In this document: piece after piece, positions 1 through 64,000 of the stretch
Layout: the number at the start of each line of letters is the position of its first letter
How positions within the stretch are numbered: position 1 is the stretch's first letter
From: Eubacterium limosum
GTDB taxonomy: Bacteria > Bacillota > Clostridia > Eubacteriales > Eubacteriaceae
DNA: 64,000 nt
Direction: 5' to 3'
NCBI RefSeq assembly: GCF_000807675.2
Contig: NZ_CP019962.1
Coordinates: forward strand, 4,003,157 to 4,067,156
The notes under the pieces: generated by a model
What the model was told of the DNA's origin: nothing
Databases searched by the model: none
Seen by the model: the letters and a program-made list of their open reading frames with translations, nothing else
Translations under genes and position numbers: made by a program

Positions 1-50
1 CCTGTTGAAGTGTAATACTAAATTGTTTTCAGGGCCGTGATGGTCCTCGC

Positions 51-707
51 CTATTTCTTTTCTGACGGATCAGAACTGCTCTGATCTATATAGCTGTACA
101 GCGTGTACTTGGATATTCCAAAGTAAGCTGTCAGCTTTTCGCTTGCCTTGGTGATCAGTAAAGCTCCGGCATCATTTAAAAATTTAAGCGCCTTAATCTT
201 ATCCTCTTTGTTCATTAAGGCCACCGGCTTTCCAACCAAACGAACAGACTGCTCAAGCAGGTCGTCCAGTAAGTCATTAACATTTGTGGGAATGTTCTCC
301 ACTTCCTCCTCTTTTTCTTTTTTGGTTCCGATAAGAGACTGAAGTGAGTTTTCCACCATCAATAAGCCTGTAATGTCATAATTAATCGAAAAAATACCGA
401 TAACCTTATTGCCTTGATCTCTGATATAAACCGTACTTGATTTTAAAATTTTGCCATCTGCCGTTTTTGTCATATAATCCAGATGATCCTGTAAATCTTC
501 AGGGCTTTTTTTCAGAGCTTCCAGCACAACATGGGAGGGCCCGTCTCCCAGCTTACGGTTGGTAACATGTCCATTCTCTATATAGACAACCGTGCTCTCT
601 TTATTTTCAGTCGTAAGATCGTGCACTACCACTTCACAGTTGCTGCCAAACTGGGTAGCAATGCCATGGGCCAAATTTTTTAATAAATCCAGTGTTTCTC
701 CTTGCAT
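51..707 (-). CDS. YheO-like PAS/HTH transcriptional regulator
   Basis: Protein of 218 residues with the layout of YheO/DauR-type regulators: an N-terminal PAS-like domain (about 8-115, containing the VVVHDL and SINYDITGL segments typical of the YheO PAS family) and a C-terminal helix-turn-helix (about 165-212, ending in AYFGISKYTLYSYID). It is transcribed away from ssnA, so it is the likely regulator of the purine cluster on the other strand, sensing a small ligand through the PAS domain. The start ATG has an AAGGAA ribosome site. The family is clear; the ligand and the target are inferred from position only. Confidence 0.8.
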   Translation of the reverse strand: MQGETLDLLKNLAHGIATQFGSNCEVVVHDLTTENKESTVVYIENGHVTNRKLGDGPSHVVLEALKKSPEDLQDHLDYMTKTADGKILKSSTVYIRDQGNKVIGIFSINYDITGLLMVENSLQSLIGTKKEKEEEVENIPTNVNDLLDDLLEQSVRLVGKPVALMNKEDKIKALKFLNDAGALLITKASEKLTAYFGISKYTLYSYIDQSSSDPSEKK

Positions 708-757
708 CTTAATTAATTCCTTCGCATATCGACTTTTTCATATAATCAAACAGTTTA

Positions 758-770
758 TCAGGTAACCTGA
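758..770. promoter_or_regulatory. palindrome upstream of the YheO-like gene, possible operator
   Basis: TCAGGTAACCTGA is a 13-base inverted repeat (TCAGGT/ACCTGA around one base) 51 bases upstream of the regulator gene, in the divergent region shared with ssnA. It may be an operator of the YheO-like protein. The rest of the 708-1089 interval is AT-rich and carries no gene that I can support. Confidence 0.35.
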
Positions 771-894
771 CAATTTGTTTGGTTTATGTGTCTATCATAA
801 CACCATTTTTGAAGAAGCGCAACCCCTATTTTTAAAAAAAATAAAAATTTATTATATCACCAAAATAGATTTAATAAAATTTTTTAAAAAAGAC

Positions 895-923
895 TTGCTT
901 TTTGTTTTAAAACATGATAAATT
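895..923 (+). promoter_or_regulatory. probable sigma-A promoter of ssnA-ygfK
   Basis: TTGCTT (895-900) and TAAATT (918-923) are separated by 17 bases and precede ssnA. Transcription from here would give a leader of about 160 bases before the ATG at 1090. The leader contains short inverted repeats (ATAATA/TATTAT near 932-946; AAGGTT/AACCTT around 967-994), but I recognise no known riboswitch. Confidence 0.45.
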
Positions 924-1089
924 ATCGTTAGGATAATAAAGTATTATTGTCTCGTAAGTCCATTAAAAGGTTGCTGCATCTCATATAAAAACCTTCGCAT
1001 ATTCAATGTTTTGCAGTATTTATCAGTGATATAGAAAAACTCACTACCCTCTATATCCATTAAAAATAACAATAATCAAGGAGAGAACA

Positions 1090-2424
1090 ATGATTTTAAT
1101 TGGAAATGGTCGGTTAATCACCCGAGATGAAAAGAATACGTATTTAGATAATGGTTGTGTTGCAGTGGAAGGTAATGAAATTGTAAACGTTGCTTCTACA
1201 GAAGAAATGAAAAAGCAGTATCCCGATGCTGAATTTATTGATGCCAAAGGCGGCGTCATCATGCCAGGGCTCATCAATACCCATAACCATATTTACAGCA
1301 CCTTTGCAAGAGGACTTTCCATTGAAGGCTTTAACCCCCAAAATTTCATGGATATTCTAGACGGCCAGTGGTGGACCATTGACCGCAACCTGACAAACGA
1401 AGACAATAAATACAGCGCATACGATACTTATATCGACTGTATTAAGCAGGGTGTTACCACTGTGGTGGATCACCACGCCAGCTATGGCGAGATTAAAGAC
1501 AGCCTCTTTACAATTGCTGATGTCGCCAAGGAGCTGGGCGTACGTACCAGCCTTTGCTATGAGGTTTCTGACAGAGACGGTGCCGATAAAATGAAAGCCG
1601 CTGTTAAGGAAAACATCGATTTTATCAAGGCCGCCCACGAGGATAAAACCGGCATGGTTCACGGTATGCTCGGCCTGCACGCCGCCTTTACCCTGACCGA
1701 CGAAACGCTGGATTATTGCAACGCCGAGAAACCGGATTACGCCGGTTATCATGTGCACGTTGCCGAGGGACTGGACGATGTTTATGACTCTCTAGAAAAA
1801 TATGGCAAACGTGTGGTCAACCGCTTATTCGATAAAAATATTTTAGGTGAAAATACCATTGCTGTACACTGCATTCACATCAATGGCGAAGAAATGGCGA
1901 TTCTCAAAGATACCAACACTATGGTAGTACATAACCCAGAGTCCAATATGGGAAACGCTGTTGGCTGTCCGCCAGTGCTTCAATTAGTAAAGCGCGGTAT
2001 TCTCCTCGGTCTTGGAACAGACGGCTACACCAATGATATGATCGAATCCTACAAGGTGGCTAATATCCTTCACAAGCATTTTAATTGTGATCCAAACGTG
2101 GCCTGGGGTGAAATTCCACAGATGCTGTTTAATAATAACCCAGCCATCGCAAAACGCCTTTTTGGCAAAACCTTAGGTGTTCTTGCCCCGGGAGCCGCTG
2201 CTGACATCATCGTAACAGACTACAACCCAACTACCCCGATGAACGCTGACAATTATAATTCACACATTTTGTTTGGTATGTGCGGACGTTCCGTCATCAC
2301 CACTATGATTAACGGCAAGGTTCTTATGAAAGACCGCGAGCTGCTGAACATCGACGAAGAAGCCATTCTGGCAAAATCACGCGAAGCCGCTAAAAAATTA
2401 GCTGATCGCATTAACCATAGATAA
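1090..2424 (+). CDS. ssnA: SsnA-type amidohydrolase
   Basis: Metal-dependent amidohydrolase of 444 residues, from the chlorohydrolase/guanine deaminase branch. Visible are the N-terminal beta-sandwich strand with GVIMPGLINTHNH (metal HxH near residue 60), further metal ligands in HVHVAEG and AVHCIHI, and the GLGTDGYTND aspartate motif. SsnA proteins occur with YgfK, dihydropyrimidinase and Mo-hydroxylases in anaerobic purine/urate clusters, and the same neighbours are here. It probably hydrolyses or deaminates an opened or oxidised purine intermediate; the exact substrate is not established. An AAGGAGAG ribosome site precedes the ATG; ygfK starts 54 bases downstream. Confidence 0.88.
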   Translation: MILIGNGRLITRDEKNTYLDNGCVAVEGNEIVNVASTEEMKKQYPDAEFIDAKGGVIMPGLINTHNHIYSTFARGLSIEGFNPQNFMDILDGQWWTIDRNLTNEDNKYSAYDTYIDCIKQGVTTVVDHHASYGEIKDSLFTIADVAKELGVRTSLCYEVSDRDGADKMKAAVKENIDFIKAAHEDKTGMVHGMLGLHAAFTLTDETLDYCNAEKPDYAGYHVHVAEGLDDVYDSLEKYGKRVVNRLFDKNILGENTIAVHCIHINGEEMAILKDTNTMVVHNPESNMGNAVGCPPVLQLVKRGILLGLGTDGYTNDMIESYKVANILHKHFNCDPNVAWGEIPQMLFNNNPAIAKRLFGKTLGVLAPGAAADIIVTDYNPTTPMNADNYNSHILFGMCGRSVITTMINGKVLMKDRELLNIDEEAILAKSREAAKKLADRINHR

Positions 2425-2478
2425 TACCACTGCCCTGTTATAAAAAAAATATGTTCCACCATAAAAAGGAGTATCAAA

Positions 2479-5475
2479 ATGAGCGATAAAATGTACCCTA
2501 TCCCCTTTGGCGAAATGATCAACTGGATCTTAAGTGAATACAAAAAAGAAAAAAGTATTTTCGGTGTCCACAAGCTTTACAAAAAAAACGACCAGCAGAC
2601 ACTCTCAATTTTTGACGAGATGCTGGAAACCCCTTTTGGCCCGGCAGCAGGACCACACAACCAGCTGGCGCAGAACATCATCGCCGCTTATGTGGGCGGC
2701 GCCCGTTTCTTTGAATTAAAAACCGTACAGCCTGTAGACGGCGAAGACCTTGCCGCGCTTGTTTCCAAGCCCTGCATCACAGCCGGTGATGAATGCTACA
2801 ACTGTGAATGGTCTACCGAACTGCGCGTAGAAGAAGCCTATGACGAATATGTAAAGGCCTGGTTTGCCATCAAGCTTTTAGCCAAGGAAATGGGCTTCGG
2901 AAGCCCAGACGGGTTTATCTTTAACATGAGTGTCGGCTATGATTTTGCTGGCGTTCAGACTGAAAAAATTGATCATTATATCGAGGGGATGAAAAATGCT
3001 GAAAACTCAGCTGTATGGCAAGAATGTATGGATTATACCCTGACTCATTTAGATCAGTTTGATAATATTGACGCTGGTTATGTCAGAAGTATTACTCCGG
3101 TTGTCAGCCGCTCCATCACGCTTTCTACCCTCCACGGCTGTCCACCCGATGAAATTGAACGAATCGCCAGCTACCTGATTAACGAAAAAGGTTTGAATAC
3201 TTTTGTTAAGTGTAATCCCACCATGTTAGGCTACGAATCTGCTCGCGAAATTCTGGACAGCATGGGTTATGACTACATGGATTTTGACGACTATCATTTC
3301 CTTCATGACCTTCAGTTCAAGGACGCTGTACCCATGTTTACCCGACTGAAAAAAGAAGCCGCCGATAAAGGCGTTGCCTTTGGGGTGAAAATCACGAATA
3401 CCTTCCCTCAGAAGGTTGTTGACGGTATTTTGCCAAGTGAAGATATGTATATGTCCGGCCGGTCCCTGTTCCCTTGTTCAATCGAACTGGCAAACCGCCT
3501 GGCAAAAGCCTTTGACGGCGATCTGCGTATTTCTTACTCTGGCGGCGCGGATATCTTTAACATTAAAGACATCTTTAAAGCAGGCATTTGGCCGATCACC
3601 CTGGCTACCACCCTCTTAAAACCAGGCGGATACAACCGCCTTGACCAAATGGCAGAGGATCTTGTTTCTTATAATTTCAAGGAAGTACAAAATCTGAAGC
3701 CTTCGGCTTTATCCATGCTCGCAAAACGTGCCAGAACCAACCCTCATAATGTAAAAGGCGCAATAAAACCATTGCCATCCAGAAAATTCGACAAAAAAGT
3801 ACCCTTAGTTGACTGTTTTGCAGCCCCCTGTTCTGAAGCCTGTCCAATTTCTCAGGATATCCCGGATTATATTGAACTTCTGGGCGAAAACAAGCCTATG
3901 GAAGCGCTTAAAGTTATCACTGCGAAAAATCCACTTCCGTTCATCACCGGTACCATCTGTAATCACCGCTGTATGGATAAATGTACACGTAATTTCTATG
4001 AATCTCCTCTGTGTATCCGCGATGTAAAGCTTAATGCTGCCGAGCTGGGTTATGATGATTTACTCAAAGAGATCAAACCCGTTGAAAAACGTACGGATGC
4101 CAAGGTTGCCATTGTCGGTGGCGGCCCTACCGGGATTTCCGCCGCTTACTTCCTGACAAGAAATGGAGTCTCTGCCACGATCTTTGAACGCAATGAAAGT
4201 CTGGGGGGGATTGTACGCCATGTAGTTCCTGAATTCCGTGTTGATGCCGAAATCGTAGAAAATGATGTAAAGCTCATGGAAGCCTATGGTGTAGAAGTTA
4301 TTACAAACAAAGAAATCGGCTCCGTAGAAGAACTGAAAAGTAAAGGCTTCAAATATGTTATTGCCGCTACCGGCGCCTGGGGGCCAAGCCCGTATAAGCT
4401 GGAGGGTGAACAGGCAATCAACGTACTTGACTTTTTACAAAGCTTCAGAAAAGATGCGTCCAGCCTGAAACTCGGGAAGGACGTTGTGGTGATCGGCGGC
4501 GGTAATACCGCCATGGATGCCGCCAGAGCTGCCAAAAAAGCGCCGGGCGTTGAAAATGTCCATCTGGTATACCGCAGAACAAAGCGTTATATGCCAGCCG
4601 ACGAAGAAGAACTTGCAATGGCATTGGAAGACGGCGTGAAATTCTATGAGCTTCTCTCACCTGAAAAATTTGATGGCAGCACCCTTTCCTGCCGTAAGAT
4701 GGTACTTGGCGCACCGGATGTGTCTGGTAGAAGAAGTCCCGAAAACACAGATGAATTCATGGATATTCCAGCTAATACTGTCATTGCCTCAGTTGGCGCA
4801 AAAATTGACAAAGAATGGTTTGCTCAGAATAAAATCGCTGTGACAGACCGTGGCCGTGTCGAAGTGAACAAAGACACGCTGGAAGCCCGTGACAATATAT
4901 TTGTAGCCGGTGACGCTCAATTAGGCGCTGCCACCGTTGTACAGGCCATTGCAGACGCGCGCAAAGTTACCGATACCATTGTAAAGGCCGAAGCACTCGA
5001 AGCCGTTTCTACCTATTCTAGAAATACCGGCGATTATGACAGAGCTCTGGCTAAACGGGGAATTCTGGCTGAACCAAAATGCGAATCAACAGAATGCAGC
5101 CGTTGTTTGGAATGCTCAACTGTCTGTGAATCCTGTATGGATGTGTGTCCAAACCGTGCAAATTTAGCCCTTTTTGTACCGCACCATAAGATGCGCCAAA
5201 TCGTACATGTTGACAGAATGTGTAACGAATGTGGTAACTGCCAGACCTTCTGTCCATATGACAGTGCGCCTTACAAGGATAAGTTTACCCTCTATCACAC
5301 CCTTTCCGACTTTGAAGACAGCAGTAACAGTGGTTTTCTGGTCACTGGTGACAATTGTGTTAAAGTCCGCCTTGAAGGCAATGTTATTGATGCCTCTATC
5401 GGTGACAGTACACTGCCCCAGGGTATCAATGATATTATTAAAGCGGTAGTCAATAATTACAGCTATCTCCTTTAA
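2479..5475 (+). CDS. ygfK: YgfK, putative selenate reductase-type FeS flavoprotein
   Basis: Large cytoplasmic oxidoreductase of 998 residues. An N-terminal dihydroorotate dehydrogenase-like barrel spans about 1-410. A GltD-like cysteine cluster follows (about 445-520: CAAPCSEACPIS, CNHRCMDKC). Next come an FAD-binding fold (VAIVGGGPTGIS near 540) and an NAD(P)-binding fold (VVVIGGGNTAMDAA near 670). Two C-terminal ferredoxin clusters close the protein (CSRCLECSTVCESCMDVCP and CNECGNCQTFCP). YgfK was named a putative selenate reductase subunit, but its conservation with ssnA, hydA and selenium-dependent Mo-hydroxylases points to reductive purine or pyrimidine-ring chemistry. Ribosome site AAAAAGGAG. 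Same transcript as ssnA. Confidence 0.9.
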   Translation: MSDKMYPIPFGEMINWILSEYKKEKSIFGVHKLYKKNDQQTLSIFDEMLETPFGPAAGPHNQLAQNIIAAYVGGARFFELKTVQPVDGEDLAALVSKPCITAGDECYNCEWSTELRVEEAYDEYVKAWFAIKLLAKEMGFGSPDGFIFNMSVGYDFAGVQTEKIDHYIEGMKNAENSAVWQECMDYTLTHLDQFDNIDAGYVRSITPVVSRSITLSTLHGCPPDEIERIASYLINEKGLNTFVKCNPTMLGYESAREILDSMGYDYMDFDDYHFLHDLQFKDAVPMFTRLKKEAADKGVAFGVKITNTFPQKVVDGILPSEDMYMSGRSLFPCSIELANRLAKAFDGDLRISYSGGADIFNIKDIFKAGIWPITLATTLLKPGGYNRLDQMAEDLVSYNFKEVQNLKPSALSMLAKRARTNPHNVKGAIKPLPSRKFDKKVPLVDCFAAPCSEACPISQDIPDYIELLGENKPMEALKVITAKNPLPFITGTICNHRCMDKCTRNFYESPLCIRDVKLNAAELGYDDLLKEIKPVEKRTDAKVAIVGGGPTGISAAYFLTRNGVSATIFERNESLGGIVRHVVPEFRVDAEIVENDVKLMEAYGVEVITNKEIGSVEELKSKGFKYVIAATGAWGPSPYKLEGEQAINVLDFLQSFRKDASSLKLGKDVVVIGGGNTAMDAARAAKKAPGVENVHLVYRRTKRYMPADEEELAMALEDGVKFYELLSPEKFDGSTLSCRKMVLGAPDVSGRRSPENTDEFMDIPANTVIASVGAKIDKEWFAQNKIAVTDRGRVEVNKDTLEARDNIFVAGDAQLGAATVVQAIADARKVTDTIVKAEALEAVSTYSRNTGDYDRALAKRGILAEPKCESTECSRCLECSTVCESCMDVCPNRANLALFVPHHKMRQIVHVDRMCNECGNCQTFCPYDSAPYKDKFTLYHTLSDFEDSSNSGFLVTGDNCVKVRLEGNVIDASIGDSTLPQGINDIIKAVVNNYSYLL

Positions 5476-5484
5476 AAATTTTAT

Positions 5485-5514
5485 ATCAGGGACGTCTTAT
5501 AAGACGTCCCTGAT
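5485..5514. terminator. perfect palindrome after ygfK
   Basis: A perfect 30-base palindrome (arms ATCAGGGACGTCTTA and its complement) lies 10 bases after the ygfK stop and 43 bases before hydA. The following bases (CTTGTTTC) are only partly T-rich, so it may act as a weak terminator or as a processing element that lowers hydA expression relative to ssnA-ygfK. Confidence 0.6.
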
Positions 5515-5557
5515 CTTGTTTCATACGCAAATTTCCAATGTAAAATGAGGTGTTATT

Positions 5558-6934
5558 ATGAAAAAAACAATCATCAAAGGCGGTATTCTTTTTTCTTCCA
5601 CAGATACGGTTAACGCCGATATTTTGGTGGAAAATGGTAAAATCGCTCAAATAGGCCAAAATCTCGAAGCCCCCGAAGCCAATATCATCGACGCTGCTGG
5701 AAAGTACATTTTCCCAGGCTTTATCGATCCACACACACATCTGGATATGGACACCGGAACAGCCCACACAGCAGATGATTTTGTCTCCGCGACAAAAGGT
5801 GCTGTCTCCGGCGGTACCACCACCATCATTGATTTTGCCACTCAGGATAAAGGGCACAGCCTGACAGAGGCTTTAAAAAACTGGCATGGGCTGGCGGATA
5901 ACCGCTCCTCCTGCCATTATGGCTTTCATATGGCCATTACCGACTGGAATGAAACGACACGCAAAGAGCTGAAAACAATGAAGGATTCAGGGGTAACCTC
6001 CTTTAAGCTCTATATGGCCTATGATAACCTGCGCTCCAATGACCGTGAAATCTTTGAGATTTTAGAAGCTGTTAAAACCTATGGCGGGCTTGTCTCCATG
6101 CACTGTGAAAACGGCGATCTTGTCAACGCACTGATTGCCGAACAAAAACGCCAAGGCCGCATGAGCCCTGCCGCCCATCCCCTTTCCAGGCCTGATTTTG
6201 TGGAAGCAGAGGCTGTCAACCGCTTTTTAGCCATCGCAGAAGCCGCTGAATCTCCTGTTTATGTGGTACACCTTAGTACTGAACGGGGGCTTTCAGAGTG
6301 CCTGAATGCCCGCCGGCGAGGACAAAAAGTCTTTATTGAAACCTGTCCGCAATATCTACTGCTTGATGACAGCTGTTATGAACTGGAGGGTTTCGAGAGT
6401 GCGAAATATGTTTTTGCGCCTCCGGCACGCAAACCATCAGACGAAAAAGCGCTTTGGGAAGCTGTTAGCTCTGGAATTGTTGATACCATCGGCAGTGATC
6501 ATTGCAGCTTTAATATGAAAGGCGGAAAGGATCTTGGTAAAAATGACTTCAGTAAAATTCCAAACGGCATGCCCGGTGTGGAAACCCGCCCGATACTCAT
6601 GTATACCTTTGGCGTGTGTAAAAACAAAATGACACTGAATCAGATGACGGCCCAGCTCTCAGAAACACCAGCGAAAATTTTTGGCATGTATCCGCAGAAG
6701 GGAGCCTTAAAACCTGGAAGTGATGCCGATATTGTTATCTGGGATCCAGAATATGAGGGCACTATTACTCAGAAGGACCAATACCAAAATGTTGACTATA
6801 CACCCTACGAAGGTGTCAAAACCAAGGGCCGAGCAGAAGTTGTCCTGTTAAACGGAGAAACCGTTGTCGAAAAAGGCAGGGTTATTGCTGAAAACAAAGG
6901 GCAGTATATCCCACGGGGGATCTGTCAGCTTTAA
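5558..6934 (+). CDS. hydA: dihydropyrimidinase / hydantoinase family
   Basis: Cyclic amidohydrolase of 458 residues matching D-hydantoinase/dihydropyrimidinase in length. Motifs: GFIDPHTHLDMD (metal HxH, about 57-61), SFKLYMAY with the lysine that is carboxylated in this family, SMHCENG, YVVHLST, and IGSDHCSFN with the catalytic Asp. It opens dihydropyrimidine or hydantoin-like rings, which suits a pathway in which a purine is converted to such a ring. Ribosome site TGAGGTG. Third gene in line with ssnA-ygfK and followed by a strong terminator. Confidence 0.9.
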   Translation: MKKTIIKGGILFSSTDTVNADILVENGKIAQIGQNLEAPEANIIDAAGKYIFPGFIDPHTHLDMDTGTAHTADDFVSATKGAVSGGTTTIIDFATQDKGHSLTEALKNWHGLADNRSSCHYGFHMAITDWNETTRKELKTMKDSGVTSFKLYMAYDNLRSNDREIFEILEAVKTYGGLVSMHCENGDLVNALIAEQKRQGRMSPAAHPLSRPDFVEAEAVNRFLAIAEAAESPVYVVHLSTERGLSECLNARRRGQKVFIETCPQYLLLDDSCYELEGFESAKYVFAPPARKPSDEKALWEAVSSGIVDTIGSDHCSFNMKGGKDLGKNDFSKIPNGMPGVETRPILMYTFGVCKNKMTLNQMTAQLSETPAKIFGMYPQKGALKPGSDADIVIWDPEYEGTITQKDQYQNVDYTPYEGVKTKGRAEVVLLNGETVVEKGRVIAENKGQYIPRGICQL

Positions 6935-6952
6935 ACAAAACTATAAAGCAGC

Positions 6953-6982
6953 AAAAAAAGCCAACGCAATGTTGGCTTTTTT
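6953..6982. terminator. bidirectional terminator between hydA and xdh
   Basis: Stem arms AAAAAAGCCAAC and GTTGGCTTTTTT around a short loop, with an A-run on one side and a T-run on the other. It lies between two convergent genes and can serve both. Confidence 0.9.
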
Positions 6983-6996
6983 GATGTATCTGATCA

Positions 6997-9567
6997 TTAC
7001 TTTTTCTTCTTTTTCTCATAAGGTGTATTTTTCAGCGGTAAAACCGTCTGAAATTCGCCGTTTAAACGATAGTATGCATCCGCAATGGCCGGCGCTGTCG
7101 GTATGGAGGTAATCTCGCCAATACCAATGGCACCATAGGCCACATCAATGCCTGGTTTTTCAACAACGATACTGTCAAGCTCCGGCACTTTATCTGCCTT
7201 AAAAAGGCCAAGTGTACCAAATTTTGACTTCGGAATACCGTGATCCAGCTCATACTGCTCTGTAAGCGCATAGCCCATGCCCATAACTACACCGCCTTCA
7301 ATTTGCCCCTCGACACTGATAGGATTTACAGCCTTGCCCACGTCATGAGCCGCAACCATTTTTTTAATGGTACCATCTTCATTCAGCACACACATCTGTG
7401 TCGCATAGCCGTAGGCTACATGCGAAATCGGGTTTGGCACAGGTGTACCCATGGCGTCTGTTTTTGCCAGATACTCTCCCATAAAATCCTGTCCTTCAAG
7501 CTCGGCCAGTGTTTTATCTTTCATTGCCGCCTTCAAATCCTCCGCTGCCCGTCTACAAGCTTCACCCGTTACCAATGTCTGCCTGGAACCAGAGGTTGTG
7601 CCAGAGTCCGGTGCATTCGCTGTATTCGGCGGCATATAGGCAATCTGGTCCAGAGTAAGGCCAGCGGTCTCAGAAAGCACCTGCGTTAAGACTGTACCCA
7701 GACCTTGACCAATACAGGAAGCTCCAGCATGTATCTCGACACGTCCGCCCTTTACCAGGAGCCGGCAGCGTCCCCAGTCTGGAAGACCCACGCCAACTCC
7801 GGCATTTTTCATCGCACAGCCAATGCCCACGTATTTTTCACTGTCGTAAATTTCCTTAACGGCTTCTAATGTTTCGGCAATCCCCGTTGCCGAATCGGCA
7901 ATCTGTCCGTTTGGAAGCACCTCACCCGGCCGTACTGCGTTGCGGTAACGGATTTCCCATGGTGTGATCCCCACCATTTCAGCTAAAAGGTTAAGGTTCA
8001 TCTCAGAGGCAAAGCAGGTCTGAGTTACCCCAAAGCCCCTGAAAGCACCTGCTGGCGGGTTGTTCGTATATACAGCTTTACCGTCAATATCAATGGTCTG
8101 GAAATTATAAGGTCCGGCAGCGTGTGTACAGGCCCGCTGAAGTACCGGTCCCCCCAAAGAGGCATAAGCACCCGTATCGGACACGACTACTGCTTTTAAT
8201 GCTGTCAAATGTCCCTTTTCATCGCAGGCAGATGTGACATCCATATAAAATGGATGGCGTTTAGGATGAATCATAATGCTTTCTTTGCGCGTAAGCTTGA
8301 CCTTGACAGTTCGTTTGGTCAGATAAGCAATCAGCGCAGCATGATGCTGGACCGATACGTCTTCCTTCCCTCCAAAGCCGCCGCCAACCAGCTTATTTTC
8401 TACAATGACCTTTTCGGGAGGCAGCCCCAGCATCGCCATGCACTCATGCTGAGTGTCGTAGGTTCCCTGGTCTGTTGAATAGATAAAGACACCGTCGCCA
8501 TCAAAGGGCATTGCCACAGCTGTTTCCGGTTCCAGGAAAGCATGCTCGGTCCACGGCGTTTCATAATGGCGTGTAACCTTATATTTTGAACGGGCAATAA
8601 CCTCATCCGCATTTCCACGTACCAGGTGCTCATGTGCCAAAACATTGGTTTCACTGCCCTCGTGCACTAAAGGAGCCTCCTTTTTCATCGCCTCACGCGG
8701 ATCAAAGACACCTTCAAGCTGTTCGTACTCAACCTTTACCAGCTTTTTGGCTTCTTCCAAAATTTCTGGTGTTTCCGCCGCTACCAGACAGATCGCATCG
8801 CCGATATAGTGCGTGGTTTTCCCAACAGGGATCATTGTATCCCAGTCCTGCTTAAGGTGTCCAACCTTGACACTACCCGGAATATCCTCCGCTGTAAAAA
8901 TACCAATCACACCCGGCAGTGCTTTCGCTTCATCTGTATGAATGGCCAGCACACGGGCTCTCGGATATTCTGCCCGCACAGCGCTGCCATAGATCATACC
9001 GTCCAGATAAAGATCATCCGGGTATTCGCCTGTTCCCAGCACCTTTTCTCTGGCATCCACACGCTGCATAGCCTGGCCGACAGTGACCTCACCTGCTTCT
9101 TCATTCACAGGGAGATCTTCTCTGAAAATTTTAGCCGCCAATAAAATACCATCAATAATTTTTTTATAACCGGTACAACGGCATATATTGTTTTTGATAG
9201 CGTTTATTACCTCTAAACGCGTCGGTTCTGGATTAATATCAATGAGCGCTTTTCCTGACATTACCATACCCGGTATACAAAAACCGCACTGCACAGCGCC
9301 TGCTGTTGCAAAGGCATAGCTGTAAACTTCTTTCTCACGCTCTGTAAGGCCTTCTACCGTGATAATTTCCTTATCTGCCATTTTAGATACCATGGGTATG
9401 CAGGACCGGGTCGCTTTGCCGTCGATGATAATCGTACAGGTACCGCAGGCCCCTTCACTACAGCCATCCTTGACTGAAGTTAATCTCAAATCATCTCTTA
9501 AAAAGCGCATGAGCTTTTTATCCTGTTCAACCTCATGTATAACTCCATTGACCTTAATCGTGTACAT
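6997..9567 (-). CDS. fused FeS/molybdopterin hydroxylase, probable selenium-dependent xanthine dehydrogenase
   Basis: Protein of 856 residues fusing two xanthine dehydrogenase modules. The first is an N-terminal [2Fe-2S] pair (about 1-150: CSEGACGTC for the plant-type cluster; CGFCIPGM and CRCTGY for the second). The second is the molybdopterin-binding domains (about 165-850), with GGGFGGKED, AFRGFGVTQ and a C-terminal GIGEITSIPTAPAIADA. There is no FAD module, so electrons must leave through a partner. The size and fusion match the selenium-dependent XDH family found with ssnA/ygfK; the selenium ligand itself cannot be read from sequence. A TATAAT-like box (9591-9596, minus strand) precedes an AAAGGAG ribosome site. 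It is convergent to hydA but very likely part of the same purine pathway. Confidence 0.87.
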   Translation of the reverse strand: MYTIKVNGVIHEVEQDKKLMRFLRDDLRLTSVKDGCSEGACGTCTIIIDGKATRSCIPMVSKMADKEIITVEGLTEREKEVYSYAFATAGAVQCGFCIPGMVMSGKALIDINPEPTRLEVINAIKNNICRCTGYKKIIDGILLAAKIFREDLPVNEEAGEVTVGQAMQRVDAREKVLGTGEYPDDLYLDGMIYGSAVRAEYPRARVLAIHTDEAKALPGVIGIFTAEDIPGSVKVGHLKQDWDTMIPVGKTTHYIGDAICLVAAETPEILEEAKKLVKVEYEQLEGVFDPREAMKKEAPLVHEGSETNVLAHEHLVRGNADEVIARSKYKVTRHYETPWTEHAFLEPETAVAMPFDGDGVFIYSTDQGTYDTQHECMAMLGLPPEKVIVENKLVGGGFGGKEDVSVQHHAALIAYLTKRTVKVKLTRKESIMIHPKRHPFYMDVTSACDEKGHLTALKAVVVSDTGAYASLGGPVLQRACTHAAGPYNFQTIDIDGKAVYTNNPPAGAFRGFGVTQTCFASEMNLNLLAEMVGITPWEIRYRNAVRPGEVLPNGQIADSATGIAETLEAVKEIYDSEKYVGIGCAMKNAGVGVGLPDWGRCRLLVKGGRVEIHAGASCIGQGLGTVLTQVLSETAGLTLDQIAYMPPNTANAPDSGTTSGSRQTLVTGEACRRAAEDLKAAMKDKTLAELEGQDFMGEYLAKTDAMGTPVPNPISHVAYGYATQMCVLNEDGTIKKMVAAHDVGKAVNPISVEGQIEGGVVMGMGYALTEQYELDHGIPKSKFGTLGLFKADKVPELDSIVVEKPGIDVAYGAIGIGEITSIPTAPAIADAYYRLNGEFQTVLPLKNTPYEKKKKK

Positions 9568-9808
9568 TTCTGATACTCCTTTATTGATTAATTATACCGA
9601 ATGCTTGTTTTCCACACTTCTGTTTATCTGCCGAACGATTACAGGCAGCTATTCTTTTGATAAACTTTGCACAGTGTTTTATTTAAGATACAATACTGTT
9701 TTATTATATGACATAATAATATTTTATCGTATCTTAGAGGAAATAGCAAGCTTTTATTCTCAGAAACGACTATTTTTTTTAGAACACTCGGAATTTTTAA
9801 GCATAAAA

Positions 9809-9835
9809 AAACCACCAAAATCAAACTGGTGGTTT
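9809..9835 (-). terminator. terminator of the lectin gene
   Basis: Arms AAACCACCA and TGGTGGTTT around a nine-base loop, with a T-run on the minus strand, 20 bases past the stop of the lectin gene. Confidence 0.75.
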
Positions 9836-9854
9836 AAAATCGTTCATAAAAATT

Positions 9855-10652
9855 TTATGCTTCAGTATCAACTTTTTTAGCTGCGGTGGAGCGTGTTTTC
9901 TGTGTTGTCTTTTTAGCTGGTTCCGGGACAGCTTGTACTGTTTCAGCCTTTTTAGCGGTACTGGTTTTTCGGCTAGTCGGAGGTTTTTTTGCGGCTGTTT
10001 TAGAAGCCGTTGTTTTTCTGGCAGCGGTTGTCTTGGAGACCGTTACCTTTTCAGCTGTTTCTGATGTGGCCTTCTCCTTTGCCGCTGTTGTTTTCTTAGC
10101 TCTGGATGAAGCTGTTTTTTTAGCCGCAGTGGCTTTTCGCGTGGCTGTTTTTTTTCGTGGTGCTGCTTCAGCTGTCATTTTTTCATCTGGCTTTGCAATC
10201 TCATCAATCTGAGTCGGTGTAAAATGCCATACCTGATTGGAACTCCCGGTTTTTTCCCAGATCTGCATCTGTGCACCTGGTACAGCAGCCCCCATCGCAA
10301 CGTCAAGATAAATACCAGCGCGCTGTGACCTGATCAGATAGCTGCCTTCAGCCGTTTCTTCTAATGTCCAAAGCTGGCTGTCCGTATCAACAGATTCCCA
10401 CTGCTGTACCCAGGTACCGTTTACTGTTCCCAGCATACACAGATCCAGTGCCTTTCCCGAATGTTTATTGATGAGTTTAAACCATTCACCATCTACATAT
10501 TTCGCTGTCCATTTCTGGCTGTCTGCTCCTGTTTGGGAAGCCTCCTGTAATTTTATAAGTGCACCATTCTCGGCTGAGCCATTCTCAATTCCGAGAGCCA
10601 ACGTCTTTTCCTGCGCCATAATGACGTAGTCTTTATTTGCTTGCAGTTTCAC
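9855..10652 (-). CDS. ricin-B type lectin with lysine/alanine-rich H1-like tail
   Basis: Protein of 265 residues when started at the GTG at 10652. That start has a well-spaced AAAGGAG site, whereas the ATG at 10673 has none and lies almost on the promoter. Residues 1-150 form a beta-trefoil lectin with three QxW signatures (SQKW, SQLW, NQVW), a carbohydrate-binding fold. Residues from about 160 to the end are a low-complexity tail rich in Lys, Ala and Thr with repeated AAKK/ARKTT units, like histone H1 or bacterial AlgP/HctB tails. No signal peptide or membrane segment is visible, so a cytoplasmic, possibly nucleic-acid- or polyanion-binding lectin is inferred. Function unknown. Confidence 0.75.
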   Translation of the reverse strand: MKLQANKDYVIMAQEKTLALGIENGSAENGALIKLQEASQTGADSQKWTAKYVDGEWFKLINKHSGKALDLCMLGTVNGTWVQQWESVDTDSQLWTLEETAEGSYLIRSQRAGIYLDVAMGAAVPGAQMQIWEKTGSSNQVWHFTPTQIDEIAKPDEKMTAEAAPRKKTATRKATAAKKTASSRAKKTTAAKEKATSETAEKVTVSKTTAARKTTASKTAAKKPPTSRKTSTAKKAETVQAVPEPAKKTTQKTRSTAAKKVDTEA

Positions 10653-10683
10653 TTTACCAACTCCTTTGATCATTTTAGACAGT

Positions 10684-10711
10684 ATTATAACGCTATACTG
10701 TTTTTATCAAA
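10684..10711 (-). promoter_or_regulatory. promoter of the lectin gene
   Basis: On the minus strand, TTTGAT (10711-10706) and TATAAT (10689-10684) are 16 bases apart. The -10 box is 10 bases before the upstream ATG, which supports the GTG start at 10652. From here to about 10990 the sequence is AT-rich and I see no gene. Confidence 0.55.
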
Positions 10712-10991
10712 ATATCTCTACACTGCATTTTGATTTACTTTAGCTTAGTATTATCATAGCAATTTTTTATCTGTTCGTCAAACATTCATTGAAAATTTTA
10801 CAAAATATAAACAAGTATTAAGCATTGCTTTGCGTTTTCATCAAAAATAATGAAATTTATAGCATCCCAACAGATTCGGCTATAAGCCAAAATCTACTTA
10901 ATTGACTGTCAATATTGTCTGAATCAACAGTAATACTTTAAAGCTTTTGTTAAGATTAACGATAACAGGGTAAGAATTTTTTGAAAAGAAC

Positions 10992-11020
10992 TTGACCATT
11001 CTCCTAAATTGTTATATTAT
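10992..11020 (+). promoter_or_regulatory. copA promoter
   Basis: TTGACC (10992-10997), 17-base spacer, TATTAT (11015-11020): a good sigma-A promoter about 50 bases before the copA start. Confidence 0.7.
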
Positions 11021-11027
11021 ATGAACA

Positions 11028-11049
11028 TACCCCACCCCACGAGGGGTGT
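11028..11049 (+). promoter_or_regulatory. probable CsoR operator
   Basis: An imperfect GC-rich inverted repeat (ATACCCC ... GGGGTGT, with an extra CCCC block) lies just after the -10 box, over the expected transcription start. CsoR repressors bind ACCCC/GGGGT pseudo-palindromes of this type, and csoR is the last gene of this unit, so copper-relieved repression is inferred. Confidence 0.6.
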
Positions 11050-11066
11050 CATTTGGAGGTTATCAT

Positions 11067-13661
11067 ATGAAGAAAAATTTTAAAATAGAAGGGATGTCTT
11101 GTACGGCCTGCGCTGCTGCCATCGAACGAACCGTAAACAAAATGGACGCCGTCGAGGATGCTGTGGTTAACTATGCCACAGAAAACCTGTCCGTTACCTA
11201 CAATGACAGCGCTGTTCAGGCTCCGGCGATTGTTTCTGCCATCGAGAAAATCGGTTATGGTGCGGTGCCCGAGCAAGATGCTTCTCTATCTGGTAAAAGT
11301 ACTGCCAAAAACACCGCCGGTGAAAACGCCCAAAAGCAAATGAAAGAGCTTCAGACTCGGCTCATTATTTCATTGGTTTTCACCATTCCTTTATTCTATC
11401 TCTCTATGGGCCCCATGGTAGGGCTGCCCATTCCTGCTTTTTTGGATGGTGATATGAATCGCCTGGTCAACACAATTACACAGATGCTTTTAACCTTGCC
11501 TGTTGTTTATATGGGTGCACATTTTTATAAAGATGGTTATAAAGCCCTCTGGAAACGCATTCCAAATATGGACTCTCTGGTAGCCGTCGGCACCAGTGCT
11601 TCATTTCTTTATGGTATTTATGTATTGTACCAGCTGGCTTGGGGTTACTCATATGGTGATATGACCATGGTGCATCATTTTGCCCATGAGATTTATTTTG
11701 AAGGGACTGCAGTTATCTTAACCCTTATCACCCTGGGAAAATATATGGAAGCACGCGCTAAAGGGAAAACCTCTCAGGCCATTGAAAAGCTCATTGCCCT
11801 GGCGCCAGATACTGCTCTCGTAGAACGCGGTAATACAGAAGTCGAAATTCCCATTGATGATGTGCGCCTCGGCGATACCGTTGTCATTAAACCTGGTGAT
11901 CGTATTCCCGTAGATGGTGAGATTATCTCTGGCCATTCCAGCGTGGATGAATCTCTGCTTACCGGCGAAAGCATTCCAGTAGAAAAGGAAACAGGCGACC
12001 ACGTTATCTGTGGCAGCATCAACAAAACCGGTGCTTTTAAGTTCCGTGCCACCAAGATTGGCGATGATACCACACTCAGCAAGATTATCCATCTGGTAGA
12101 AGAGGCTCAGTCCTCCAAAGCCCCGATCGCCAAGATTGCCGACCAGATCAGCCGTTATTTTGTACCGGCTGTTATGGGTATTGCAGCCTTATCCTTTATC
12201 GTCTGGCTCCTCCTTGGCTATGAGTTCTCCTTTGCCCTGTCTATGGGTATTTCAGTACTCGTTATCTCATGTCCCTGTGCCCTTGGTCTGGCAACGCCGA
12301 CAGCCATTATGGTAGGCACCGGTAAAGGCGCTGAACAGGGCATTCTTTTTAAAAACGGCCCTGCCCTTGAAACCCTTGGAAAAGCCGATGCCATTGTTTT
12401 TGACAAGACCGGCACCATCACCATTGGCAAGCCTTCCATTACAGATATTGTCCCCCTGGGCAGTACGGATGAAGAAACACTGCTTCAGCTGGTTGCTTCC
12501 ATCGAAGCCAAGTCCGAACATCCGCTTAGTGAAGCCATTGTAGAGGGCGCTAATGAACGTGGTATTGAGCTGCGGGATGTGTCCGACTTCAATGCGATTC
12601 CCGGCCTCGGCGTTGAGGGTACTGTGGATACCCGTTTTATTTCTATCGGCAATCAAAAGCTCATGAAAGGCTCCGGAATTGATCCCAGTACACAGACCGA
12701 GCTTTACAATACGCTTTCTGACGCTGGCAAAACACCTCTTTTTATCGGTGAAGGCAGTGAACTGATTGGCATAATCGCCGTTGCAGATACGCTTAAGGAA
12801 AATTCAGCCAATGCCATCGCTCAGCTCAAGGCTATGGGCACACAGGTATATATGCTGACCGGCGACAATGAACGGACTGCCCGGGCCATTGGCTCAAAAA
12901 TCAATATCGATCACGTTATCGCTAACGTTCTGCCAGAGGAAAAGGCAGACCTGATCAAAAAGCTCCAGACTGAAGGCAAACAGGTTATTATGGTTGGGGA
13001 TGGCATCAATGATGCGCCTGCCCTGGCTCAAAGTGACATCGGCATTGCCATCGGCAACGGAACCGATGTGGCCATCGAGTCTGCTGATGTTATCCTTATG
13101 CAGAACGATCTTTTACAGATCGTGGCGGCTATACAACTAAGTAAAGCGACGATCCGAAATATCAAGCAGAACTTATTTTGGGCCTTTATTTACAATACTA
13201 TTGGCATTCCGTTGGCCGCTGGGATTCTTTACCTCCCCTTCGGTCTCAAACTGAACCCAATGTTTGCCGCAGCGGCCATGAGCTTAAGCTCCGTTTCCGT
13301 TGTGTTGAACGCACTGTCCCTGAAAGGCTTCAAGCCCAAATTTATCCCTGTGAATGACCTGCCGTCTGCCCATACTGATGTGACGGTTGTCAATAATCAA
13401 ATTAATACCAGTGATCCGATAATGGAATCACAGAAAGAAGGAACAATTATGACTAAAAAATTACACGTAAATGACATGAGCTGCAAACACTGCGTAAAAC
13501 GCGTTGAAGACACCCTGAACGCCATTGATGGCGTTTCAAATGTTCAGGTTTCTCTGGAGGATGCCCAAGCTACTATGGATGTAACAGATACTGTTACCGA
13601 CAAAATGCTGTGCGATGCCCTGGATGAGGCAGGCTACCCGGCCTCTGTCATTACTGAGTAA
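11067..13661 (+). CDS. copA: copper-translocating P-type ATPase with HMA domains at both ends
   Basis: P1B-type ATPase of 864 residues that exports Cu(I) across the membrane. Order: N-terminal heavy-metal domain with GMSCTAC (about 7-13), membrane helices, actuator TGES, the metal-binding CPC motif in a helix (SCPCALGLATP), phosphorylation DKTGT, the SEHPL nucleotide-site motif, TGDN and GDGINDAP. After the last helices a second HMA domain follows a short linker, with MSCKHC. An upstream in-frame GTG (11046) exists, but the ATG at 11067 follows TGGAGGT at the right spacing and gives the standard HMA start. The csoR start lies four bases past the stop. Confidence 0.95.
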   Translation: MKKNFKIEGMSCTACAAAIERTVNKMDAVEDAVVNYATENLSVTYNDSAVQAPAIVSAIEKIGYGAVPEQDASLSGKSTAKNTAGENAQKQMKELQTRLIISLVFTIPLFYLSMGPMVGLPIPAFLDGDMNRLVNTITQMLLTLPVVYMGAHFYKDGYKALWKRIPNMDSLVAVGTSASFLYGIYVLYQLAWGYSYGDMTMVHHFAHEIYFEGTAVILTLITLGKYMEARAKGKTSQAIEKLIALAPDTALVERGNTEVEIPIDDVRLGDTVVIKPGDRIPVDGEIISGHSSVDESLLTGESIPVEKETGDHVICGSINKTGAFKFRATKIGDDTTLSKIIHLVEEAQSSKAPIAKIADQISRYFVPAVMGIAALSFIVWLLLGYEFSFALSMGISVLVISCPCALGLATPTAIMVGTGKGAEQGILFKNGPALETLGKADAIVFDKTGTITIGKPSITDIVPLGSTDEETLLQLVASIEAKSEHPLSEAIVEGANERGIELRDVSDFNAIPGLGVEGTVDTRFISIGNQKLMKGSGIDPSTQTELYNTLSDAGKTPLFIGEGSELIGIIAVADTLKENSANAIAQLKAMGTQVYMLTGDNERTARAIGSKINIDHVIANVLPEEKADLIKKLQTEGKQVIMVGDGINDAPALAQSDIGIAIGNGTDVAIESADVILMQNDLLQIVAAIQLSKATIRNIKQNLFWAFIYNTIGIPLAAGILYLPFGLKLNPMFAAAAMSLSSVSVVLNALSLKGFKPKFIPVNDLPSAHTDVTVVNNQINTSDPIMESQKEGTIMTKKLHVNDMSCKHCVKRVEDTLNAIDGVSNVQVSLEDAQATMDVTDTVTDKMLCDALDEAGYPASVITE
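13449..13661 (+). CDS. possible internal start giving a free CopZ-like chaperone
   Basis: Inside copA, in frame, an ATG at 13449 is preceded by AAGAAGGAA at normal spacing and begins MTKKLHVNDMSCKHC, the typical start of a free-standing CopZ copper chaperone. Translation from here would give a 70-residue soluble HMA protein in addition to the CopA fusion. This is inferred from the ribosome site only; an ancestral copZ joined to copA would leave the same trace. Confidence 0.4.
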   Translation: MTKKLHVNDMSCKHCVKRVEDTLNAIDGVSNVQVSLEDAQATMDVTDTVTDKMLCDALDEAGYPASVITE

Positions 13662-13665
13662 TCCT

Positions 13666-13941
13666 ATGGAAGGTATTGACCGCACTAAGGAGCTCAATCT
13701 TTTAAAAACCGCCAGAGGCCAAATGGATGGCATTATAAAGATGCTGGAGGAAGGCCGCTACTGCATTGATGTATCAAAACAGGTGCTGGCGGTGCAAGCT
13801 CTTCTGAAAAAGGCCAACTTGCAGATTCTTGAACAGCATATGCATCACTGTGTAACGGATGCCTTTGAAAATGGCAGCAGAGAAGAGCGCAATATTAAGA
13901 TTGAAGAAATTATTACTATTCTGGATAAATATTATAAATAG
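13666..13941 (+). CDS. csoR: CsoR copper-sensing repressor
   Basis: All-helical DUF156 repressor of 91 residues. The Cu(I) ligands of CsoR are present: Cys33 (RYC), His58 and Cys62 (HMHHC). It binds the copA promoter when copper is low. I chose the ATG at 13666 because it gives the family's usual N-terminus; an earlier in-frame start would run into copA. Only four bases separate it from the copA stop and no strong ribosome site is seen, so translation is probably coupled. Confidence 0.92.
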   Translation: MEGIDRTKELNLLKTARGQMDGIIKMLEEGRYCIDVSKQVLAVQALLKKANLQILEQHMHHCVTDAFENGSREERNIKIEEIITILDKYYK

Positions 13942-13943
13942 TT

Positions 13944-13967
13944 AAAAGCCCCGTTAGGGGCTTTTTT
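13944..13967 (+). terminator. terminator of copA-csoR
   Basis: Stem AAAAGCCCC/GGGGCTTTT with a GTTA loop and T-run. A second, imperfect hairpin (CAGGTCTCGGA ... TCCGAAACCTG) follows at 13991-14020. Confidence 0.9.
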
Positions 13968-14173
13968 ATTATGCATCAGCGTATAAAAAACAGGTCTCGG
14001 ATACTTTGCTCCGAAACCTGTTCAGGGAAAATTTGGGGAGAGTAAAATTTTTAAGTAAGAGGTTGTATGCTCATTTTAATATATACCCTTTTCCTGAAAT
14101 TTAAACATTTTATCTTCCTTTTCTTTTTTGAATCGTGTGGGTATATAGCATTTATGAAAGCGAGGTTTTAATC

Positions 14174-15115
14174 ATGCAGAAAAACATCATTGATACTAAA
14201 AAACTTGAAGCTGTTCTCAAGCAAGCCCACAGCGCCGCAGAATGTGATCAGTCAGGCGCCAACGCCTCTTATATTCCCGCTCTGGCAAAGGTGCCATCCA
14301 ATCTGTTTGGGCTGACCGCTGTAACAGCAGATGGCACAGTCATTGAAACAGGTGACAGCAGCTATCCCTTTGCCATTGAATCTATTTCCAAGGTTTTTTC
14401 CATGGCACTTGTCATGGAAGCTGTCGGAGCGCAAGAAATGTTGAAAAAGGTGGGCGCAGACCCGACAGGGCTTCCCTTCAACTCTGTAATGGCACTGGAG
14501 CTGCACCGTGGCAAACCACTTTCACCACTGGTAAACGCCGGCGCTATGGCTACTGTCAGCCTGCTGCCTGCCGCCAGCGCTGATGAAAAATGGCAGAAAA
14601 TTCTTGATGGTTACAGCCAATTTGCCGGCCACCGCCTGGAAGTGATGGATGCTGTGTATACCTCAGAGACTGCCACTAACAGCCATAATAAAGGCATTGC
14701 CTGGCTCATGTCGAGCTATGGCACACTTTATGACGATCCGGATACCACCTGCGATATTTATACCAGGCAATGTTCTATCGCCATCACCTGTAAGGATCTG
14801 GCAGTTATGGGTTCTACACTGGCCAATGGCGGCGTAAATCCAATCACTGGAAAAGCTGTCATAAATCCAGAATTTTTACCTCATATTTTTGCCGAGATGA
14901 CCATGGAAGGTCTCTATGGTGCTTCCGGCGATTTCGCCTATACTGTAGGACTTCCGGGTAAAAGCGGTGTCGGCGGAGGCCTGCTGGCAGTAGTGCCTGG
15001 GCAGCTTGCGCTCTCTGCTTTCAGTCCCAGGCTTGACCCCATTGGCAACAGCGTCCGAGGACAAAAGGCTCTTCGCTTTATTTCTGACGCGCTTGATCTT
15101 TCTCTTTATCGGTAA
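14174..15115 (+). CDS. glsA: glutaminase
   Basis: Glutaminase A of 313 residues, hydrolysing L-glutamine to glutamate and ammonia in the cytoplasm. It belongs to the beta-lactamase-like serine fold: the SISK motif (Ser-x-x-Lys, about residue 67-70) is the catalytic pair, with further family segments NAGAM, ETATNSHNKGIAWLM and PGKSGVGGG. Length is normal. The ATG at 14174 follows GCGAGGT; the earlier in-frame start at 14135 would add 13 residues foreign to the family. Single-gene unit, convergent with the next gene. Confidence 0.95.
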   Translation: MQKNIIDTKKLEAVLKQAHSAAECDQSGANASYIPALAKVPSNLFGLTAVTADGTVIETGDSSYPFAIESISKVFSMALVMEAVGAQEMLKKVGADPTGLPFNSVMALELHRGKPLSPLVNAGAMATVSLLPAASADEKWQKILDGYSQFAGHRLEVMDAVYTSETATNSHNKGIAWLMSSYGTLYDDPDTTCDIYTRQCSIAITCKDLAVMGSTLANGGVNPITGKAVINPEFLPHIFAEMTMEGLYGASGDFAYTVGLPGKSGVGGGLLAVVPGQLALSAFSPRLDPIGNSVRGQKALRFISDALDLSLYR

Positions 15116-15147
15116 GCATACACAAGATACCGTAAATCCCTTTTCTC

Positions 15148-16599
15148 CTATCTGAAAACAAGTGGAACAGTAACCGAGGCTGCTTGTTCAACTCCAATTT
15201 CACATAGTGTCTCCCGGGTTGAACAGAAGCTTCTGTAGAACAAATTAAAAAGCGTTTTGGAAAACAAGGCTGCGTCCTTATTATCCAGACTGTTCTCAAA
15301 CTGTTCAGCCATTGCCGGCCACCACGCAATGCCTTCATCTCCGGTGCTCTCCAGCCGCAGGACGCTGCCCTTTAATGTCATGAGCGTCAGCTTACTGTAT
15401 ATCTCCCTCATAGCCGCAAATGGCGCACAGTGGACAATGGCCTGTAAACAGGCCGCAAAGGTCTGTACCTTTGACCGCTCATCACCTTTTAATTTTAAGG
15501 CTTCTCTGATTTTCTTAATGGCCACCTCATTAAAGAATGGAAAGGTATAAAATACGACTGATTCACCGGTGATGGCTAAAATCTGCAGGGCTTCTAAAAA
15601 CTGAATCAGATTTCTGTCCATTGTCATATCCTTCATTTTATATAAGATCGTTTGGTCGCCCGGGTAAACCACTTTTGTCCCAATGCCATTGATGTTTTTA
15701 GCTACGCCCAGTTCATTTAAAATATTAATGGTTCGGCGCATGGTAATGGGGGATACATGATAAATATCCGCCAACAGTCTGCCCTGCGGCAAATAGCTAT
15801 CCACCGGATATACGCCTTGGTTAATTTTACAGATCAGATCAATTGCGATATCATCACAGTATCGCTTGCGGCCTTTTTGAGGTTCCCAGGAAAAAACTTC
15901 AGCCTCTTTCTGCTGGAAAGCTTTTTTCTGATCAAAATCAAAAAATCCTTTGAAATACCGGCTTAATTCTAAAAGTTGCTGAAAGCTGTTTTTATATTCC
16001 TGTTTTTTAATACAGCGGATAGCATTAAGTAAATAATTCCTCACTTTTTCCAGAGCCATATCGCCCTGTCCATCATTAACATATTTCATCCGATCCACGA
16101 GAGCAGTTCCCACAAAAGCATCAATATCTGTAAATAAATACATCAACATTTGATTTTTCATAGGCTTTAAAGATCCTTCAAATCCCTTATACAGACTAAA
16201 CAACAGCGGTTCCTGATCACTGGCAAGCAACTGTTCCAGTTCAGCAAGCTGTTCCTTGTCCATTAGACTTAATCCCTGTAGCCTGAATAAGGGAGAAAAG
16301 TGGCATAGGCTTTCATAAAGGTCCTTTAGCACCTCTCTGCGCTCTTCAAAGTCCAGCGCTTCTTCAATCTTTTCATCTGGCTGCCATATTATTTCTGCTG
16401 TTCTTCCCTTGCTTAACCGAACATATCCATCCCTTTCCAATGTTTTCAGGGCTATCTGAGCCGGACAGTAGGAAACGTTAAAATGATCGGCGATCTCCTT
16501 AACCGTTGGAAAACGGTCACCGCTCTTATAGTTGCCCATTTTAATCTGCCTTAAAAGAAAATGATATATCATTTGCTGTTGACTTTTTTCTGCTGCCAT
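15148..16599 (-). CDS. GntR-family regulator with two winged-helix domains
   Basis: Protein of 483 residues started at the ATG at 16599, which has an AGGAGGAG site; a longer ORF to 16641 lacks one. An N-terminal GntR winged helix (about 1-70: GDRFPTVKEIADHFNVS ... ALKTLERDGYV) is followed by a helical region and then a second GntR-like winged helix (about 260-325: LPQGRLLADIYHVSPITMRRTINILNELGVA). The C-terminal part (about 330-480) matches no effector domain I know. The duplicated DNA-binding domain is unusual. The target is unknown; the nearest gene, glsA, is convergent. Confidence 0.7.
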   Translation of the reverse strand: MAAEKSQQQMIYHFLLRQIKMGNYKSGDRFPTVKEIADHFNVSYCPAQIALKTLERDGYVRLSKGRTAEIIWQPDEKIEEALDFEERREVLKDLYESLCHFSPLFRLQGLSLMDKEQLAELEQLLASDQEPLLFSLYKGFEGSLKPMKNQMLMYLFTDIDAFVGTALVDRMKYVNDGQGDMALEKVRNYLLNAIRCIKKQEYKNSFQQLLELSRYFKGFFDFDQKKAFQQKEAEVFSWEPQKGRKRYCDDIAIDLICKINQGVYPVDSYLPQGRLLADIYHVSPITMRRTINILNELGVAKNINGIGTKVVYPGDQTILYKMKDMTMDRNLIQFLEALQILAITGESVVFYTFPFFNEVAIKKIREALKLKGDERSKVQTFAACLQAIVHCAPFAAMREIYSKLTLMTLKGSVLRLESTGDEGIAWWPAMAEQFENSLDNKDAALFSKTLFNLFYRSFCSTRETLCEIGVEQAASVTVPLVFR

Positions 16600-16672
16600 A
16601 AAACTCCTCCTTTTTTTCATTCTAACATACTTTATTTTCAAAATCCAGCAATCTCATAGAATCAAAAGCATC

Positions 16673-16700
16673 AAAAAAGAACGGTTAACCGTTCTTTTTT
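16673..16700. terminator. perfect-palindrome terminator
   Basis: AAAAAAGAACGGTT and its exact complement form a 28-base palindrome with T-runs on both strands. It ends the cyclic-di-GMP gene that stops at 16715 on the minus strand. Confidence 0.85.
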
Positions 16701-16714
16701 GATTTCCTTCTCTC

Positions 16715-18841
16715 TTATGCATCTACTTCTGATAAAACAGAATGAAAATGGATCTGGCGAATCTCGTCACGATAAAATGCATAATCATTTTTATGCTCTT
16801 TTTTGATATAATATAGCGCCTGATCCGCTTTACCGAGCAATTCATCATAGGTCTTTCCATCTCTTGGAAAACATGCGATTCCAATACTCCCGGAAATAGT
16901 GCATTCAACATCATCTTCCTCATAGTATTTTCTCAAAGCACGGCAGAAAGCATCGGCTCTTTTTTCCAGTACGCTTTCATCCCCGTAATTCTCCATGAAA
17001 ACCACAAATTCATCTCCACCGATGCGACCTATTGTATCTGTCTCCCTTACTCTCTCCCGAATTTCTCTGCTGATCTCCTTCAATACCCCATCACCATATA
17101 AATGTCCAAAATTATCATTTACAGACTTAAAATTATCCAGATCTATAATCATAACCGCCGCATTTTTCAACGCCGAATCCGCCAGAACGGCATAAATATG
17201 CTCATTTAGAGCATTTCGATTAAAAAGCCCTGTCAATGGGTCAGTATTTGCCTGCTGATATAATAGATCACTACGTTTTTTGCGCTCATGTATGTTTGTA
17301 ATCTTACCCAAAATACTGATACAACGCCCCATATCACTGTCAAAAATAGCGTTGGCATACAGTTCATACCATTCATAGCTGTTATCTTTCAGTTTAAGCC
17401 GCAGCTCTTGCCGAAAAAAAGGCTGTTCTGGTGTTATTTTTTTAATGCTGTCGATCAATTCTTTAAGCTGTTTCTGCTCTATAAATCCACTTTCCTGTAT
17501 CCGTTTTATAAAATGCTCAATTTGGGTATCCATACCAAAAATATCACCGGCCTTTTCTGAAAATTCGATACGATCATTTAAAAGATTATAATCAAAAATA
17601 ATCTCACCTGACATTTCAGACAAAACCCGGTATTTTTCCTGTTCAACTTCTAAAAGCCACATTACACGTTCAGAAATGGTATCCATCTCTTCAATATCCG
17701 TCAGTCTGAGCGGCTTGAGATGAGAGGAGGGACGATAAGGTACCAGCCGCTCTCCTTCGGCTTTCTCTCTATTTTCATCCAGATTATCTCGAATATGTTC
17801 AACACATTCCTTAAAACACATTATCAGCTTAGGGTTAAAGACACCGCACTCTCCGTTTAAAATCATCGTCACCGCCTGCTCATGGCTGTAAGGTGGTTTA
17901 TAAACCCTTTCACTGGTCAGGGCATCATAAACATCCGCCAATGAAACAATCTGTGCCCATATGGGTATTTTGTCTTCTCTAAGGCCTTCAGGATACCCTT
18001 TACCATCCCATCTTTCATGATGGTAACGACAGATTTCATAGCACAGCTTAAAATAATCCTCATCCTGAGTATAGTCCAGCGTTTCGAGAATCTCACACCC
18101 CCTTATGGTATGGGTCTTCATTACTTCAAATTCTTTATCAGTCAATTTGCCGGGTTTTAGAAGTACAGAATCTGGTATTGCAATTTTTCCGATATCGTGC
18201 ATCGTCGCTGCGCTGGCTATGGCTTCTACCATCGCTGGCTGCATATCATACTCTGGATACTGGTGGACCAAATTATTGGTTAAATACCGCGTAAGGCCAC
18301 GAATACGCCGGATATGCTGTCCAGATTCGCCACTCCTGAACTCAATAACTGTGCTTAAAGCATCAATGACAAAGCTGTTGGCCTGATTCAAACGTGCTTC
18401 CTGTTCCTCCATGGTTGTAATCTGCTTTTTAATCATGGTTTCAAGATCAAATTTATGCGCATAAAGCTCAATGACGTTTTCTACACGCCGCCTTACAATT
18501 TCTGGATTAAAGGGTTTCTTAACCATATCAGAAACTCCCAGATTATAGCACCGCAATGCCGCTTTTTCCGAGGAATCCGAAGTAATGATAATCACCGGTA
18601 TCTGCTTCAGCCATCCATTTCCAGCCATCGCCTGTAAAACCTCATAGCCATCCATTTCCGGCATGATGATATCTAAAAGCACCATTTTAATGGCACGGCC
18701 ATGTACAGCAATGGCGTCCAGCACCCTCTTCCCGTTTTCGACCTCTATTATCCGGTAGTTTTTATTGAAAATCTCAGCAATAATCGCTCTGTTCAGCTCA
18801 ATATCATCTGCTATTAAAATAATTTTTTCATTATCGTTCAA
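16715..18841 (-). CDS. response regulator with HD-GYP, PAS and GGDEF domains
   Basis: Cytoplasmic protein of 708 residues combining synthesis and breakdown of cyclic-di-GMP. A receiver domain (1-125) has Asp12/Asp13 and phospho-acceptor Asp57 (VLLDIIMPEMDG). An HD-GYP phosphodiesterase (about 150-350) has HDIGK, HHERWDGKGYP and SLADVYDAL. A PAS domain (about 400-530) precedes the GGDEF cyclase (about 545-695) with an intact GGDEF and an RETD inhibitory site five residues before it. Both catalytic motifs look intact, so the protein could be bifunctional. The start is TTG (18839-18841) after GGAGGAG; no ATG fits. No kinase is adjacent. Confidence 0.92.
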   Translation of the reverse strand: MNDNEKIILIADDIELNRAIIAEIFNKNYRIIEVENGKRVLDAIAVHGRAIKMVLLDIIMPEMDGYEVLQAMAGNGWLKQIPVIIITSDSSEKAALRCYNLGVSDMVKKPFNPEIVRRRVENVIELYAHKFDLETMIKKQITTMEEQEARLNQANSFVIDALSTVIEFRSGESGQHIRRIRGLTRYLTNNLVHQYPEYDMQPAMVEAIASAATMHDIGKIAIPDSVLLKPGKLTDKEFEVMKTHTIRGCEILETLDYTQDEDYFKLCYEICRYHHERWDGKGYPEGLREDKIPIWAQIVSLADVYDALTSERVYKPPYSHEQAVTMILNGECGVFNPKLIMCFKECVEHIRDNLDENREKAEGERLVPYRPSSHLKPLRLTDIEEMDTISERVMWLLEVEQEKYRVLSEMSGEIIFDYNLLNDRIEFSEKAGDIFGMDTQIEHFIKRIQESGFIEQKQLKELIDSIKKITPEQPFFRQELRLKLKDNSYEWYELYANAIFDSDMGRCISILGKITNIHERKKRSDLLYQQANTDPLTGLFNRNALNEHIYAVLADSALKNAAVMIIDLDNFKSVNDNFGHLYGDGVLKEISREIRERVRETDTIGRIGGDEFVVFMENYGDESVLEKRADAFCRALRKYYEEDDVECTISGSIGIACFPRDGKTYDELLGKADQALYYIKKEHKNDYAFYRDEIRQIHFHSVLSEVDA

Positions 18842-19197
18842 GGTGTTCTCCTCCGTTCAGCACATGGCGCCTTTTCTGCATTCACTTTAACACCTCTGAA
18901 AGCTGGTTCATGTTTCCGGCCTGCTCATATAAGCATCCATACCGGTTAAAGTGTCTTAAATCATCCTTTGACAAGTATACTATCCTCAGCCGTATGATCT
19001 GCTTTGTATTTTTTACAACATCTTTTAATTTCCATTTTCCATAGCAAATAATCCAACTACACTTGTTCAGTTTATATTTTATTATAAGTTATATTATTAT
19101 GAAACACAAGTGGTTTTGATATGTATCGTGTTTGTAAGTAACACTTTTATCGTCTCTGAAGGCTTTAAAATTCACTCTATAATTTATTACGTTTTCA

Positions 19198-19226
19198 TTG
19201 CTTTTACCAGCGTACTGGATTATAAT
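19198..19226 (+). promoter_or_regulatory. promoter of the flavodoxin-like reductase gene
   Basis: TTGCTT (19198-19203), 17-base spacer, TATAAT (19221-19226), about 40 bases before the start at 19265. The rest of the 18842-19264 gap is AT-rich without a gene; it holds a loose inverted repeat CACTTGT (near 19061) / ACAAGTG (near 19106). Confidence 0.65.
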
Positions 19227-19264
19227 TTTACTCAATGGTTGTTCACGTTATCAGGAGGTTAAAC

Positions 19265-19813
19265 ATGAAAGTTTTAATTATTTCGTCCAGTCCCAGAAAA
19301 GGCGGTAACAGCGAACTGCTGGCTCGCGCCTTTGCACAGGGACTTCAGCAAAATGGCCATGTGGTTACAATGATTTCCGCTGGTCATATGAAAATAAACG
19401 GATGTCTGGCTTGCGATCAATGCTATGCCGAGCCTGAGGCACCCTGTATTCAAAAAGATGATTTTTGGAAAATTTACCCAATGCTTCTGGCTGCAGACAT
19501 GGTTGTGCTGGTATCCCCGCTGTATTTTTTTAATATGACGACCCAGCTAAAGGCTGTCATCGACCGAATGTACGCTTTTTGCAGGAGTAATCAGCCGATG
19601 CCCCTGGCAGGTAAAAAATCTGTCCTGATGATGACTGGCGCCAGCAGTGATCTGAAGGATTTTCTTCCCGCTATTGACAGTTACAAGTTAACCGCAGATT
19701 ATTTGAAATGGGAGGATAAAGGTATCTTTATCGCTTCTGATGTCTGGAAAAAGGATGATATTTTGAAAAGCGGCTGGCTGGAACAGGTTCTGGCGTTTGG
19801 GCAGAGCCTTTAA
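19265..19813 (+). CDS. NADPH-dependent FMN reductase / flavodoxin-like iron-sulfur flavoprotein
   Basis: Protein of 182 residues with the flavodoxin fold: phosphate-binding SSSPRKGGNSELLA near the N-terminus, a cysteine pair GCLACDQCY (about 47-55) and the flavin-binding VSPLYFFNMTTQLKAVIDR. Such proteins reduce quinones, nitro-compounds or azo bonds, or shuttle electrons; the Cys segment is common in clostridial iron-sulfur flavoproteins, though a full cluster motif is not obvious. The start at 19265 has TCAGGAGGT; an in-frame start 30 bases upstream has none. Confidence 0.85.
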   Translation: MKVLIISSSPRKGGNSELLARAFAQGLQQNGHVVTMISAGHMKINGCLACDQCYAEPEAPCIQKDDFWKIYPMLLAADMVVLVSPLYFFNMTTQLKAVIDRMYAFCRSNQPMPLAGKKSVLMMTGASSDLKDFLPAIDSYKLTADYLKWEDKGIFIASDVWKKDDILKSGWLEQVLAFGQSL

Positions 19814-19835
19814 AAAAACAATTTTGTTACTACAA

Positions 19836-19875
19836 AGCCGGGAGATTCCTCTCCTGGCTGATTTTTTAATTTTGC
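19836..19875 (+). terminator. terminator after the reductase gene
   Basis: Arms AGCCGGGAGA and TCTCCTGGCT around TTCC, followed by a T-rich tail, between the reductase gene and the GNAT gene. Confidence 0.8.
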
Positions 19876-19893
19876 ATTATCAGGAGGATAGCT

Positions 19894-20685
19894 TTGTACA
19901 CAATTTCGAAAAAAAATCTGTGGTGTGTCGCCCCATTATTCGAAGGCTGGAGTGAAACACCTGTATGGTCCTGTCTTCAAGGCCATCTTGGTCAGGCTTT
20001 TGCAGATGATCCACATAACCCCCAGTCGGCTCAGATATCAATCGGTGATTTCTGTTTTTTTGCCGGTATACCCAATCCAGAGCTCATTAGAAACATTCCC
20101 GATCCCAGCAAAGTTCCTGTTATTACTTTAGTCGCACGCCAGGAAAACTGGCATCCATTAATCGAATCTATCTATAATAGGCAATATAAAAAATTTACGC
20201 GCTATGCCTTAAAAAAAGAACCCGAAGCTTTCGATTTAGAACAGCTGCGGGCTAATCTTGCAATGCTTCCCCAGGACTGCGAAATTTATCAAATTGACGA
20301 TTTGCTTTATAACGCTCTGCAAAACGAGGATTGGTCTAAGGATTTATGCTCTCAGTTTAAAAATGCTCAGGACTATACACAAAACGGCCTTGGCTTTGTT
20401 ATCATAAAAAACCATGAAATCATTGCTGGTGCTTCCTCCTATACTTATTACAACGACGGTATCGAAATCCAAATCGATACCAAGCAGCCTTACCGAAGAC
20501 AGGGCCTGGCGCGAATTGTAGGCTCACGCCTTATATTAGAATGTCTGCAAGAAAACCTCTATCCAAGCTGGGATGCCGTCAGCCCGGAATCCCTGCACCT
20601 TGCCGAGAGTCTTGGGTATTGTCTGGAAACACCCTATACGGCTTATGCTGTGGGGGATATGACATTCTTATCCGCACCACGTTAA
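19894..20685 (+). CDS. GNAT-family acetyltransferase
   Basis: Protein of 263 residues. The C-terminal half is a GNAT fold: GLGFVIIKNHEIIAGASSYTYY, then the acetyl-CoA loop in YRRQGLARIVGSRLI and WDAVSPESLHLAESLGY. The N-terminal half (about 1-130) resembles the extra domain of the two-part GNAT_acetyltran family. The start is TTG at 19894 after AGGAGG; no ATG is suitably placed. The substrate is unknown. Confidence 0.8.
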   Translation: MYTISKKNLWCVAPLFEGWSETPVWSCLQGHLGQAFADDPHNPQSAQISIGDFCFFAGIPNPELIRNIPDPSKVPVITLVARQENWHPLIESIYNRQYKKFTRYALKKEPEAFDLEQLRANLAMLPQDCEIYQIDDLLYNALQNEDWSKDLCSQFKNAQDYTQNGLGFVIIKNHEIIAGASSYTYYNDGIEIQIDTKQPYRRQGLARIVGSRLILECLQENLYPSWDAVSPESLHLAESLGYCLETPYTAYAVGDMTFLSAPR

Positions 20686-20706
20686 AAAACAGGTTCATCG
20701 TACAAA

Positions 20707-22269
20707 TCAATTCGTTTTATGCTTTTCATCAATTGTATTGTTTTTATCAACGAGATTATATCTCTCTGGATGTATCGAAATGATTATTGCACTGATGACC
20801 ACAAGAATAATCAAAAACATGGCTGGAAGGCCTCCAATATTCGAGAGCATCTTAATACCAGTAATGCCTTCTCCCACCGACATCATAATCCAGGTCACCA
20901 CCGCTACAATAACACCCCAAACCGCAATCAAATAGGTTGGTGGCTCCGGCGAATCCGGTGCGATTCCCTTACTGCAAATGCCTGCAATGGCCATTGTGGT
21001 AGAATCGGCTGCGGTTACAAATGAAATCAAAACCGCTACCAAATACAATGGAATAAAAATCTGGCTTAAAGGCAAATTTTTAAACAACTGATAAATTACA
21101 TTTTCATACCCGGCATTATATGCATCAATAAGGCCCGAATCAGGGTTATTCATCAGCTGATTGACCGTTGCTCCAGAGATAATCATAAACCATACAATAC
21201 TAAATAAAGCGGTTACAAAAAGGTTCATTGCGATCACATCCTTTACCCGGCGTCCATAGCTGATTCTTCCCAGAAATACCGCGGTCACTGGCGCCCATGC
21301 CATCCAGTTCCCCAAATAAAACATCGTCCAATTTTTGGCCCAGGGATCGCCCTCGGCCGTTCCGGTAAACAGTGTACCGCTGAAAAAGGTTGCAATAAAC
21401 TGTCCTATGCTTTCAATACCAAAACTGAAAATAAAAACGGTCCCCCCAAACAGAAGTATAAACCCCAGTATGACAATATACATTGCCACATTTATATTCG
21501 ACAGGTATTTTATACCGCGAGTGATCCCCGTAACTGCAGCAATAACGGTCATGCCTCCAATCACAAGAATGATGATTCCCCACACCATCACATTTGAGTC
21601 GACACCCATCAGCTTACTGAGTCCACCGTTAATACTGAGCACGCCTGAAGCCAGAGAGGCGGCAAGACCGGTGACCAACGCAAAAACACAGATAAAATCC
21701 ACCGCTTTGCTCACTCCGCTTCTTCCTTTTTCCGGAATAAGCGGGGCAATGACAGAGCCCAAAGAGAAAGGCTGCCGCATATTATAATAAACAAACGCAA
21801 AAACAACCGCTAAAATTGTATAGAGTCCATAGGGCAGAACAGTCCAATGTCTGAAAACTGCTGCCATGGCAAATAACGACGCCTCTGAAGACAGAGCCTC
21901 AATGCCGCTTGATACCGGAGGATTAAGAATATGCTGTACGGGTTCAGCCGCTCCCCAAAATACAATGCCCGAAGCCACAGTGGTACAAAGCGTAATACTG
22001 AACCAATTCCAAACAGACATCATTGGTTTGGCCTCTTTTCCACCTATGACTATTTTTCCAAAGGGTGAAAAATACAAGCCAATACATACCAGAAAAACGA
22101 CCAAAGCGGTCAGTAAAAACAACCATCCGAATTCGTCCAATATCCACGCATACAGTGTGCCGGTTAAACTTACAAACGCCGCATTGTCTAAGAAAGCTAA
22201 TAAAATACAGGTACAGAAAAGCAACACAGCCGGTAAAAAAACCATTAAATTAATCTTTTGATGCTTCAT
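20707..22269 (-). CDS. BCCT-family betaine/carnitine/choline transporter
   Basis: Membrane protein of 520 residues with about twelve hydrophobic segments and the BCCT signatures GIVFWGAAEPVQH and GNWMAWAPVTAVFLGRISYGR (aromatic substrate-site helix). The family moves trimethylammonium compounds by Na+/H+ symport or exchange. It sits at the downstream end of the MttB/corrinoid island on the same strand, so it probably brings in the methyl donor. A terminator separates it from the MFS gene upstream, so it may have its own promoter. C-terminus short and hydrophilic, without a long osmosensing tail. Confidence 0.92.
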   Translation of the reverse strand: MKHQKINLMVFLPAVLLFCTCILLAFLDNAAFVSLTGTLYAWILDEFGWLFLLTALVVFLVCIGLYFSPFGKIVIGGKEAKPMMSVWNWFSITLCTTVASGIVFWGAAEPVQHILNPPVSSGIEALSSEASLFAMAAVFRHWTVLPYGLYTILAVVFAFVYYNMRQPFSLGSVIAPLIPEKGRSGVSKAVDFICVFALVTGLAASLASGVLSINGGLSKLMGVDSNVMVWGIIILVIGGMTVIAAVTGITRGIKYLSNINVAMYIVILGFILLFGGTVFIFSFGIESIGQFIATFFSGTLFTGTAEGDPWAKNWTMFYLGNWMAWAPVTAVFLGRISYGRRVKDVIAMNLFVTALFSIVWFMIISGATVNQLMNNPDSGLIDAYNAGYENVIYQLFKNLPLSQIFIPLYLVAVLISFVTAADSTTMAIAGICSKGIAPDSPEPPTYLIAVWGVIVAVVTWIMMSVGEGITGIKMLSNIGGLPAMFLIILVVISAIIISIHPERYNLVDKNNTIDEKHKTN

Positions 22270-22284
22270 TGTTTTCTCCTAAAG

Positions 22285-22317
22285 AAAAAAGCGGCCAAAT
22301 AGTTGGGCCGCTTTTTT
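22285..22317. terminator. terminator between MFS and BCCT genes
   Basis: Arms AAAAAAGCGGCC and GGCCGCTTTTTT, T-runs on both strands, seven bases after the MFS stop. Confidence 0.85.
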
Positions 22318-22324
22318 AATTTCA

Positions 22325-23566
22325 TTATTTTTCATGAATCAGCTTGTCTTTTTTTCCTCTTTTATAGATAACAAGTGCCAAAACAATTGCAATAACACCC
22401 CAAATTGCAATCCAGGCAAAAATCATATTAAAACCTGTTACAGGGTCTTTATCAAGCCATGATCCCATTAGAGAGGTAATAAAAGCGTCTGGAATAAAAC
22501 CAATAAACGATACAATACCACTGGCAATACCCGTCATGGCCACAGGGATACCGCTTTCTCCCATAATGGAAAAATAGACGGATTTCATCATAAAATACAT
22601 TAATGATAAAATCATAGTGACAATGATTGCTATAGTAACGAGATTAGACAAAAATGGTGTTGCGACAGCACAAACGATAATCGCGATCAAAACATAGACC
22701 AGAAAGATCAATCGTGATTTAAACTTGTCTGCGATAATTCCAGCCCCAATGCCTGCCACAACCGTTAAGACATAGCTGCGGATAATCGCCAGACTGCTTG
22801 ATACAGAGGCTGAGACTCCTAAAATTTGTGTGGTATACGTTCCCAGGTAATTAATGCCCGCAGCGATAATGGAATAACAGCTGAAAATAAAAAGTCCCAT
22901 CAACCAGACACCTGGCAGCTTCAAAGCTTTCAGGATACTCCCCTTTTCCTTTTTATCTTCGGTCTCTTTTACATCGCGTGAAACATTCTTAGGCAGAAAA
23001 ATGATGGCTAAAGCTGCAAAAATAATATAAACAACTGCCCCGATAATCAAAATAGCCCTAAAACCGCCGACGGCATCGGCAAAAAGACTGAGTATCCAGA
23101 CAAATACAAAGCCAGTTACTGTAGAGACGATACCGCGCATTGCTTCGCTGATCCCAAAAAGCTTTCCTTGTTCCTCCTCAGTTCCGAGATTCCTTAATAC
23201 AGCAATGTATGGTGACCACAGTGTTGCAGTTGTAAAAAAAGCAAACAATACATAGATAACAAGCAATGCACCATAACTTGGAAAACTTGCCTGCCAGAAG
23301 GTCATCGCGGCTGTTCCGACAAAAGACGCCGCCAATAAAAGTTTAGGACTAAACTTTTCTGCCAAAAAACCGCTAATTGGATAACAAAACAACGCAACAA
23401 GTCCGTAGACCGCACCTAAATTGCCAAGCTCCATATTGGTAAGCTGAAACGCGGCAATTGTTTGATCATAAAACGTAAAACGAATGTATGGAATAAAGTA
23501 AATGATCCCGACCATAAAACTGATCAGTACAACCAGAAAATTCCTCTTCCCTTTTGATAATTCCAT
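22325..23566 (-). CDS. MFS transporter of the methylamine island
   Basis: Twelve-helix major facilitator of 413 residues with GNLGAVYGLVALFCYPISGFLAEKFSPK (loop 2-3 region) and GTEEEQGKLFGISEAMRG. The start at 23566 has a GAGGAGA site; the longer ORF to 23611 would overlap the upstream gene. It lies 11 bases downstream of the divergent MttB-like gene, so it is in the same transcript. It is similar in layout to the MFS protein at 53209-54486 in the second island; perhaps it exports the demethylated product or imports a related compound. Confidence 0.85.
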   Translation of the reverse strand: MELSKGKRNFLVVLISFMVGIIYFIPYIRFTFYDQTIAAFQLTNMELGNLGAVYGLVALFCYPISGFLAEKFSPKLLLAASFVGTAAMTFWQASFPSYGALLVIYVLFAFFTTATLWSPYIAVLRNLGTEEEQGKLFGISEAMRGIVSTVTGFVFVWILSLFADAVGGFRAILIIGAVVYIIFAALAIIFLPKNVSRDVKETEDKKEKGSILKALKLPGVWLMGLFIFSCYSIIAAGINYLGTYTTQILGVSASVSSSLAIIRSYVLTVVAGIGAGIIADKFKSRLIFLVYVLIAIIVCAVATPFLSNLVTIAIIVTMILSLMYFMMKSVYFSIMGESGIPVAMTGIASGIVSFIGFIPDAFITSLMGSWLDKDPVTGFNMIFAWIAIWGVIAIVLALVIYKRGKKDKLIHEK

Positions 23567-23577
23567 GATTTTCTCCT

Positions 23578-24993
23578 CTAAATTTTTATATTCTGAAATT
23601 GAGTCATACAACGGTCCTCATCTCTCAGGTACTTGTCCAAAAGTATTCTTTTTTCTCTCGTAACCTCTGGTGGGACATAGGTATTCAATCTTTTTTGAAC
23701 GGCTTTCCCCACATAACCGATCAAATCCTGTTCACTCTCGGAACGCCAATTTCCAAGTGATTCTTTATTTAGATAACGGCTGTCATAAAATTCTTTTTTA
23801 ATAACTTTAAGCATATGGGTGTTAAAGTAACTTCCTCTGGGGCCTGCATTCTTTATAGCATCATAACAGCTTGTCTCCTCTGAGCAATCTATTCCACGGT
23901 ACAACCGCGCCAGCATTTCAATAATTTCTTCATCGATCAGATACTTTTCAAGACAAAATATTTTCTCATGATCAAGACTGCCCAATGAAAAGCTCATCAT
24001 ATCGCATTGAAGATCGTCAAACACCTCCCGGTAATGCGCCATGGCTTCAATACCAGCAGCAGCATCCAGCTCCTGTCCTCTAAAAGGAAGATTATCCATC
24101 ATAAACGGCACTTGATAATACCTCCACACTTGCGCCGCCAGCCTTAAAACATTTTTGCTCGCAATGTTTACGGCCCTCTTACCATTATGACTACAGGATA
24201 TCTGATTAGATACTGTAAAGATCACGGCATGCCCTGCAAAAAGCTTTTGGATAATACAGCAGTAACCCAAAGCTGCAGCGTTGACCCGAACACAAAGGGC
24301 TTCTTCCGTTAGCAATTCATTCTCTTTTACAGTGCTATGAATTCTCAATAAAACTGCCTGGTGAAACCCGGTTACACACTCCAAACACTCCATCTGCTTC
24401 CATGTAACAGCGCTGTCGTCATATACCTCCAATGGAACAGCTAGCTGGTACACATTTTTTTGTTCAAAATAATCGCCGATGAGTTTGAGTGATTCATACA
24501 AATCCGTTTTATTATCACATCTTCCTGGAAAAACAACCAAGGGTTTATTACTGTATTTAAGTAAAAAAGCTACTTGTTCGGTCTGTTTCCAATGACTGGA
24601 AAACCAGGGATAATACGTTGAAAAGTTAATAATGCGGCTGGTATCGATCAGCTTAAAAATATCAATACCATCTGTTTTATAAAAAGTATGTGCGTTGTTG
24701 TTTTTTAAGAATAATTTTGGTGTACCTGTAAATCCATAATAGCTTTTTGATCTTCCAATAGCTAAATCAGACACATCTGTTTTCAGCTGGATCATCGAAG
24801 GGCATAATTTGAGAGCATGCTCGATTTCATAATCCTTAAATTTTATTCTTCCTTTCTCTATCGTAAACCCTCTTTTCCTAAACCAGTCTGCCAGTTTTGT
24901 ATCTTCTAACAACAGACCGTTTTTCTTTAAAAGGGCTTTTGATTGTTCATGAAGGTTCCCATTTTTTTCAAAGTAATTTTTTTCAGCGCACAT
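23578..24993 (-). CDS. divergent MttB-superfamily methyltransferase
   Basis: Protein of 471 residues collinear with the neighbouring MttB homologue: DxxIFKLIDTSRIINFSTYYPW, PFRGQELDAAAGIEAM, KYLIDEEIIEMLARLYRGIDCSEETSC, NAGPRGSYFNTHMLK and the C-terminal YVPPEVTREKRILLDKYL. These positions fit the trimethylamine:corrinoid methyltransferase barrel. No in-frame UAG is present, so it is non-pyrrolysine. Conservation is weaker than in the next gene and the central substrate-site segments differ strongly, so it may use a different quaternary amine or have lost activity. 19 bases separate it from the upstream MttB gene. Confidence 0.8.
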   Translation of the reverse strand: MCAEKNYFEKNGNLHEQSKALLKKNGLLLEDTKLADWFRKRGFTIEKGRIKFKDYEIEHALKLCPSMIQLKTDVSDLAIGRSKSYYGFTGTPKLFLKNNNAHTFYKTDGIDIFKLIDTSRIINFSTYYPWFSSHWKQTEQVAFLLKYSNKPLVVFPGRCDNKTDLYESLKLIGDYFEQKNVYQLAVPLEVYDDSAVTWKQMECLECVTGFHQAVLLRIHSTVKENELLTEEALCVRVNAAALGYCCIIQKLFAGHAVIFTVSNQISCSHNGKRAVNIASKNVLRLAAQVWRYYQVPFMMDNLPFRGQELDAAAGIEAMAHYREVFDDLQCDMMSFSLGSLDHEKIFCLEKYLIDEEIIEMLARLYRGIDCSEETSCYDAIKNAGPRGSYFNTHMLKVIKKEFYDSRYLNKESLGNWRSESEQDLIGYVGKAVQKRLNTYVPPEVTREKRILLDKYLRDEDRCMTQFQNIKI

Positions 24994-25012
24994 ACTTAAC
25001 CTCTTTGTCCTG

Positions 25013-26449
25013 TTAAATTCTTTCCTTATAAGCTTCTGGCAGATATGGCATTAAAAGCTCATTTTGTTCTCTGGTGATCACCGGCGGCATGTAGCCGGAG
25101 ATACGGCTTCTAACAGCTTCTTCAAGAGTATCACGCAGCGGTGTCCCTCCCTGTGCCTGCCATTGATTGGGGTCATCCTTATTCAGATATTTAGGTAAAA
25201 TAAACTCTTCCCGATACATTTTTGGTGTTCTGCCAGTTACGAAGGTTCCACGAGGTCCGGCTTTTTGAAGATCTTTGAAGCAAAGTTTCTTTTCAGTGGT
25301 ATCCACTCCTTTTATTAGGCGTCTGACATAATTCCAAATCTCCTCATCTACCAGAAATTTTTCAAAGCTGATGACATTGAATGATCCAATGGTACCACAG
25401 CTATGCATGACCAAATCAGGATTGCACTCTTCTGTTGTCTGAATCATCAGCATCGATTCTAAACCCGCCTGCATGTCCATATCCTTAGCATCACTCAAGC
25501 CGCCACCAGTTCTAAATGGCAGATTGTAATATTCAGCAAGTCCTGCTGTAGCATAACTGACAAGCGCTGTCTCTGGTGCCCCAATACTCAACTGAATGGT
25601 ACGAAGGTTTGTCGAGCCTGAAGTATTTCCATATAAAACTGGCGTTCCAGGATTAATGAGCTGTATAAGCGTCAATCCTGCTAAAATCTCGGCGTTTGTC
25701 TGTGCAATCATTGAAGCGACCGATGCCGGCGCAGTCATCATCGGCATAGCGCATGGACAAATCCAGATTGGCTGGTTTTCTGCACAGATGCCCAATAGCT
25801 TTTCTATGGGATCATGATCATATGTTAACGGCGAAATCGGGTTAATATCGCCAAGGGCTACATACCCGTCAATGCCATAAAATCGCTTGACAAGCTGGTA
25901 GCCCTCCTGGGTAACCTCGCGAACCGAACGGTTCTCAGGCATGTGGAAGGTATCTACCTTTAACATAATATTGCGCTGATTGCAATACTTCAGAGACATA
26001 GCAATCAAATAAAACATTTTTTGCTCTGTTGTGAATCCTTTTAAATCTGGAAGATAATTTAGATAACCGACGTTGACGACTGGGCTGGTATCCGCAAGTT
26101 TGAATTGATTAATAGTGTCTTTATTATCCATCTTGCGTATTTTACCTTTTTCTGAAATATAAATATTTCCCATTGCCGGCATGCATACCTTCGATCCCCC
26201 GCCCAGATTGATGGTCTTGCCATCGCCTATGTTTACTTCAAAGCTTTCCGGCACCTTTTTTAAAGCTTTGTTTAACAGGGCTTCGTCAATAAAAACAATA
26301 TCTCCATCAACCTTTGCGCCATGCTTTTTAAAAAGTTCAATAGCTGTTTCATGTTCAAATTTAACTCCAATTTCACTTAAAATTTTTATACTTTCTTCGT
26401 GAATCGTTTGAATATCTTTCTTAGAAATAAATCGTTCGTATGGTTTCAT
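25013..26449 (-). CDS. non-pyrrolysine MttB-family corrinoid methyltransferase
   Basis: Protein of 478 residues of the MttB superfamily (TIM barrel): ESIKILSEIGVKFEHE, FKLADTSPVVNVGYLNY, GNTSGSTNLRTIQLSIGAPETAL, GGGLSDAKDMDMQAGLESM, AGPRGTFVTGRTPKMYR and a YMPPVITREQ C-terminus. No amber codon occurs in frame. Related Eubacterium proteins demethylate proline betaine, carnitine or gamma-butyrobetaine onto a corrinoid protein; the same role is inferred here, with the corrinoid protein at 28046. The substrate is undetermined. The start has a GGGGGAGA site. Two repeated operator-like elements lie just upstream. Confidence 0.9.
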   Translation of the reverse strand: MKPYERFISKKDIQTIHEESIKILSEIGVKFEHETAIELFKKHGAKVDGDIVFIDEALLNKALKKVPESFEVNIGDGKTINLGGGSKVCMPAMGNIYISEKGKIRKMDNKDTINQFKLADTSPVVNVGYLNYLPDLKGFTTEQKMFYLIAMSLKYCNQRNIMLKVDTFHMPENRSVREVTQEGYQLVKRFYGIDGYVALGDINPISPLTYDHDPIEKLLGICAENQPIWICPCAMPMMTAPASVASMIAQTNAEILAGLTLIQLINPGTPVLYGNTSGSTNLRTIQLSIGAPETALVSYATAGLAEYYNLPFRTGGGLSDAKDMDMQAGLESMLMIQTTEECNPDLVMHSCGTIGSFNVISFEKFLVDEEIWNYVRRLIKGVDTTEKKLCFKDLQKAGPRGTFVTGRTPKMYREEFILPKYLNKDDPNQWQAQGGTPLRDTLEEAVRSRISGYMPPVITREQNELLMPYLPEAYKERI

Positions 26450-26537
26450 AATCTCCCCCTTGACAACTATTATGATTGATTTGTCAAAGAGCCCTCCTTT
26501 AAAAATAAAATCATCATCTAAAACATCGCGATATTAA

Positions 26538-26558
26538 GTTGTACATGTAGCACATAGA
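26538..26558. promoter_or_regulatory. operator-like repeat, copy 1
   Basis: Contains TTGTACATGTAGCACATAG, nearly identical to copy 2 at 26606. The TGT...ACA half-sites resemble GntR-family operators, and two GntR genes lie next to it. It is 89 bases upstream of the MttB start. Confidence 0.55.
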
Positions 26559-26565
26559 TGGCCTT

Positions 26566-26600
26566 GAAAAAATAAACACAATAATTCGTGTTTATTTTTC
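26566..26600. repeat. inverted repeat between the two operator copies
   Basis: Arms GAAAAAATAAACAC and GTGTTTATTTTTC with an eight-base loop. It may terminate the corrinoid-GntR-GntR transcript on the minus strand, or be part of the control region. Confidence 0.55.
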
Positions 26601-26605
26601 TTTAT

Positions 26606-26626
26606 GTTGTACATATTACACATAGA
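26606..26626. promoter_or_regulatory. operator-like repeat, copy 2
   Basis: Contains TTGTACATATTACACATAG in the same orientation as copy 1, 68 bases away (between six and seven helical turns). Confidence 0.55.
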
Positions 26627-26656
26627 ATATATCAGGATTTAGTATTTCTGTCAACC

Positions 26657-27355
26657 CTATTTTTCATGAATCTGTAGTTTTAAATCGTGGTTTGCGACAT
26701 AAATTTCGCTCAAACCCACAAACGACTTCTTTTCAGTGTAATATTCACGCCTGATTTTATAAAGAATACTCTCTTCTGCCAAAATCATAGCTTGGCGAAT
26801 TTTCTCTTCGCCCATCTCGATTCTCAATGCAAGTTGTTTATAAATTGCAGGGCTGTCCATCACAAGATCCATTTCACCAATCCATTTTTCAGCATTAATA
26901 CTTTCCAGACACATATGAGCATTGTACAAAATATAATCCACTTTATACAATACTGGAAAGGCTCCCGCCCTATAAATACGATGGCACTCAATATATTTTT
27001 TATGGTAGAATCTCGGGTCCCTTACTTCTTTATTATCTGGTCCTTTTTTAAATATTACCAGATTAGAATCTGTAACTGGCTCTTTTAAATTGCTAAATTC
27101 ATTAAATTTAAGAATAAAGCGTTTTTCTTCAATAGAACTTACAAAAACACCAACGCGTTTTTTGCTGTAGATATAGCCTTCTTTTTTCAAAATATCCAGA
27201 CTTTTTCGAATCGTAGAATCGCTGGCATTATATTCACTGCATAGCTCAAGTACTGAAGGCAGACGCTGCTCAGGCTTAAAAATATTTTCTTCAATTTTTT
27301 CACGGATATCACTTGCAATAAGCTCATAGGCTGTAAAATGATTGTTCACTGTCAA
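26657..27355 (-). CDS. GntR/HutC-type regulator (second of a tandem pair)
   Basis: Protein of 232 residues: N-terminal GntR winged helix (about 1-72: RLPSVLELCSEYNASDSTIRKSLDILKKEGYIYSKK) and a C-terminal UTRA-like ligand domain (about 85-230). Its start overlaps the end of the preceding GntR gene by four bases, so the two are translated together. It probably senses the methylated amine or a product and controls the MttB genes through the repeats at 26538 and 26606. Confidence 0.85.
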   Translation of the reverse strand: MTVNNHFTAYELIASDIREKIEENIFKPEQRLPSVLELCSEYNASDSTIRKSLDILKKEGYIYSKKRVGVFVSSIEEKRFILKFNEFSNLKEPVTDSNLVIFKKGPDNKEVRDPRFYHKKYIECHRIYRAGAFPVLYKVDYILYNAHMCLESINAEKWIGEMDLVMDSPAIYKQLALRIEMGEEKIRQAMILAEESILYKIRREYYTEKKSFVGLSEIYVANHDLKLQIHEK

Positions 27356-28053
27356 ACCGATACCCCTCTAATTTCACTTTCATTCCATTTTATATAAATT
27401 TTATTCCATCCCAGTGGAATTTTATCCCGGTCACAAATGATAATGTCCAAAACCATTAAAGGTTCTGGAGCTTCCATCTGCATAACGCTACATAAAAAAT
27501 CATCCGCCATCATTGAAGACAGGTATATCTCCTCTGTCATTTCATATTGAGAAATTTTATTTTTCAAGATATCTCTCAAACTATTGTAATTCAGATTTTC
27601 TTCCTTCAGAGGTATCCCCAGAAAATACGGGATATTTTTAACATCAAAAGCCACAATCTGATCGCCTCTTTTTAGCTGGGACTGAATTCGCAAAACCTTA
27701 TCTGTCGGTGCCACCTGCAAATTATAAACAAGGTAGACATCCGGCGAAAGAATGGTGGCTTCATATAACTCTGACTTATCAAATCCCTTGCAAATAACAT
27801 CTTCAAGTCTAAAGTTAACCTCATAATTATCCTTGTTTAAAACATGTACAAAGGTCCCTTTGCCTGGCACTGTATATAAATAACCGTCCTCCACAAGCTC
27901 CATAATCGCTCTCCGGACGGTTCGCCGGCTTACACTGTACTCAGTGCACAGCTCTTTTTCGGAGGGGAGCAGCTCATTCGATTTATAGATATTACTTTGT
28001 ATCTTCTGTTTGATATTCTCTATAATTTCCGTATACTTCGTATATTCACCCAT
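27352..28053 (-). CDS. GntR/HutC-type regulator (first of a tandem pair)
   Basis: Protein of 233 residues: GntR winged helix (about 1-70: LLPSEKELCTEYSVSRRTVRRAIMELVEDGYLYTVPGKGTFV) and a UTRA-like C-terminal domain with APTDKVLRIQSQLKRGDQ. The ATG at 28053 overlaps the end of the corrinoid protein gene by eight bases; an alternative GTG three bases upstream is possible. Having two different GntR proteins in one operon suggests a heteromer or two effectors. Confidence 0.85.
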   Translation of the reverse strand: MGEYTKYTEIIENIKQKIQSNIYKSNELLPSEKELCTEYSVSRRTVRRAIMELVEDGYLYTVPGKGTFVHVLNKDNYEVNFRLEDVICKGFDKSELYEATILSPDVYLVYNLQVAPTDKVLRIQSQLKRGDQIVAFDVKNIPYFLGIPLKEENLNYNSLRDILKNKISQYEMTEEIYLSSMMADDFLCSVMQMEAPEPLMVLDIIICDRDKIPLGWNKIYIKWNESEIRGVSV

Positions 28054-28687
28054 CACTGTTCATCCATTTTTGACATATTTCGACACCTTGAATCGCATCG
28101 TCCGTAAAACCGTCTGCGCCTACTTCCTTACAGACAGCGGCATCCACTACACTACCGCCAATAATGATCTTCACCTGATCTCTCAGCCCTTCCTGTGTAA
28201 TGGCGTCAATCGCCTTCCGAAGATGGCTGATCGCACCGGTAAGTACTGCGCTGATCCCGACAATGTCTGGGTTAAGCTCTTTTATCTTTTGACAGAAAAT
28301 TTCAGGCTTTACATTGACACCAAGATCAACCACCTTAAACCCAGAAGTTGAGGCAACACTTTTAAACAGCGATTTTCCAATATCATGCATGTCACTCTCA
28401 ATCGTTCCAATAACGATCATCCCATTTTTCAGCGCTGTTTTTTCAATGGATTTTGAAATATCAATACAGTCCATCTCCATTATCTGTTCATAGAGAATGC
28501 CCGCCATCATTAAATCCGATAAGGTATACTCTCCAGTCTCGTACTTTTTTCCGATAATATCTAAAGCCTTATTCAATGCTTCCACGACCTTTTTCTTTTC
28601 GATTCCTGCCTTTATCAGACGTTGTATGGTTATAATAACCTTATCTTCATCCAGCTCAACGAAAAAGGATACAAGTGCCTCTAACAT
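28046..28687 (-). CDS. corrinoid (cobalamin-binding) methyl-carrier protein
   Basis: Protein of 213 residues of the MttC/MtbC/MtqC type. A helical N-terminal cap (1-85) is followed by a Rossmann cobalamin domain with the base-off ligand motif SDMHDIGKSLF (His about 102), then ISAVLTG and GGSVVDAAVCKEVGADGFTDDA. It carries the methyl group between an MttB-type enzyme and a second methyltransferase that passes it to tetrahydrofolate. Neither that second enzyme nor a RamA-type activator is encoded nearby. First gene of the operon with the two GntR genes. Confidence 0.93.
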   Translation of the reverse strand: MLEALVSFFVELDEDKVIITIQRLIKAGIEKKKVVEALNKALDIIGKKYETGEYTLSDLMMAGILYEQIMEMDCIDISKSIEKTALKNGMIVIGTIESDMHDIGKSLFKSVASTSGFKVVDLGVNVKPEIFCQKIKELNPDIVGISAVLTGAISHLRKAIDAITQEGLRDQVKIIIGGSVVDAAVCKEVGADGFTDDAIQGVEICQKWMNSDG

Positions 28688-28764
28688 TTTTAATCACCTC
28701 ATCTTTATAGTTCATTATATCTTAGCAGCTTTTGAATGTAAATAAAGCAGCCGGAAAAATACAA

Positions 28765-28791
28765 TAAAGCCCAGAACCGGTTCTGGGCTTT
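28765..28791. terminator. terminator after the PNPOx-like gene
   Basis: Arms AAAGCCCAGAACC and GGTTCTGGGCTTT form a near-perfect palindrome seven bases past the stop of the minus-strand flavoprotein gene. Confidence 0.85.
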
Positions 28792-28797
28792 TGCTGA

Positions 28798-29190
28798 TTA
28801 AAATGTAATGATCTCCGGTGCTTCCGTAAATGAGGAGAATGTCGCAGTAGCGTCTTTCAAGTAAAACACCTGGGTATTGTCATCAGTCGCTGAATACATA
28901 TTCTGCAGCTCTGGATAACCGTCTAACATATGCTGTCTGGCCTCCACACGGTCATCTTCTACAGCAATCGCCTGTACCCTCAGCCATTTTTGACCGTCAA
29001 AAGCACAGATCTCTATTTTGGGATTTTTCAATATCTGCTTTGAAACGTCCTTTACTTTTCCTGTCTGAATATAGAGCTTGTCCTCAAAAAGATCAATCGT
29101 CCCAAACAGGCGAACCCTTGGCTGGTCACCATCTGTTGTAGCCAGATAGTAGGTGTTACACTTTTTCAAAAAATCAAAAACTTTCTGCAT
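28798..29190 (-). CDS. pyridoxamine 5'-phosphate oxidase-like flavin-binding protein
   Basis: Small split-barrel protein of 130 residues: TYYLATTDGDQPRVRLFGTIDLFEDKLYIQTGKVKDVSKQILKN is the usual start of the PNPOx-like FMN-binding family. The catalytic context of true PdxH is absent, so a general flavin- or heme-binding reductase role is more likely. Single-gene unit with AAGGGTGAAGG before the ATG. Confidence 0.85.
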   Translation of the reverse strand: MQKVFDFLKKCNTYYLATTDGDQPRVRLFGTIDLFEDKLYIQTGKVKDVSKQILKNPKIEICAFDGQKWLRVQAIAVEDDRVEARQHMLDGYPELQNMYSATDDNTQVFYLKDATATFSSFTEAPEIITF

Positions 29191-29259
29191 GATCCTTCAC
29201 CCTTTCGAATTTAATATTGTATTTTTAATTATATCACATATCCTAAAATTGACCTAAAA

Positions 29260-29985
29260 AATCATGACCACCAGTTAAACTGGTGGTTTGAACGGGCCCT
29301 AAAAGGGCCTATTACTTGTGGTGGCCCCCTTAAGGGGGCATCGAATCGCCTGACAACCACATTTTTATTACCCGCTGCCCCCTACTCGGGGGCTTTTTCT
29401 ATTTGCTTTTCTTCTTTCCCGTAAATGGATCGATATATTCTTTTATACTGATTTGATCATTCATAATGTCTTCTTCTAGTTGATTGTGGATATATTCTTT
29501 GATCATTTTTTCGTTCTTTCCAACACTATCAATATAATATCCTCTTGCCCAAAAATGCCGGTTCCCATACTTATATTTTAAGTTTGCATGACGATCAAAT
29601 ATCATCAACGCGCTTTTACTTTTGAGTTTCCCCATAAATTTTGAGATACTCAAATGCGGTGGAATCGCTACCAACATATGGATATGGTCCGGACATGCCT
29701 CCGCTTCAATAAGCTCTACTTTTGTTGTTCACATAACATTCTCAGGATTTTTCCGATATCCACTTTTAACTGATTGTAGATTTCTAATCTTCTATACTTC
29801 GGCGCAAACACGATATGATATTTGCATCGCCACTTAGAGTGTGATAAACTTTTTATGTCATCCATGACATAAACCTCCTATGTTTTTTGTGGTTGTCAGA
29901 CCCACTTTACTTTAACATAGGAGGTTCTTTCTCTTTAAGTCTTTTTTGTTTACCACTCGTTGAACGAGTGGTTTTATCTTGCCTT
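29260..29985 (-). mobile_element. decayed IS200/IS605-type element
   Basis: A Y1-transposase pseudogene is flanked by subterminal hairpins of equal design: 29267-29289 (ACCACCAG ... CTGGTGGT) and 29952-29974 (ACCACTCG ... CGAGTGGT), both 23 bases with a TTAAAC/TTGAAC centre. IS200/IS605 elements have such hairpins instead of terminal inverted repeats and leave no target duplication. Between the left hairpin and tnpA are further GC-rich stems (GGGCCC, GCCCCC/GGGGGC at 29377-29393 followed by a T-run). Exact ends are uncertain. No tnpB is present. Confidence 0.75.
29399..29865 (-). pseudogene. tnpA: IS200-type transposase TnpA, frameshifted
   Basis: Starting at 29865 (after AGGAGG) the reading frame gives SLSHSKWRCKYHIVFAPKYRR, the standard N-terminus of Y1 transposases, and runs to CEQQK then a stop near 29719. 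The rest of the protein continues in another frame: ELIEAEACPDHIHM with the HUH metal motif, then ARGYYIDSVG with the catalytic tyrosine. One base appears to be missing around 29719-29728 (467 bases from start to stop, not a multiple of three). Unless frameshifting rescues it, the element cannot move on its own. Confidence 0.8.
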
Positions 29986-29997
29986 TTCCGCGCCAAG

Positions 29998-30033
29998 AAA
30001 AAAGCCGTCAAACAAAACTTTCTGTTTAACGGC
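29998..30033 (-). terminator. terminator of the sugar-alcohol PTS operon
   Basis: Arms GCCGTCAAACA and TGTTTAACGGC around an eight-base loop, with a T-run on the minus strand, ten bases past the HPr-like gene. Confidence 0.8.
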
Positions 30034-30042
30034 ATTACTTGT

Positions 30043-30318
30043 TTATATTTCACCAAATCCGCCTCTGACTAATTCTGCCAGTGCTTCAACTGCTGCGTTT
30101 TCATCCTCGCCTTCTGCGCTGATTTCGATCTCGCAGCCTTTCGGCAGTCCCATGGCCATAACAGCGATCACAGACTTTCCATTTCCTTCTTTTTCGTTTG
30201 CTCCCAGACGTTTGAGCATAATTTTTGATTGATAGGTACCGGCAATCTTACAAAACTCTGCTGCAGGACGCGCATGCAGGCCGGTGGGGTTTACAACTGT
30301 CAGCTTTTGTGTATGCAT
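30043..30318 (-). CDS. HPr-family phosphocarrier dedicated to the PTS operon
   Basis: Protein of 91 residues with the phosphorylation site NPTGLHARPA (His15) and a serine in GKSVIAVMAMG (Ser48, matching the regulatory Ser46 of HPr). It carries phosphate from enzyme I to the glucitol-type IIA. Being the last gene of a sugar-specific operon, it is likely a paralogue rather than the general HPr. The start at 30318 has GGAGAAAG; a longer ORF upstream overlaps the preceding gene and has no family similarity. Confidence 0.88.
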   Translation of the reverse strand: MHTQKLTVVNPTGLHARPAAEFCKIAGTYQSKIMLKRLGANEKEGNGKSVIAVMAMGLPKGCEIEISAEGEDENAAVEALAELVRGGFGEI

Positions 30319-30342
30319 TTTGCTTTCTCCTTTTTTAAAAAG

Positions 30343-30389
30343 TGCCCAGGCAGGTGTGAAGCACTTGCTGTCTCCATCCTGTCCGGGCA
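30343..30389. repeat. intergenic hairpin before the HPr gene
   Basis: TGCCCAGGCAGG (30343-30354) pairs imperfectly with CCTGTCCGGGCA (30378-30389). It sits in the 82-base gap between the SAF oxidoreductase gene and the HPr gene and may set their relative expression. Confidence 0.4.
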
Positions 30390-30400
30390 AGGGGTAAACG

Positions 30401-31702
30401 TTAGATAAATAATTCGTCCTGTAATTTGCGCAGTTGTACAATCAAGTTATCATTGTTCAGTACAACATCATCATAGGTAATCACTTCACCGGCCTTTTTA
30501 TCATGGATCAGCTGTGTTTTCTTATCGACAAGCCCCATCGGCAACGCATTCTGTCTGTCGGCTTCTGAGGCAGCCATGAAGGTTCCCCGAATGGTATACC
30601 CGCCGATGCCATCCAGCATTTCTCCAGCTTTCATATCCTTTTTTGCAACAGCAATGGTTTCAGCCACACGGCCGCAGCGCGGTACAATCGTCGGTTCATG
30701 ATCAATACAGGCCTTTGCCACAGACATTGGTGTTTCTAAAGAGGTTAAGTGATACGGACGGTACAGTGTATAATTTGGTCCAGGTCCCATACTCAGATAA
30801 GTCAGCTCTGCTGCGATATCTGGCTGATCTGTTCCGATAATTACAAACACACCAGGTGCCACGCCATTGATATATTCAATAACACCATAGTTATCTAATA
30901 CACCACCACGCCCTTCACTCTTAAGACTTAATACATCGTTCAGGTGGGCAACATCGCTTTCTGCACCGTGTGCACCGGTAACATCCGGTACAAAGCCAGT
31001 GGCGTTAGCCATTGCAGTCATCTCGACCATAGTTTTTGTGCCATCCTTAAAGGCACAGATCATTTTCGGAGAAGCACCTTTTTCTCTTGCGATTTCTGCA
31101 ACGGTTTCTGGTGTGCACTCCAGTGCCAGAGGATTGTTTTTACCTTTACCGACAACTTTGACATCAAATCCGAGGCCTTTTGCATAATCATACATTTCTA
31201 CAACAGCACCCGGTTCATCCCCCGCGGAGCCTGTATAGACAACGCCTGCGTTGTTGGCCAGTTTATATAAGAGATGTCCGATACACACGTCAGTTTCAAC
31301 ATTTAACATACAGATATGTTTACCGGCGTTGATGGCGTCCATCGCGACCTTTGCACCAACTTCCGGTACACCCGTTGCGTCGACAGCACAATCAATAATG
31401 TCACATTTTGTTGCGATTTCATTGTTTTTTGTAACTATAAACTTGCCTTCTGCCAGAAGCTTATTCGCTTCTTCAACTGTTTCCGCTTCTACAAAATCTT
31501 CTCCTTCTTTATAACCGGAGTCCAGATACGCACGTTTTGCATTTTCAAGTACAACGTCAACCACAACTACCGGGTCCATCCCTTTCATAACGGTCATCTG
31601 AGCGGCCATACCGCATCCCATCTGGCCTGCGCCAACGATACTGGCCTTAATTGGTTTGCCTTCGTCTTCCAACTTCTGCAGCTTGTACATCATGTTAATC
31701 AT
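30401..31702 (-). CDS. homoserine dehydrogenase-like oxidoreductase with SAF domain
   Basis: Protein of 433 residues. An N-terminal Rossmann fold (ASIVGAGQMGCGMAAQM near 19-35, VDATGVPEVGAKVAMDAINAGKHICMLNVETD) is NAD(P)-binding. A dehydrogenase middle domain follows (TGSAGDEPGAVVEMYDYAKGLGF), then a C-terminal SAF domain (about 350-420: VAKKDMKAGEMLDGIGGYTIRG). Such proteins are annotated vaguely (SAF domain protein, FlgA-like), with no established reaction that I know. Here it lies between the PTS IIA and HPr genes, so oxidation of an imported polyol phosphate, or of a derivative, is a reasonable inference. AGAGGT ribosome site. Confidence 0.78.
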   Translation of the reverse strand: MINMMYKLQKLEDEGKPIKASIVGAGQMGCGMAAQMTVMKGMDPVVVVDVVLENAKRAYLDSGYKEGEDFVEAETVEEANKLLAEGKFIVTKNNEIATKCDIIDCAVDATGVPEVGAKVAMDAINAGKHICMLNVETDVCIGHLLYKLANNAGVVYTGSAGDEPGAVVEMYDYAKGLGFDVKVVGKGKNNPLALECTPETVAEIAREKGASPKMICAFKDGTKTMVEMTAMANATGFVPDVTGAHGAESDVAHLNDVLSLKSEGRGGVLDNYGVIEYINGVAPGVFVIIGTDQPDIAAELTYLSMGPGPNYTLYRPYHLTSLETPMSVAKACIDHEPTIVPRCGRVAETIAVAKKDMKAGEMLDGIGGYTIRGTFMAASEADRQNALPMGLVDKKTQLIHDKKAGEVITYDDVVLNNDNLIVQLRKLQDELFI

Positions 31703-31783
31703 TTTAAATACCTCTTTCTATATTAAAAATTTGTTAAACGATTTTTATCCGGCAGCTTAATGAGTCTGCTCTCCACTGCCATA

Positions 31784-32146
31784 TTAAGTGAATAAAATTT
31801 CAAACGAATCTCCAGGCTTTATTTCTGGTAGATCACCGCCAGACAGTTCAATCTGTCCAGGAAGTTCCACAGCTTCTTGGCCTGTAAATTTAAAAGAGCA
31901 GTGCCCCATTGCTTTTAAAGTGTGGTTTGCTTCCTCACCCACTGCGGTAACAATATATTGGTTATTTCCAAAAATGACCACATCTCCTGGTTTTATTTCC
32001 TGATCCATATCACAGATAGTGTGAAGAACAGACATCTCTGCAAGAGATTCCGGTGCATTTTCATTAAATACGATTATAAAATTTCCTTCTTCTGCCATTT
32101 CCTCTACCAGCGGCCCAATGGTTGTTACAGTGCTTTTATAGTCCAT
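31784..32146 (-). CDS. srlB: PTS glucitol/sorbitol-type IIA component
   Basis: Protein of 120 residues with the GutA/SrlB pattern: an N-terminal segment around VLHTICD (candidate phospho-His) and the beta-rich part KPGDVVIFGNNQYIVTAVGEEANHTLKAMGHCSFKFTG. It passes phosphate from HPr to the IIB domain. Located 14 bases after the IIB gene. Confidence 0.85.
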   Translation of the reverse strand: MDYKSTVTTIGPLVEEMAEEGNFIIVFNENAPESLAEMSVLHTICDMDQEIKPGDVVIFGNNQYIVTAVGEEANHTLKAMGHCSFKFTGQEAVELPGQIELSGGDLPEIKPGDSFEILFT

Positions 32147-32160
32147 TTCATCTCTGCCTT

Positions 32161-33150
32161 TTAATATAAACCAATGCTGAAAGCATAAGCGATCAGAACA
32201 GCCACAGGGCCTGTGATCAAGCGCTCAAACAGTACAGCCGGTACACCGGCATCAATGGTTTCCGGCTCTGCTTCACCAAGAGAAAGGCCAACTGGTACAA
32301 AATCACAGCCTACCTGCGCGTCAATGGCAAAGAGTGCTGGTAACGCCAGTGAAGGATTGATTGCGCCTACACCAATCTGCTGACCAATTAAAACACCGAC
32401 TACCTGAGCAATGACAGCGCCTGGTCCGATAATTGGGGAAATAATTGGTATGGCACAGATAATACAGATAACCAACAAACCCGGCAGTGTATTTGCAAGC
32501 GGCGAAATGGTATTTGCGATCCAGTCACCAAGACCGGTTCCCTGGATAATCCCGATAAGCATGGCAACAAAGGCCATAAAAGGAAGGATATTACGGATAA
32601 CCATATCGATGGTGTCACGGCCTGCCTGAAAGAATTTGCCAACAACGCCGCCAACGCCTTTACCAAGCCGTACGATAATGCTTTCTTTCTTTTCACCCTT
32701 GGCGCTTTTCTTCTTTTGGCTTTCTTCTTTCTGCTGATTTTCCTGCTGTATCGTTTTTTCAGTGGCAATTGGTGTGTCTGAGCCATCGGCCAGCTGAATG
32801 GTCTCAGGCTTTACACCTGATACATAGATATCTTCGGTGATAAATTTAGCCAGCGGACCGCTCTGTCCTACTGAAGTGATGTTAATGGTCGGTATCTTTT
32901 TTTTGGGGTAAACACCGCATCGAGCCGTACCGCCACAGTCAATGACAACACATGCGAATTCATCATCAGGAACACCTGTTGAGAAGCCATCAACAGCAGT
33001 CGCTCCCGTCAGTTCTGCAATTCTTTTTGTGAGCGGATCAATACCGCCACCCGTAACAGACACAATTTTATTGCGCTTTTCGGTTGGCTGGATCACCAGC
33101 GGGCCACCCCAGCCTGAAGAACCCTTTGATACTTTAACGGCTTTATACAT
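32161..33150 (-). CDS. srlE: PTS glucitol/sorbitol-type IIB (IIBC) component
   Basis: Protein of 329 residues. The N-terminal IIB domain (about 1-125) has [14 protein letters not shown] and [13 protein letters not shown], with the phospho-cysteine candidate. A charged linker (about 135-160) leads to four or so membrane helices ([43 protein letters not shown]) and a C-terminal [30 protein letters not shown]. Together with SrlA it forms the membrane permease. It overlaps srlA by eight bases. Confidence 0.9.
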
Positions 33151-33673
33151 TTGCGTTTTCCCCCTTTTTCATGAACTTAATGGTCAATCGCTCGCAGATA
33201 ATCCCACGGATCAGTATTACGATAACGCCGACGATAAAGTAGCGGATTGCCAGTGGACCAAGATCCTTGCCTAAGGTTGTGAGTCCTGCCGCAATCCCGC
33301 CGTAAACAAAGTATTCACCAGCATTAGCATGCGGAAACAAACCTGTGATTGGATGACAGAAAGACACTGCCGCATCATAAAATGCAGGTTTGTATTTTTC
33401 ATCCAGGAAACGTCCCATTGTGTAGGCCATTGGGTTGCACAGAAAAAACATTGACAGGATCGGCAGCAGCGTATATCTGAGTAAAAAGTTTTTGCTGCAG
33501 ATAATTCCCAGCTTATCGACCTTGTCCTGACCGATGATTGCGATCAGAGCATTGACTGCCGTGATCAAACAGACAAGCGTTGGAATGATTCCGGTGATGT
33601 ACCCTACAAACTGTTCACCCCCGATTTGAAACAGCCCAATGAATGCCGTAGCTAAATTTGATAAGAATTCCAT
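33143..33673 (-). CDS. srlA: PTS glucitol/sorbitol-type IIC component
   Basis: Membrane protein of 176 residues: [52 protein letters not shown] and [28 protein letters not shown] are typical of GutC/SrlA. The start at 33673 has a strong GAGGAGG site; the ORF extends 20 codons further upstream without family similarity. Confidence 0.9.
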
Positions 33674-33754
33674 AATTACCTCCTCGTTCTTTTCTTTTTT
33701 TAATAATCGCTGATATGCAGGCGAATTTTCCACGTTCTACATACAGCTCATTAT

Positions 33755-34255
33755 TCACATTGATTCCTTTGCCGTAAATTGTCCAGTGCATTCGAGCAAC
33801 CGCTTTTTATTCTCTGTCTGCATATTTTCTACAGCAAGTCTCTTTTCGATAGCCTCTACCGCCTGAATGAGCGCTCCCTTTTTTTTAGTCATTTCTTCTG
33901 GGTTATAGGGATGCTTTCGCCTTCTACGTCGGAATTCCCAGGCATCTTCTTCCAGACCAATACTTTTCAAATCTGACAGACTCATTCCAAGCATGGTTTC
34001 TGTTGTTTTAAACCCTGCAAAAATGGTAATCCCTTTCATCTGACGGTAAGCCACTACCTGATCTTTACGCCTGCTATAAGACACAATCAAAATTTGTCCT
34101 GCCTTCAGCCCCCCTTTCGTATGTCCAATACCAATGGTACCGGTTCCTCTTAACTTGCCCAGTTCACGCTGGTAGCGCTTTATCTGAAACAAGCTGAGTA
34201 CCATCTGAAGTGCCATCAACGCAAATACAACTAAAAACAATAAATTTCTTTGCAT
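33755..34255 (-). CDS. gutM: GutM-type glucitol operon activator
   Basis: Protein of 166 residues with one N-terminal membrane helix (LLFLVVFALMALQMVLSLFQI) followed by a cytoplasmic domain with IGHTKGGLKAGQILIVSYSRRKDQVVAYRQMKG, typical of GutM. GutM proteins accompany glucitol-type PTS operons and assist their expression; how is not well known. It is the first gene after the promoter at 34330-34358. Confidence 0.82.
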   Translation of the reverse strand: MQRNLLFLVVFALMALQMVLSLFQIKRYQRELGKLRGTGTIGIGHTKGGLKAGQILIVSYSRRKDQVVAYRQMKGITIFAGFKTTETMLGMSLSDLKSIGLEEDAWEFRRRRRKHPYNPEEMTKKKGALIQAVEAIEKRLAVENMQTENKKRLLECTGQFTAKESM

Positions 34256-34329
34256 TTCCCTTTTCCCTTCACTTTTATTTTTTACTCCGAATGCTTCTGT
34301 TTTTGTCTTTTGTTCTTGACTTTAATCGC

Positions 34330-34358
34330 ATTATACAACGCACATTTGTAAATGTCAA
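34330..34358 (-). promoter_or_regulatory. promoter of the gutM-srlAEB operon
   Basis: On the minus strand TTGACA (34358-34353), 17-base spacer, TATAAT (34335-34330): a full consensus sigma-A promoter 75 bases before gutM. An ACATTT/AAATGT palindrome lies in the spacer, ideal for a repressor. Confidence 0.85.
34342..34355. promoter_or_regulatory. operator-like site 1 (ACATTTGT motif)
   Basis: ACATTTGTAAATGT is an inverted repeat between the -35 and -10 boxes. The same core appears at 34494-34510 and 37163-37180. Confidence 0.5.
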
Positions 34359-34493
34359 TTAAATATCAAAATCATCCTTGTGATCTTTGATATTAAATTT
34401 TATATAACTTCGGCTTAATTTAGCGACTTGTATTCGTTTTCTTATCCTTAATTTGTTTCATTCGTTAAAATAATATCATTTTAGATTACGTTT

Positions 34494-34510
34494 TTATAAT
34501 TTACAAATGT
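34494..34510 (-). promoter_or_regulatory. operator-like site 2 (ACATTTGT motif)
   Basis: Read on the minus strand it is ACATTTGTAAATTATAA, one base shorter than the site at 37163-37180 in front of the SorC-type gene. The rest of the 34256-34668 gap is AT-rich with no gene. Confidence 0.5.
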
Positions 34511-34605
34511 TAGTTTTATGATGTTATTTGTTTAACAATCGCTAATATTTTACAAAAACAAAATATGCCCTATATTATTTTTGTTCCTAGTGCTTTTTTC
34601 TAAAA

Positions 34606-34655
34606 ATAAAAAAGTGCTATACTCTCATCAAAAATAGAGAGTAAAGCACTTTTTA
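34606..34655. terminator. terminator after yjbQ
   Basis: Long stem: AAAAAGTGCT ... ACTCTC pairs with GAGAGT ... AGCACTTTTT around a short loop, with T-runs on both strands. It separates the fba-tpi-yjbQ transcript from the gutM promoter. Confidence 0.8.
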
Positions 34656-34668
34656 TATTTCATTAAAG

Positions 34669-35190
34669 TTATTCGCCAATAATACATACCTTGCATTTTC
34701 TCGGTCTGGGGCGCGAGCAGTCAAAATCAACAAAATAAGCATATCCTGTCACACCGACGCCAAGATTTCCGTTTTCTACATCGAAAACCTCACTTGAGCC
34801 AATAATTGTTGCTTTCAGATGGGCGTCACAATTAAAAAGCTGCGTCCGGTCGCCTCCTGGCAGATAGGTTTCGGCATTCGGCCAGGATTCGACCTCTCGA
34901 TAATGCTCCTCACCAGGATAAAGGTATTGATCTGCTGTTTCATGCCTGGGGAAAATTTTATTAAGCCCATTGTTTAAATCGACCTGTAGAAATTCGTCGC
35001 CTTCTTCGGTATAATCGTGGACAAATTCCTCAAAAAAGACAGCGCAGGTAGTATGCGGCGATGAGACAGCACAGATACCATCCTTAATGCCGCTCTCCTG
35101 AATAATTTTTTTCAGCTGTGGTGTGATATCAAAGTAAGTGGGTCTGCCGCCGTGAGATTCCAGTTCAATTTGTTCTTTATACATTTTCAT
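34669..35190 (-). CDS. YjbQ family (UPF0047) protein
   Basis: Protein of 173 residues, with the family landmarks DGICAVSSPHTTCAVFFEEF, LYPGEEHYREVESWPNAETYLPGGDRTQLFN, AHLKATIIGSSEVFDVENGNLGVG and a C-terminal FVDFDCSRPRPRKCKV. Members weakly complement thiamine-phosphate synthase, but the true role is unclear. It overlaps the TIM-like gene by 14 bases, so it belongs to the sugar-alcohol pathway operon. In that setting an isomerase or a phospho-sugar function may fit better than thiamine synthesis; this is inference. Confidence 0.82.
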   Translation of the reverse strand: MKMYKEQIELESHGGRPTYFDITPQLKKIIQESGIKDGICAVSSPHTTCAVFFEEFVHDYTEEGDEFLQVDLNNGLNKIFPRHETADQYLYPGEEHYREVESWPNAETYLPGGDRTQLFNCDAHLKATIIGSSEVFDVENGNLGVGVTGYAYFVDFDCSRPRPRKCKVCIIGE

Positions 35191-35890
35191 CGCATTGTTC
35201 CTCTTTCTTTTCTTTATCCGCCTTAGCCATGGCCTCTGCCATTTCGCGAACCATCCGCGCAGGATCGGGCGCCCCTATAATGCCGGAGGTCGCACCGGTC
35301 CCGTCTGCGCCCAGCTTAATAATATTATAGACATCTTCTGGAGAATTAACGCCGGAAGCGATCATGATCAAAATTTCCGGATTCACAGCGTGAATCTGCT
35401 CAGTCGTTTCCAGAACGTAGCTATCATCCGCCGTCTCGCCCGTACCGATAAGATCCGTTGGTTCAGACAGCAAAATATCCGGTTTCATTTCTGCAATCGC
35501 CCTTGATTCCACAACCGAATCTGCACAGACCACCGTAAGCATTTCAAGTTCTTTTGCCCGATTCATGGTCGCGTACAATTCTGCCACTGTACAGCTGTTC
35601 TCTGCATGATTCAAAAAAACCGCTTCTGCCCCCGCTGCTTTTAATGATTCCGGCAGCACGTGTCCCATCCCTCTTCCAGGGCGCAGTGACTCCATATGCT
35701 GAGCCGTCACAATGATATTTTTAGTGTTTTCAGCAATGTAACGAATATCCGCGAAAGGACAGGTAAAGAAAATTTCAACTCCAGTATCCTCTGCTACTTT
35801 GCCTGCGGCTTTAGCTAATTCCAGGATTTTTTCGCCATAGAGATAGGACTTCGGGTTGACGATCAAAAAAGGTGTTCTCACTTTTCTCAT
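35177..35890 (-). CDS. triose-phosphate isomerase paralogue
   Basis: TIM-barrel protein of 237 residues. The catalytic Lys (NPKSY), His (LNHAENS) and Glu (SEPTDLIGTG) are in place, and the phosphate loops (IASGVNS, GADGTGATSG) are recognisable. However, the usual LGHSERR and AYEPVWAIGTG are replaced by NHAENS and LSEPTDLIGTG, as in TIM homologues that work in sugar catabolism (for example erythritol pathways). Located four bases from the aldolase gene. It probably interconverts a ketose phosphate and an aldose phosphate made from the PTS product. Confidence 0.85.
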   Translation of the reverse strand: MRKVRTPFLIVNPKSYLYGEKILELAKAAGKVAEDTGVEIFFTCPFADIRYIAENTKNIIVTAQHMESLRPGRGMGHVLPESLKAAGAEAVFLNHAENSCTVAELYATMNRAKELEMLTVVCADSVVESRAIAEMKPDILLSEPTDLIGTGETADDSYVLETTEQIHAVNPEILIMIASGVNSPEDVYNIIKLGADGTGATSGIIGAPDPARMVREMAEAMAKADKEKKEEQCDENV

Positions 35891-35893
35891 TGT

Positions 35894-36736
35894 TTATACC
35901 TCCACTGCTTTTGTCTCAAATACACCATAATAATGCTCAAGGGTCTTCTGCATCCCCTCTTTAGAAGCCTTCTTAACATCCAAATAATTGTCTGGCTTTT
36001 GTTCATTCAGGCTTTCCATAGCGCCGGCCAGAAAATCAGAAAAAATATTGATCTTAGCGATACCACTCACTGCGCATTTGTTTAAGTTTTTATCCCCCGA
36101 CGAGGATCCGCCGTGAAGAACTAATGGTGTATTCACAGCCGCTGCTATCTCCTTCAAACGGTCAAAGTTAATTTCGGGAATTCCCTTATACATACCATGG
36201 GCTGTCCCAATTGAAATCGCCAGAGAGTCCACATTTGTCGCTTTAATAAAGTTTTCAGCATCCTCTACTGTAGTATACTTTGAGTCTGTCTCGTCATGAT
36301 TCTCATAATTTTCCCCAGCGCCTACATGTCCAATTTCAGCCTCTACCACTACACCCCTCGGATGAGCATAGTCAATAATTTCTTTTGTTCTTGCAACATT
36401 AATATCAAAGCTTTCCATCGAAGCATCAATCATAACCGAAGAAAAACCCAGGTCAATGGCTTTTTTAATGAGTTCTGACGTCGCTCCATGATCCAGATGT
36501 AAAACTACTGGAACTTTTGCGGCTTCAGCATATTTTTTTCCAATAAGAGCCGCGTCCTCCAGATTAATGTCATCTCCCAGATGGCTTTCCGCCAAAGCCA
36601 GTATAAGTGGAAGTCCCAGTCTTTCGGCTACCTCCACATGCCATTTCAGCGATTCCAAATCAATAAAATTAGCTGCTGGTATTGCAAAACACTGTTCTTG
36701 AGCTTTTTTAAACAATTCCTTTGATGTTACTAACAT
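35894..36736 (-). CDS. class II ketose-bisphosphate aldolase
   Basis: Zinc aldolase of 280 residues: zinc-binding HLDHGAT, VVEAEIGHVGAGE, GTAHGMYKG, LHGGSSSGD and KINIFSDF, as in FbaA/GatY/AgaY enzymes. It cleaves a ketose (bis)phosphate to dihydroxyacetone phosphate plus an aldehyde. First gene of the fba-tpi-yjbQ unit, divergent from the SorC-type regulator. The substrate is probably the phosphorylated sugar delivered by the srl-type PTS rather than glycolytic fructose bisphosphate. Confidence 0.88.
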   Translation of the reverse strand: MLVTSKELFKKAQEQCFAIPAANFIDLESLKWHVEVAERLGLPLILALAESHLGDDINLEDAALIGKKYAEAAKVPVVLHLDHGATSELIKKAIDLGFSSVMIDASMESFDINVARTKEIIDYAHPRGVVVEAEIGHVGAGENYENHDETDSKYTTVEDAENFIKATNVDSLAISIGTAHGMYKGIPEINFDRLKEIAAAVNTPLVLHGGSSSGDKNLNKCAVSGIAKINIFSDFLAGAMESLNEQKPDNYLDVKKASKEGMQKTLEHYYGVFETKAVEV

Positions 36737-37162
36737 AATTCATCCCTCCATAGAATAAAAGCTGGCGATATCCGCCACTAAACAGGCAAAAGGTGAGCTC
36801 TCCTTTATTTTCTATAACATATGTTCCTGTAAGTCTTTTTTGTTCTTATTCACTTATGATTATATGCGTTTTTTATTTTTTGTCAAATCTTAAAGACTCA
36901 TCAGTGATTTTTTTAAGAAGATATATTTATTTTTTACATATGTTTCTTTTTTTATTTTTTATTATTTCATCATTTCAAACAAAATCCCTGAAATCCCTTT
37001 ATTTAAAGCATTTATAAACTCAAACACTTTATCTTTCTAAAAACAGAAATTCAACTCCTTCATCAATCAGAACATTTGCAAAGCAAGTTTGTTTCTTGTT
37101 TTTAACATTTTAAATGATTTTAATTTTTATTTATTTTCTTTTTACCGTTTATTCTATTTAAA

Positions 37163-37180
37163 ACATTTGTTAAATTATAA
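37163..37180 (+). promoter_or_regulatory. operator-like site 3 (ACATTTGT motif)
   Basis: ACATTTGTTAAATTATAA, 77 bases before the SorC-type gene. A weaker relative, ACATTTGCAAAG, is at 37072. The 36737-37256 gap is very AT-rich, holds the divergent promoters and shows no gene. Confidence 0.5.
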
Positions 37181-37256
37181 CGGAAAACAATGGTTTTTCT
37201 AAGGAAGCTATGTTAAAATTCATACTAACGGATATATAGAATAGAGGAGTTTTTTA

Positions 37257-38231
37257 ATGAAAAAAAATATTATTGAGGATGAACGCATGATGCTGCGCGT
37301 CAGCGATATGTACTATAATAAAAACATGAGCCAGCAGGACATTGCCAATAAGTTATCTATTTCCCGCCCTACCATCTCTAAGCTGCTGAGCGCCGCCAGG
37401 GAACACGGCATTGTTACCATTACGGTATCGGACACCAATGGACGTAAATATTTTCAGCTGGAACAGCTGTTAGAAGAAAAATATGGTTTAAAGGAAGTTT
37501 TCATTGTAGAAACCCTGGAGGATACAGCCGAAACCAAAGCGTTGATGGGTAAGGCCGCCGCTCAGTATCTTTCCCGGATAATACGTGATGGCGATGTCAT
37601 CGGCGTCACCATGGGAACTACGGTCGCACAGATCGCGCCACACGCCAACAATTCCTACCATTCAAATCTTACCTTTGTCCCTTTGATTGGCGGTATTGGC
37701 ACTGTAGCTACCGAACTGCACAGCAATTATATTGCTGAATCCATGGCGCGTGCCTTTGGGGGCATTTATTATCCGCTTCACGCTCCTGCCATGATTTCCA
37801 GAAAAAACACAAAAATTGAGTTGATGAAAGAAAACAGTATTCAGCGCGTTTTTAAAAAAGCTAAGCGTATGGATATTGCAATTTTGGGTATTGGTGCCCC
37901 TACCAGTAATTCTACCATTATAAAGACCGGTTACTTTACTCCAGAAATATTTGAAGAAATTCGTGAACAGAAAATGTGTGGTGATATCTGTATGGTTTTT
38001 TATGACGAAAACGGCAATATTGATAAATTTGAATATAACGAAAAAATGATGTCCATTGACCTCGGGGTGCTCAAAAATACTAAATACTCCATTGGTGTCT
38101 GCGGCGGCGTTGATAAGCCTGCTGCCATTTCAGGTGCCATCAACGGCGGTTATATCAATGTGCTGATCACCGATTATGATTGCGCTCAGATTCTGGACCG
38201 CATGAAAAGCGAATCATTTCTTGCAACATAA
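37257..38231 (+). CDS. SorC/DeoR-type sugar-binding transcriptional regulator
   Basis: Protein of 324 residues: N-terminal HTH (MYYNKNMSQQDIANKLSISRPTISKLLSAARE, about 13-45) and a C-terminal sugar-phosphate-binding domain of the SorC family (LTFVPLIGGIG, IAILGIGAP, GVCGGVDKPAAISGAINGGYINVLITD). It is divergent from the aldolase-TIM-yjbQ genes and is the likely regulator of the whole sugar-alcohol system, with the phosphorylated sugar as effector. Ribosome site AGAGGAG. Confidence 0.9.
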   Translation: MKKNIIEDERMMLRVSDMYYNKNMSQQDIANKLSISRPTISKLLSAAREHGIVTITVSDTNGRKYFQLEQLLEEKYGLKEVFIVETLEDTAETKALMGKAAAQYLSRIIRDGDVIGVTMGTTVAQIAPHANNSYHSNLTFVPLIGGIGTVATELHSNYIAESMARAFGGIYYPLHAPAMISRKNTKIELMKENSIQRVFKKAKRMDIAILGIGAPTSNSTIIKTGYFTPEIFEEIREQKMCGDICMVFYDENGNIDKFEYNEKMMSIDLGVLKNTKYSIGVCGGVDKPAAISGAINGGYINVLITDYDCAQILDRMKSESFLAT

Positions 38232-38266
38232 AAGGACGACCGCTCGAAATGGGCGGTCGTCCTTTT
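38230..38266. terminator. bidirectional terminator
   Basis: Perfect arms AAAAGGACGACCGC and GCGGTCGTCCTTTT; it serves the SorC-type gene and, on the other strand, the translation-gene operon ending in ribF. Confidence 0.92.
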
Positions 38267-38270
38267 ATGT

Positions 38271-39179
38271 CTACTTTCTGTAGCGCGTATGTATATTACG
38301 GATATCACTTTTGATCTGGGCGACCAAATCGCCAAGATTGTCAAATTTGATTTCACCACGAACTCTCTCTTTAAAAGTCAGGGTGACATAATCTCCATAA
38401 ATATTCTCATCAAAATCATAAATATAAGTCTCGATACTGTAGGGGTGTTTTTCAAAAGTAGGATTAAACCCTAAATTCGTAAGGCCATCGTGTTCCTGGC
38501 CGCGCACCTTTATTTTTGTATAATAGACGCCGCTGCTGGGAAGAATGACTTTTTCTTTCATTTTCAAGTTGGCAGTGGGAATATCAAAGGTATGCCCAAG
38601 CCCCTTGCCTTTTACAATGGTTCCCTCAATGCTGTAATCCCGACCTAAAAAAGTTGATACTTCATTTACTTTTCCGGTACCGATAAGCTCTCGAATCAGG
38701 GTACTGCTGACAGATTGTCCGTCGATAATACACGGTGGAATAACAGTCACGCCAAAATTAAAGCGCTTTCCAAACTCCGTGAGCATCTGGATATCCCCTT
38801 CACCTTTAAAACCAAAGCTATAGTTAAAGCCGACCACAATATGAACGACATTATATTTCTGCAGTAAATAGTCCCGTATAAAAGCTTTTGGACTGTAACA
38901 CATCAACTGATCATTAAAAGGGTTCAGAAAAACATAATCAATCCCCAGGTCTTTCATAACCTGAACTTTTTCTTCATTCGTGGTAATAAGCCACGGTGAA
39001 TAGGCCGGAAAAATATGCGTCAGTGGATGTTCAGCAAAGGTCATGACGCCACTGGCACAATTCAGTTCTTTTGCTTTTTTGATGGTGGCATTAATAAGCT
39101 CCTGATGCCCTAAGTGCACACCATCAAAAAAGCCAAGAGCCAATACGATTTTTTCATTTGGATTAATTTCGGTATTCAT
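38271..39179 (-). CDS. ribF: bifunctional riboflavin kinase/FAD synthetase
   Basis: Protein of 302 residues. The N-terminal FAD synthetase (about 1-170) has ALGFFDGVHLGHQEL and GFNYSFGFKGEGD; the C-terminal flavokinase (about 175-300) has GRDYSIEGTIVKGKGLGHTFDIPTANL. It makes FMN and FAD from riboflavin. Last gene of the rimP-nusA-infB-rbfA-truB operon, as is common in Firmicutes. Confidence 0.95.
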   Translation of the reverse strand: MNTEINPNEKIVLALGFFDGVHLGHQELINATIKKAKELNCASGVMTFAEHPLTHIFPAYSPWLITTNEEKVQVMKDLGIDYVFLNPFNDQLMCYSPKAFIRDYLLQKYNVVHIVVGFNYSFGFKGEGDIQMLTEFGKRFNFGVTVIPPCIIDGQSVSSTLIRELIGTGKVNEVSTFLGRDYSIEGTIVKGKGLGHTFDIPTANLKMKEKVILPSSGVYYTKIKVRGQEHDGLTNLGFNPTFEKHPYSIETYIYDFDENIYGDYVTLTFKERVRGEIKFDNLGDLVAQIKSDIRNIHTRYRK

Positions 39180-39190
39180 GGTTATTCTCC

Positions 39191-40099
39191 CTAAAACATT
39201 TTAATTGGCTGAACATAGGGTTCCTCGCCAGCGCAAAACCGGCCAATACCTACAAATTCTTCCTGGTCGTAAAGACGCAGGATTTCGCTGTCTTCATAGC
39301 TCACAAAATCTTCTACAACATTCCACTGGTACAAACGGTTGCCGCTTCTCAAAAAACGGCTGCCCTGTTCATTGGCGGTTACCATTCGGAATTTTTCGAG
39401 CGCATACTCCGGCTCATGGAAAAATCCCTGGGCACGGTCCACCAGCATCAAATTTTTAAGCTGGGATAAATGCAATGCATTTTCAATTCTAAAATCTCCA
39501 ACTCTTTTACGATAAAGATCCCCCATGCAAGCTGCGGTCCCTAATTTTTTGCCGATATCACGGCAAAGGGAACGGATATATGTGCCTTTAGAGCATTCTA
39601 CAATAAACCGGGCCTTACGTGGTAATTCTACCGTCTCTATTGCTTCTATCCGGCTGATATGTATGGGTCGTGGCGGTATTTCAACTTTCTCACCCGCTCT
39701 TGCATAGTCATAAAGCTTACGCCCATTGATTTTTAAGGCTGAATAAATGGGTGGCACCTGCATGCTGTCACCCTTAAAGGATTCAAGCACCTTTAAAAAT
39801 TCTTCTCCAGTAAAGTCTATCGGCTCCTCTGCGGTTACTGTCCCTGTGCAGTCACAGGTATCAGTTTCCTGACCAAAAAGAATTTCCGCCTCATAAACCT
39901 TATCCAGGTCATTTAAATATTCCACCGCTTTCGTAGCTTTACCGACACATAAAACAAGCACTCCCTGGGCGTTGGGGTCCAGAGTCCCGGTATGCCCGAT
40001 CTTTTTTGTGTGTAATATCTGCCGGGCTTTAAAAACAACATCGTGGGATGTCATTCCCTTTTCCTTATAAATATTGAGATAACCGTTTAGCTCACTCAT
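39191..40099 (-). CDS. truB: tRNA pseudouridine(55) synthase
   Basis: Protein of 302 residues with GYLNIYKEKGMTSHDVV and the catalytic Asp in GHTGTLDPNAQGVL, then CSKGTYIRSLCRDIG; a PUA-like C-terminus follows. It modifies U55 of tRNAs. Its start overlaps the end of nrnA by four bases. Confidence 0.95.
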   Translation of the reverse strand: MSELNGYLNIYKEKGMTSHDVVFKARQILHTKKIGHTGTLDPNAQGVLVLCVGKATKAVEYLNDLDKVYEAEILFGQETDTCDCTGTVTAEEPIDFTGEEFLKVLESFKGDSMQVPPIYSALKINGRKLYDYARAGEKVEIPPRPIHISRIEAIETVELPRKARFIVECSKGTYIRSLCRDIGKKLGTAACMGDLYRKRVGDFRIENALHLSQLKNLMLVDRAQGFFHEPEYALEKFRMVTANEQGSRFLRSGNRLYQWNVVEDFVSYEDSEILRLYDQEEFVGIGRFCAGEEPYVQPIKMF

Positions 40100-41070
40100 A
40101 TATCTTCTTCATGCTTCCTATAATACTCGATCACTTCGATCAATTCTTTTTTCAGCGCTTTCAGGTCTCCCTTAAAGGTAAATCCTGCGGCGCGCATGTG
40201 GCCGCCTCCCCCGTATTTACGGGCAATCAATGAGACATCAATTTTGAACGGTGTTTTTGAACGGAGCGAGACACGGTAAATACCACACTCCACTTCTTTC
40301 ACTGTCGCAGAGAGCTGAACGCCGATAACGTTCATGCCAATGTTGGCAACATCATCCGTTATCTGGACAGGGCCGCCGTATTTACAGATATCAGCATAGC
40401 CTAAAAAGATCCATGCCAGGGTATTGTCTTCATAAAGCTGCAGCGAGTCTACGGCTTTACCATACAGCTTCATTTGAGCATAATTTTTCTCGCTGTGAAG
40501 GCGTTTAGACAACACCGCAAAATTATCACGCTTTTCATAAAGGCGGCTTAAAATCTGATGGGTGTCGGCGGTGACATTGGCAAACTGAAAGCTGCCGGTA
40601 TCGGTAGAGATACCGGTAAAAACAGCCTCGACCATCTCAAGGTCCAGTTCAACACCCAAAGCGTCTAAAATACGAAAAACCAACTCGGCAGTAGCGGCAG
40701 TTATCTCTAGAAAATTGATGTCGCCATACCCCTGATTGGTGGCATGATGGTCAATGACCATCGTGGTCCGGGCATCCACCATCGGGACTGGTTTAAACGC
40801 ATATTCCATAGTTGAACAGTCTAAAAAGGTTACAACGTCATATTCATCCCGAAGCTCATCTTCAAAATAGCGGCTCTCGCTAAAAAACTGAAGCTTATCC
40901 TCCAAAGGCGTTTCGATGTAATAATCCACGTCCTTCCCCAGGGCTTTCAGGCCCTTTCCAAGGGCAATAGCAGACCCGATGGCATCGCCATCGGGTTTAT
41001 TGTGCACGAGAATCAAAAAGCTCTGATTCTCTTTTATACAATCAAGAATCTCTGTCGGTACCTTCTTCAT
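40096..41070 (-). CDS. nrnA: DHH phosphoesterase, NrnA-type oligoribonuclease/pAp phosphatase
   Basis: Protein of 324 residues: HNKPDGDAIGSAIALGKGL, FLDCS, the DHH motif (VIDHHATN) and the DHHA1 domain end GGGGHMRAAGF. It degrades nanoRNAs and 3',5'-pAp. It overlaps rbfA by 29 bases and truB by four, showing tight coupling. Confidence 0.93.
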   Translation of the reverse strand: MKKVPTEILDCIKENQSFLILVHNKPDGDAIGSAIALGKGLKALGKDVDYYIETPLEDKLQFFSESRYFEDELRDEYDVVTFLDCSTMEYAFKPVPMVDARTTMVIDHHATNQGYGDINFLEITAATAELVFRILDALGVELDLEMVEAVFTGISTDTGSFQFANVTADTHQILSRLYEKRDNFAVLSKRLHSEKNYAQMKLYGKAVDSLQLYEDNTLAWIFLGYADICKYGGPVQITDDVANIGMNVIGVQLSATVKEVECGIYRVSLRSKTPFKIDVSLIARKYGGGGHMRAAGFTFKGDLKALKKELIEVIEYYRKHEEDI

Positions 41071-41434
41071 CCTCAGATGCTCCTTTATCTTTTTTCAGAC
41101 TTGCTAAAATACTGTCGATATGCATGCCATACTCCACAGAATCATCTAATTTGAAAGTAAGCGCCGGAATTGAGTGAACCTTAAGCACCTTCCCAAGATT
41201 TGCCCTCAAAAAGCCTTTTGCATTATCCAAGAGACCCAGGACTTCTTCCTTTTCCTCAGGTGTTCCGAAAATACTGACATAAATAGTCGCAGTTTTTAGA
41301 TCCGACGCCGCTTTGACATGAGTAATACTAAGTGTGTCACGATTGAAACGGCTGTCCTTCATTTTCTGCTGAATAATCAGACTCAGCTCACGCTGAATCT
41401 GACCGTTAATTTTTTCTATACGATGTGATGCCAT
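41042..41434 (-). CDS. rbfA: ribosome-binding factor A
   Basis: Protein of 130 residues with the KH-like RbfA pattern: RIEKINGQIQRELSLIIQQKMKD, LSITHVKAASDLKTATIYVS and LRANLGKVLKVHSIPALTFKLDDSVEYG. It assists 16S rRNA maturation in the 30S subunit. An acidic tail extends into nrnA. Confidence 0.93.
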   Translation of the reverse strand: MASHRIEKINGQIQRELSLIIQQKMKDSRFNRDTLSITHVKAASDLKTATIYVSIFGTPEEKEEVLGLLDNAKGFLRANLGKVLKVHSIPALTFKLDDSVEYGMHIDSILASLKKDKGASEDEEGTDRDS

Positions 41435-41452
41435 AATAGCACCCCCTTTATT

Positions 41453-43873
41453 TTACAGTTCTCTTGCCACGGCTTCCATGACAAAGGTCTCAATAACGTC
41501 ACCGAGCTTGATATCATTGTATTTATCAATACCGATACCACATTCGTACCCGCTGGCAACCTCTTTAACATCATCCTTAAAGCGTCTTAAGGATGCGATT
41601 TCACCTTCAAACACAACGATGCCATCACGAATGATCCGAACCTCATCATTTCTGGATATTTTACCGTCAGTGACATAGGAACCGGCAATCATGCTGCCAT
41701 TGGGTATCTTGAAGACTTCGCGGACTTCGGCATTCCCAGTAACTTTTTCGACAAATTCCGGTGCCAGCATCCCTTCCATGGCTTTCTTGACATCTTCGAT
41801 CGCATCGTAGATAACACGATACAGGCGGATATCGACTTCTTCCGTTTCCGCAGCTGCCAGTGCGTTTTTATCCGGGCGCACATTAAAGCCAATGATGATT
41901 GCATTGGAGGTGGACGCCAGCATAACGTCTGTCTCGTTCACTGCACCAACGGCACCGTGGATCACATTAATGCGCACATCATCTGTGTTCAGCTTTTCAA
42001 GTGACTGCTTAATGGCTTCAATGGAACCCTGAACATCGGCCTTGATAATAATATTGATATCCTGAATCTGTCCTTCCTGAATCTTTGTAAACAGGTCGTC
42101 CAGAGACAGCCGCATCTTAGCCTGACGGGCATCCTTTTCCATTTCACGGCGTTTTTCCGCCAGCTGGCGTGCTTCTTTTTCATTTTCAAGCACGATGAAG
42201 TCATCCCCTGCCACAGGGATATCGGATAAACCAGAAATTTCAACCGGAGTGGATGGACCGGCTTTCTTAATACGCTTGCCCTTATCATCAATCATGGTAC
42301 GAACCTTACCGTAGGTCATACCTGATATGATGGAATCTCCGACATGCAGTGTGCCCTGCTGTACTAAAAGACTGGCAGTTGCACCCTTTCCTTTTTTAAC
42401 CTGGGCTTCAATAACGCTTCCGCGAGCAGCACGCTTAGGATCTGCTGTTAATTCGCCCATTTCTGAAACCAGCAACACCATTTCGAGCAGTGTGTCAATA
42501 TTTTCGCCCTTCTTGGCTGAAACCGGCACAGCGATAACATCGCCGCCCCATTCTTCGACCACCAGATTATGTTCTGTTAATTCCTGTTTAACACGCTCAG
42601 GATTGGCGCCTTCTTTATCAATTTTGTTAATCGCAACAATGATCGGGACGCCGGCTGCCTTAGCATGATTGATCGCTTCTACAGTCTGCGGCATTACACC
42701 ATCATCAGCTGCTACCACCAAGATAGCGATATCGGTCATCTGCGCCCCTCTGGAACGCATGGCAGTAAAAGCCTCATGGCCTGGTGTATCAATAAAAGTG
42801 ATTGACTCACCATTGATGGTAACAGTGTACGCACCGATATGCTGAGTAATCCCACCAGCTTCACCGGCTGTAACATTTGCTTTACGGATACGGTCTAGGA
42901 GGGAGGTCTTACCATGGTCAACGTGACCCATAACAGTAACAACCGGCGGACGTTTAACTTCGTTTCCGGTATCTTCTTCGTCATATTCTTCCAGAATTTT
43001 GGTGACGACATCCTCCATTTTAACAGCTTTAACTTCATAACCCAGCTCTGAGGCCACAATTTCGGCGGTTTCATAATCAATCTGCTGGTTAATGGTTGCC
43101 ATAGTACCCGACATCATTAAGATCTTAATAATTTCAGTTGCGCCAACATCCAGAATTTCTGCCAGCTCTCCAACGCTTACCAGTTCAGGAATCTCAAAGA
43201 CCTGATTTTTCATCTTTTCGGTCTTTTTTTCATCCTTCATCTTTTTATAAACGCTGCGGGCTGTTTTTCCTTTTTTGCTATGGTCTCTGACCTTAGCAGG
43301 CTGATTATTGTTATTATTATTTCTTTTCTGGTTTTTATTTTTGCGGTCTGGCTTGCTGTTATTAGGCACAGTCTGGCACTTGGCATTATTGGGACGGTTG
43401 TTATTATTGCTGCTGTTGTTCCCCTGTCCCCCGGCATTTCTTTTTTGCGGACTCTGGCCGTTATTCCCATTTTTCTGGCCATCTGCCGGGCGGCGGTTCT
43501 GGGATGCGTTGTTGTCCCTTTGCTGCGGCTTTCTTTCCTGCTGCTGTGGCTTCGACTGCTGTGGTTTGCGCTCCTGGTGCTGAGGCTTTGACTGCGGCTG
43601 TGCTTTAGGCTGTGGCTTGCTTTCCTGTTTGGGCTGCTGGGGCTTCTGGGCCTTTGCCTCCTGTTTTGGCGCTGCTGCTTTAGGTGCTGCTTTTGGCTGC
43701 ACTTTAGTATCTTCACCCTTTTTGTATTCTTTTCTGAAATCAGTTACCTGTTGTTCTGTTAACACACTCATGTGATTTTTCACGGGAATATTATGTTTGT
43801 TTAAGATATCGACAAATTCCTTGCTTGGAACGTCGTACTCACTTGCTAATTGATAAACTCTTAACTTTGACAT
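41453..43873 (-). CDS. infB: translation initiation factor IF-2
   Basis: Protein of 806 residues. A short IF2-N domain (1-50) is followed by a long Gln/Asn/Lys/Pro-rich linker (about 55-205, low complexity). A second IF2-N domain (about 225-290) precedes the GTPase with [21 protein letters not shown] and SAKKG, then domains II to IV. It places initiator tRNA on the ribosome. The skewed composition of the linker creates long open frames on the opposite strand, which are not genes. Confidence 0.97.
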
Positions 43874-43948
43874 ATAATTCCTCCCTTCAATTGTTTTTAT
43901 TTGTTCATAGATCTCTCCATAGCTGTTATTTTCATCTGCCTTTATGGC

Positions 43949-44215
43949 CTATGACAGCTGTTCTTTTATTTTTTGACGCACTTCTTCGACGGTATCTTTG
44001 TCGATTGGCCGTTTAAAAGCTTTTTCAAGAATATTTTTACTCAGAAAAGCGTCCAGACATTTTGGGTCATCACAGATATAGGCGCCCCGTCCATTGGCTT
44101 TTCCCGTTGGATCATAGAATATTTCATTGTCTTTATTGCAGACAATACGCAATAAATTTTTCTTTTCAATTTTCGAATGACAAACCACGCAGGTTCTTAC
44201 GGGCATTTTTTTCAT
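43949..44215 (-). CDS. rnpM: RnpM (YlxR), RNase P modulator
   Basis: Protein of 88 residues with the YlxR pattern RTCVVCHSKIEKKNLLRIVC, GRGAYICDDPKCLDAFL. YlxR/RnpM binds RNase P RNA and modulates its activity. The start at 44215 follows CAGGAGGAAGCA; the longer frame from a GTG at 44230 would contain the ribosome site. The usual next gene, ylxQ, is missing: only 75 bases lie between here and infB. Confidence 0.9.
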   Translation of the reverse strand: MKKMPVRTCVVCHSKIEKKNLLRIVCNKDNEIFYDPTGKANGRGAYICDDPKCLDAFLSKNILEKAFKRPIDKDTVEEVRQKIKEQLS

Positions 44216-44273
44216 TGCTTCCTCCTGCACACATTATAATATTATATCACAGAGATACCGGATAAATCTTTAC

Positions 44274-45509
44274 TTATTCAAAAAAGTCATCCAGATCCTC
44301 TAATTCGTCCGTCATTACCAAGTCGTCCAGTACATTATCGAGGCTTTCGGCATTATCTTCATCAATCTGAATATCTAACACCTCATCCAATTCATTTTTC
44401 AGCTCATCCAGAATATCCTCCTCTTCTCCCGCGTTCGTATAATCCGCGTCAAAGTCTGGATTTTCTGCCAGCATACGTTCATAGTCACTTTTGCTCTTGA
44501 TATCAATTTTCCATGATGCCAGTTTTGCCGCCAGCCGAACATTCTGGCCCTCTTTACCAATCGCCAGTGATAATTGAAAATCATCGACAACCGCAATAGC
44601 GGTTTTTTCGGTTTTATTTGGCAGAATCCGGTAAATCTTTGCAGGACTCAGGGCGTTGGACAGATATTCACGTACATCATCGCTGTATTTAATAATGTCA
44701 ATCTTTTCACCGTTCAGCTCATTAATAATATTCTGAACACGGATTCCTTTTTGCCCAACACAGGCCCCAACCGGATCAACGGACGAATCATTGGCCTTAA
44801 CGGCAATCTTGGTTCTTGAGCCTGCTTCTCTGGAAATAGACACAATATCCACAATGCCATCATAAATTTCCGGCACCTCGGTCTCAAAGAGACGTTTTAC
44901 CAGCCCCGGATGCGTTCTGGACAATCTAAGCTGCGGCCCCTTGGTGGTCTTGCGCACCATGAGCAGGTAAACCTTCAAACGCTGTCCAGGGTAGTATTTT
45001 TCTCCGGGAACCTGTTCCATTGGTGGCATACAGCCTTCGCTGTTTCCAATATCCACGAACACATTGCCGCGTTCGATACGGTTGATGATCCCCGTCATTA
45101 CTTCCTCCTGGCGTTCCAGGTATTCGTTATAAACCATATTGCGTTCAGCTTCCTTAATTCGCTGAACAATAAGCTGTTTTGCATTCTGAGCCGCTATACG
45201 TCCAAAATCTCTTGGAGTAATAACCTTACGGTAGACATCTCCCACCTCATAGGTTGGATCAATCTCACGCGCTTCCTCGAGGGATATCTGTGTTTCCAGA
45301 TTTTCGACATCCTCGACAATATCACGCGTCGCATAAACGGTAATCTCTCCCGTATCGCGGTCGAGTTTTACGTCCACATCCTGGACATTGCCATAATTTT
45401 TTTTGTAGGCGGATTCGATGGACACCTCAATAGCGTCGATCAGTTCCTCCTTATCAATGTTCTTTTCTGCTTCTAAAGCATCAAGAGCTCTCATAAACTC
45501 TGCATTCAT
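44274..45509 (-). CDS. nusA: transcription termination/antitermination factor NusA
   Basis: Protein of 411 residues: N-terminal RNA polymerase-binding domain (1-130), S1 domain (about 135-200: GIINRIERGNVFVDIGNSEG), and KH1/KH2 (about 225-350: VDPVGACVGQKGIRVQNI, LAIGKEGQNVRLAAKL). A short acidic C-terminus replaces the repeats of proteobacterial NusA. Confidence 0.97.
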   Translation of the reverse strand: MNAEFMRALDALEAEKNIDKEELIDAIEVSIESAYKKNYGNVQDVDVKLDRDTGEITVYATRDIVEDVENLETQISLEEAREIDPTYEVGDVYRKVITPRDFGRIAAQNAKQLIVQRIKEAERNMVYNEYLERQEEVMTGIINRIERGNVFVDIGNSEGCMPPMEQVPGEKYYPGQRLKVYLLMVRKTTKGPQLRLSRTHPGLVKRLFETEVPEIYDGIVDIVSISREAGSRTKIAVKANDSSVDPVGACVGQKGIRVQNIINELNGEKIDIIKYSDDVREYLSNALSPAKIYRILPNKTEKTAIAVVDDFQLSLAIGKEGQNVRLAAKLASWKIDIKSKSDYERMLAENPDFDADYTNAGEEEDILDELKNELDEVLDIQIDEDNAESLDNVLDDLVMTDELEDLDDFFE

Positions 45510-45523
45510 AACTATTCGCCTTC

Positions 45524-45988
45524 CTAAAATTCGATTTCCGGAGCAACCTTGGAAACAGCAGACATTTCCAGCTCCATCATTTCTTCAGAGTCAAGCTGTA
45601 GGGTCAGCGTTACACCATCGTAGCCTTTAAGGATACCGCTTAACTGTTTACTGCCATTTACCGGCGCGTAGAAACTGACCACAACGCGTTTATCCATATT
45701 GCGGACAAAATCTTTTTCCTTTTTTAAAGGACGGTCAATTCCCGGAGACGAAACCTCTAACAAATAGCTCTGCTCGATAGGGTCTTTTTCATCCATCAGG
45801 TCACTGAGCTTACGGCTGACCGCTTCGCAGTCATCCAACCCAATGCCATTTGGTCCGTCTATATAGGTGGTTAATACCCAGTCCTTTCCGGCTTTTTCAA
45901 AGGTAACATCAACACACTCATAGCCCTCGGCTTCCACCACCGGTGCGATGAGCTCCTCCAGCATTGATTCCTTGGATTGTTTCTTCAT
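45524..45988 (-). CDS. rimP: ribosome maturation factor RimP
   Basis: Protein of 154 residues with LEELIAPVVEAEGYECVDVTFEKAGKD, GIGLDDCEAVSRKLSDLMDE and LLEVSSPGIDRPLKKEKDF. Needed for 30S assembly. First gene of the nusA operon. Confidence 0.95.
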   Translation of the reverse strand: MKKQSKESMLEELIAPVVEAEGYECVDVTFEKAGKDWVLTTYIDGPNGIGLDDCEAVSRKLSDLMDEKDPIEQSYLLEVSSPGIDRPLKKEKDFVRNMDKRVVVSFYAPVNGSKQLSGILKGYDGVTLTLQLDSEEMMELEMSAVSKVAPEIEF

Positions 45989-46023
45989 ATATTCTCCTAG
46001 ATTTTAATAAGCTTCAGAAAATA

Positions 46024-46051
46024 CACAAGAGTGGGTTTCCCCACTCTTGTG
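46024..46051. terminator. hairpin between frr and rimP
   Basis: Perfect 12-base arms CACAAGAGTGGG and CCCACTCTTGTG with a four-base loop; the minus-strand tail (TATTTTC) is weakly T-rich. It separates pyrH-frr from rimP-nusA. Confidence 0.7.
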
Positions 46052-46116
46052 AAAGACTTATTTAGTTTCACAAACAAAACCGAGATGGTTTTAGTTAACA
46101 ATCAAATCACTTCTGG

Positions 46117-46674
46117 CTAAACTGCCATGATTTCCGCTTCTTTTTCCTTCAGCACACCTTCGATGTTTTTCACTTCATCATCGGTCAGCTTCTGAATTTC
46201 TTTTTCGCCCTGGTGCAGTTCATCCTCACTGATCAGACCTTCCTTCTCAGCGTCTTTCAGATCCTGTACCGCTTTACGGCGTATGTTACGCATGGCAACC
46301 TTACATTCTTCCCCGTACTTTTTGGTTAACTTAACCAACTCTTTACGGCGTTCTTCCGTTAGCTCCGGCACGATCAGACGAATGATTTTGCCATCGTTAG
46401 ATGGATTAAAGCCCAGATCAGCGGTCAAAATAGCCTTTTCGATCGCGGAGATCGAGGTGCTGTCATAAGGCTGAATGGTAATCATACGCGCTTCAGGCAC
46501 TGCCACACTTGCCAGCTGGTTGATGGCTGTCGGCGCACCATAGTAATCAACCGTAACCTTATCCAGAATATGGGGGTTCGCACGGCCTGCTCTCAGACCT
46601 CCCAAACTCTCATTTAAGTTATTCAGGGCTTTCTGCATTTTGTCATTGGCTCTGTCTTTAATTTCATTTAACAT
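46117..46674 (-). CDS. frr: ribosome recycling factor
   Basis: Protein of 185 residues: GGLRAGRANPHILDKVTVDYYGAPTAINQLA, PYDSTSISAIEKAI, RLIVPELTEERRKELVKLTKKYGEECKVA. It dissociates ribosomes after termination. Its ATG shares a base with the pyrH stop (TAATG), so the two are coupled. Directly followed by rimP; the uppS-cdsA-dxr block often found here in other bacteria is absent. Confidence 0.97.
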   Translation of the reverse strand: MLNEIKDRANDKMQKALNNLNESLGGLRAGRANPHILDKVTVDYYGAPTAINQLASVAVPEARMITIQPYDSTSISAIEKAILTADLGFNPSNDGKIIRLIVPELTEERRKELVKLTKKYGEECKVAMRNIRRKAVQDLKDAEKEGLISEDELHQGEKEIQKLTDDEVKNIEGVLKEKEAEIMAV

Positions 46675-47387
46675 TATTCTGCCTCCTCGATAATTGTTCC
46701 GATGGTTTCGCCGCGAACGGCTTTCAAAATATTTTCCGGCTGATCCAGACCGAAAACAAGGATTGGTATTTTATTATCCATACACAGGGTAATGGCTGTG
46801 GAATCCATAACCTTTAATCCCTGGTTAATAACATCAATGTAGGTCAGACGATCATATTTTTTAGCGTCTGGATTCACCTCTGGATCAGAGTCGTAGACCG
46901 CATCCACACTCTTGGCCAAAAGGATCATCTCTGCGTCTACCTCTGCTGCACGCAGCGCCGCTGTGGTGTCCGTCGTAAAGAAAGGATTGCCTGTGCCTGC
47001 TGCAAAGATAACTACGCGTTTTTTTTCCAGATGTCTGACTGCTTTACGGCGTATATAAGGTTCAGCCACTTCTTTCATTTCAATGGCAGTCTGTACTCTT
47101 ACTGGCACGCCCATCTGTTCCAAAACATCCTGCAGTGCCAGCGCATTAATAACAGTGGAAAGCATTCCCATATAATCCGCAGTCGATTTATCCATTCCTT
47201 CGCCAAAACGGCCTCTCCAGAAATTGCCTCCGCCTACAACAATCGCGATCTCAACATCCTGCTCAAAAACTTCTTTCACAGATTCACAAATGCGCTGTAC
47301 CGTCGGTGGATCAATGCCAAATCCAACCTTACCAGACAGGGCTTCGCCGCTCAGCTTGATAATAATTCTTTTATATTTCGTCTCCAT
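46674..47387 (-). CDS. pyrH: UMP kinase
   Basis: Protein of 237 residues: [60 protein letters not shown]. It phosphorylates UMP to UDP. In most bacteria tsf lies just upstream; here the upstream sequence is a terminator and an accessory P-type ATPase gene. Confidence 0.97.
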
Positions 47388-47471
47388 ATAATCCCCCTTC
47401 TATTCTTAGTTTGATTATACCTCAGAACCCCCTGTTTTTCAAGGGAAGCTCAGGAATAACCCAAACTGTAA

Positions 47472-47495
47472 AAAAAGAACACTCGCGTGCTCTTT
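47472..47495 (-). terminator. terminator upstream of pyrH
   Basis: Minus-strand stem AGAGCAC/GTGTTCT with loop GCGA and a T-run. It ends the transcript of the P-type ATPase gene, so pyrH needs its own promoter. Confidence 0.65.
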
Positions 47496-47671
47496 ATCAC
47501 AAATCTATTCAGGTACCGTTTGTATCGGCCTACCTTTATGCCAAAGAGCCGACACAATTATTAACTGTCTAATATACAGTCATAATGAACATATCTATTA
47601 TAGCTTAAAACAGCCGCCTGCGTCAAGCTTCTTTCACAAGAAATTAATGAAGGCAGCTCAATAATTTATCA

Positions 47672-50068
47672 TTACTGTTCTTTTTGAAAGTCACTGTGAA
47701 CGGCCATGAAACACCGTCTACTGGCAGTCATCTTTTTTCTGTCATGATTCCTGACCCACTTCGCCAAAATACGTTCTATGCCAAAGGAAATCGCCATCAC
47801 TCCACCAAACAAAAGAAGCGTACTGGCACTCAAAGCCACCTTTAATCCCAGTAGATTGCTAAACAAAAAGATTGCTCCAAAATACCCAGCCACCATCGTG
47901 ATAACAACAAACAAACGAAGCTTTGTAAAAGGGATATTATTTTTTATAACAGCCTGCATGCTGAGTAATCCCACCAAAAGATAGAGTATCGTTGCTTTTT
48001 CGATCATCCCAATTGTAATCAGTCCTGTACCTGCTGTAAAATTAATCAGCAAAAATGCCGCAATGATGGCCGCAGCATTTGGCAGGGCGCTTCGCAATGC
48101 CGCAGGCAGAAACCTCTCCCTGATTCTCCGTCCATCTGCCTCAAAAGCTGTTACAAACGAAGGATAAGCCTCTATAGCAGCGTCGATCAATGTAATCTGA
48201 ATCGGAAGGAACGGAAAAGGAATGTTGGCCAGCACACATATGAGCGTCATGACCACTGAATAAATCGTCTTGATAAAAAAGACCCCGGCAGCCCGGGTAA
48301 CATTATTTACTACACGCCGCCCTTCCAATAAAAGTCCCGGCAGCGCTGAAAAATCAGATTCTAACAGAACCACCTGAGCAGCTTGTCTGGCGGCATCGCT
48401 TCCATTTCCCATGGCAATAGAACAGTCAGCCTCCTTTAATGCCAAAAGGTCATTAACACCATCTCCCGTCATTGCTACAGAATGCCCCTCAGACTTCAGT
48501 GCCTGAACCAGTTTCTTTTTCTGCTGAGGTGTGGTTCTTCCAAACACCGTATACTTTTCCGCAATTTTTCTAAAATCTGCATCTTCACTTACAGTCATCA
48601 TGTCAATCGCTTTGTCATAGTTCTTTAGCCGGGCATCCTTCGCAACCATAGCTACCGTCAACGGGTTGTCACCGGATATTACTTTAACCGTGACGCCTTG
48701 TTTTCTAAAATAGCTTAAAATTTTTGGTGCACTTTGGCGTAGGCGGTCCCGGATAACAATCCCAGCTATGGGCGTCAGCCTCGTTTCGGATAAATTTGTC
48801 CGGCTTGTAATTTCATCTTTTGTAACGCTGACGACAAGCACTCTTCTCCCTCTTTTTATCTCCGACTTCAGCGCATCCGGCATTTCTTCCTGCAACACTT
48901 TTTCCGGTGCTCCAATAACAAGTGTGCCCCCTTCTTTAAAGGTCATTGCAGCCCACTTTCTTTCAGAGGAAAACGAGACCCTTGAGTACACAGTACAGGC
49001 GCTGCTCTCTTTAAAGTACTCCTTTAGCGCCTGAAAAGTCGCATTGTTGTCATTACTGTATCTCAGAAAGGAACCCATCAACGGCTCAAGCTTCACTTTT
49101 TTAGCAAGTGTATTTTCAAAAATCTGTACACTTTCCACCTTCATCTTCCCTTCTGTTAACGTACCGGTTTTATCAAGGCACAGTACATCGACATGAGACA
49201 ATGCTTCCAAAGAAAACATATCCTGAATCAAAATTTTATCTTTTGCCAGCTTAACAACACCGCCGGCCAGCGATACACTGATCAGCAGCACTAACCCTTT
49301 TGGAAGCATCCCCAACAGGCCGGCCGCAGTGGACACTACCGAAGTAAAAAGCGGATCGCTCCGTAAAATAAAAGCTTCCAAAAACAAGATAATCCCCAAG
49401 GGGATAATAAACAGGCTGGTAATACGGGTTACCTTACGCATGGACTGCATCAGTTCAGAGTTCTGTTCCTTTACCTGTTTAGCCTCCTGCGCAATTTTAG
49501 ACGCGTAATTATCATTTCCAACATGAATGACCTTCGCCAAACACCGGCCGCTGACCAGGCTGCTGCCAGACATCAGTTTATCGCCGTTCACCTTTCCAAC
49601 AGCGTCTGCCTCACCTGTCAGGAGCGCCTCGTTTACCTCCGCATCACCAGAGAGCACCACTCCATCACAGCAAATCTGCTGGCCTGCGCTCAAGACCATT
49701 ATATCATCCTGAACCACTTCATCTGTCGCGATCGTTTTTTCTTCTCCATCACGCAGCACTGTGACAGAAGGAACAGAAAGCAGTGATAACTTTTCGACTG
49801 TTTTCTTAGCTTTGATCTCCTGCGCAATACCAATTACCATATTTAAAATAATAATTCCAATAAACAGCATATTACTGTACGCACCAACATAGAAAAGTGC
49901 AATGGCAATCAACAAATTCATAAGATTAAACAAGGTAAAAACATTTTTTCTGACGATCTCACCTGTTGTTTTAGTCATGGCACTTTGGGTCAGATTCTGC
50001 TTGCCCTCCTGCACACGCTGTGTTACCTCTTTTTCAGAAAGTCCTTTTATAAGATTTTTTTCAGTCAT
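47672..50068 (-). CDS. P-type ATPase, CtpE-like cation transporter
   Basis: Membrane ATPase of 798 residues: TGE actuator motif (NEALLTGEAD), GMLPKGLVLLISVSLAGGV helix, DKTGTLTEGK phosphorylation site, ISGDNPLTVAMVAKDA, MTGDGVNDLLALKEAD and several C-terminal helices. There is no metal-binding CPC and no HMA domain. The PKGLVLL helix and overall length match the CtpE-like group, linked to calcium uptake in mycobacteria; the ion here is uncertain. Single gene with an ATGGAGG site, at the pyrH edge of the accessory block. Confidence 0.85.
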   Translation of the reverse strand: MTEKNLIKGLSEKEVTQRVQEGKQNLTQSAMTKTTGEIVRKNVFTLFNLMNLLIAIALFYVGAYSNMLFIGIIILNMVIGIAQEIKAKKTVEKLSLLSVPSVTVLRDGEEKTIATDEVVQDDIMVLSAGQQICCDGVVLSGDAEVNEALLTGEADAVGKVNGDKLMSGSSLVSGRCLAKVIHVGNDNYASKIAQEAKQVKEQNSELMQSMRKVTRITSLFIIPLGIILFLEAFILRSDPLFTSVVSTAAGLLGMLPKGLVLLISVSLAGGVVKLAKDKILIQDMFSLEALSHVDVLCLDKTGTLTEGKMKVESVQIFENTLAKKVKLEPLMGSFLRYSNDNNATFQALKEYFKESSACTVYSRVSFSSERKWAAMTFKEGGTLVIGAPEKVLQEEMPDALKSEIKRGRRVLVVSVTKDEITSRTNLSETRLTPIAGIVIRDRLRQSAPKILSYFRKQGVTVKVISGDNPLTVAMVAKDARLKNYDKAIDMMTVSEDADFRKIAEKYTVFGRTTPQQKKKLVQALKSEGHSVAMTGDGVNDLLALKEADCSIAMGNGSDAARQAAQVVLLESDFSALPGLLLEGRRVVNNVTRAAGVFFIKTIYSVVMTLICVLANIPFPFLPIQITLIDAAIEAYPSFVTAFEADGRRIRERFLPAALRSALPNAAAIIAAFLLINFTAGTGLITIGMIEKATILYLLVGLLSMQAVIKNNIPFTKLRLFVVITMVAGYFGAIFLFSNLLGLKVALSASTLLLFGGVMAISFGIERILAKWVRNHDRKKMTASRRCFMAVHSDFQKEQ

Positions 50069-50234
50069 TGACAGCCTCCATTATTTTGCTGTCCTCATTG
50101 TAACGAAACTTTCTAACCTGCTGATAAAGAAATTATTAAAAATTTATTAACACTTTGCATCTTCAAACACATCCAAATATTGAAGGCTGCTTTCTTAACC
50201 TAACTTTCGAGACAGCCTTCTTAGTTTATAATTT

Positions 50235-50372
50235 TTACTTAAACAGACCAAAAACAAACAAAAACATATTTTTTTCATCTTCCTTTAATATTTCAGCCGC
50301 TTCAACACCTTGAAGAACTGGAAATTTTTCTAAATATGCTTCCCAATCAAATTCATATGTTTCATTATCCAT
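50235..50372 (-). CDS. 45-residue microprotein after UroD-fold gene 1
   Basis: Small reading frame of 45 codons with a strong AAAGGAGATTAAT ribosome site, 61 bases after the UroD-fold gene at 50434-51588. The product is acidic at the start (MDNETYEFDWEAYLE) and ends in a hydrophobic aromatic stretch FVFGLF at residues 39-44. The gene at 54574-54711 has exactly the same length, the same type of ribosome site, the same place after a UroD-fold gene, and FVWMLF at residues 39-44. I take them as homologous small partners of the UroD-fold enzymes. No known family recognised. Confidence 0.6.
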   Translation of the reverse strand: MDNETYEFDWEAYLEKFPVLQGVEAAEILKEDEKNMFLFVFGLFK

Positions 50373-50433
50373 ATTAATCTCCTTTATCAGATTCTACCGT
50401 TAACTGCCCCAAAAATTTGTATGCATAATAAAT

Positions 50434-51588
50434 TCAATATTGTCCATACTCACGAACTGTTTTTAAAACTGCTTTAAGATTTTCTGCAATTTGGCCTTTA
50501 AGGGAGAAAATAATTTTATCTGTACTGAAAATATATCCACCACCAGGGGCCATAATATCTAAAAGTCGTTTTGCTTCATCGATACATTCCTGTTTTGATT
50601 TTGTCTGAAGATAACTGATGGGGTAAAGCCCTGAAACAATATGGTTCTTTCCAACTATTTTTTTGATTTTTGAAGGATCTCCATATTCAAAGCACATATA
50701 AACTCTGCCCTCTAACTCTGCAAGATAATCAAGCTTATCGGACCAGTCATGTTCGCAAAAAATCCACGCCCCCATATTATTTTCAAAAATATATTTCATA
50801 AGCTTTTGGAAGGTTGGCCACCAAAAACGTTCAAACTGCTTTTTGTTTAAAAAAGGCGCCATATGAAGCGGAATAAAACATCGGGCATACTGATTCTGCA
50901 CAGGCCCAATAGCCGCTTTGCATGTAAGCGGCAGCAGCGCTTCACACGCTTCTTCTACCTTCTGTGGAAAGCGGCGAATATCTTTATTTATATTTGTAAA
51001 TGAACGTATTAAATCTGCAAGATAATCAAACGGAGCCTCTGTTCCGGCACCGGGTGGTAATACAGCATAACCATATTTATCCGTCATACAGTCAGCTATT
51101 TCTGCCATATATTGCATACTGTCATGATATGCTTTATAGGCTTTCGCAAAATTTAACGCACTAAAAATTGTGTCGTTTTGAATTGAAGGATATAATCTTG
51201 GAAGCAGTACCTCTGTCATAAAGTTATAGGGATCTTTTATAAACTCATCATATTCATCAACTTCCAGACAAGAAATTTCCGGATGCTGCATATATCCGGA
51301 GTCACTCATCACAAAAGATTTTGCCTGTAAAATCTGATAAAAACGAGGAGTTCGGTTGCTGCGTGTGAGTGGCAGCTTATCATTTTGAAATTCCCGAGCC
51401 ATTTTTTCATAAAATATTGGCCATTGTTTCATATCCCATTGCGCCGTTTTTAAATCAAGTTCTGCATATTCAATGGCGGCATCCCATGAAAAATCAATAT
51501 CAATCGGCACACGTTTAGGTACTTTTCCATCAAAAACATTTTTAAATAATTGAGTTCTTTCATCCTGAATCGTTCTATTACTTAACAT
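50434..51588 (-). CDS. UroD-fold (MtaA/MtvB-like) methyltransferase-family protein 1
   Basis: Protein of 384 residues with the uroporphyrinogen decarboxylase fold used by corrinoid methyltransferases: FDGKVPKRVPIDIDFSWDAAIEYA, VDEYDEFIKDPYNFM, FIPLHMAPFLNKKQFERFWWPTF, WIFCEHDWSDKLDYLAEL, CFEYGDPSKIKK and DIMAPGGGYIFSTDK. Conserved acids and His/Cys in FCEHDW are candidate metal ligands. Acetogens use such proteins for O- or N-demethylation, but no corrinoid protein is encoded in this island. It is a paralogue of 54722-55849. The substrate is likely the compound carried by the neighbouring BCCT protein. Confidence 0.82.
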   Translation of the reverse strand: MLSNRTIQDERTQLFKNVFDGKVPKRVPIDIDFSWDAAIEYAELDLKTAQWDMKQWPIFYEKMAREFQNDKLPLTRSNRTPRFYQILQAKSFVMSDSGYMQHPEISCLEVDEYDEFIKDPYNFMTEVLLPRLYPSIQNDTIFSALNFAKAYKAYHDSMQYMAEIADCMTDKYGYAVLPPGAGTEAPFDYLADLIRSFTNINKDIRRFPQKVEEACEALLPLTCKAAIGPVQNQYARCFIPLHMAPFLNKKQFERFWWPTFQKLMKYIFENNMGAWIFCEHDWSDKLDYLAELEGRVYMCFEYGDPSKIKKIVGKNHIVSGLYPISYLQTKSKQECIDEAKRLLDIMAPGGGYIFSTDKIIFSLKGQIAENLKAVLKTVREYGQY

Positions 51589-51632
51589 ACCAATCTCCTT
51601 TAACTTTTAAAAATCTCTTAAATCTGATTCTA

Positions 51633-53156
51633 TTAATCATTTTTGTCAATAAAAAATATTTTTATGGTTGAAATCACCATTAAAATAAACACTCCAAAAA
51701 CAATAATACCACCAACCGAGCCCATATATTTAATTGCTAACAGCCCTTCCTGTTCTTTTGTAAATAATATCATCGTACACGCAATAATTGAACAAAGCAG
51801 CCCCCAGGTTAACTTAACCCAAATCGGCGCTTCATTTTCCAGCCCTTCATCTTTTATGCACAAAGAGGAAACCGCAATAATATTACTGTCCGCCGATGTC
51901 GCAAATGATAAAATCAGCAGACCAAACATCAATGGAATCATCACCTTCGTAAATGGAAGATTGTTAAAGAAAGCACTCAGCGCACTAAGAGGACCAACCT
52001 GTTGAATAATAGGTACAAAATCGACGACACCTTCCATCTGCCAGTTGATTGCTGTCCCTCCCCACACACCAAACCATATAATCGCAAATAGTGATGGCAT
52101 AAAAAAATTCACGATCATAAATTCACGAATTGTTCTGCCATAAGAAATATTTGCCAGAAAGATTCCTGTTACCGGTGCATAAACAATCCAAAAGTTCCAT
52201 GTCATAATCGTCCACCATTTAACAAGGGTTTCTCCTCCAAGAATTCCTGTATCAAATGTCCACAAAGGCAAATTTTGCAGCCAATACCCAAAGGCTGTTG
52301 TTGTATGATTTAGAATAAATAATGTTGGCCCGCAGATAAACAATATAAAAAGCAATAAGTAGAAAATATATGTGTTTATATTCGCAAATACACGAACTCC
52401 TTTCTTTATTCCTCTTATCGATGAAAAAATAAAAACAAAAGCAAATAACATTGTAATAATAATTAAAATTGTTTGGGTTGTCTCGATTCCATATATTAGC
52501 TTCAATCCAGAGGCGATCAGTACAATACCACCACCCAAGCTGCCAGAAAGTCCTAAAACCAGCGCGATAACTGCCAGAACATCAATAACAGTCGCCAGCT
52601 TTCCGGCTTTTTTATCACCCAACAGAGGGATTAAACAGCTTGAAATACTAAGGGGTTTTTTCATGTTATAGCACATATAGGCAATACAAAGCGCACTGAC
52701 CGCTGCGATTGAATAGGGAAAAAACGACCATTCATGTATAATCCGTCCTAAAGCAAAGATAGCGGCTTCTTCACTTCCGGCTGCAATTCCAAAGCCATCG
52801 AGCTCACCAAAGATGTTTTTGAAATAAATCATTGGCAATGACACACCATAGGTTATTGTGCCAACTGCAATCCCCCCAGTTAATGACATCGCAAACCAAG
52901 ATTTAAAGCTGTAATGTGCTTGAGCCTTTTCTCCCCCAATACGAATTCGACCTTTTTTTGAAAAGCTCAAAATAATGCAAAGAACAAAGGTAATTGCTGT
53001 AATAATCTGATATAACCAGCCGAGTTTGTCCAAAGAAATGTTAAACAAATTTTCTAAGTTACCGGACAGCAAATCTCCTCTTATACACCCAAGAATCGCA
53101 GCACCTCCAACGACTGCTAACGCAGGAATAAAAACTCTTTTTTTGATCTTTTTCAT
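51633..53156 (-). CDS. BCCT-family transporter of the UroD island
   Basis: Membrane protein of 507 residues, about twelve helices, with GTITYGVSLPMIYFKN in place of the usual xxEPxxH segment and TWNFWIVYAPVTGIFLANISYGRTIREFM for the substrate-site helix. Divergence in the first motif from the BCCT protein at 20707 suggests a different quaternary ammonium or sulfonium substrate. Located 44 bases before UroD-fold gene 1, same strand. Confidence 0.9.
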   Translation of the reverse strand: MKKIKKRVFIPALAVVGGAAILGCIRGDLLSGNLENLFNISLDKLGWLYQIITAITFVLCIILSFSKKGRIRIGGEKAQAHYSFKSWFAMSLTGGIAVGTITYGVSLPMIYFKNIFGELDGFGIAAGSEEAAIFALGRIIHEWSFFPYSIAAVSALCIAYMCYNMKKPLSISSCLIPLLGDKKAGKLATVIDVLAVIALVLGLSGSLGGGIVLIASGLKLIYGIETTQTILIIITMLFAFVFIFSSIRGIKKGVRVFANINTYIFYLLLFILFICGPTLFILNHTTTAFGYWLQNLPLWTFDTGILGGETLVKWWTIMTWNFWIVYAPVTGIFLANISYGRTIREFMIVNFFMPSLFAIIWFGVWGGTAINWQMEGVVDFVPIIQQVGPLSALSAFFNNLPFTKVMIPLMFGLLILSFATSADSNIIAVSSLCIKDEGLENEAPIWVKLTWGLLCSIIACTMILFTKEQEGLLAIKYMGSVGGIIVFGVFILMVISTIKIFFIDKND

Positions 53157-53208
53157 AACATACCTTCTTTATAAATTTGGGGGAGAAAATTTCAAGTATC
53201 ACTATGTT

Positions 53209-54486
53209 TTACAATTGAACCTGTACTTCGCCTTCACCCTGTACATCTGTATCATTTTTTGCCCGAATCTTTTTAATGTCTTTAGCCACAAAAAGTCCTG
53301 CAATAAAAGCGATGATCAGGCAAATACAAGTTAATAAGAAGATATTAAAATATCCTCCTGCCCCATACTGGTCAATCCAGCCACCACAAAGCGAATAATA
53401 AAACGCATCTGTAATATAAGTAATAATTGACACAACCCCCATAGCTGTTCCCGTTAAGCGAACTGGTAGTTCAATTTCTGAAACTGGAATAAACATGATT
53501 CCCCAAACACCGACTACCCAGAAAGAAGCAAGTAAAAATACAACAATGGTTAATGTGAGTAATTCTGGAACGGTCGGAAAAATTATATAACAGATAAAAC
53601 AAATAGCACTGATAAAACAAGCAATCGAAATCACTTTGGTTATTGAAACTTTATCACGATTACGGTTGCCTAAAAAAGTACAAAACGGAGCCGCGACAAT
53701 TCCAATATTTTTATAAATAACTCCCAATGTCGTCGATTGTGCTGCATCTAATCCAAAGAATTCAACCATATAGGGCTGCATATAAATTAATGAAGTCGAT
53801 GCCAGATAAATGCTAAAACAAATCACGCCAATCAACCATACATTTCTAATTTTCAAAACATTTTTTACATCGGAAAATGTAACAGGATTTTCTTTAGCTG
53901 TATCCTTTATTTCTGGTTTAAAAAAGAACAAAATCAACAATGCTCCGAGTAAATTTAATGCTGAAAAAGAAATTAAAACAATTTGCATGCTTAATCTAAC
54001 CGAGGAGATACTTGCAATCAGCCAAATGCCCATCGCACTAATTGGTATCGTTGAAACATTTCGCACAATTTGCCGGAACGTAACAAGCTTTCCCTGCTCT
54101 TCGTTTGTTCCAAGAAGACGTGTCATTTTCTGATTTGCATTAAAAACAAAACCACAGGCAAATACCGCATTCAAAAGATACAGCGCTATCATAATGCTGA
54201 AACTCGGAAGCACTGCAATTCCAAAACCGGTTAAAGATGTCCCCATCCAGCCGATGACCAGTAAAGTTTTTGTGTTTACCCTGTCTGCAAGCCACCCCCC
54301 AGGAATATACATGATCAGTTGCATGATACCATACAATGACAGCAATAATCCAATTTGTGTGTTTGAATAGCCCGTAGAATTCTGAAACGCTACATAAAAA
54401 CTTGAACAAGCATAGGTCACCATAAACATCATCTGCCAGCCAAGCCCGGCCCCGGCAACGGCAATATACCTTTGTACTTTTTTCAT
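53209..54486 (-). CDS. MFS transporter of the UroD island
   Basis: Twelve-helix carrier of 425 residues with GYSNTQIGLLLSLYGIMQLIMYIPGGWLADRVNTK and GTNEEQGKLVTFRQIVRN; the latter matches GTEEEQGKLFGISEAMRG of the MFS protein in the MttB island, so the two are related. An upstream TTG (54498) is an alternative start; I chose the ATG at 54486, which begins MKKVQRYIAVAGAG. Ribosome site weak in both cases. Confidence 0.85.
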   Translation of the reverse strand: MKKVQRYIAVAGAGLGWQMMFMVTYACSSFYVAFQNSTGYSNTQIGLLLSLYGIMQLIMYIPGGWLADRVNTKTLLVIGWMGTSLTGFGIAVLPSFSIMIALYLLNAVFACGFVFNANQKMTRLLGTNEEQGKLVTFRQIVRNVSTIPISAMGIWLIASISSVRLSMQIVLISFSALNLLGALLILFFFKPEIKDTAKENPVTFSDVKNVLKIRNVWLIGVICFSIYLASTSLIYMQPYMVEFFGLDAAQSTTLGVIYKNIGIVAAPFCTFLGNRNRDKVSITKVISIACFISAICFICYIIFPTVPELLTLTIVVFLLASFWVVGVWGIMFIPVSEIELPVRLTGTAMGVVSIITYITDAFYYSLCGGWIDQYGAGGYFNIFLLTCICLIIAFIAGLFVAKDIKKIRAKNDTDVQGEGEVQVQL

Positions 54487-54573
54487 ATTCGCACCCAATT
54501 CTTCTGATATATATTTAGGTTCTTTTAAGGTGAATCTATAAGACCTTTCGTTTTATTACTCAAGCCGATTGGA

Positions 54574-54711
54574 TTATCCAAACAGCATCCAGACAAACGC
54601 AAGAATTTTGTCTTCATATTGCTGACGCTGTTTGTTTTGCTCTCTCTCAAATTCAGTTATATCGTCATCCTCTACTAAATAATTCGTATAAAATTCCGAA
54701 GAAAATTCCAT
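54574..54711 (-). CDS. 45-residue microprotein after UroD-fold gene 2
   Basis: Small reading frame of 45 codons, ten bases after the UroD-fold gene at 54722, with AAGGAGATTATT before the ATG. Acidic, charged middle (VEDDDITEFERE) and a hydrophobic C-terminus FVWMLF at residues 39-44. It is the counterpart of the microprotein at 50235-50372. Similarity outside the C-terminus is modest (EF near the start, YL then E, E-D-K before the last stretch). Function unknown; a small subunit, membrane tether or chaperone of the UroD-fold enzyme is conceivable. Confidence 0.6.
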   Translation of the reverse strand: MEFSSEFYTNYLVEDDDITEFEREQNKQRQQYEDKILAFVWMLFG

Positions 54712-54721
54712 AATAATCTCC

Positions 54722-55849
54722 TTAATAATTTGTGTTTTCAATAATATAATTACATATCGCCCTGAAATTTTTGATATTCAAATCTCCCAGAGCCATTGGT
54801 GATTTGTCAAAACCAAAAATGTACTTGCCGCCAGGCGCCATAACATCAATGAATTTTTTCAACTCGTTAATGCACTGTTCTTCCCGTAAGCTACGTGCTG
54901 TATTCAATGGAAAGAGCCCCCTGAGAACATACTTTTCTCCTAAATTTTTCTTAAGAAATTCAGGATTCCCGTATTCAAATGTAAACTCCGTCAATGGAGG
55001 CAGTTCCTTCCAATAATCCAGAAAACGAGTACAATCTCCTTCTAAAAAAAGTGAAATCGTATATCCTTTTTTTGTTATCTCATCCATTACCTGTTTTAAG
55101 GAGGGCCAATACAATTTTCCAAACTGCTTCTCACTCATAAACGGTGGCATATGTATCGGAAACATAACTTTTGTTTTATCTGGAAACCCGTCTGCAGTTG
55201 CAATTTTAATGCACAACGGGACCAATGCCGATGCTGCTTCTGCAATTTTCTCAGGGCATCGCCGCATATCTAATGAAATCCCAGAAAAGGAACGCAGTAA
55301 GTCCGCTAAAACATCAAAAGGCGCAACACACTCATGTACAGGTATGTTAATAAATTCATGTTCATCAATAACCTTATCGATTTCAGAAAATATCTTTGAA
55401 TAAGTATCATGATAAACATTCAGCGCTTTAGCAAAAACAAAAGATCTTCTTTCTGAAGCTGTATCCAATGCAGTATACAAACACGGCAGACACTTTTGTA
55501 CCATTACTTTATAAGGATCCTTTATAAAATCATCATATTCTTCCACATACAAACTCTGCATTTCAGGATGCTGGATATTTCCATTACTTCCCATAATAAA
55601 TGCCTTAGCACCTAAAAAATCATATAAAGCAGGCAGTCTCCATGAATAAACAACTGGGCAAAAATCACTTGGAAGCATAGAAGAGAATTTCTGGAATGTA
55701 GGATAGATATATTCTGGATTCCATTGAGCCAGTTTAAGATCATACCCACAATATTGCATTGCTGCTTCCATACCGATTTTTAAATGAATTGGTACTCTCT
55801 TGGGTTTCTTTCCTTTGTAAATATCCATAACCATTTTATTTCTTTCCAT
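54722..55849 (-). CDS. UroD-fold (MtaA/MtvB-like) methyltransferase-family protein 2
   Basis: Protein of 375 residues from the ATG at 55849, or 390 from 55894; neither start has a strong ribosome site, although AAGGGGG lies between them, so the start is uncertain. Landmarks: KGKKPKRVPIHLKIGMEAAMQY, VEEYDDFIKDPYKVM, MFPIHMPPFMSEKQFGKLYWPSL, LFLEGDCTRFLDYWKELP, FEYGNPEFLKK and DVMAPGGKYIFGFDK. Clearly a paralogue of 50434-51588, but the metal-site segment reads LEGDC instead of FCEHD, so the two may bind different substrates or act as a pair. First gene of the operon, divergent from the PucR-type regulator. Confidence 0.8.
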   Translation of the reverse strand: MERNKMVMDIYKGKKPKRVPIHLKIGMEAAMQYCGYDLKLAQWNPEYIYPTFQKFSSMLPSDFCPVVYSWRLPALYDFLGAKAFIMGSNGNIQHPEMQSLYVEEYDDFIKDPYKVMVQKCLPCLYTALDTASERRSFVFAKALNVYHDTYSKIFSEIDKVIDEHEFINIPVHECVAPFDVLADLLRSFSGISLDMRRCPEKIAEAASALVPLCIKIATADGFPDKTKVMFPIHMPPFMSEKQFGKLYWPSLKQVMDEITKKGYTISLFLEGDCTRFLDYWKELPPLTEFTFEYGNPEFLKKNLGEKYVLRGLFPLNTARSLREEQCINELKKFIDVMAPGGKYIFGFDKSPMALGDLNIKNFRAICNYIIENTNY

Positions 55850-55965
55850 TTGAAGCTCTTTTATCTTAAAAACCCCCTTGTAAATAAAAGTCATTGACTT
55901 TTAATCGCTAAATATTTTATACTAAATAATATATCTTATAGTTATTCAAAATCTTTCGCGCATAA

Positions 55966-55982
55966 TTGCACAAAATCAAAAT
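55966..55982 (-). promoter_or_regulatory. operator-like element in the UroD/PucR divergent region, copy 1
   Basis: TTGCACAAAATCAAAAT on the plus strand. A reversed, similar element lies at 56085-56104, giving a widely spaced inverted pair. The region 55850-56127 is otherwise very AT-rich with no gene. Confidence 0.4.
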
Positions 55983-56084
55983 CCGGATTTGCATTAAATT
56001 TATAAAATATATCTTTTATACAAAAAATTATAGTTTATTTCCAAAAGAAAATCTACGTTATTCAAGTATAAATAAAACTTTCAA

Positions 56085-56104
56085 ATTTTGATAGTTTTGT
56101 GCAA
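56085..56104 (+). promoter_or_regulatory. operator-like element, copy 2
   Basis: ATTTTGATAGTTTTGTGCAA; its complement TTGCACAAAACTATCAAAAT matches copy 1 apart from a three-base insertion. It ends 23 bases before the regulator start, a place suited to autoregulation. Confidence 0.4.
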
Positions 56105-56127
56105 AACAGTACAAAAGGAGTTGTGTA

Positions 56128-57576
56128 ATGAAACTTAACCTTGAAATGATTGCCAATGTTCTTTATAAAGAAAAAATCTTTTTGCATAATAAAAGCAGTC
56201 TTCCTCCCTATCTGAATAAAGAAGATATCTATCAGAATAAAGAGAGCCTATTTCAGTTTCTAAATAACAATTGGTGTCTTACTACACAGGAGGGGACATT
56301 ATCTTTTTACGGACTATCTGATAAACAATGTATCGAATCCGTGTCCAAGGCTTTTGACATTTATTACAACTGGTTCGAAAAAATAGTATACTTTTTATTT
56401 GAAGATAATGACATACAAAGCGTTATCGATGAAACATATACATTATTACGCAATCCTATGTTTTATCTGGATAGCGATTATCGGATCATAGGGATCACGC
56501 TCCAATATTTAAATGACCCAAAACTCGATAAGCACTGGAGTGCTTTACTAAAAAACGGTCATTTTTCTTCCGAATGGCTTTACTATATGGGCAATCGAGA
56601 TAATTATACTGTAAAAAAAATATTAAAAACAGGAGAATACTATACCGAGAGAAACTTCTTTGAATATAACCGTTACTGCGACGATGTTTTTGTGGACGGA
56701 ATACGAACGGGATTTCTCGAAGTTTTAGAATATGAAACTACTTTAAATTTTGGCCACTTTTGTTTGCTGAGGAAACTGACGGATTTGATTAAAATCAAAG
56801 ACAAAGCACATAAAAAGGAGCTCAGCCATTACACAACGTCTAAGCAAATTATTAATATTCTTAATGGAAATATTTATGATAAAAAGCTGGTATCTTATTA
56901 TTTATCTTTAAAGGGATGGCAAGAATGTGATTGTTACGCCGTAGCCGTACTCTCTCCAACACATAGCGAATCGAAAAATTTAAAAGGCATTATTAATAAT
57001 ATAAAAATAATTTTAGAAAAACAGTTTAACAATAAAATTTTATGTATTGAATTTTCTGACAAAATTATATTAATTTTAAACCAAACACTTCTAAATAAAG
57101 ATATTTCCATAAGCTTATCACAAATTGCTCAAACTGAAAAATTATTTTGTGGTGTTAGCAATAAATTTAACGGCTTTTTTCTTTTATTCGATTACTATAC
57201 TCAAGCGATCTCCACAATAAACTATGGAATAAAAACAAGACATGATACTACTTTTTTCTCTTTTTATGATCATGCCGTAAATCTGATTATCGGACATAAC
57301 GATCTGCCTGCTAATATTTCCATGTGCCATCCTGATTCTATTGAGCTAATGAGATATGACAATGAAAACAATACAGATTTTCTATTGACCTTAATCTCTT
57401 ATATCCGCAACAATTGCAACCTGCAAAAAACAGCCTCAAGTCTATTTATTCATAGAAACACCTTAATCTATCGAATGCAAAAAATAAAATCACTTCTTCA
57501 TTACGATTTAGACAATCCTTATACGAAAGAGTACCTCATGATTTCATACCGTATTATACAACAAAATATCAAATAA
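56128..57576 (+). CDS. PucR/CdaR-type transcriptional regulator
   Basis: Protein of 482 residues. The C-terminal HTH of the PucR/CdaR family is clear: YIRNNCNLQKTASSLFIHRNTLIYRMQKIKSLL (about 425-460). The middle has a GGDEF-derived-like segment (about 265-370), and the N-terminal 200 residues are an unrecognised sensor region. Divergent from the UroD/MFS/BCCT genes and the probable regulator of them. AAAAGGAG ribosome site. The coding sequence is notably AT-rich. Confidence 0.85.
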   Translation: MKLNLEMIANVLYKEKIFLHNKSSLPPYLNKEDIYQNKESLFQFLNNNWCLTTQEGTLSFYGLSDKQCIESVSKAFDIYYNWFEKIVYFLFEDNDIQSVIDETYTLLRNPMFYLDSDYRIIGITLQYLNDPKLDKHWSALLKNGHFSSEWLYYMGNRDNYTVKKILKTGEYYTERNFFEYNRYCDDVFVDGIRTGFLEVLEYETTLNFGHFCLLRKLTDLIKIKDKAHKKELSHYTTSKQIINILNGNIYDKKLVSYYLSLKGWQECDCYAVAVLSPTHSESKNLKGIINNIKIILEKQFNNKILCIEFSDKIILILNQTLLNKDISISLSQIAQTEKLFCGVSNKFNGFFLLFDYYTQAISTINYGIKTRHDTTFFSFYDHAVNLIIGHNDLPANISMCHPDSIELMRYDNENNTDFLLTLISYIRNNCNLQKTASSLFIHRNTLIYRMQKIKSLLHYDLDNPYTKEYLMISYRIIQQNIK

Positions 57577-57591
57577 AAAACAGCTTGTATT

Positions 57592-57624
57592 GCAGTGCTC
57601 AAGAAAAACCTGGGCACTGCTTTT
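57592..57624 (+). terminator. terminator of the PucR-type gene
   Basis: Arms GCAGTGC and GCACTGC with a T-run, 16 bases past the stop. Confidence 0.75.
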
Positions 57625-57693
57625 AAAGCTGTCTGTCAATCATACATTAATAATAATCTTTGCTATTTTATGGCTCTCATTACGTTCCCCGAA

Positions 57694-58581
57694 CTATATT
57701 CTTTTGATTCCAAACGTTCCTGGAATTTCGTTGAATGTCTCTATCTCAGACTGGGGCAAAAGCGGTGCATCCCCCATTGGATAAGCGATTCCCAAACCTT
57801 CATATTTTACCTTCCCCAATTTATGGTATGGCAATAAGGATACCTCTGTGATATCTAATTCTGCCAGTTTCTCACATATTCTATGGATATCTTTTTTTGA
57901 TGCGTTAAAACCGGGAATTATTGGAACACGCACCAGTATTTCCTGACCATTTTGTCTTAGCTTTTTTAAATTTTCAGTAATTTGCGCCAAATCTCCCCCA
58001 GTCCATCTCCTGAAAACATTTTTATCCCAGTGCTTATAATCACAGATAAAAAGATTGGTTTTATCCATAGTGACCGCTATATTTTTCCACGGAATGCATA
58101 AGCAGGTTTCTACAGCTGTATGTATTTCTGCCTGCGTGCAATACCCAAACAGCTCATTCACAAAAGCAGGTTCTAAAAGAGACTCGCCGCCACTAACTGT
58201 AACGCCTCCACCGGAATGTTGATAGAAAGCCTGATCTCTTTTTATTATTTCAAAAATTTCTGCTACCGTGCGATCTTCCCCCATCAAAGTCAGTGCTCCT
58301 GAAGGACAACGCTCAACACATAATTTTTGTCGGCATTTTGCACACAATAGAAAATGATTTGTTCTATTTTCCAGTACTAAGCCCTCTGTGCAAGCCTTTT
58401 CGCAAGACCGGCAGCCAATACATTTATTTTTTTCAAAAAATAACTCGGTTTCGCTTTTTTGAGATTCTGGATTACAACACCAGCGGCAGCGCAGAGGGCA
58501 CCCTTTTAAAAAAACAACTGTGCGGATACCCGGTCCGTCATGGACCGAGTATCGCTGTAAATTAAAAATTTTTGTTTTCAT
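57694..58581 (-). CDS. glycyl radical enzyme activase (radical SAM)
   Basis: Protein of 295 residues: radical SAM motif KGCPLRCRWCCNPES (CxxxCxxC, about 27-35), two ferredoxin-type clusters (CIGCRSCEKAC; CAKCRQKLCVERCP), GGGVTVSGGESLLEP and VRVPIIPGFNAS. It generates the glycyl radical on the enzyme encoded eight bases upstream. The ATG at 58581 gives the usual MKTKIFNLQRYSVHDGPGIRT start; the open frame runs further into the previous gene without similarity. Confidence 0.94.
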   Translation of the reverse strand: MKTKIFNLQRYSVHDGPGIRTVVFLKGCPLRCRWCCNPESQKSETELFFEKNKCIGCRSCEKACTEGLVLENRTNHFLLCAKCRQKLCVERCPSGALTLMGEDRTVAEIFEIIKRDQAFYQHSGGGVTVSGGESLLEPAFVNELFGYCTQAEIHTAVETCLCIPWKNIAVTMDKTNLFICDYKHWDKNVFRRWTGGDLAQITENLKKLRQNGQEILVRVPIIPGFNASKKDIHRICEKLAELDITEVSLLPYHKLGKVKYEGLGIAYPMGDAPLLPQSEIETFNEIPGTFGIKRI

Positions 58582-58588
58582 AATAAAC

Positions 58589-60973
58589 CTATAACTCAAA
58601 TTGTGTACGCGCAATGATGTCTTCCTGAAGTTCACTGTTTAAAGATGTAAATAACGCGCTGTAACCAGCGACCCGCACCATAAGGTCTGCATAATTCTCA
58701 GGGTGCTTCTGGGCATCCCGCAACGTTTCATTCGATAAGACATTATACTGCGAATGCCAGCATTTTAAATCTCCTGACGCACGTAAAACCGCTGCAAATT
58801 TTGCTTCTTCTTCGCGGGTTTGCAAAGTTGCCGGATTAATACGAATGTTTAAAAGCTGTCCTCCTGTAAACAACTCATTGGAAAGCTTTCCGACTGACTG
58901 AAAAATAGCCGTAAGGCCATTTTTTAATGTATTTCGCGATGGGGATACACCTTCTGCAGTAGGCTCCCCTGCCTTTCTGCCATCAGGTGTAGCGCCGACG
59001 GATGCCCCGCAAGGAATATTGGCTGTAATTGTTACCGTAGAGCTTGTATAACAACAGCCGATGGGGCCTTTACCGTCTCTCAACGTTTTATATTTTGAAA
59101 TCTCTGTTACATAATAATCAGACAATTCTTTTGTGATCTCATCGACCGTATCTACATCATTGCCATATTTTTCTGCCCCATTCAGTAAAAGCGTTCTTAT
59201 AAACTCGCCACCTTCTTCTTCAAAATTTGTTTTAAGCGCGTGACTAAGCGCCTGTGGTGTAATTCTTTTTTCCTCAAACACCAGTTTCTGGATGGCATAC
59301 ACTGCATTACCCACATTCGGAATACCCACAAGGGTACCGCTGATCATGTCATAAATGGTTCCACCCTCCTTAATACTTTTCCCTCTGTTTAAGCAGTCCT
59401 GCACCAGCAAAGAACAAAACGCATCCGGCACTAAAGCATTCATTGCCATTTCGTTTATATTGTCTGCAATAACATGGAGCTTCATATAATGTTCAATTGC
59501 TTTCTGATAGCCATTTTTAATTTGTTCAATGGTCGTACATTCTTCCAAAAGTGTTAAACCGTCCATAATTTTTTGTCCACTTTTACGGTCAATACCTCCA
59601 TCTAAAACAATTTCAAGAATACGCAGTAAATTAATTTTACTCTTTCCATTCGCTCTATAGCCCCATTTTCCCGGCACTTGAACCTCTGTACAGCCCATTG
59701 TAGAATAATTGACGGCGTCTTCTGGTAATACTCCACGATGCAGCAGAGATGGAATAATCACCTGATCATTGACAAATGACGGCATGCCGAGTCCTTTTTT
59801 CACTATTTTTACAGCATGGTTCAAAAAATCATCGGGTGTTCCTTCATGTATACGTATATAAATATTAGGTTCCGGAAGCCTTATCTCTTCCAGCATATCA
59901 AGACACATCCACGAGAGTGTATTAACTGCGTCGCTTCCATCGCTCTTTTGCCCGCCCAAACATATATTTTGATAGGTAGGGTAACCCAGCTGGGTCTGTG
60001 TTGTTTTCCATGATCGCAATTTATTGTTGCCAAAAACTTTCAAGTAAAAGCATCCCAGCAATTCTTCTGCTTCCGTCTGTGTCAATATATTATTTTCAAT
60101 ATCTTTCTTGTAAAAAGGATATAAATACTGATCAAAACGGCCAAAGGACAACGAGTGTCCGTTAGACTCAATATGGAGAATAACCTGAACAAACCATACA
60201 CACTGAAGCGCTTCCGCAAAGGATTCGGGAGGACGATGAAGTAATGCATCACAACGTTTTGAAATGTCTTTTAATTCAGAGCTGCGCACTGAACCTTCAC
60301 ATCTTTTCTGTTGTTCTATGGCCAGATCCCGATAACGCGCAATAAAATCGAAGCAGCCCTTTAAGATGGATTCACAAGCGCGATAGAAGGTGAATTTTTC
60401 AAGATCTTTTGGCTCCGTTAATACAAGATTGCCGATAAGCGTCTTAACCCTTGAATACAATCCTGAAAAACCACATTCTAATACCATTTCATAATCTGGG
60501 ATTATATGGCCTTCTCCTGACGTAATATTTCCCTGCCAGCCCAGTACCCCAATTTTTATATCTTCTAAAACAGCTTCAGGCTGCATGGCTGTCGCTCTTG
60601 CTTTTAAGGTTTTATCTTTCCACCAAGGCAGCACTTGCCTTAGTTTTTCTTTATCCTCCTTCTTTATGATAAAGCGGTCACTTGTCCTGTGTTCAAAATC
60701 TTCCATTTCACTTAATACGAACTCATAGTCATACTCTGGAAATAAAGGCGCTGCCCTGGGTACACGCGCCTGGTTCCCCACCAGAAGCTCATCATCACCA
60801 ATATAAATCTGCATGCCACTTAGAACATCCGCCAATGCTTTTGCGCGTTTTTCAACAATTGGATATTTCTCATATTTTTGATAAGCCTCTGTTAATAACA
60901 AGCACCGATCCACACAAATTTCCGGTACCCGATCAATCAAATCTGAACGAATACGTTTAAAACGCTCCCTCAC
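58589..60973 (-). CDS. glycyl radical enzyme, eliminase/dehydratase type, substrate unknown
   Basis: Protein of 794 residues. The glycyl radical motif RVAGYSALF lies near the C-terminus (Gly770), and the active-site cysteine motif is MGCTEVQVPGKWGY (Cys428, Glu430). The Cys-x-Glu pair is the mark of dehydratases and lyases (glycerol, propanediol, choline, isethionate types) and excludes pyruvate formate-lyase, which has adjacent cysteines. However, GCTE followed by PGKWGYRANGK is not the glycerol or choline signature (GCVEP). The neighbours (kinase, DeoR regulator) suggest a polyol-like substrate. GTG start with a GAGGGGGAG site. Confidence 0.9.
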   Translation of the reverse strand: MRERFKRIRSDLIDRVPEICVDRCLLLTEAYQKYEKYPIVEKRAKALADVLSGMQIYIGDDELLVGNQARVPRAAPLFPEYDYEFVLSEMEDFEHRTSDRFIIKKEDKEKLRQVLPWWKDKTLKARATAMQPEAVLEDIKIGVLGWQGNITSGEGHIIPDYEMVLECGFSGLYSRVKTLIGNLVLTEPKDLEKFTFYRACESILKGCFDFIARYRDLAIEQQKRCEGSVRSSELKDISKRCDALLHRPPESFAEALQCVWFVQVILHIESNGHSLSFGRFDQYLYPFYKKDIENNILTQTEAEELLGCFYLKVFGNNKLRSWKTTQTQLGYPTYQNICLGGQKSDGSDAVNTLSWMCLDMLEEIRLPEPNIYIRIHEGTPDDFLNHAVKIVKKGLGMPSFVNDQVIIPSLLHRGVLPEDAVNYSTMGCTEVQVPGKWGYRANGKSKINLLRILEIVLDGGIDRKSGQKIMDGLTLLEECTTIEQIKNGYQKAIEHYMKLHVIADNINEMAMNALVPDAFCSLLVQDCLNRGKSIKEGGTIYDMISGTLVGIPNVGNAVYAIQKLVFEEKRITPQALSHALKTNFEEEGGEFIRTLLLNGAEKYGNDVDTVDEITKELSDYYVTEISKYKTLRDGKGPIGCCYTSSTVTITANIPCGASVGATPDGRKAGEPTAEGVSPSRNTLKNGLTAIFQSVGKLSNELFTGGQLLNIRINPATLQTREEEAKFAAVLRASGDLKCWHSQYNVLSNETLRDAQKHPENYADLMVRVAGYSALFTSLNSELQEDIIARTQFEL

Positions 60974-61000
60974 TTTCTCCCCCTCCTCTATGCTTTTTAT

Positions 61001-62482
61001 TTAATGTTTAATCCAGTTTAGTGAACGTGTAACTGCTTCTTTCCAGATTTTATATTCTTCTTCACGCCGACGGCTATCCATATTCGGCGTAAAGACTGCA
61101 TCTGAAGCCATCACCCCTTCTACTTCATCTAAAGTAATATCTCCCATGTACATCGCCGCCATCAAAGCGGCGCCTAAACTTGTCGCCTCCACACTTTCTG
61201 GTCTTAAAACAGAGGCATTACAGTAATCAGCAATCATCTGTGCCAGTAAATTATTTTCTGATGCACCTCCATCAATTTTGATTTCTGATATTTCAATTCC
61301 CTGATCAACCACAATATTCAAAATGTCCTTAATCCTGAAAGCTATCGCCTCCAAAGTTGCCCTTGCAATATGAGCTTCTGTTGTTCCTCGGGTAATCCCT
61401 ATAATAAGGCCACGCGCAAAGGGATCCTGATACGGTGTAATAAGACCAATTAATCCTGGGACAAAATAAACACCATTTGTATCTTCAACCGAAGCGGCCA
61501 GGGCTTCTATATCGCTTGACTTTTGTATGAACTTCACTCCATCACGCAGCCACTGCACTGCAGAACCGGTTACTGCCGCAAAGCCTTCAACCGCATACGT
61601 GGTTGTATCACCTAATTTCCAGCCAACCAGTGTATCCACCCCTCCATGAGATGTTGTAAAAGTTGTCCCGATATTAATATCTAAAAAACTGCCAGTGCCA
61701 TTTGTACATTTAACACTGCCTGGCTTAATGCATCCCTGAGCAAAAAGAGCCGACTGCTGATCTGCGATGACTCCGGTAATGGGAATAGGCGCTCCAAAAA
61801 CATCTGTCATTCCATAATCATCAGACTCTGATTTTATCTTCGGGAATACCGATTCTGGCACTCCTACATAGTCAAAAAGCCTGCTGAACCATTTCTCATT
61901 TTTTATGTCCATGCACCCACTGCTTGAAGCGTTAGAAAAGCTGGTCGCGTGGACTTTTCCCCCTGTCAGTTTCCACACCAGCCATGTATCAATCGTACCA
62001 AAAATCGCCTCACCGCTTTCTACTTTTTCGCGCGCGCCCCCTACGTTATCCAAAAACCATTTTAAAAACAAAACATCCAAATGGGGCGTAACATTTTTTC
62101 CAGAAACCTCGAGCAGTTCGTCAAAAAATTCTGATTCTCTAATCGCATTACTCGCTTCCCCCATACGTGAGTCTTGCCAGACTAAAGCATGATAAAGCGG
62201 CTCCCCTGTTTTTTTATCCCATAACAAAGCGGTGTTTCTCTGGTTTGTGATTCCAATACAACGAATATCGGAAGCCGATAAAGAAGCTTTTTCAATCGCG
62301 TTTTGGCACATTTTAACACTTTTTTCATAGATTTCCATCGCATCATGCTCAACCATATTTTCATTTGGCGTATACTGTATAAATTCGTCGTAGGATTGAG
62401 CGATTGGCTGAAAATTATCGTCAAAAATAATAGCTCTTGTCCCCGTGGTCCCCTCATCAATAACCATTATATATTGTTTCAT
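61001..62482 (-). CDS. FGGY-family kinase, glycerol kinase-like
   Basis: Protein of 493 residues with the FGGY fold: DEGTTGTRAIIFD, NQRNTALLWDKKTGEPLYHALVWQDSR, GTIDTWLVWKLTGG, ITGVIADQQSALF, CTNGTGSFLDIN, KIDGGASENNLLAQ and EATSLGAALMA. Overall closest to glycerol kinase, but two glycerol contacts of GlpK look changed: NQRE becomes NQRN, and the PYFS tyrosine segment becomes PHLD. The WQD and DQQ segments remain. It may phosphorylate another polyol or a product of the glycyl radical pathway. 27 bases before the glycyl radical enzyme, same operon. Ribosome site AAGAGGAG. Confidence 0.85.
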   Translation of the reverse strand: MKQYIMVIDEGTTGTRAIIFDDNFQPIAQSYDEFIQYTPNENMVEHDAMEIYEKSVKMCQNAIEKASLSASDIRCIGITNQRNTALLWDKKTGEPLYHALVWQDSRMGEASNAIRESEFFDELLEVSGKNVTPHLDVLFLKWFLDNVGGAREKVESGEAIFGTIDTWLVWKLTGGKVHATSFSNASSSGCMDIKNEKWFSRLFDYVGVPESVFPKIKSESDDYGMTDVFGAPIPITGVIADQQSALFAQGCIKPGSVKCTNGTGSFLDINIGTTFTTSHGGVDTLVGWKLGDTTTYAVEGFAAVTGSAVQWLRDGVKFIQKSSDIEALAASVEDTNGVYFVPGLIGLITPYQDPFARGLIIGITRGTTEAHIARATLEAIAFRIKDILNIVVDQGIEISEIKIDGGASENNLLAQMIADYCNASVLRPESVEATSLGAALMAAMYMGDITLDEVEGVMASDAVFTPNMDSRRREEEYKIWKEAVTRSLNWIKH

Positions 62483-62586
62483 TTTTTACTCCTCTTAAAA
62501 TCATATTTACCCTTTGCTAAATTAATCAACAATTTTCACGTGCACGTTTTTTCTTTTTTTTACTTTATAATGCATTATTTAACTTT

Positions 62587-62614
62587 ATTATACTTGTTTA
62601 TACGTTTTTGTCAA
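62587..62614 (-). promoter_or_regulatory. promoter of the kinase-glycyl radical enzyme operon
   Basis: On the minus strand TTGACA (62614-62609), 16-base spacer, TATAAT (62592-62587). A palindrome ACGTGCACGT lies downstream at 62538-62547, inside the leader, where a repressor could act. Confidence 0.75.
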
Positions 62615-62660
62615 TAAAAAAATTCCCATTTGTACACATTCGTGTATAAATGGGAAAAAA
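62615..62660 (-). terminator. terminator of the DeoR-type gene
   Basis: Arms TTCCCATTT and AAATGGGAA flanked by T- and A-runs, directly after the regulator stop; it insulates the regulator from the kinase operon. Confidence 0.8.
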
Positions 62661-63425
62661 CTAGATGATTTCAATATCATTTAATTCTGCAAATTCCCGA
62701 TACATGTCCGGAAACTCATCATCAACGATCAATGCGTCAAAAGCCTCTAATTCGACCACGCGCCCTAAAGAGACTTTACCAAATTTTGAAGAATCTGCAA
62801 TGAGGTATTTCTGCTGACTGATATCCAGCAGGCTGCGAAGCACGGATATTTCTTCAATAAACGGATGTGTAATTCCATTATTAATGGATACGCATAAAAT
62901 ACCAAAAAATATTTTATTGGCACTTAATTGCCGAATCGTGTCTTCTGCCAAATCTCCATAAAACATACCAGACAAAGGCCTGTATTTACCGCCTGGCATG
63001 TAAAGATTAATAAAAGGCTTTGTTGTTGCTTTAGCAGCGATCGTTAGTGATTGTGTTATTAAATTTATGGATTCCAGATCTCCAAGATCTTCTAAAATCA
63101 ACTCAGCTGTTACGCCATTATTTAAAACAATCGTATCCCCATTATCAATCAGAGCTGCTGCTTTTTTGGCAATCATTTTTTTCTTTTCCAAATTGACCAT
63201 CCGTTTTTCTAAAGGGTCAATTTCAATCACACCACTGGCTTTTTCCTTTTTATAATAAGCTCCGCCATAAATTACATGAATATCATAATCCTTTGCCAGT
63301 TCCTTCAAATCCCTGCGAATTGTCGTTGCATCAACATTGAATATATCAACAAGTTCAGCTACCTTTACGCTGCCCGTTTGGGTTAACATCTCTAATATCT
63401 TTTGGCGTCGTTCAACATATAACAT
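62661..63425 (-). CDS. DeoR-family transcriptional regulator
   Basis: Protein of 254 residues: N-terminal HTH (ERRQKILEMLTQTGSVKVAELVDIFNVDATTIRRDLKEL) and the DeoR sugar-phosphate sensor domain (ALIDNGDTIVLNNGVTAELILEDL, INLITQSL, YLIADSSKFGKVSLGRV). GlpR-like in layout; probably represses the kinase/glycyl radical enzyme operon that follows on the same strand. Confidence 0.9.
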   Translation of the reverse strand: MLYVERRQKILEMLTQTGSVKVAELVDIFNVDATTIRRDLKELAKDYDIHVIYGGAYYKKEKASGVIEIDPLEKRMVNLEKKKMIAKKAAALIDNGDTIVLNNGVTAELILEDLGDLESINLITQSLTIAAKATTKPFINLYMPGGKYRPLSGMFYGDLAEDTIRQLSANKIFFGILCVSINNGITHPFIEEISVLRSLLDISQQKYLIADSSKFGKVSLGRVVELEAFDALIVDDEFPDMYREFAELNDIEII

Positions 63426-63483
63426 TTTTTTCCTTCCCGTAAAATAAAGTTTTTAATTAAACAGTGCACTATTTCGATTTTAG

Positions 63484-63549
63484 AAAAAACCGCCATAAAT
63501 CGTCACTTTAAACTTCTCAAAAGCCAAAGCCGTATTTATGGCGGTTTTT
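63484..63549 (-). terminator. terminator of tsf
   Basis: Arms AAAACCGCCATAAAT and ATTTATGGCGGTTTT separated by a loop of about 33 bases, with T-runs on both strands. It lies 27 bases past the tsf stop, so tsf does not read through to pyrH. Confidence 0.8.
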
Positions 63550-63575
63550 ATATTTTTAAATAATTTTATTATTCT

Positions 63576-64000
63576 TTATTTCATCTGTGCAGCTACTTCT
63601 TCCGCAAAGTTTTCCTGTTTCTTTTCAATCCCTTCGCCTAACTGGAAGCGGGCAAAGCGTCTGATTTTTACATTTTCACCGATTGTCATGATCTGTTCTT
63701 TGACAAGATCTTCAATGGTGATATCTGGGTTTTTAACAAAAGGTTGTTCTAACAGGCAGATTTCTTTATAAAATTTACCGATACGGCCTTCAACCATTTT
63801 GTCGACAATTTTTTCTGGCTTGCCTTCATTTAATGCCTGATGTTTCAGGATTTCTTTTTCATGTTCAACTTCTGCTTCTGGCACTTCTTCTTTAGAAACA
63901 TAGGTTGGGTTAGCAGCTGCAATGTGCATTGCAACGTCTTTAGCAAAAGCTTTGAAGCCATCGGTTTTAGCAACGAAATCTGTTTCACAGTTAATTTCTA
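63576..64000 (-). CDS. tsf: elongation factor Ts, 5' part beyond the window
   Basis: The open frame continues past the window edge; the visible 141 residues begin at [30 protein letters not shown], which is the core of EF-Ts, and end with [30 protein letters not shown]-Ts recycles EF-Tu-GDP. The N-terminal Tu-binding domain lies outside. Its usual downstream neighbour pyrH is 16 kb away. Confidence 0.95.

What the first reader, a model, noticed from the sequence alone, without database searches (positions are those of the whole stretch)
50235..54711. Two 45-residue microproteins, each paired with a UroD-fold methyltransferase-like gene
Reading the gaps after the two UroD-fold genes shows two short frames (50235-50372 and 54574-54711). 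Both have exactly 45 codons, both have AAGGAGATTA-type ribosome sites, and both follow a UroD-fold paralogue. They end in FVFGLF and FVWMLF at the same residues (39-44), with charged, acidic starts. Such a duplicated gene pair suggests co-inherited enzyme plus small subunit, undescribed as far as I know. Genes this short are normally missed by annotation.
Basis: partly seen in the sequence, partly recalled or inferred. Interest (0 to 1): 0.85.

Follow-up and report, generated by a model that had tools for sequence, protein, structure and literature searches.

The report
Detached tail of a B12-linked methyltransferase
Two overlooked 45-residue proteins in an acetate-making gut bacterium belong to a large family that behaves like the cut-off tail of a neighbouring methyl-group-removing enzyme: some relatives carry the same piece as part of the enzyme itself, which points to a hidden small subunit.

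Summary
The window's genome has 34 UroD-fold paralogues. Twenty-four are followed 8-61 nt downstream by a separate 40-51 codon frame with a ribosome-site motif; the other 10 have a longer C-terminus instead, matched for 9 by a profile of relatives. A whole-genome search with the short-protein profile gave 30 hits, all beside or inside these paralogues. Of 113 UroD genes in 78 named loci, 79 carry a tail of 60 or more residues, 31 have a short partner by profile, 3 neither. A profile of separate short proteins matches 58 of 79 tails at E<0.01, against 0 of 1,580 shuffles. As a set the short proteins are under purifying selection (dN/dS 0.06-0.07). AlphaFold gives the tail of one natural fusion pLDDT 94-96 (pTM 0.92). 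Best reading: a detached C-terminal domain acting as small subunit. CdmB, the only solved relative found by sequence, lacks it. The window pair is not a recent duplication. The biochemical role is untested. Searches found no description in print.

The parts
50235..50372 (-). microprotein 1, 45 aa, proposed detached C-terminal domain (small subunit) of the UroD-fold protein at 50434-51588
   Evidence: recovered by leave-one-out profile above 2000 shuffles; whole-genome profile hit (its row was in the profile)
50379..50384 (-). ribosome-binding site AAGGAG of microprotein 1
   Evidence: read directly in the sequence
50434..51588 (-). UroD-fold methyltransferase-I-like protein 1, 384 aa
   Evidence: PF01208 52.4 bits; CdmB 9rui E 1.9e-27
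51633..53156 (-). BCCT-family transporter between the two UroD/microprotein pairs, same strand
   Evidence: PF02028 384 bits
53209..54498 (-). MFS transporter directly after microprotein 2
   Evidence: PF07690 107.8 bits
54574..54711 (-). microprotein 2, 45 aa, proposed detached C-terminal domain (small subunit) of the UroD-fold protein at 54722-55894
   Evidence: profile from other loci E 5.7e-4 for 24 sequences, but the leave-one-out own-genome profile does not find it
54718..54723 (-). ribosome-binding site AAGGAG of microprotein 2; overlaps the stop codon of the UroD gene (54722-54724)
   Evidence: read directly in the sequence; a ribosome-site core lies within 9 nt of the first base of the stop in 18 of 24 split pairs of this genome
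54722..55894 (-). UroD-fold methyltransferase-I-like protein 2, 390 aa
   Evidence: PF01208 31.0 bits; 37% identity to protein 1
56128..57576 (+). divergent PucR/CdaR-type regulator next to the six-gene run, probable regulator of it
   Evidence: PF13556 65.6 bits; role inferred from position

Best explanation
Each microprotein is the C-terminal domain of a UroD-fold, corrinoid-dependent methyltransferase I, encoded by its own gene directly behind the enzyme gene, in a layout typical of translational coupling. It binds the preceding UroD protein and takes the place of the tail that other members carry in the same chain: a short W/Y-containing helix, then a long helix that ends in a hydrophobic run at the C-terminus. 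Shown here: gene pairing, homology of separate and fused forms, protein-level selection on the family, the ribosome site close to or overlapping the enzyme's stop codon, no membrane-span-like stretch, and confident folding of the tail in one natural fusion. Inferred: that the separate form docks in the same place, that it is needed for stability or activity, and that it helps close the substrate cavity or a dimer or corrinoid-protein face (I cannot tell which). The substrates are probably methylated compounds imported by neighbouring transporters (BCCT and MFS here); the methyl group would pass to a corrinoid protein usually encoded elsewhere.
For: 34 paralogues: 24 split and 10 with longer C-termini. 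Nine of the 10 match a combined profile of relatives, which includes close orthologues of some of them; 7 of 10 match a profile of separate proteins only, at E 0.002 or better for 10 sequences; L033 is unresolved. All 30 own-genome profile hits at E up to 10 lie at these paralogues: 23 separate frames and 7 tails that were not in the profile. Of 113 UroD genes from named loci, 79 have a tail of 60 or more residues, 31 a short partner by profile (28 at E<0.05), 3 neither by profile, 2 of those with an unrecognised short frame at the right place. Split-only profile: 58 of 79 tails at E<0.01 (67 at E<1) against 0 (12) of 1580 shuffles. In other genomes: 55 of 58 loci brought in by the profile (5 of them from this genome) have the UroD core within about 200 nt upstream or as host chain; 29 of 30 in a second set that partly repeats the same places. 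The fused/split state changed at least 4 times (3 forced) on 136 cores, where one change rests on the unresolved L033, and 3 times (2 forced) on 102 cores without it. dN/dS 0.070, 0.058, 0.062 over 19, 16 and 13 pairs. Ribosome-site core within 9 nt of the UroD stop in 104 of 135 split pairs, 7 of 89 fused, 1 of 20 other window genes. Membrane-span-like stretch in 0 of 224. Model of fusion L123:7335-8699: mean pLDDT 95.0, pTM 0.92, blocks of residues 411-455 94-96, linker 391-410 66-76, helices 418-423 and 430-453.
Against: No co-purification, translation or activity data were seen. The model is of one natural fusion, not of a separate pair; I could not see its coordinates, so the docking face is unknown, and the read-through alignment of a split pair was never accepted for folding. 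For microprotein 2 homology is weak, and the window microproteins alone have too few differences to test selection (1 synonymous/1 nonsynonymous and 1/3 against G023). 21 of 79 tails are not matched at E<0.01 by the split-only profile. Four short frames of this genome (L030, L031, L032, L034) are not recognised by the external profiles (E 0.05 to 6 and 0.2 to 1.3) and may be a second subtype. Two profile hits stand without a UroD gene (L038, L054), and one UroD gene of Formimonas (L165, 967-2221) has neither form. Coupling analysis of core and tail was uninformative.
Confidence: 0.84

Rival explanations
1. Same detached domain, but its job is to dock the methyltransferase to shared corrinoid proteins, so that many substrate-specific enzymes feed a few common methyl carriers.
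For: Only 3 of 34 paralogues have a corrinoid cap domain (PF02607) match within 5 kb, so most must use a partner encoded elsewhere. CdmB, whose cluster cdmBCA encodes its own carrier according to PMC13222342, lacks the tail.
Against: L027 and L028 (separate short frame) and L033 (tail unproven) do have a corrinoid gene close by. The short proteins vary more than their enzymes (mean column identity 25% against 40%), more than expected of a common docking face. Coupling analysis was too noisy to locate a face.
Confidence: 0.3
2. The short frame is a leader peptide or regulatory frame that controls the transporter gene downstream.
For: 15 of 34 paralogues are followed by an ORF with three or more membrane spans (one of these is the P-type ATPase of the window, probably unrelated).
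Against: Related sequence is part of the enzyme chain in many relatives (58 of 79 tails matched at E<0.01); selection acts on the protein; 13 of 34 have no same-strand ORF of 150 aa or more within 600 nt.
Confidence: 0.03
3. An independent small protein (toxin-like, membrane-active or signalling) that merely travels with the enzyme genes.
For: Small, with a hydrophobic C-terminal run. Two profile hits have no UroD gene beside them (L038, L054).
Against: No membrane-span-like stretch (0 of 224); beside or inside UroD genes in 30 of 30 own-genome hits and 55 of 58 loci; in one fused version the tail folds with the enzyme.
Confidence: 0.04
4. Chance open frames over-read by eye.
For: Short ORFs are common: one search lists 134 frames of 40 aa or more in 38000-64000.
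Against: 0 of 38 other long ORFs of the window pass the test that both UroD genes pass; dN/dS 0.06-0.07 for the family; conservation across genera.
Confidence: 0.01

Closest known systems
CdmB, chloromethane methyltransferase I of Acetobacterium dehalogenans (PDB 9rui, 9rul, 9ruo; PMC13222342)
   Same: UroD-fold core; alignment runs from residue 107 to the core end of our protein; said there to be related to the O-demethylases MtvB, OdmB, VdmB
   Different: Chain stops where the tail or microprotein begins. Three genes matched by the CdmB stretch (100, 72, 68% identity) have no tail and no recognised partner; L227 has a 37-codon frame 59 nt downstream without a clear ribosome site, which was not tested against the profiles
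Aromatic O-demethylase methyltransferases I (MtvB, OdmB, VdmB)
   Same: Same superfamily by PMC13222342; four-component systems also described for Eubacterium (PMC12915777, section 7)
UroD superfamily proper (PF01208), other URO-D genes of the same genome
   Same: Core family
   Different: Five other URO-D places of this genome have no tail or microprotein hit better than chance (best E 0.4)

Membership tests
UroD superfamily (PF01208) | Match above the curated cut-off | tested here: met
   52.4 and 31.0 bits against 23.9 for the two window proteins; none of the five fused relatives scanned reached it
Corrinoid-dependent methyltransferase I of the CdmB/O-demethylase type | Sequence relation to a characterised member over the catalytic barrel | tested here: met
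   CdmB E 1.9e-27 single sequence, 6.6e-40 with profile
Corrinoid-dependent methyltransferase I of the CdmB/O-demethylase type | Corrinoid protein encoded in the same cluster | tested here: not met
   Only 3 of 34 paralogues have a PF02607 match within 5 kb; nearest to the window pair is about 22 kb away. Partners encoded elsewhere remain possible
Corrinoid-dependent methyltransferase I of the CdmB/O-demethylase type | Methyl transfer from a substrate to Co(I) corrinoid | not testable with these tools
   needs biochemistry
UroD-tail microprotein family (defined here) | Separate short frame on the same strand directly after a UroD gene, with ribosome-site motif | tested here: met
UroD-tail microprotein family (defined here) | Homology to the C-terminal tail of fused UroD proteins | tested here: met
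   58 of 79 tails at E<0.01 from a split-only profile, 0 of 1580 shuffled; weak for microprotein 2
UroD-tail microprotein family (defined here) | Binding to the cognate UroD protein | not testable with these tools
   fold of one natural fusion only

The most novel reading that the evidence does not exclude
A previously unseen class of obligate, interchangeable small subunits completes a large expanded family of methyltransferases I in acetogens and other Bacillota. By sitting at the barrel as a separate helix pair, the subunit couples many substrate-specific enzymes, each with its own transporter, to a few shared corrinoid carriers. Enzymes made in the laboratory without it would look inactive, which would help explain why so many of these paralogues have no known substrate.
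Probability: 0.25. Interest if true: 0.87.

Novelty: new variant of a known kind. Interest (0 to 1): 0.74.

Why it matters
Acetogens demethylate plant, drug and pollutant molecules with methyltransferases I whose substrates are mostly unknown. PMC12915777 (section 7) reports that disrupting three methyltransferase I genes in Eubacterium limosum left etoposide demethylation comparable to wild type; whether those three belong to this family is not known here. If the enzyme is a two-chain protein in a large part of the family, expression, knock-out and structure work on single genes can mislead. The natural fusions give a direct test of what the subunit does, and no Pfam or NCBIfam model covered the short proteins that were scanned.

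Tried and rejected
Direct coupling analysis on 224 paired sequences (effective 124): core-tail scores fall on variable or gappy columns; judged noise, not used. A first count of stop codons running into ribosome sites used a faulty double pattern; replaced. PF01208 alone as census misses several of the 34 paralogues, so homology search was used. PHROGs: one of 24 members, E 0.0035, not pursued. UPF0154 match to one relative (E 0.0046, 17.3 bits, cut-off 27.1): below cut-off. L082 hit: repeat of RFYPTYEELK, taken as a false positive. Spread outside Bacillota: not tested; one short Desulfovibrio MAG contig (L096) may be misbinned. Fold search of the model never ran. The second tree dropped 34 of the 136 rows of the first (long branches and near-copies). 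The named-locus search kept the best 80 of 186 candidates.

Papers: PMC13222342 outline/abstract, passages, sections 8 and 9; PMC12915777 passages and section 7; PMC10418091, PMC9768040, PMC6260860, PMC9888536 passages; PMC7873083 and PMC8407422 search listing only. Searches behind 'not in print': in an open-access library that lacks most subscription-journal papers; the primary papers on OdmB, VdmB and MtvB were not read.

Full report
What is there. On the minus strand the window holds a run of six genes: UroD protein 2 (54722-55894), microprotein 2 (54574-54711), an MFS transporter (53209-54498), a BCCT transporter (51633-53156), UroD protein 1 (50434-51588) and microprotein 1 (50235-50372), with a divergent PucR-type regulator at 56128-57576. 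In the window, 2 of 40 ORFs of at least 200 aa have such a frame behind them, and these are the two UroD genes.

The genome has many more. A search with UroD protein 1 found 34 paralogues in the 4.42 Mb genome. In 24, a 40-51 codon ATG frame with a ribosome-site motif starts 8-61 nt after the stop. The other 10 have no such frame, but their own chain runs about 60-71 residues past the common core end. A combined profile of split proteins and tails from other genomes, which includes close orthologues of some of these, matches 9 of the 10 tails at E 0.0023 or better for 34 sequences; L033 stays unresolved at E 0.2. With separate proteins only, 7 of 10 match at E 0.002 or better for 10 sequences. 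A profile of the 24 short proteins, run over the whole genome in six frames at E up to 10, gave 30 hits: 23 of the 24 separate frames (L031 is missed) and 7 tails that were not in the profile, the weakest of these at E 0.1 to 1.3, and nothing elsewhere. Five other URO-D places of the genome have no such hit.

Other genomes. The profile hits 21 of 40 genomes of the family and 19 of 398 of the phylum sample; a broader profile hits 23 of 398; each count includes this genome. Among 58 loci brought by the first two searches (5 of them from this genome), 55 have the UroD core within about 200 nt upstream or in the same chain; the exceptions are L038, L054 and L082, of which L082 is a repeat artefact. 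A second set, partly the same places, gives 29 of 30, the exception being L253. In a search driven by the UroD core (10 rows, a fused one first, so fused relatives are favoured; best 80 of 186 candidates kept), 79 named loci held 117 UroD ORFs. Two lack the C-terminal end of the core and two more are cut by contig ends; of the remaining 113 in 78 loci, 79 carry a tail of 60 or more residues, 31 have a downstream short protein by profile (28 at E<0.05), 2 have an unrecognised short frame at the right place, and 1 (Formimonas) has neither.

Separate and fused forms are one domain. A profile from 28 separate short proteins, with the Eubacterium-named loci L154, L155 and L160 left out, matches 58 of 79 tails at E below 0.01 and 0 of 1580 shuffled tails (67 and 12 at E below 1). 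The shared pattern is roughly [FM]-x-S-[KE]-Y-Y-x-T-W-E-E-Y ... Y-E-E-x-x-F-x-F-[IV]-M-x-L-L at the C-terminus. On a tree of 136 cores the fused or split state changes at least 4 times, 3 forced by starred branches, one change resting on the unresolved L033; on 102 rows without it and with a better model, 3 and 2. The two window pairs are not sisters.

They are real proteins. Against three congeners, 19, 16 and 13 pairs give dN/dS 0.070, 0.058 and 0.062. Pairs under 60% identity were dropped, only loci with a profile hit were used, and two of the G025 pairs are paralogue matches. The window's own two differ too little to be tested alone. The core of the ribosome site lies within 9 nt of the first base of the UroD stop in 18 of 24 split pairs here and in 104 of 135 overall, against 7 of 89 fused genes and 1 of 20 other window genes; this is the layout of translational coupling.

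Structure. AlphaFold on one natural fusion (Anaerovirgula multivorans, 455 aa, 82 sequences) gave mean pLDDT 95.0 and pTM 0.92. Ten-residue blocks of the core are at 88-98 and those of residues 411-455 at 94-96, with a looser linker at 391-410 (66 and 76). The tail forms a short helix (418-423) and a long helix (430-453) that runs almost to the end. No stretch in 224 tails or short proteins looks like a membrane span.

Function. The core is related to CdmB, the chloromethane methyltransferase I (PMC13222342 sections 8-9), whose solved chain ends where the tail begins; three CdmB-like genes lack tail and recognised partner. Fifteen of 34 paralogues are followed by an ORF with three or more predicted membrane spans, 13 of 34 by no same-strand ORF of 150 aa within 600 nt, and only 3 of 34 lie within 5 kb of a corrinoid cap-domain match, of 22 in the genome. 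I infer substrate-specific methyltransferases I, many with their own importers, and corrinoid partners mostly encoded elsewhere. The BCCT transporter hints at a quaternary amine as one substrate of the window pair; this is a guess from the transporter family.

Position against known work. No library family covers the short proteins scanned: none of 24 members hits NCBIfam, one of 24 hits PHROGs at E 0.0035, and Pfam gives nothing above cut-off for the four separate microproteins scanned. Paper searches showed no mention of a small subunit in what I saw. I rate this a new variant of a known kind: a known enzyme superfamily with an undescribed, often detached domain.

Noticed in passing
57694-60973: Glycyl radical enzyme (PFL-like, 794 aa) with its activating enzyme next to the UroD run; passes the NCBIfam subfamily model PFL2-3 but is under the cut-off of every named substrate class listed.
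   Followed up: no
about 28475-28684: A corrinoid-protein cap domain (PF02607) on the minus strand within the window, about 22 kb from the UroD pair; possible shared methyl carrier.
   Followed up: no
L222:1466-2846 and L223:1274-2711: Two UroD-family genes of the same genome end in what looks by eye like a thioredoxin-like tail (..VQHLPSIYING..) and are followed by CobW-like GTPase genes; labels are by eye, not from a search.
   Followed up: no
L038 (G025) and L054 (G005): Orphan copies of the microprotein without a UroD gene beside them, perhaps leftovers of lost pairs.
   Followed up: partly
L030, L031, L032, L034 and L138, L142, L143, L150: Possibly a second, more divergent subtype of short frame after more distant UroD genes, weakly or not recognised by the main profiles.
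   Followed up: partly
whole genome G000: 34 paralogues of one methyltransferase-I-like family in a 4.4 Mb genome, while PMC12915777 cites six putative O-demethylation systems for E. callanderi.
   Followed up: partly
L082 (G313): Tandem repeat of the peptide RFYPTYEELK in a short frame; unrelated to the finding.
   Followed up: no
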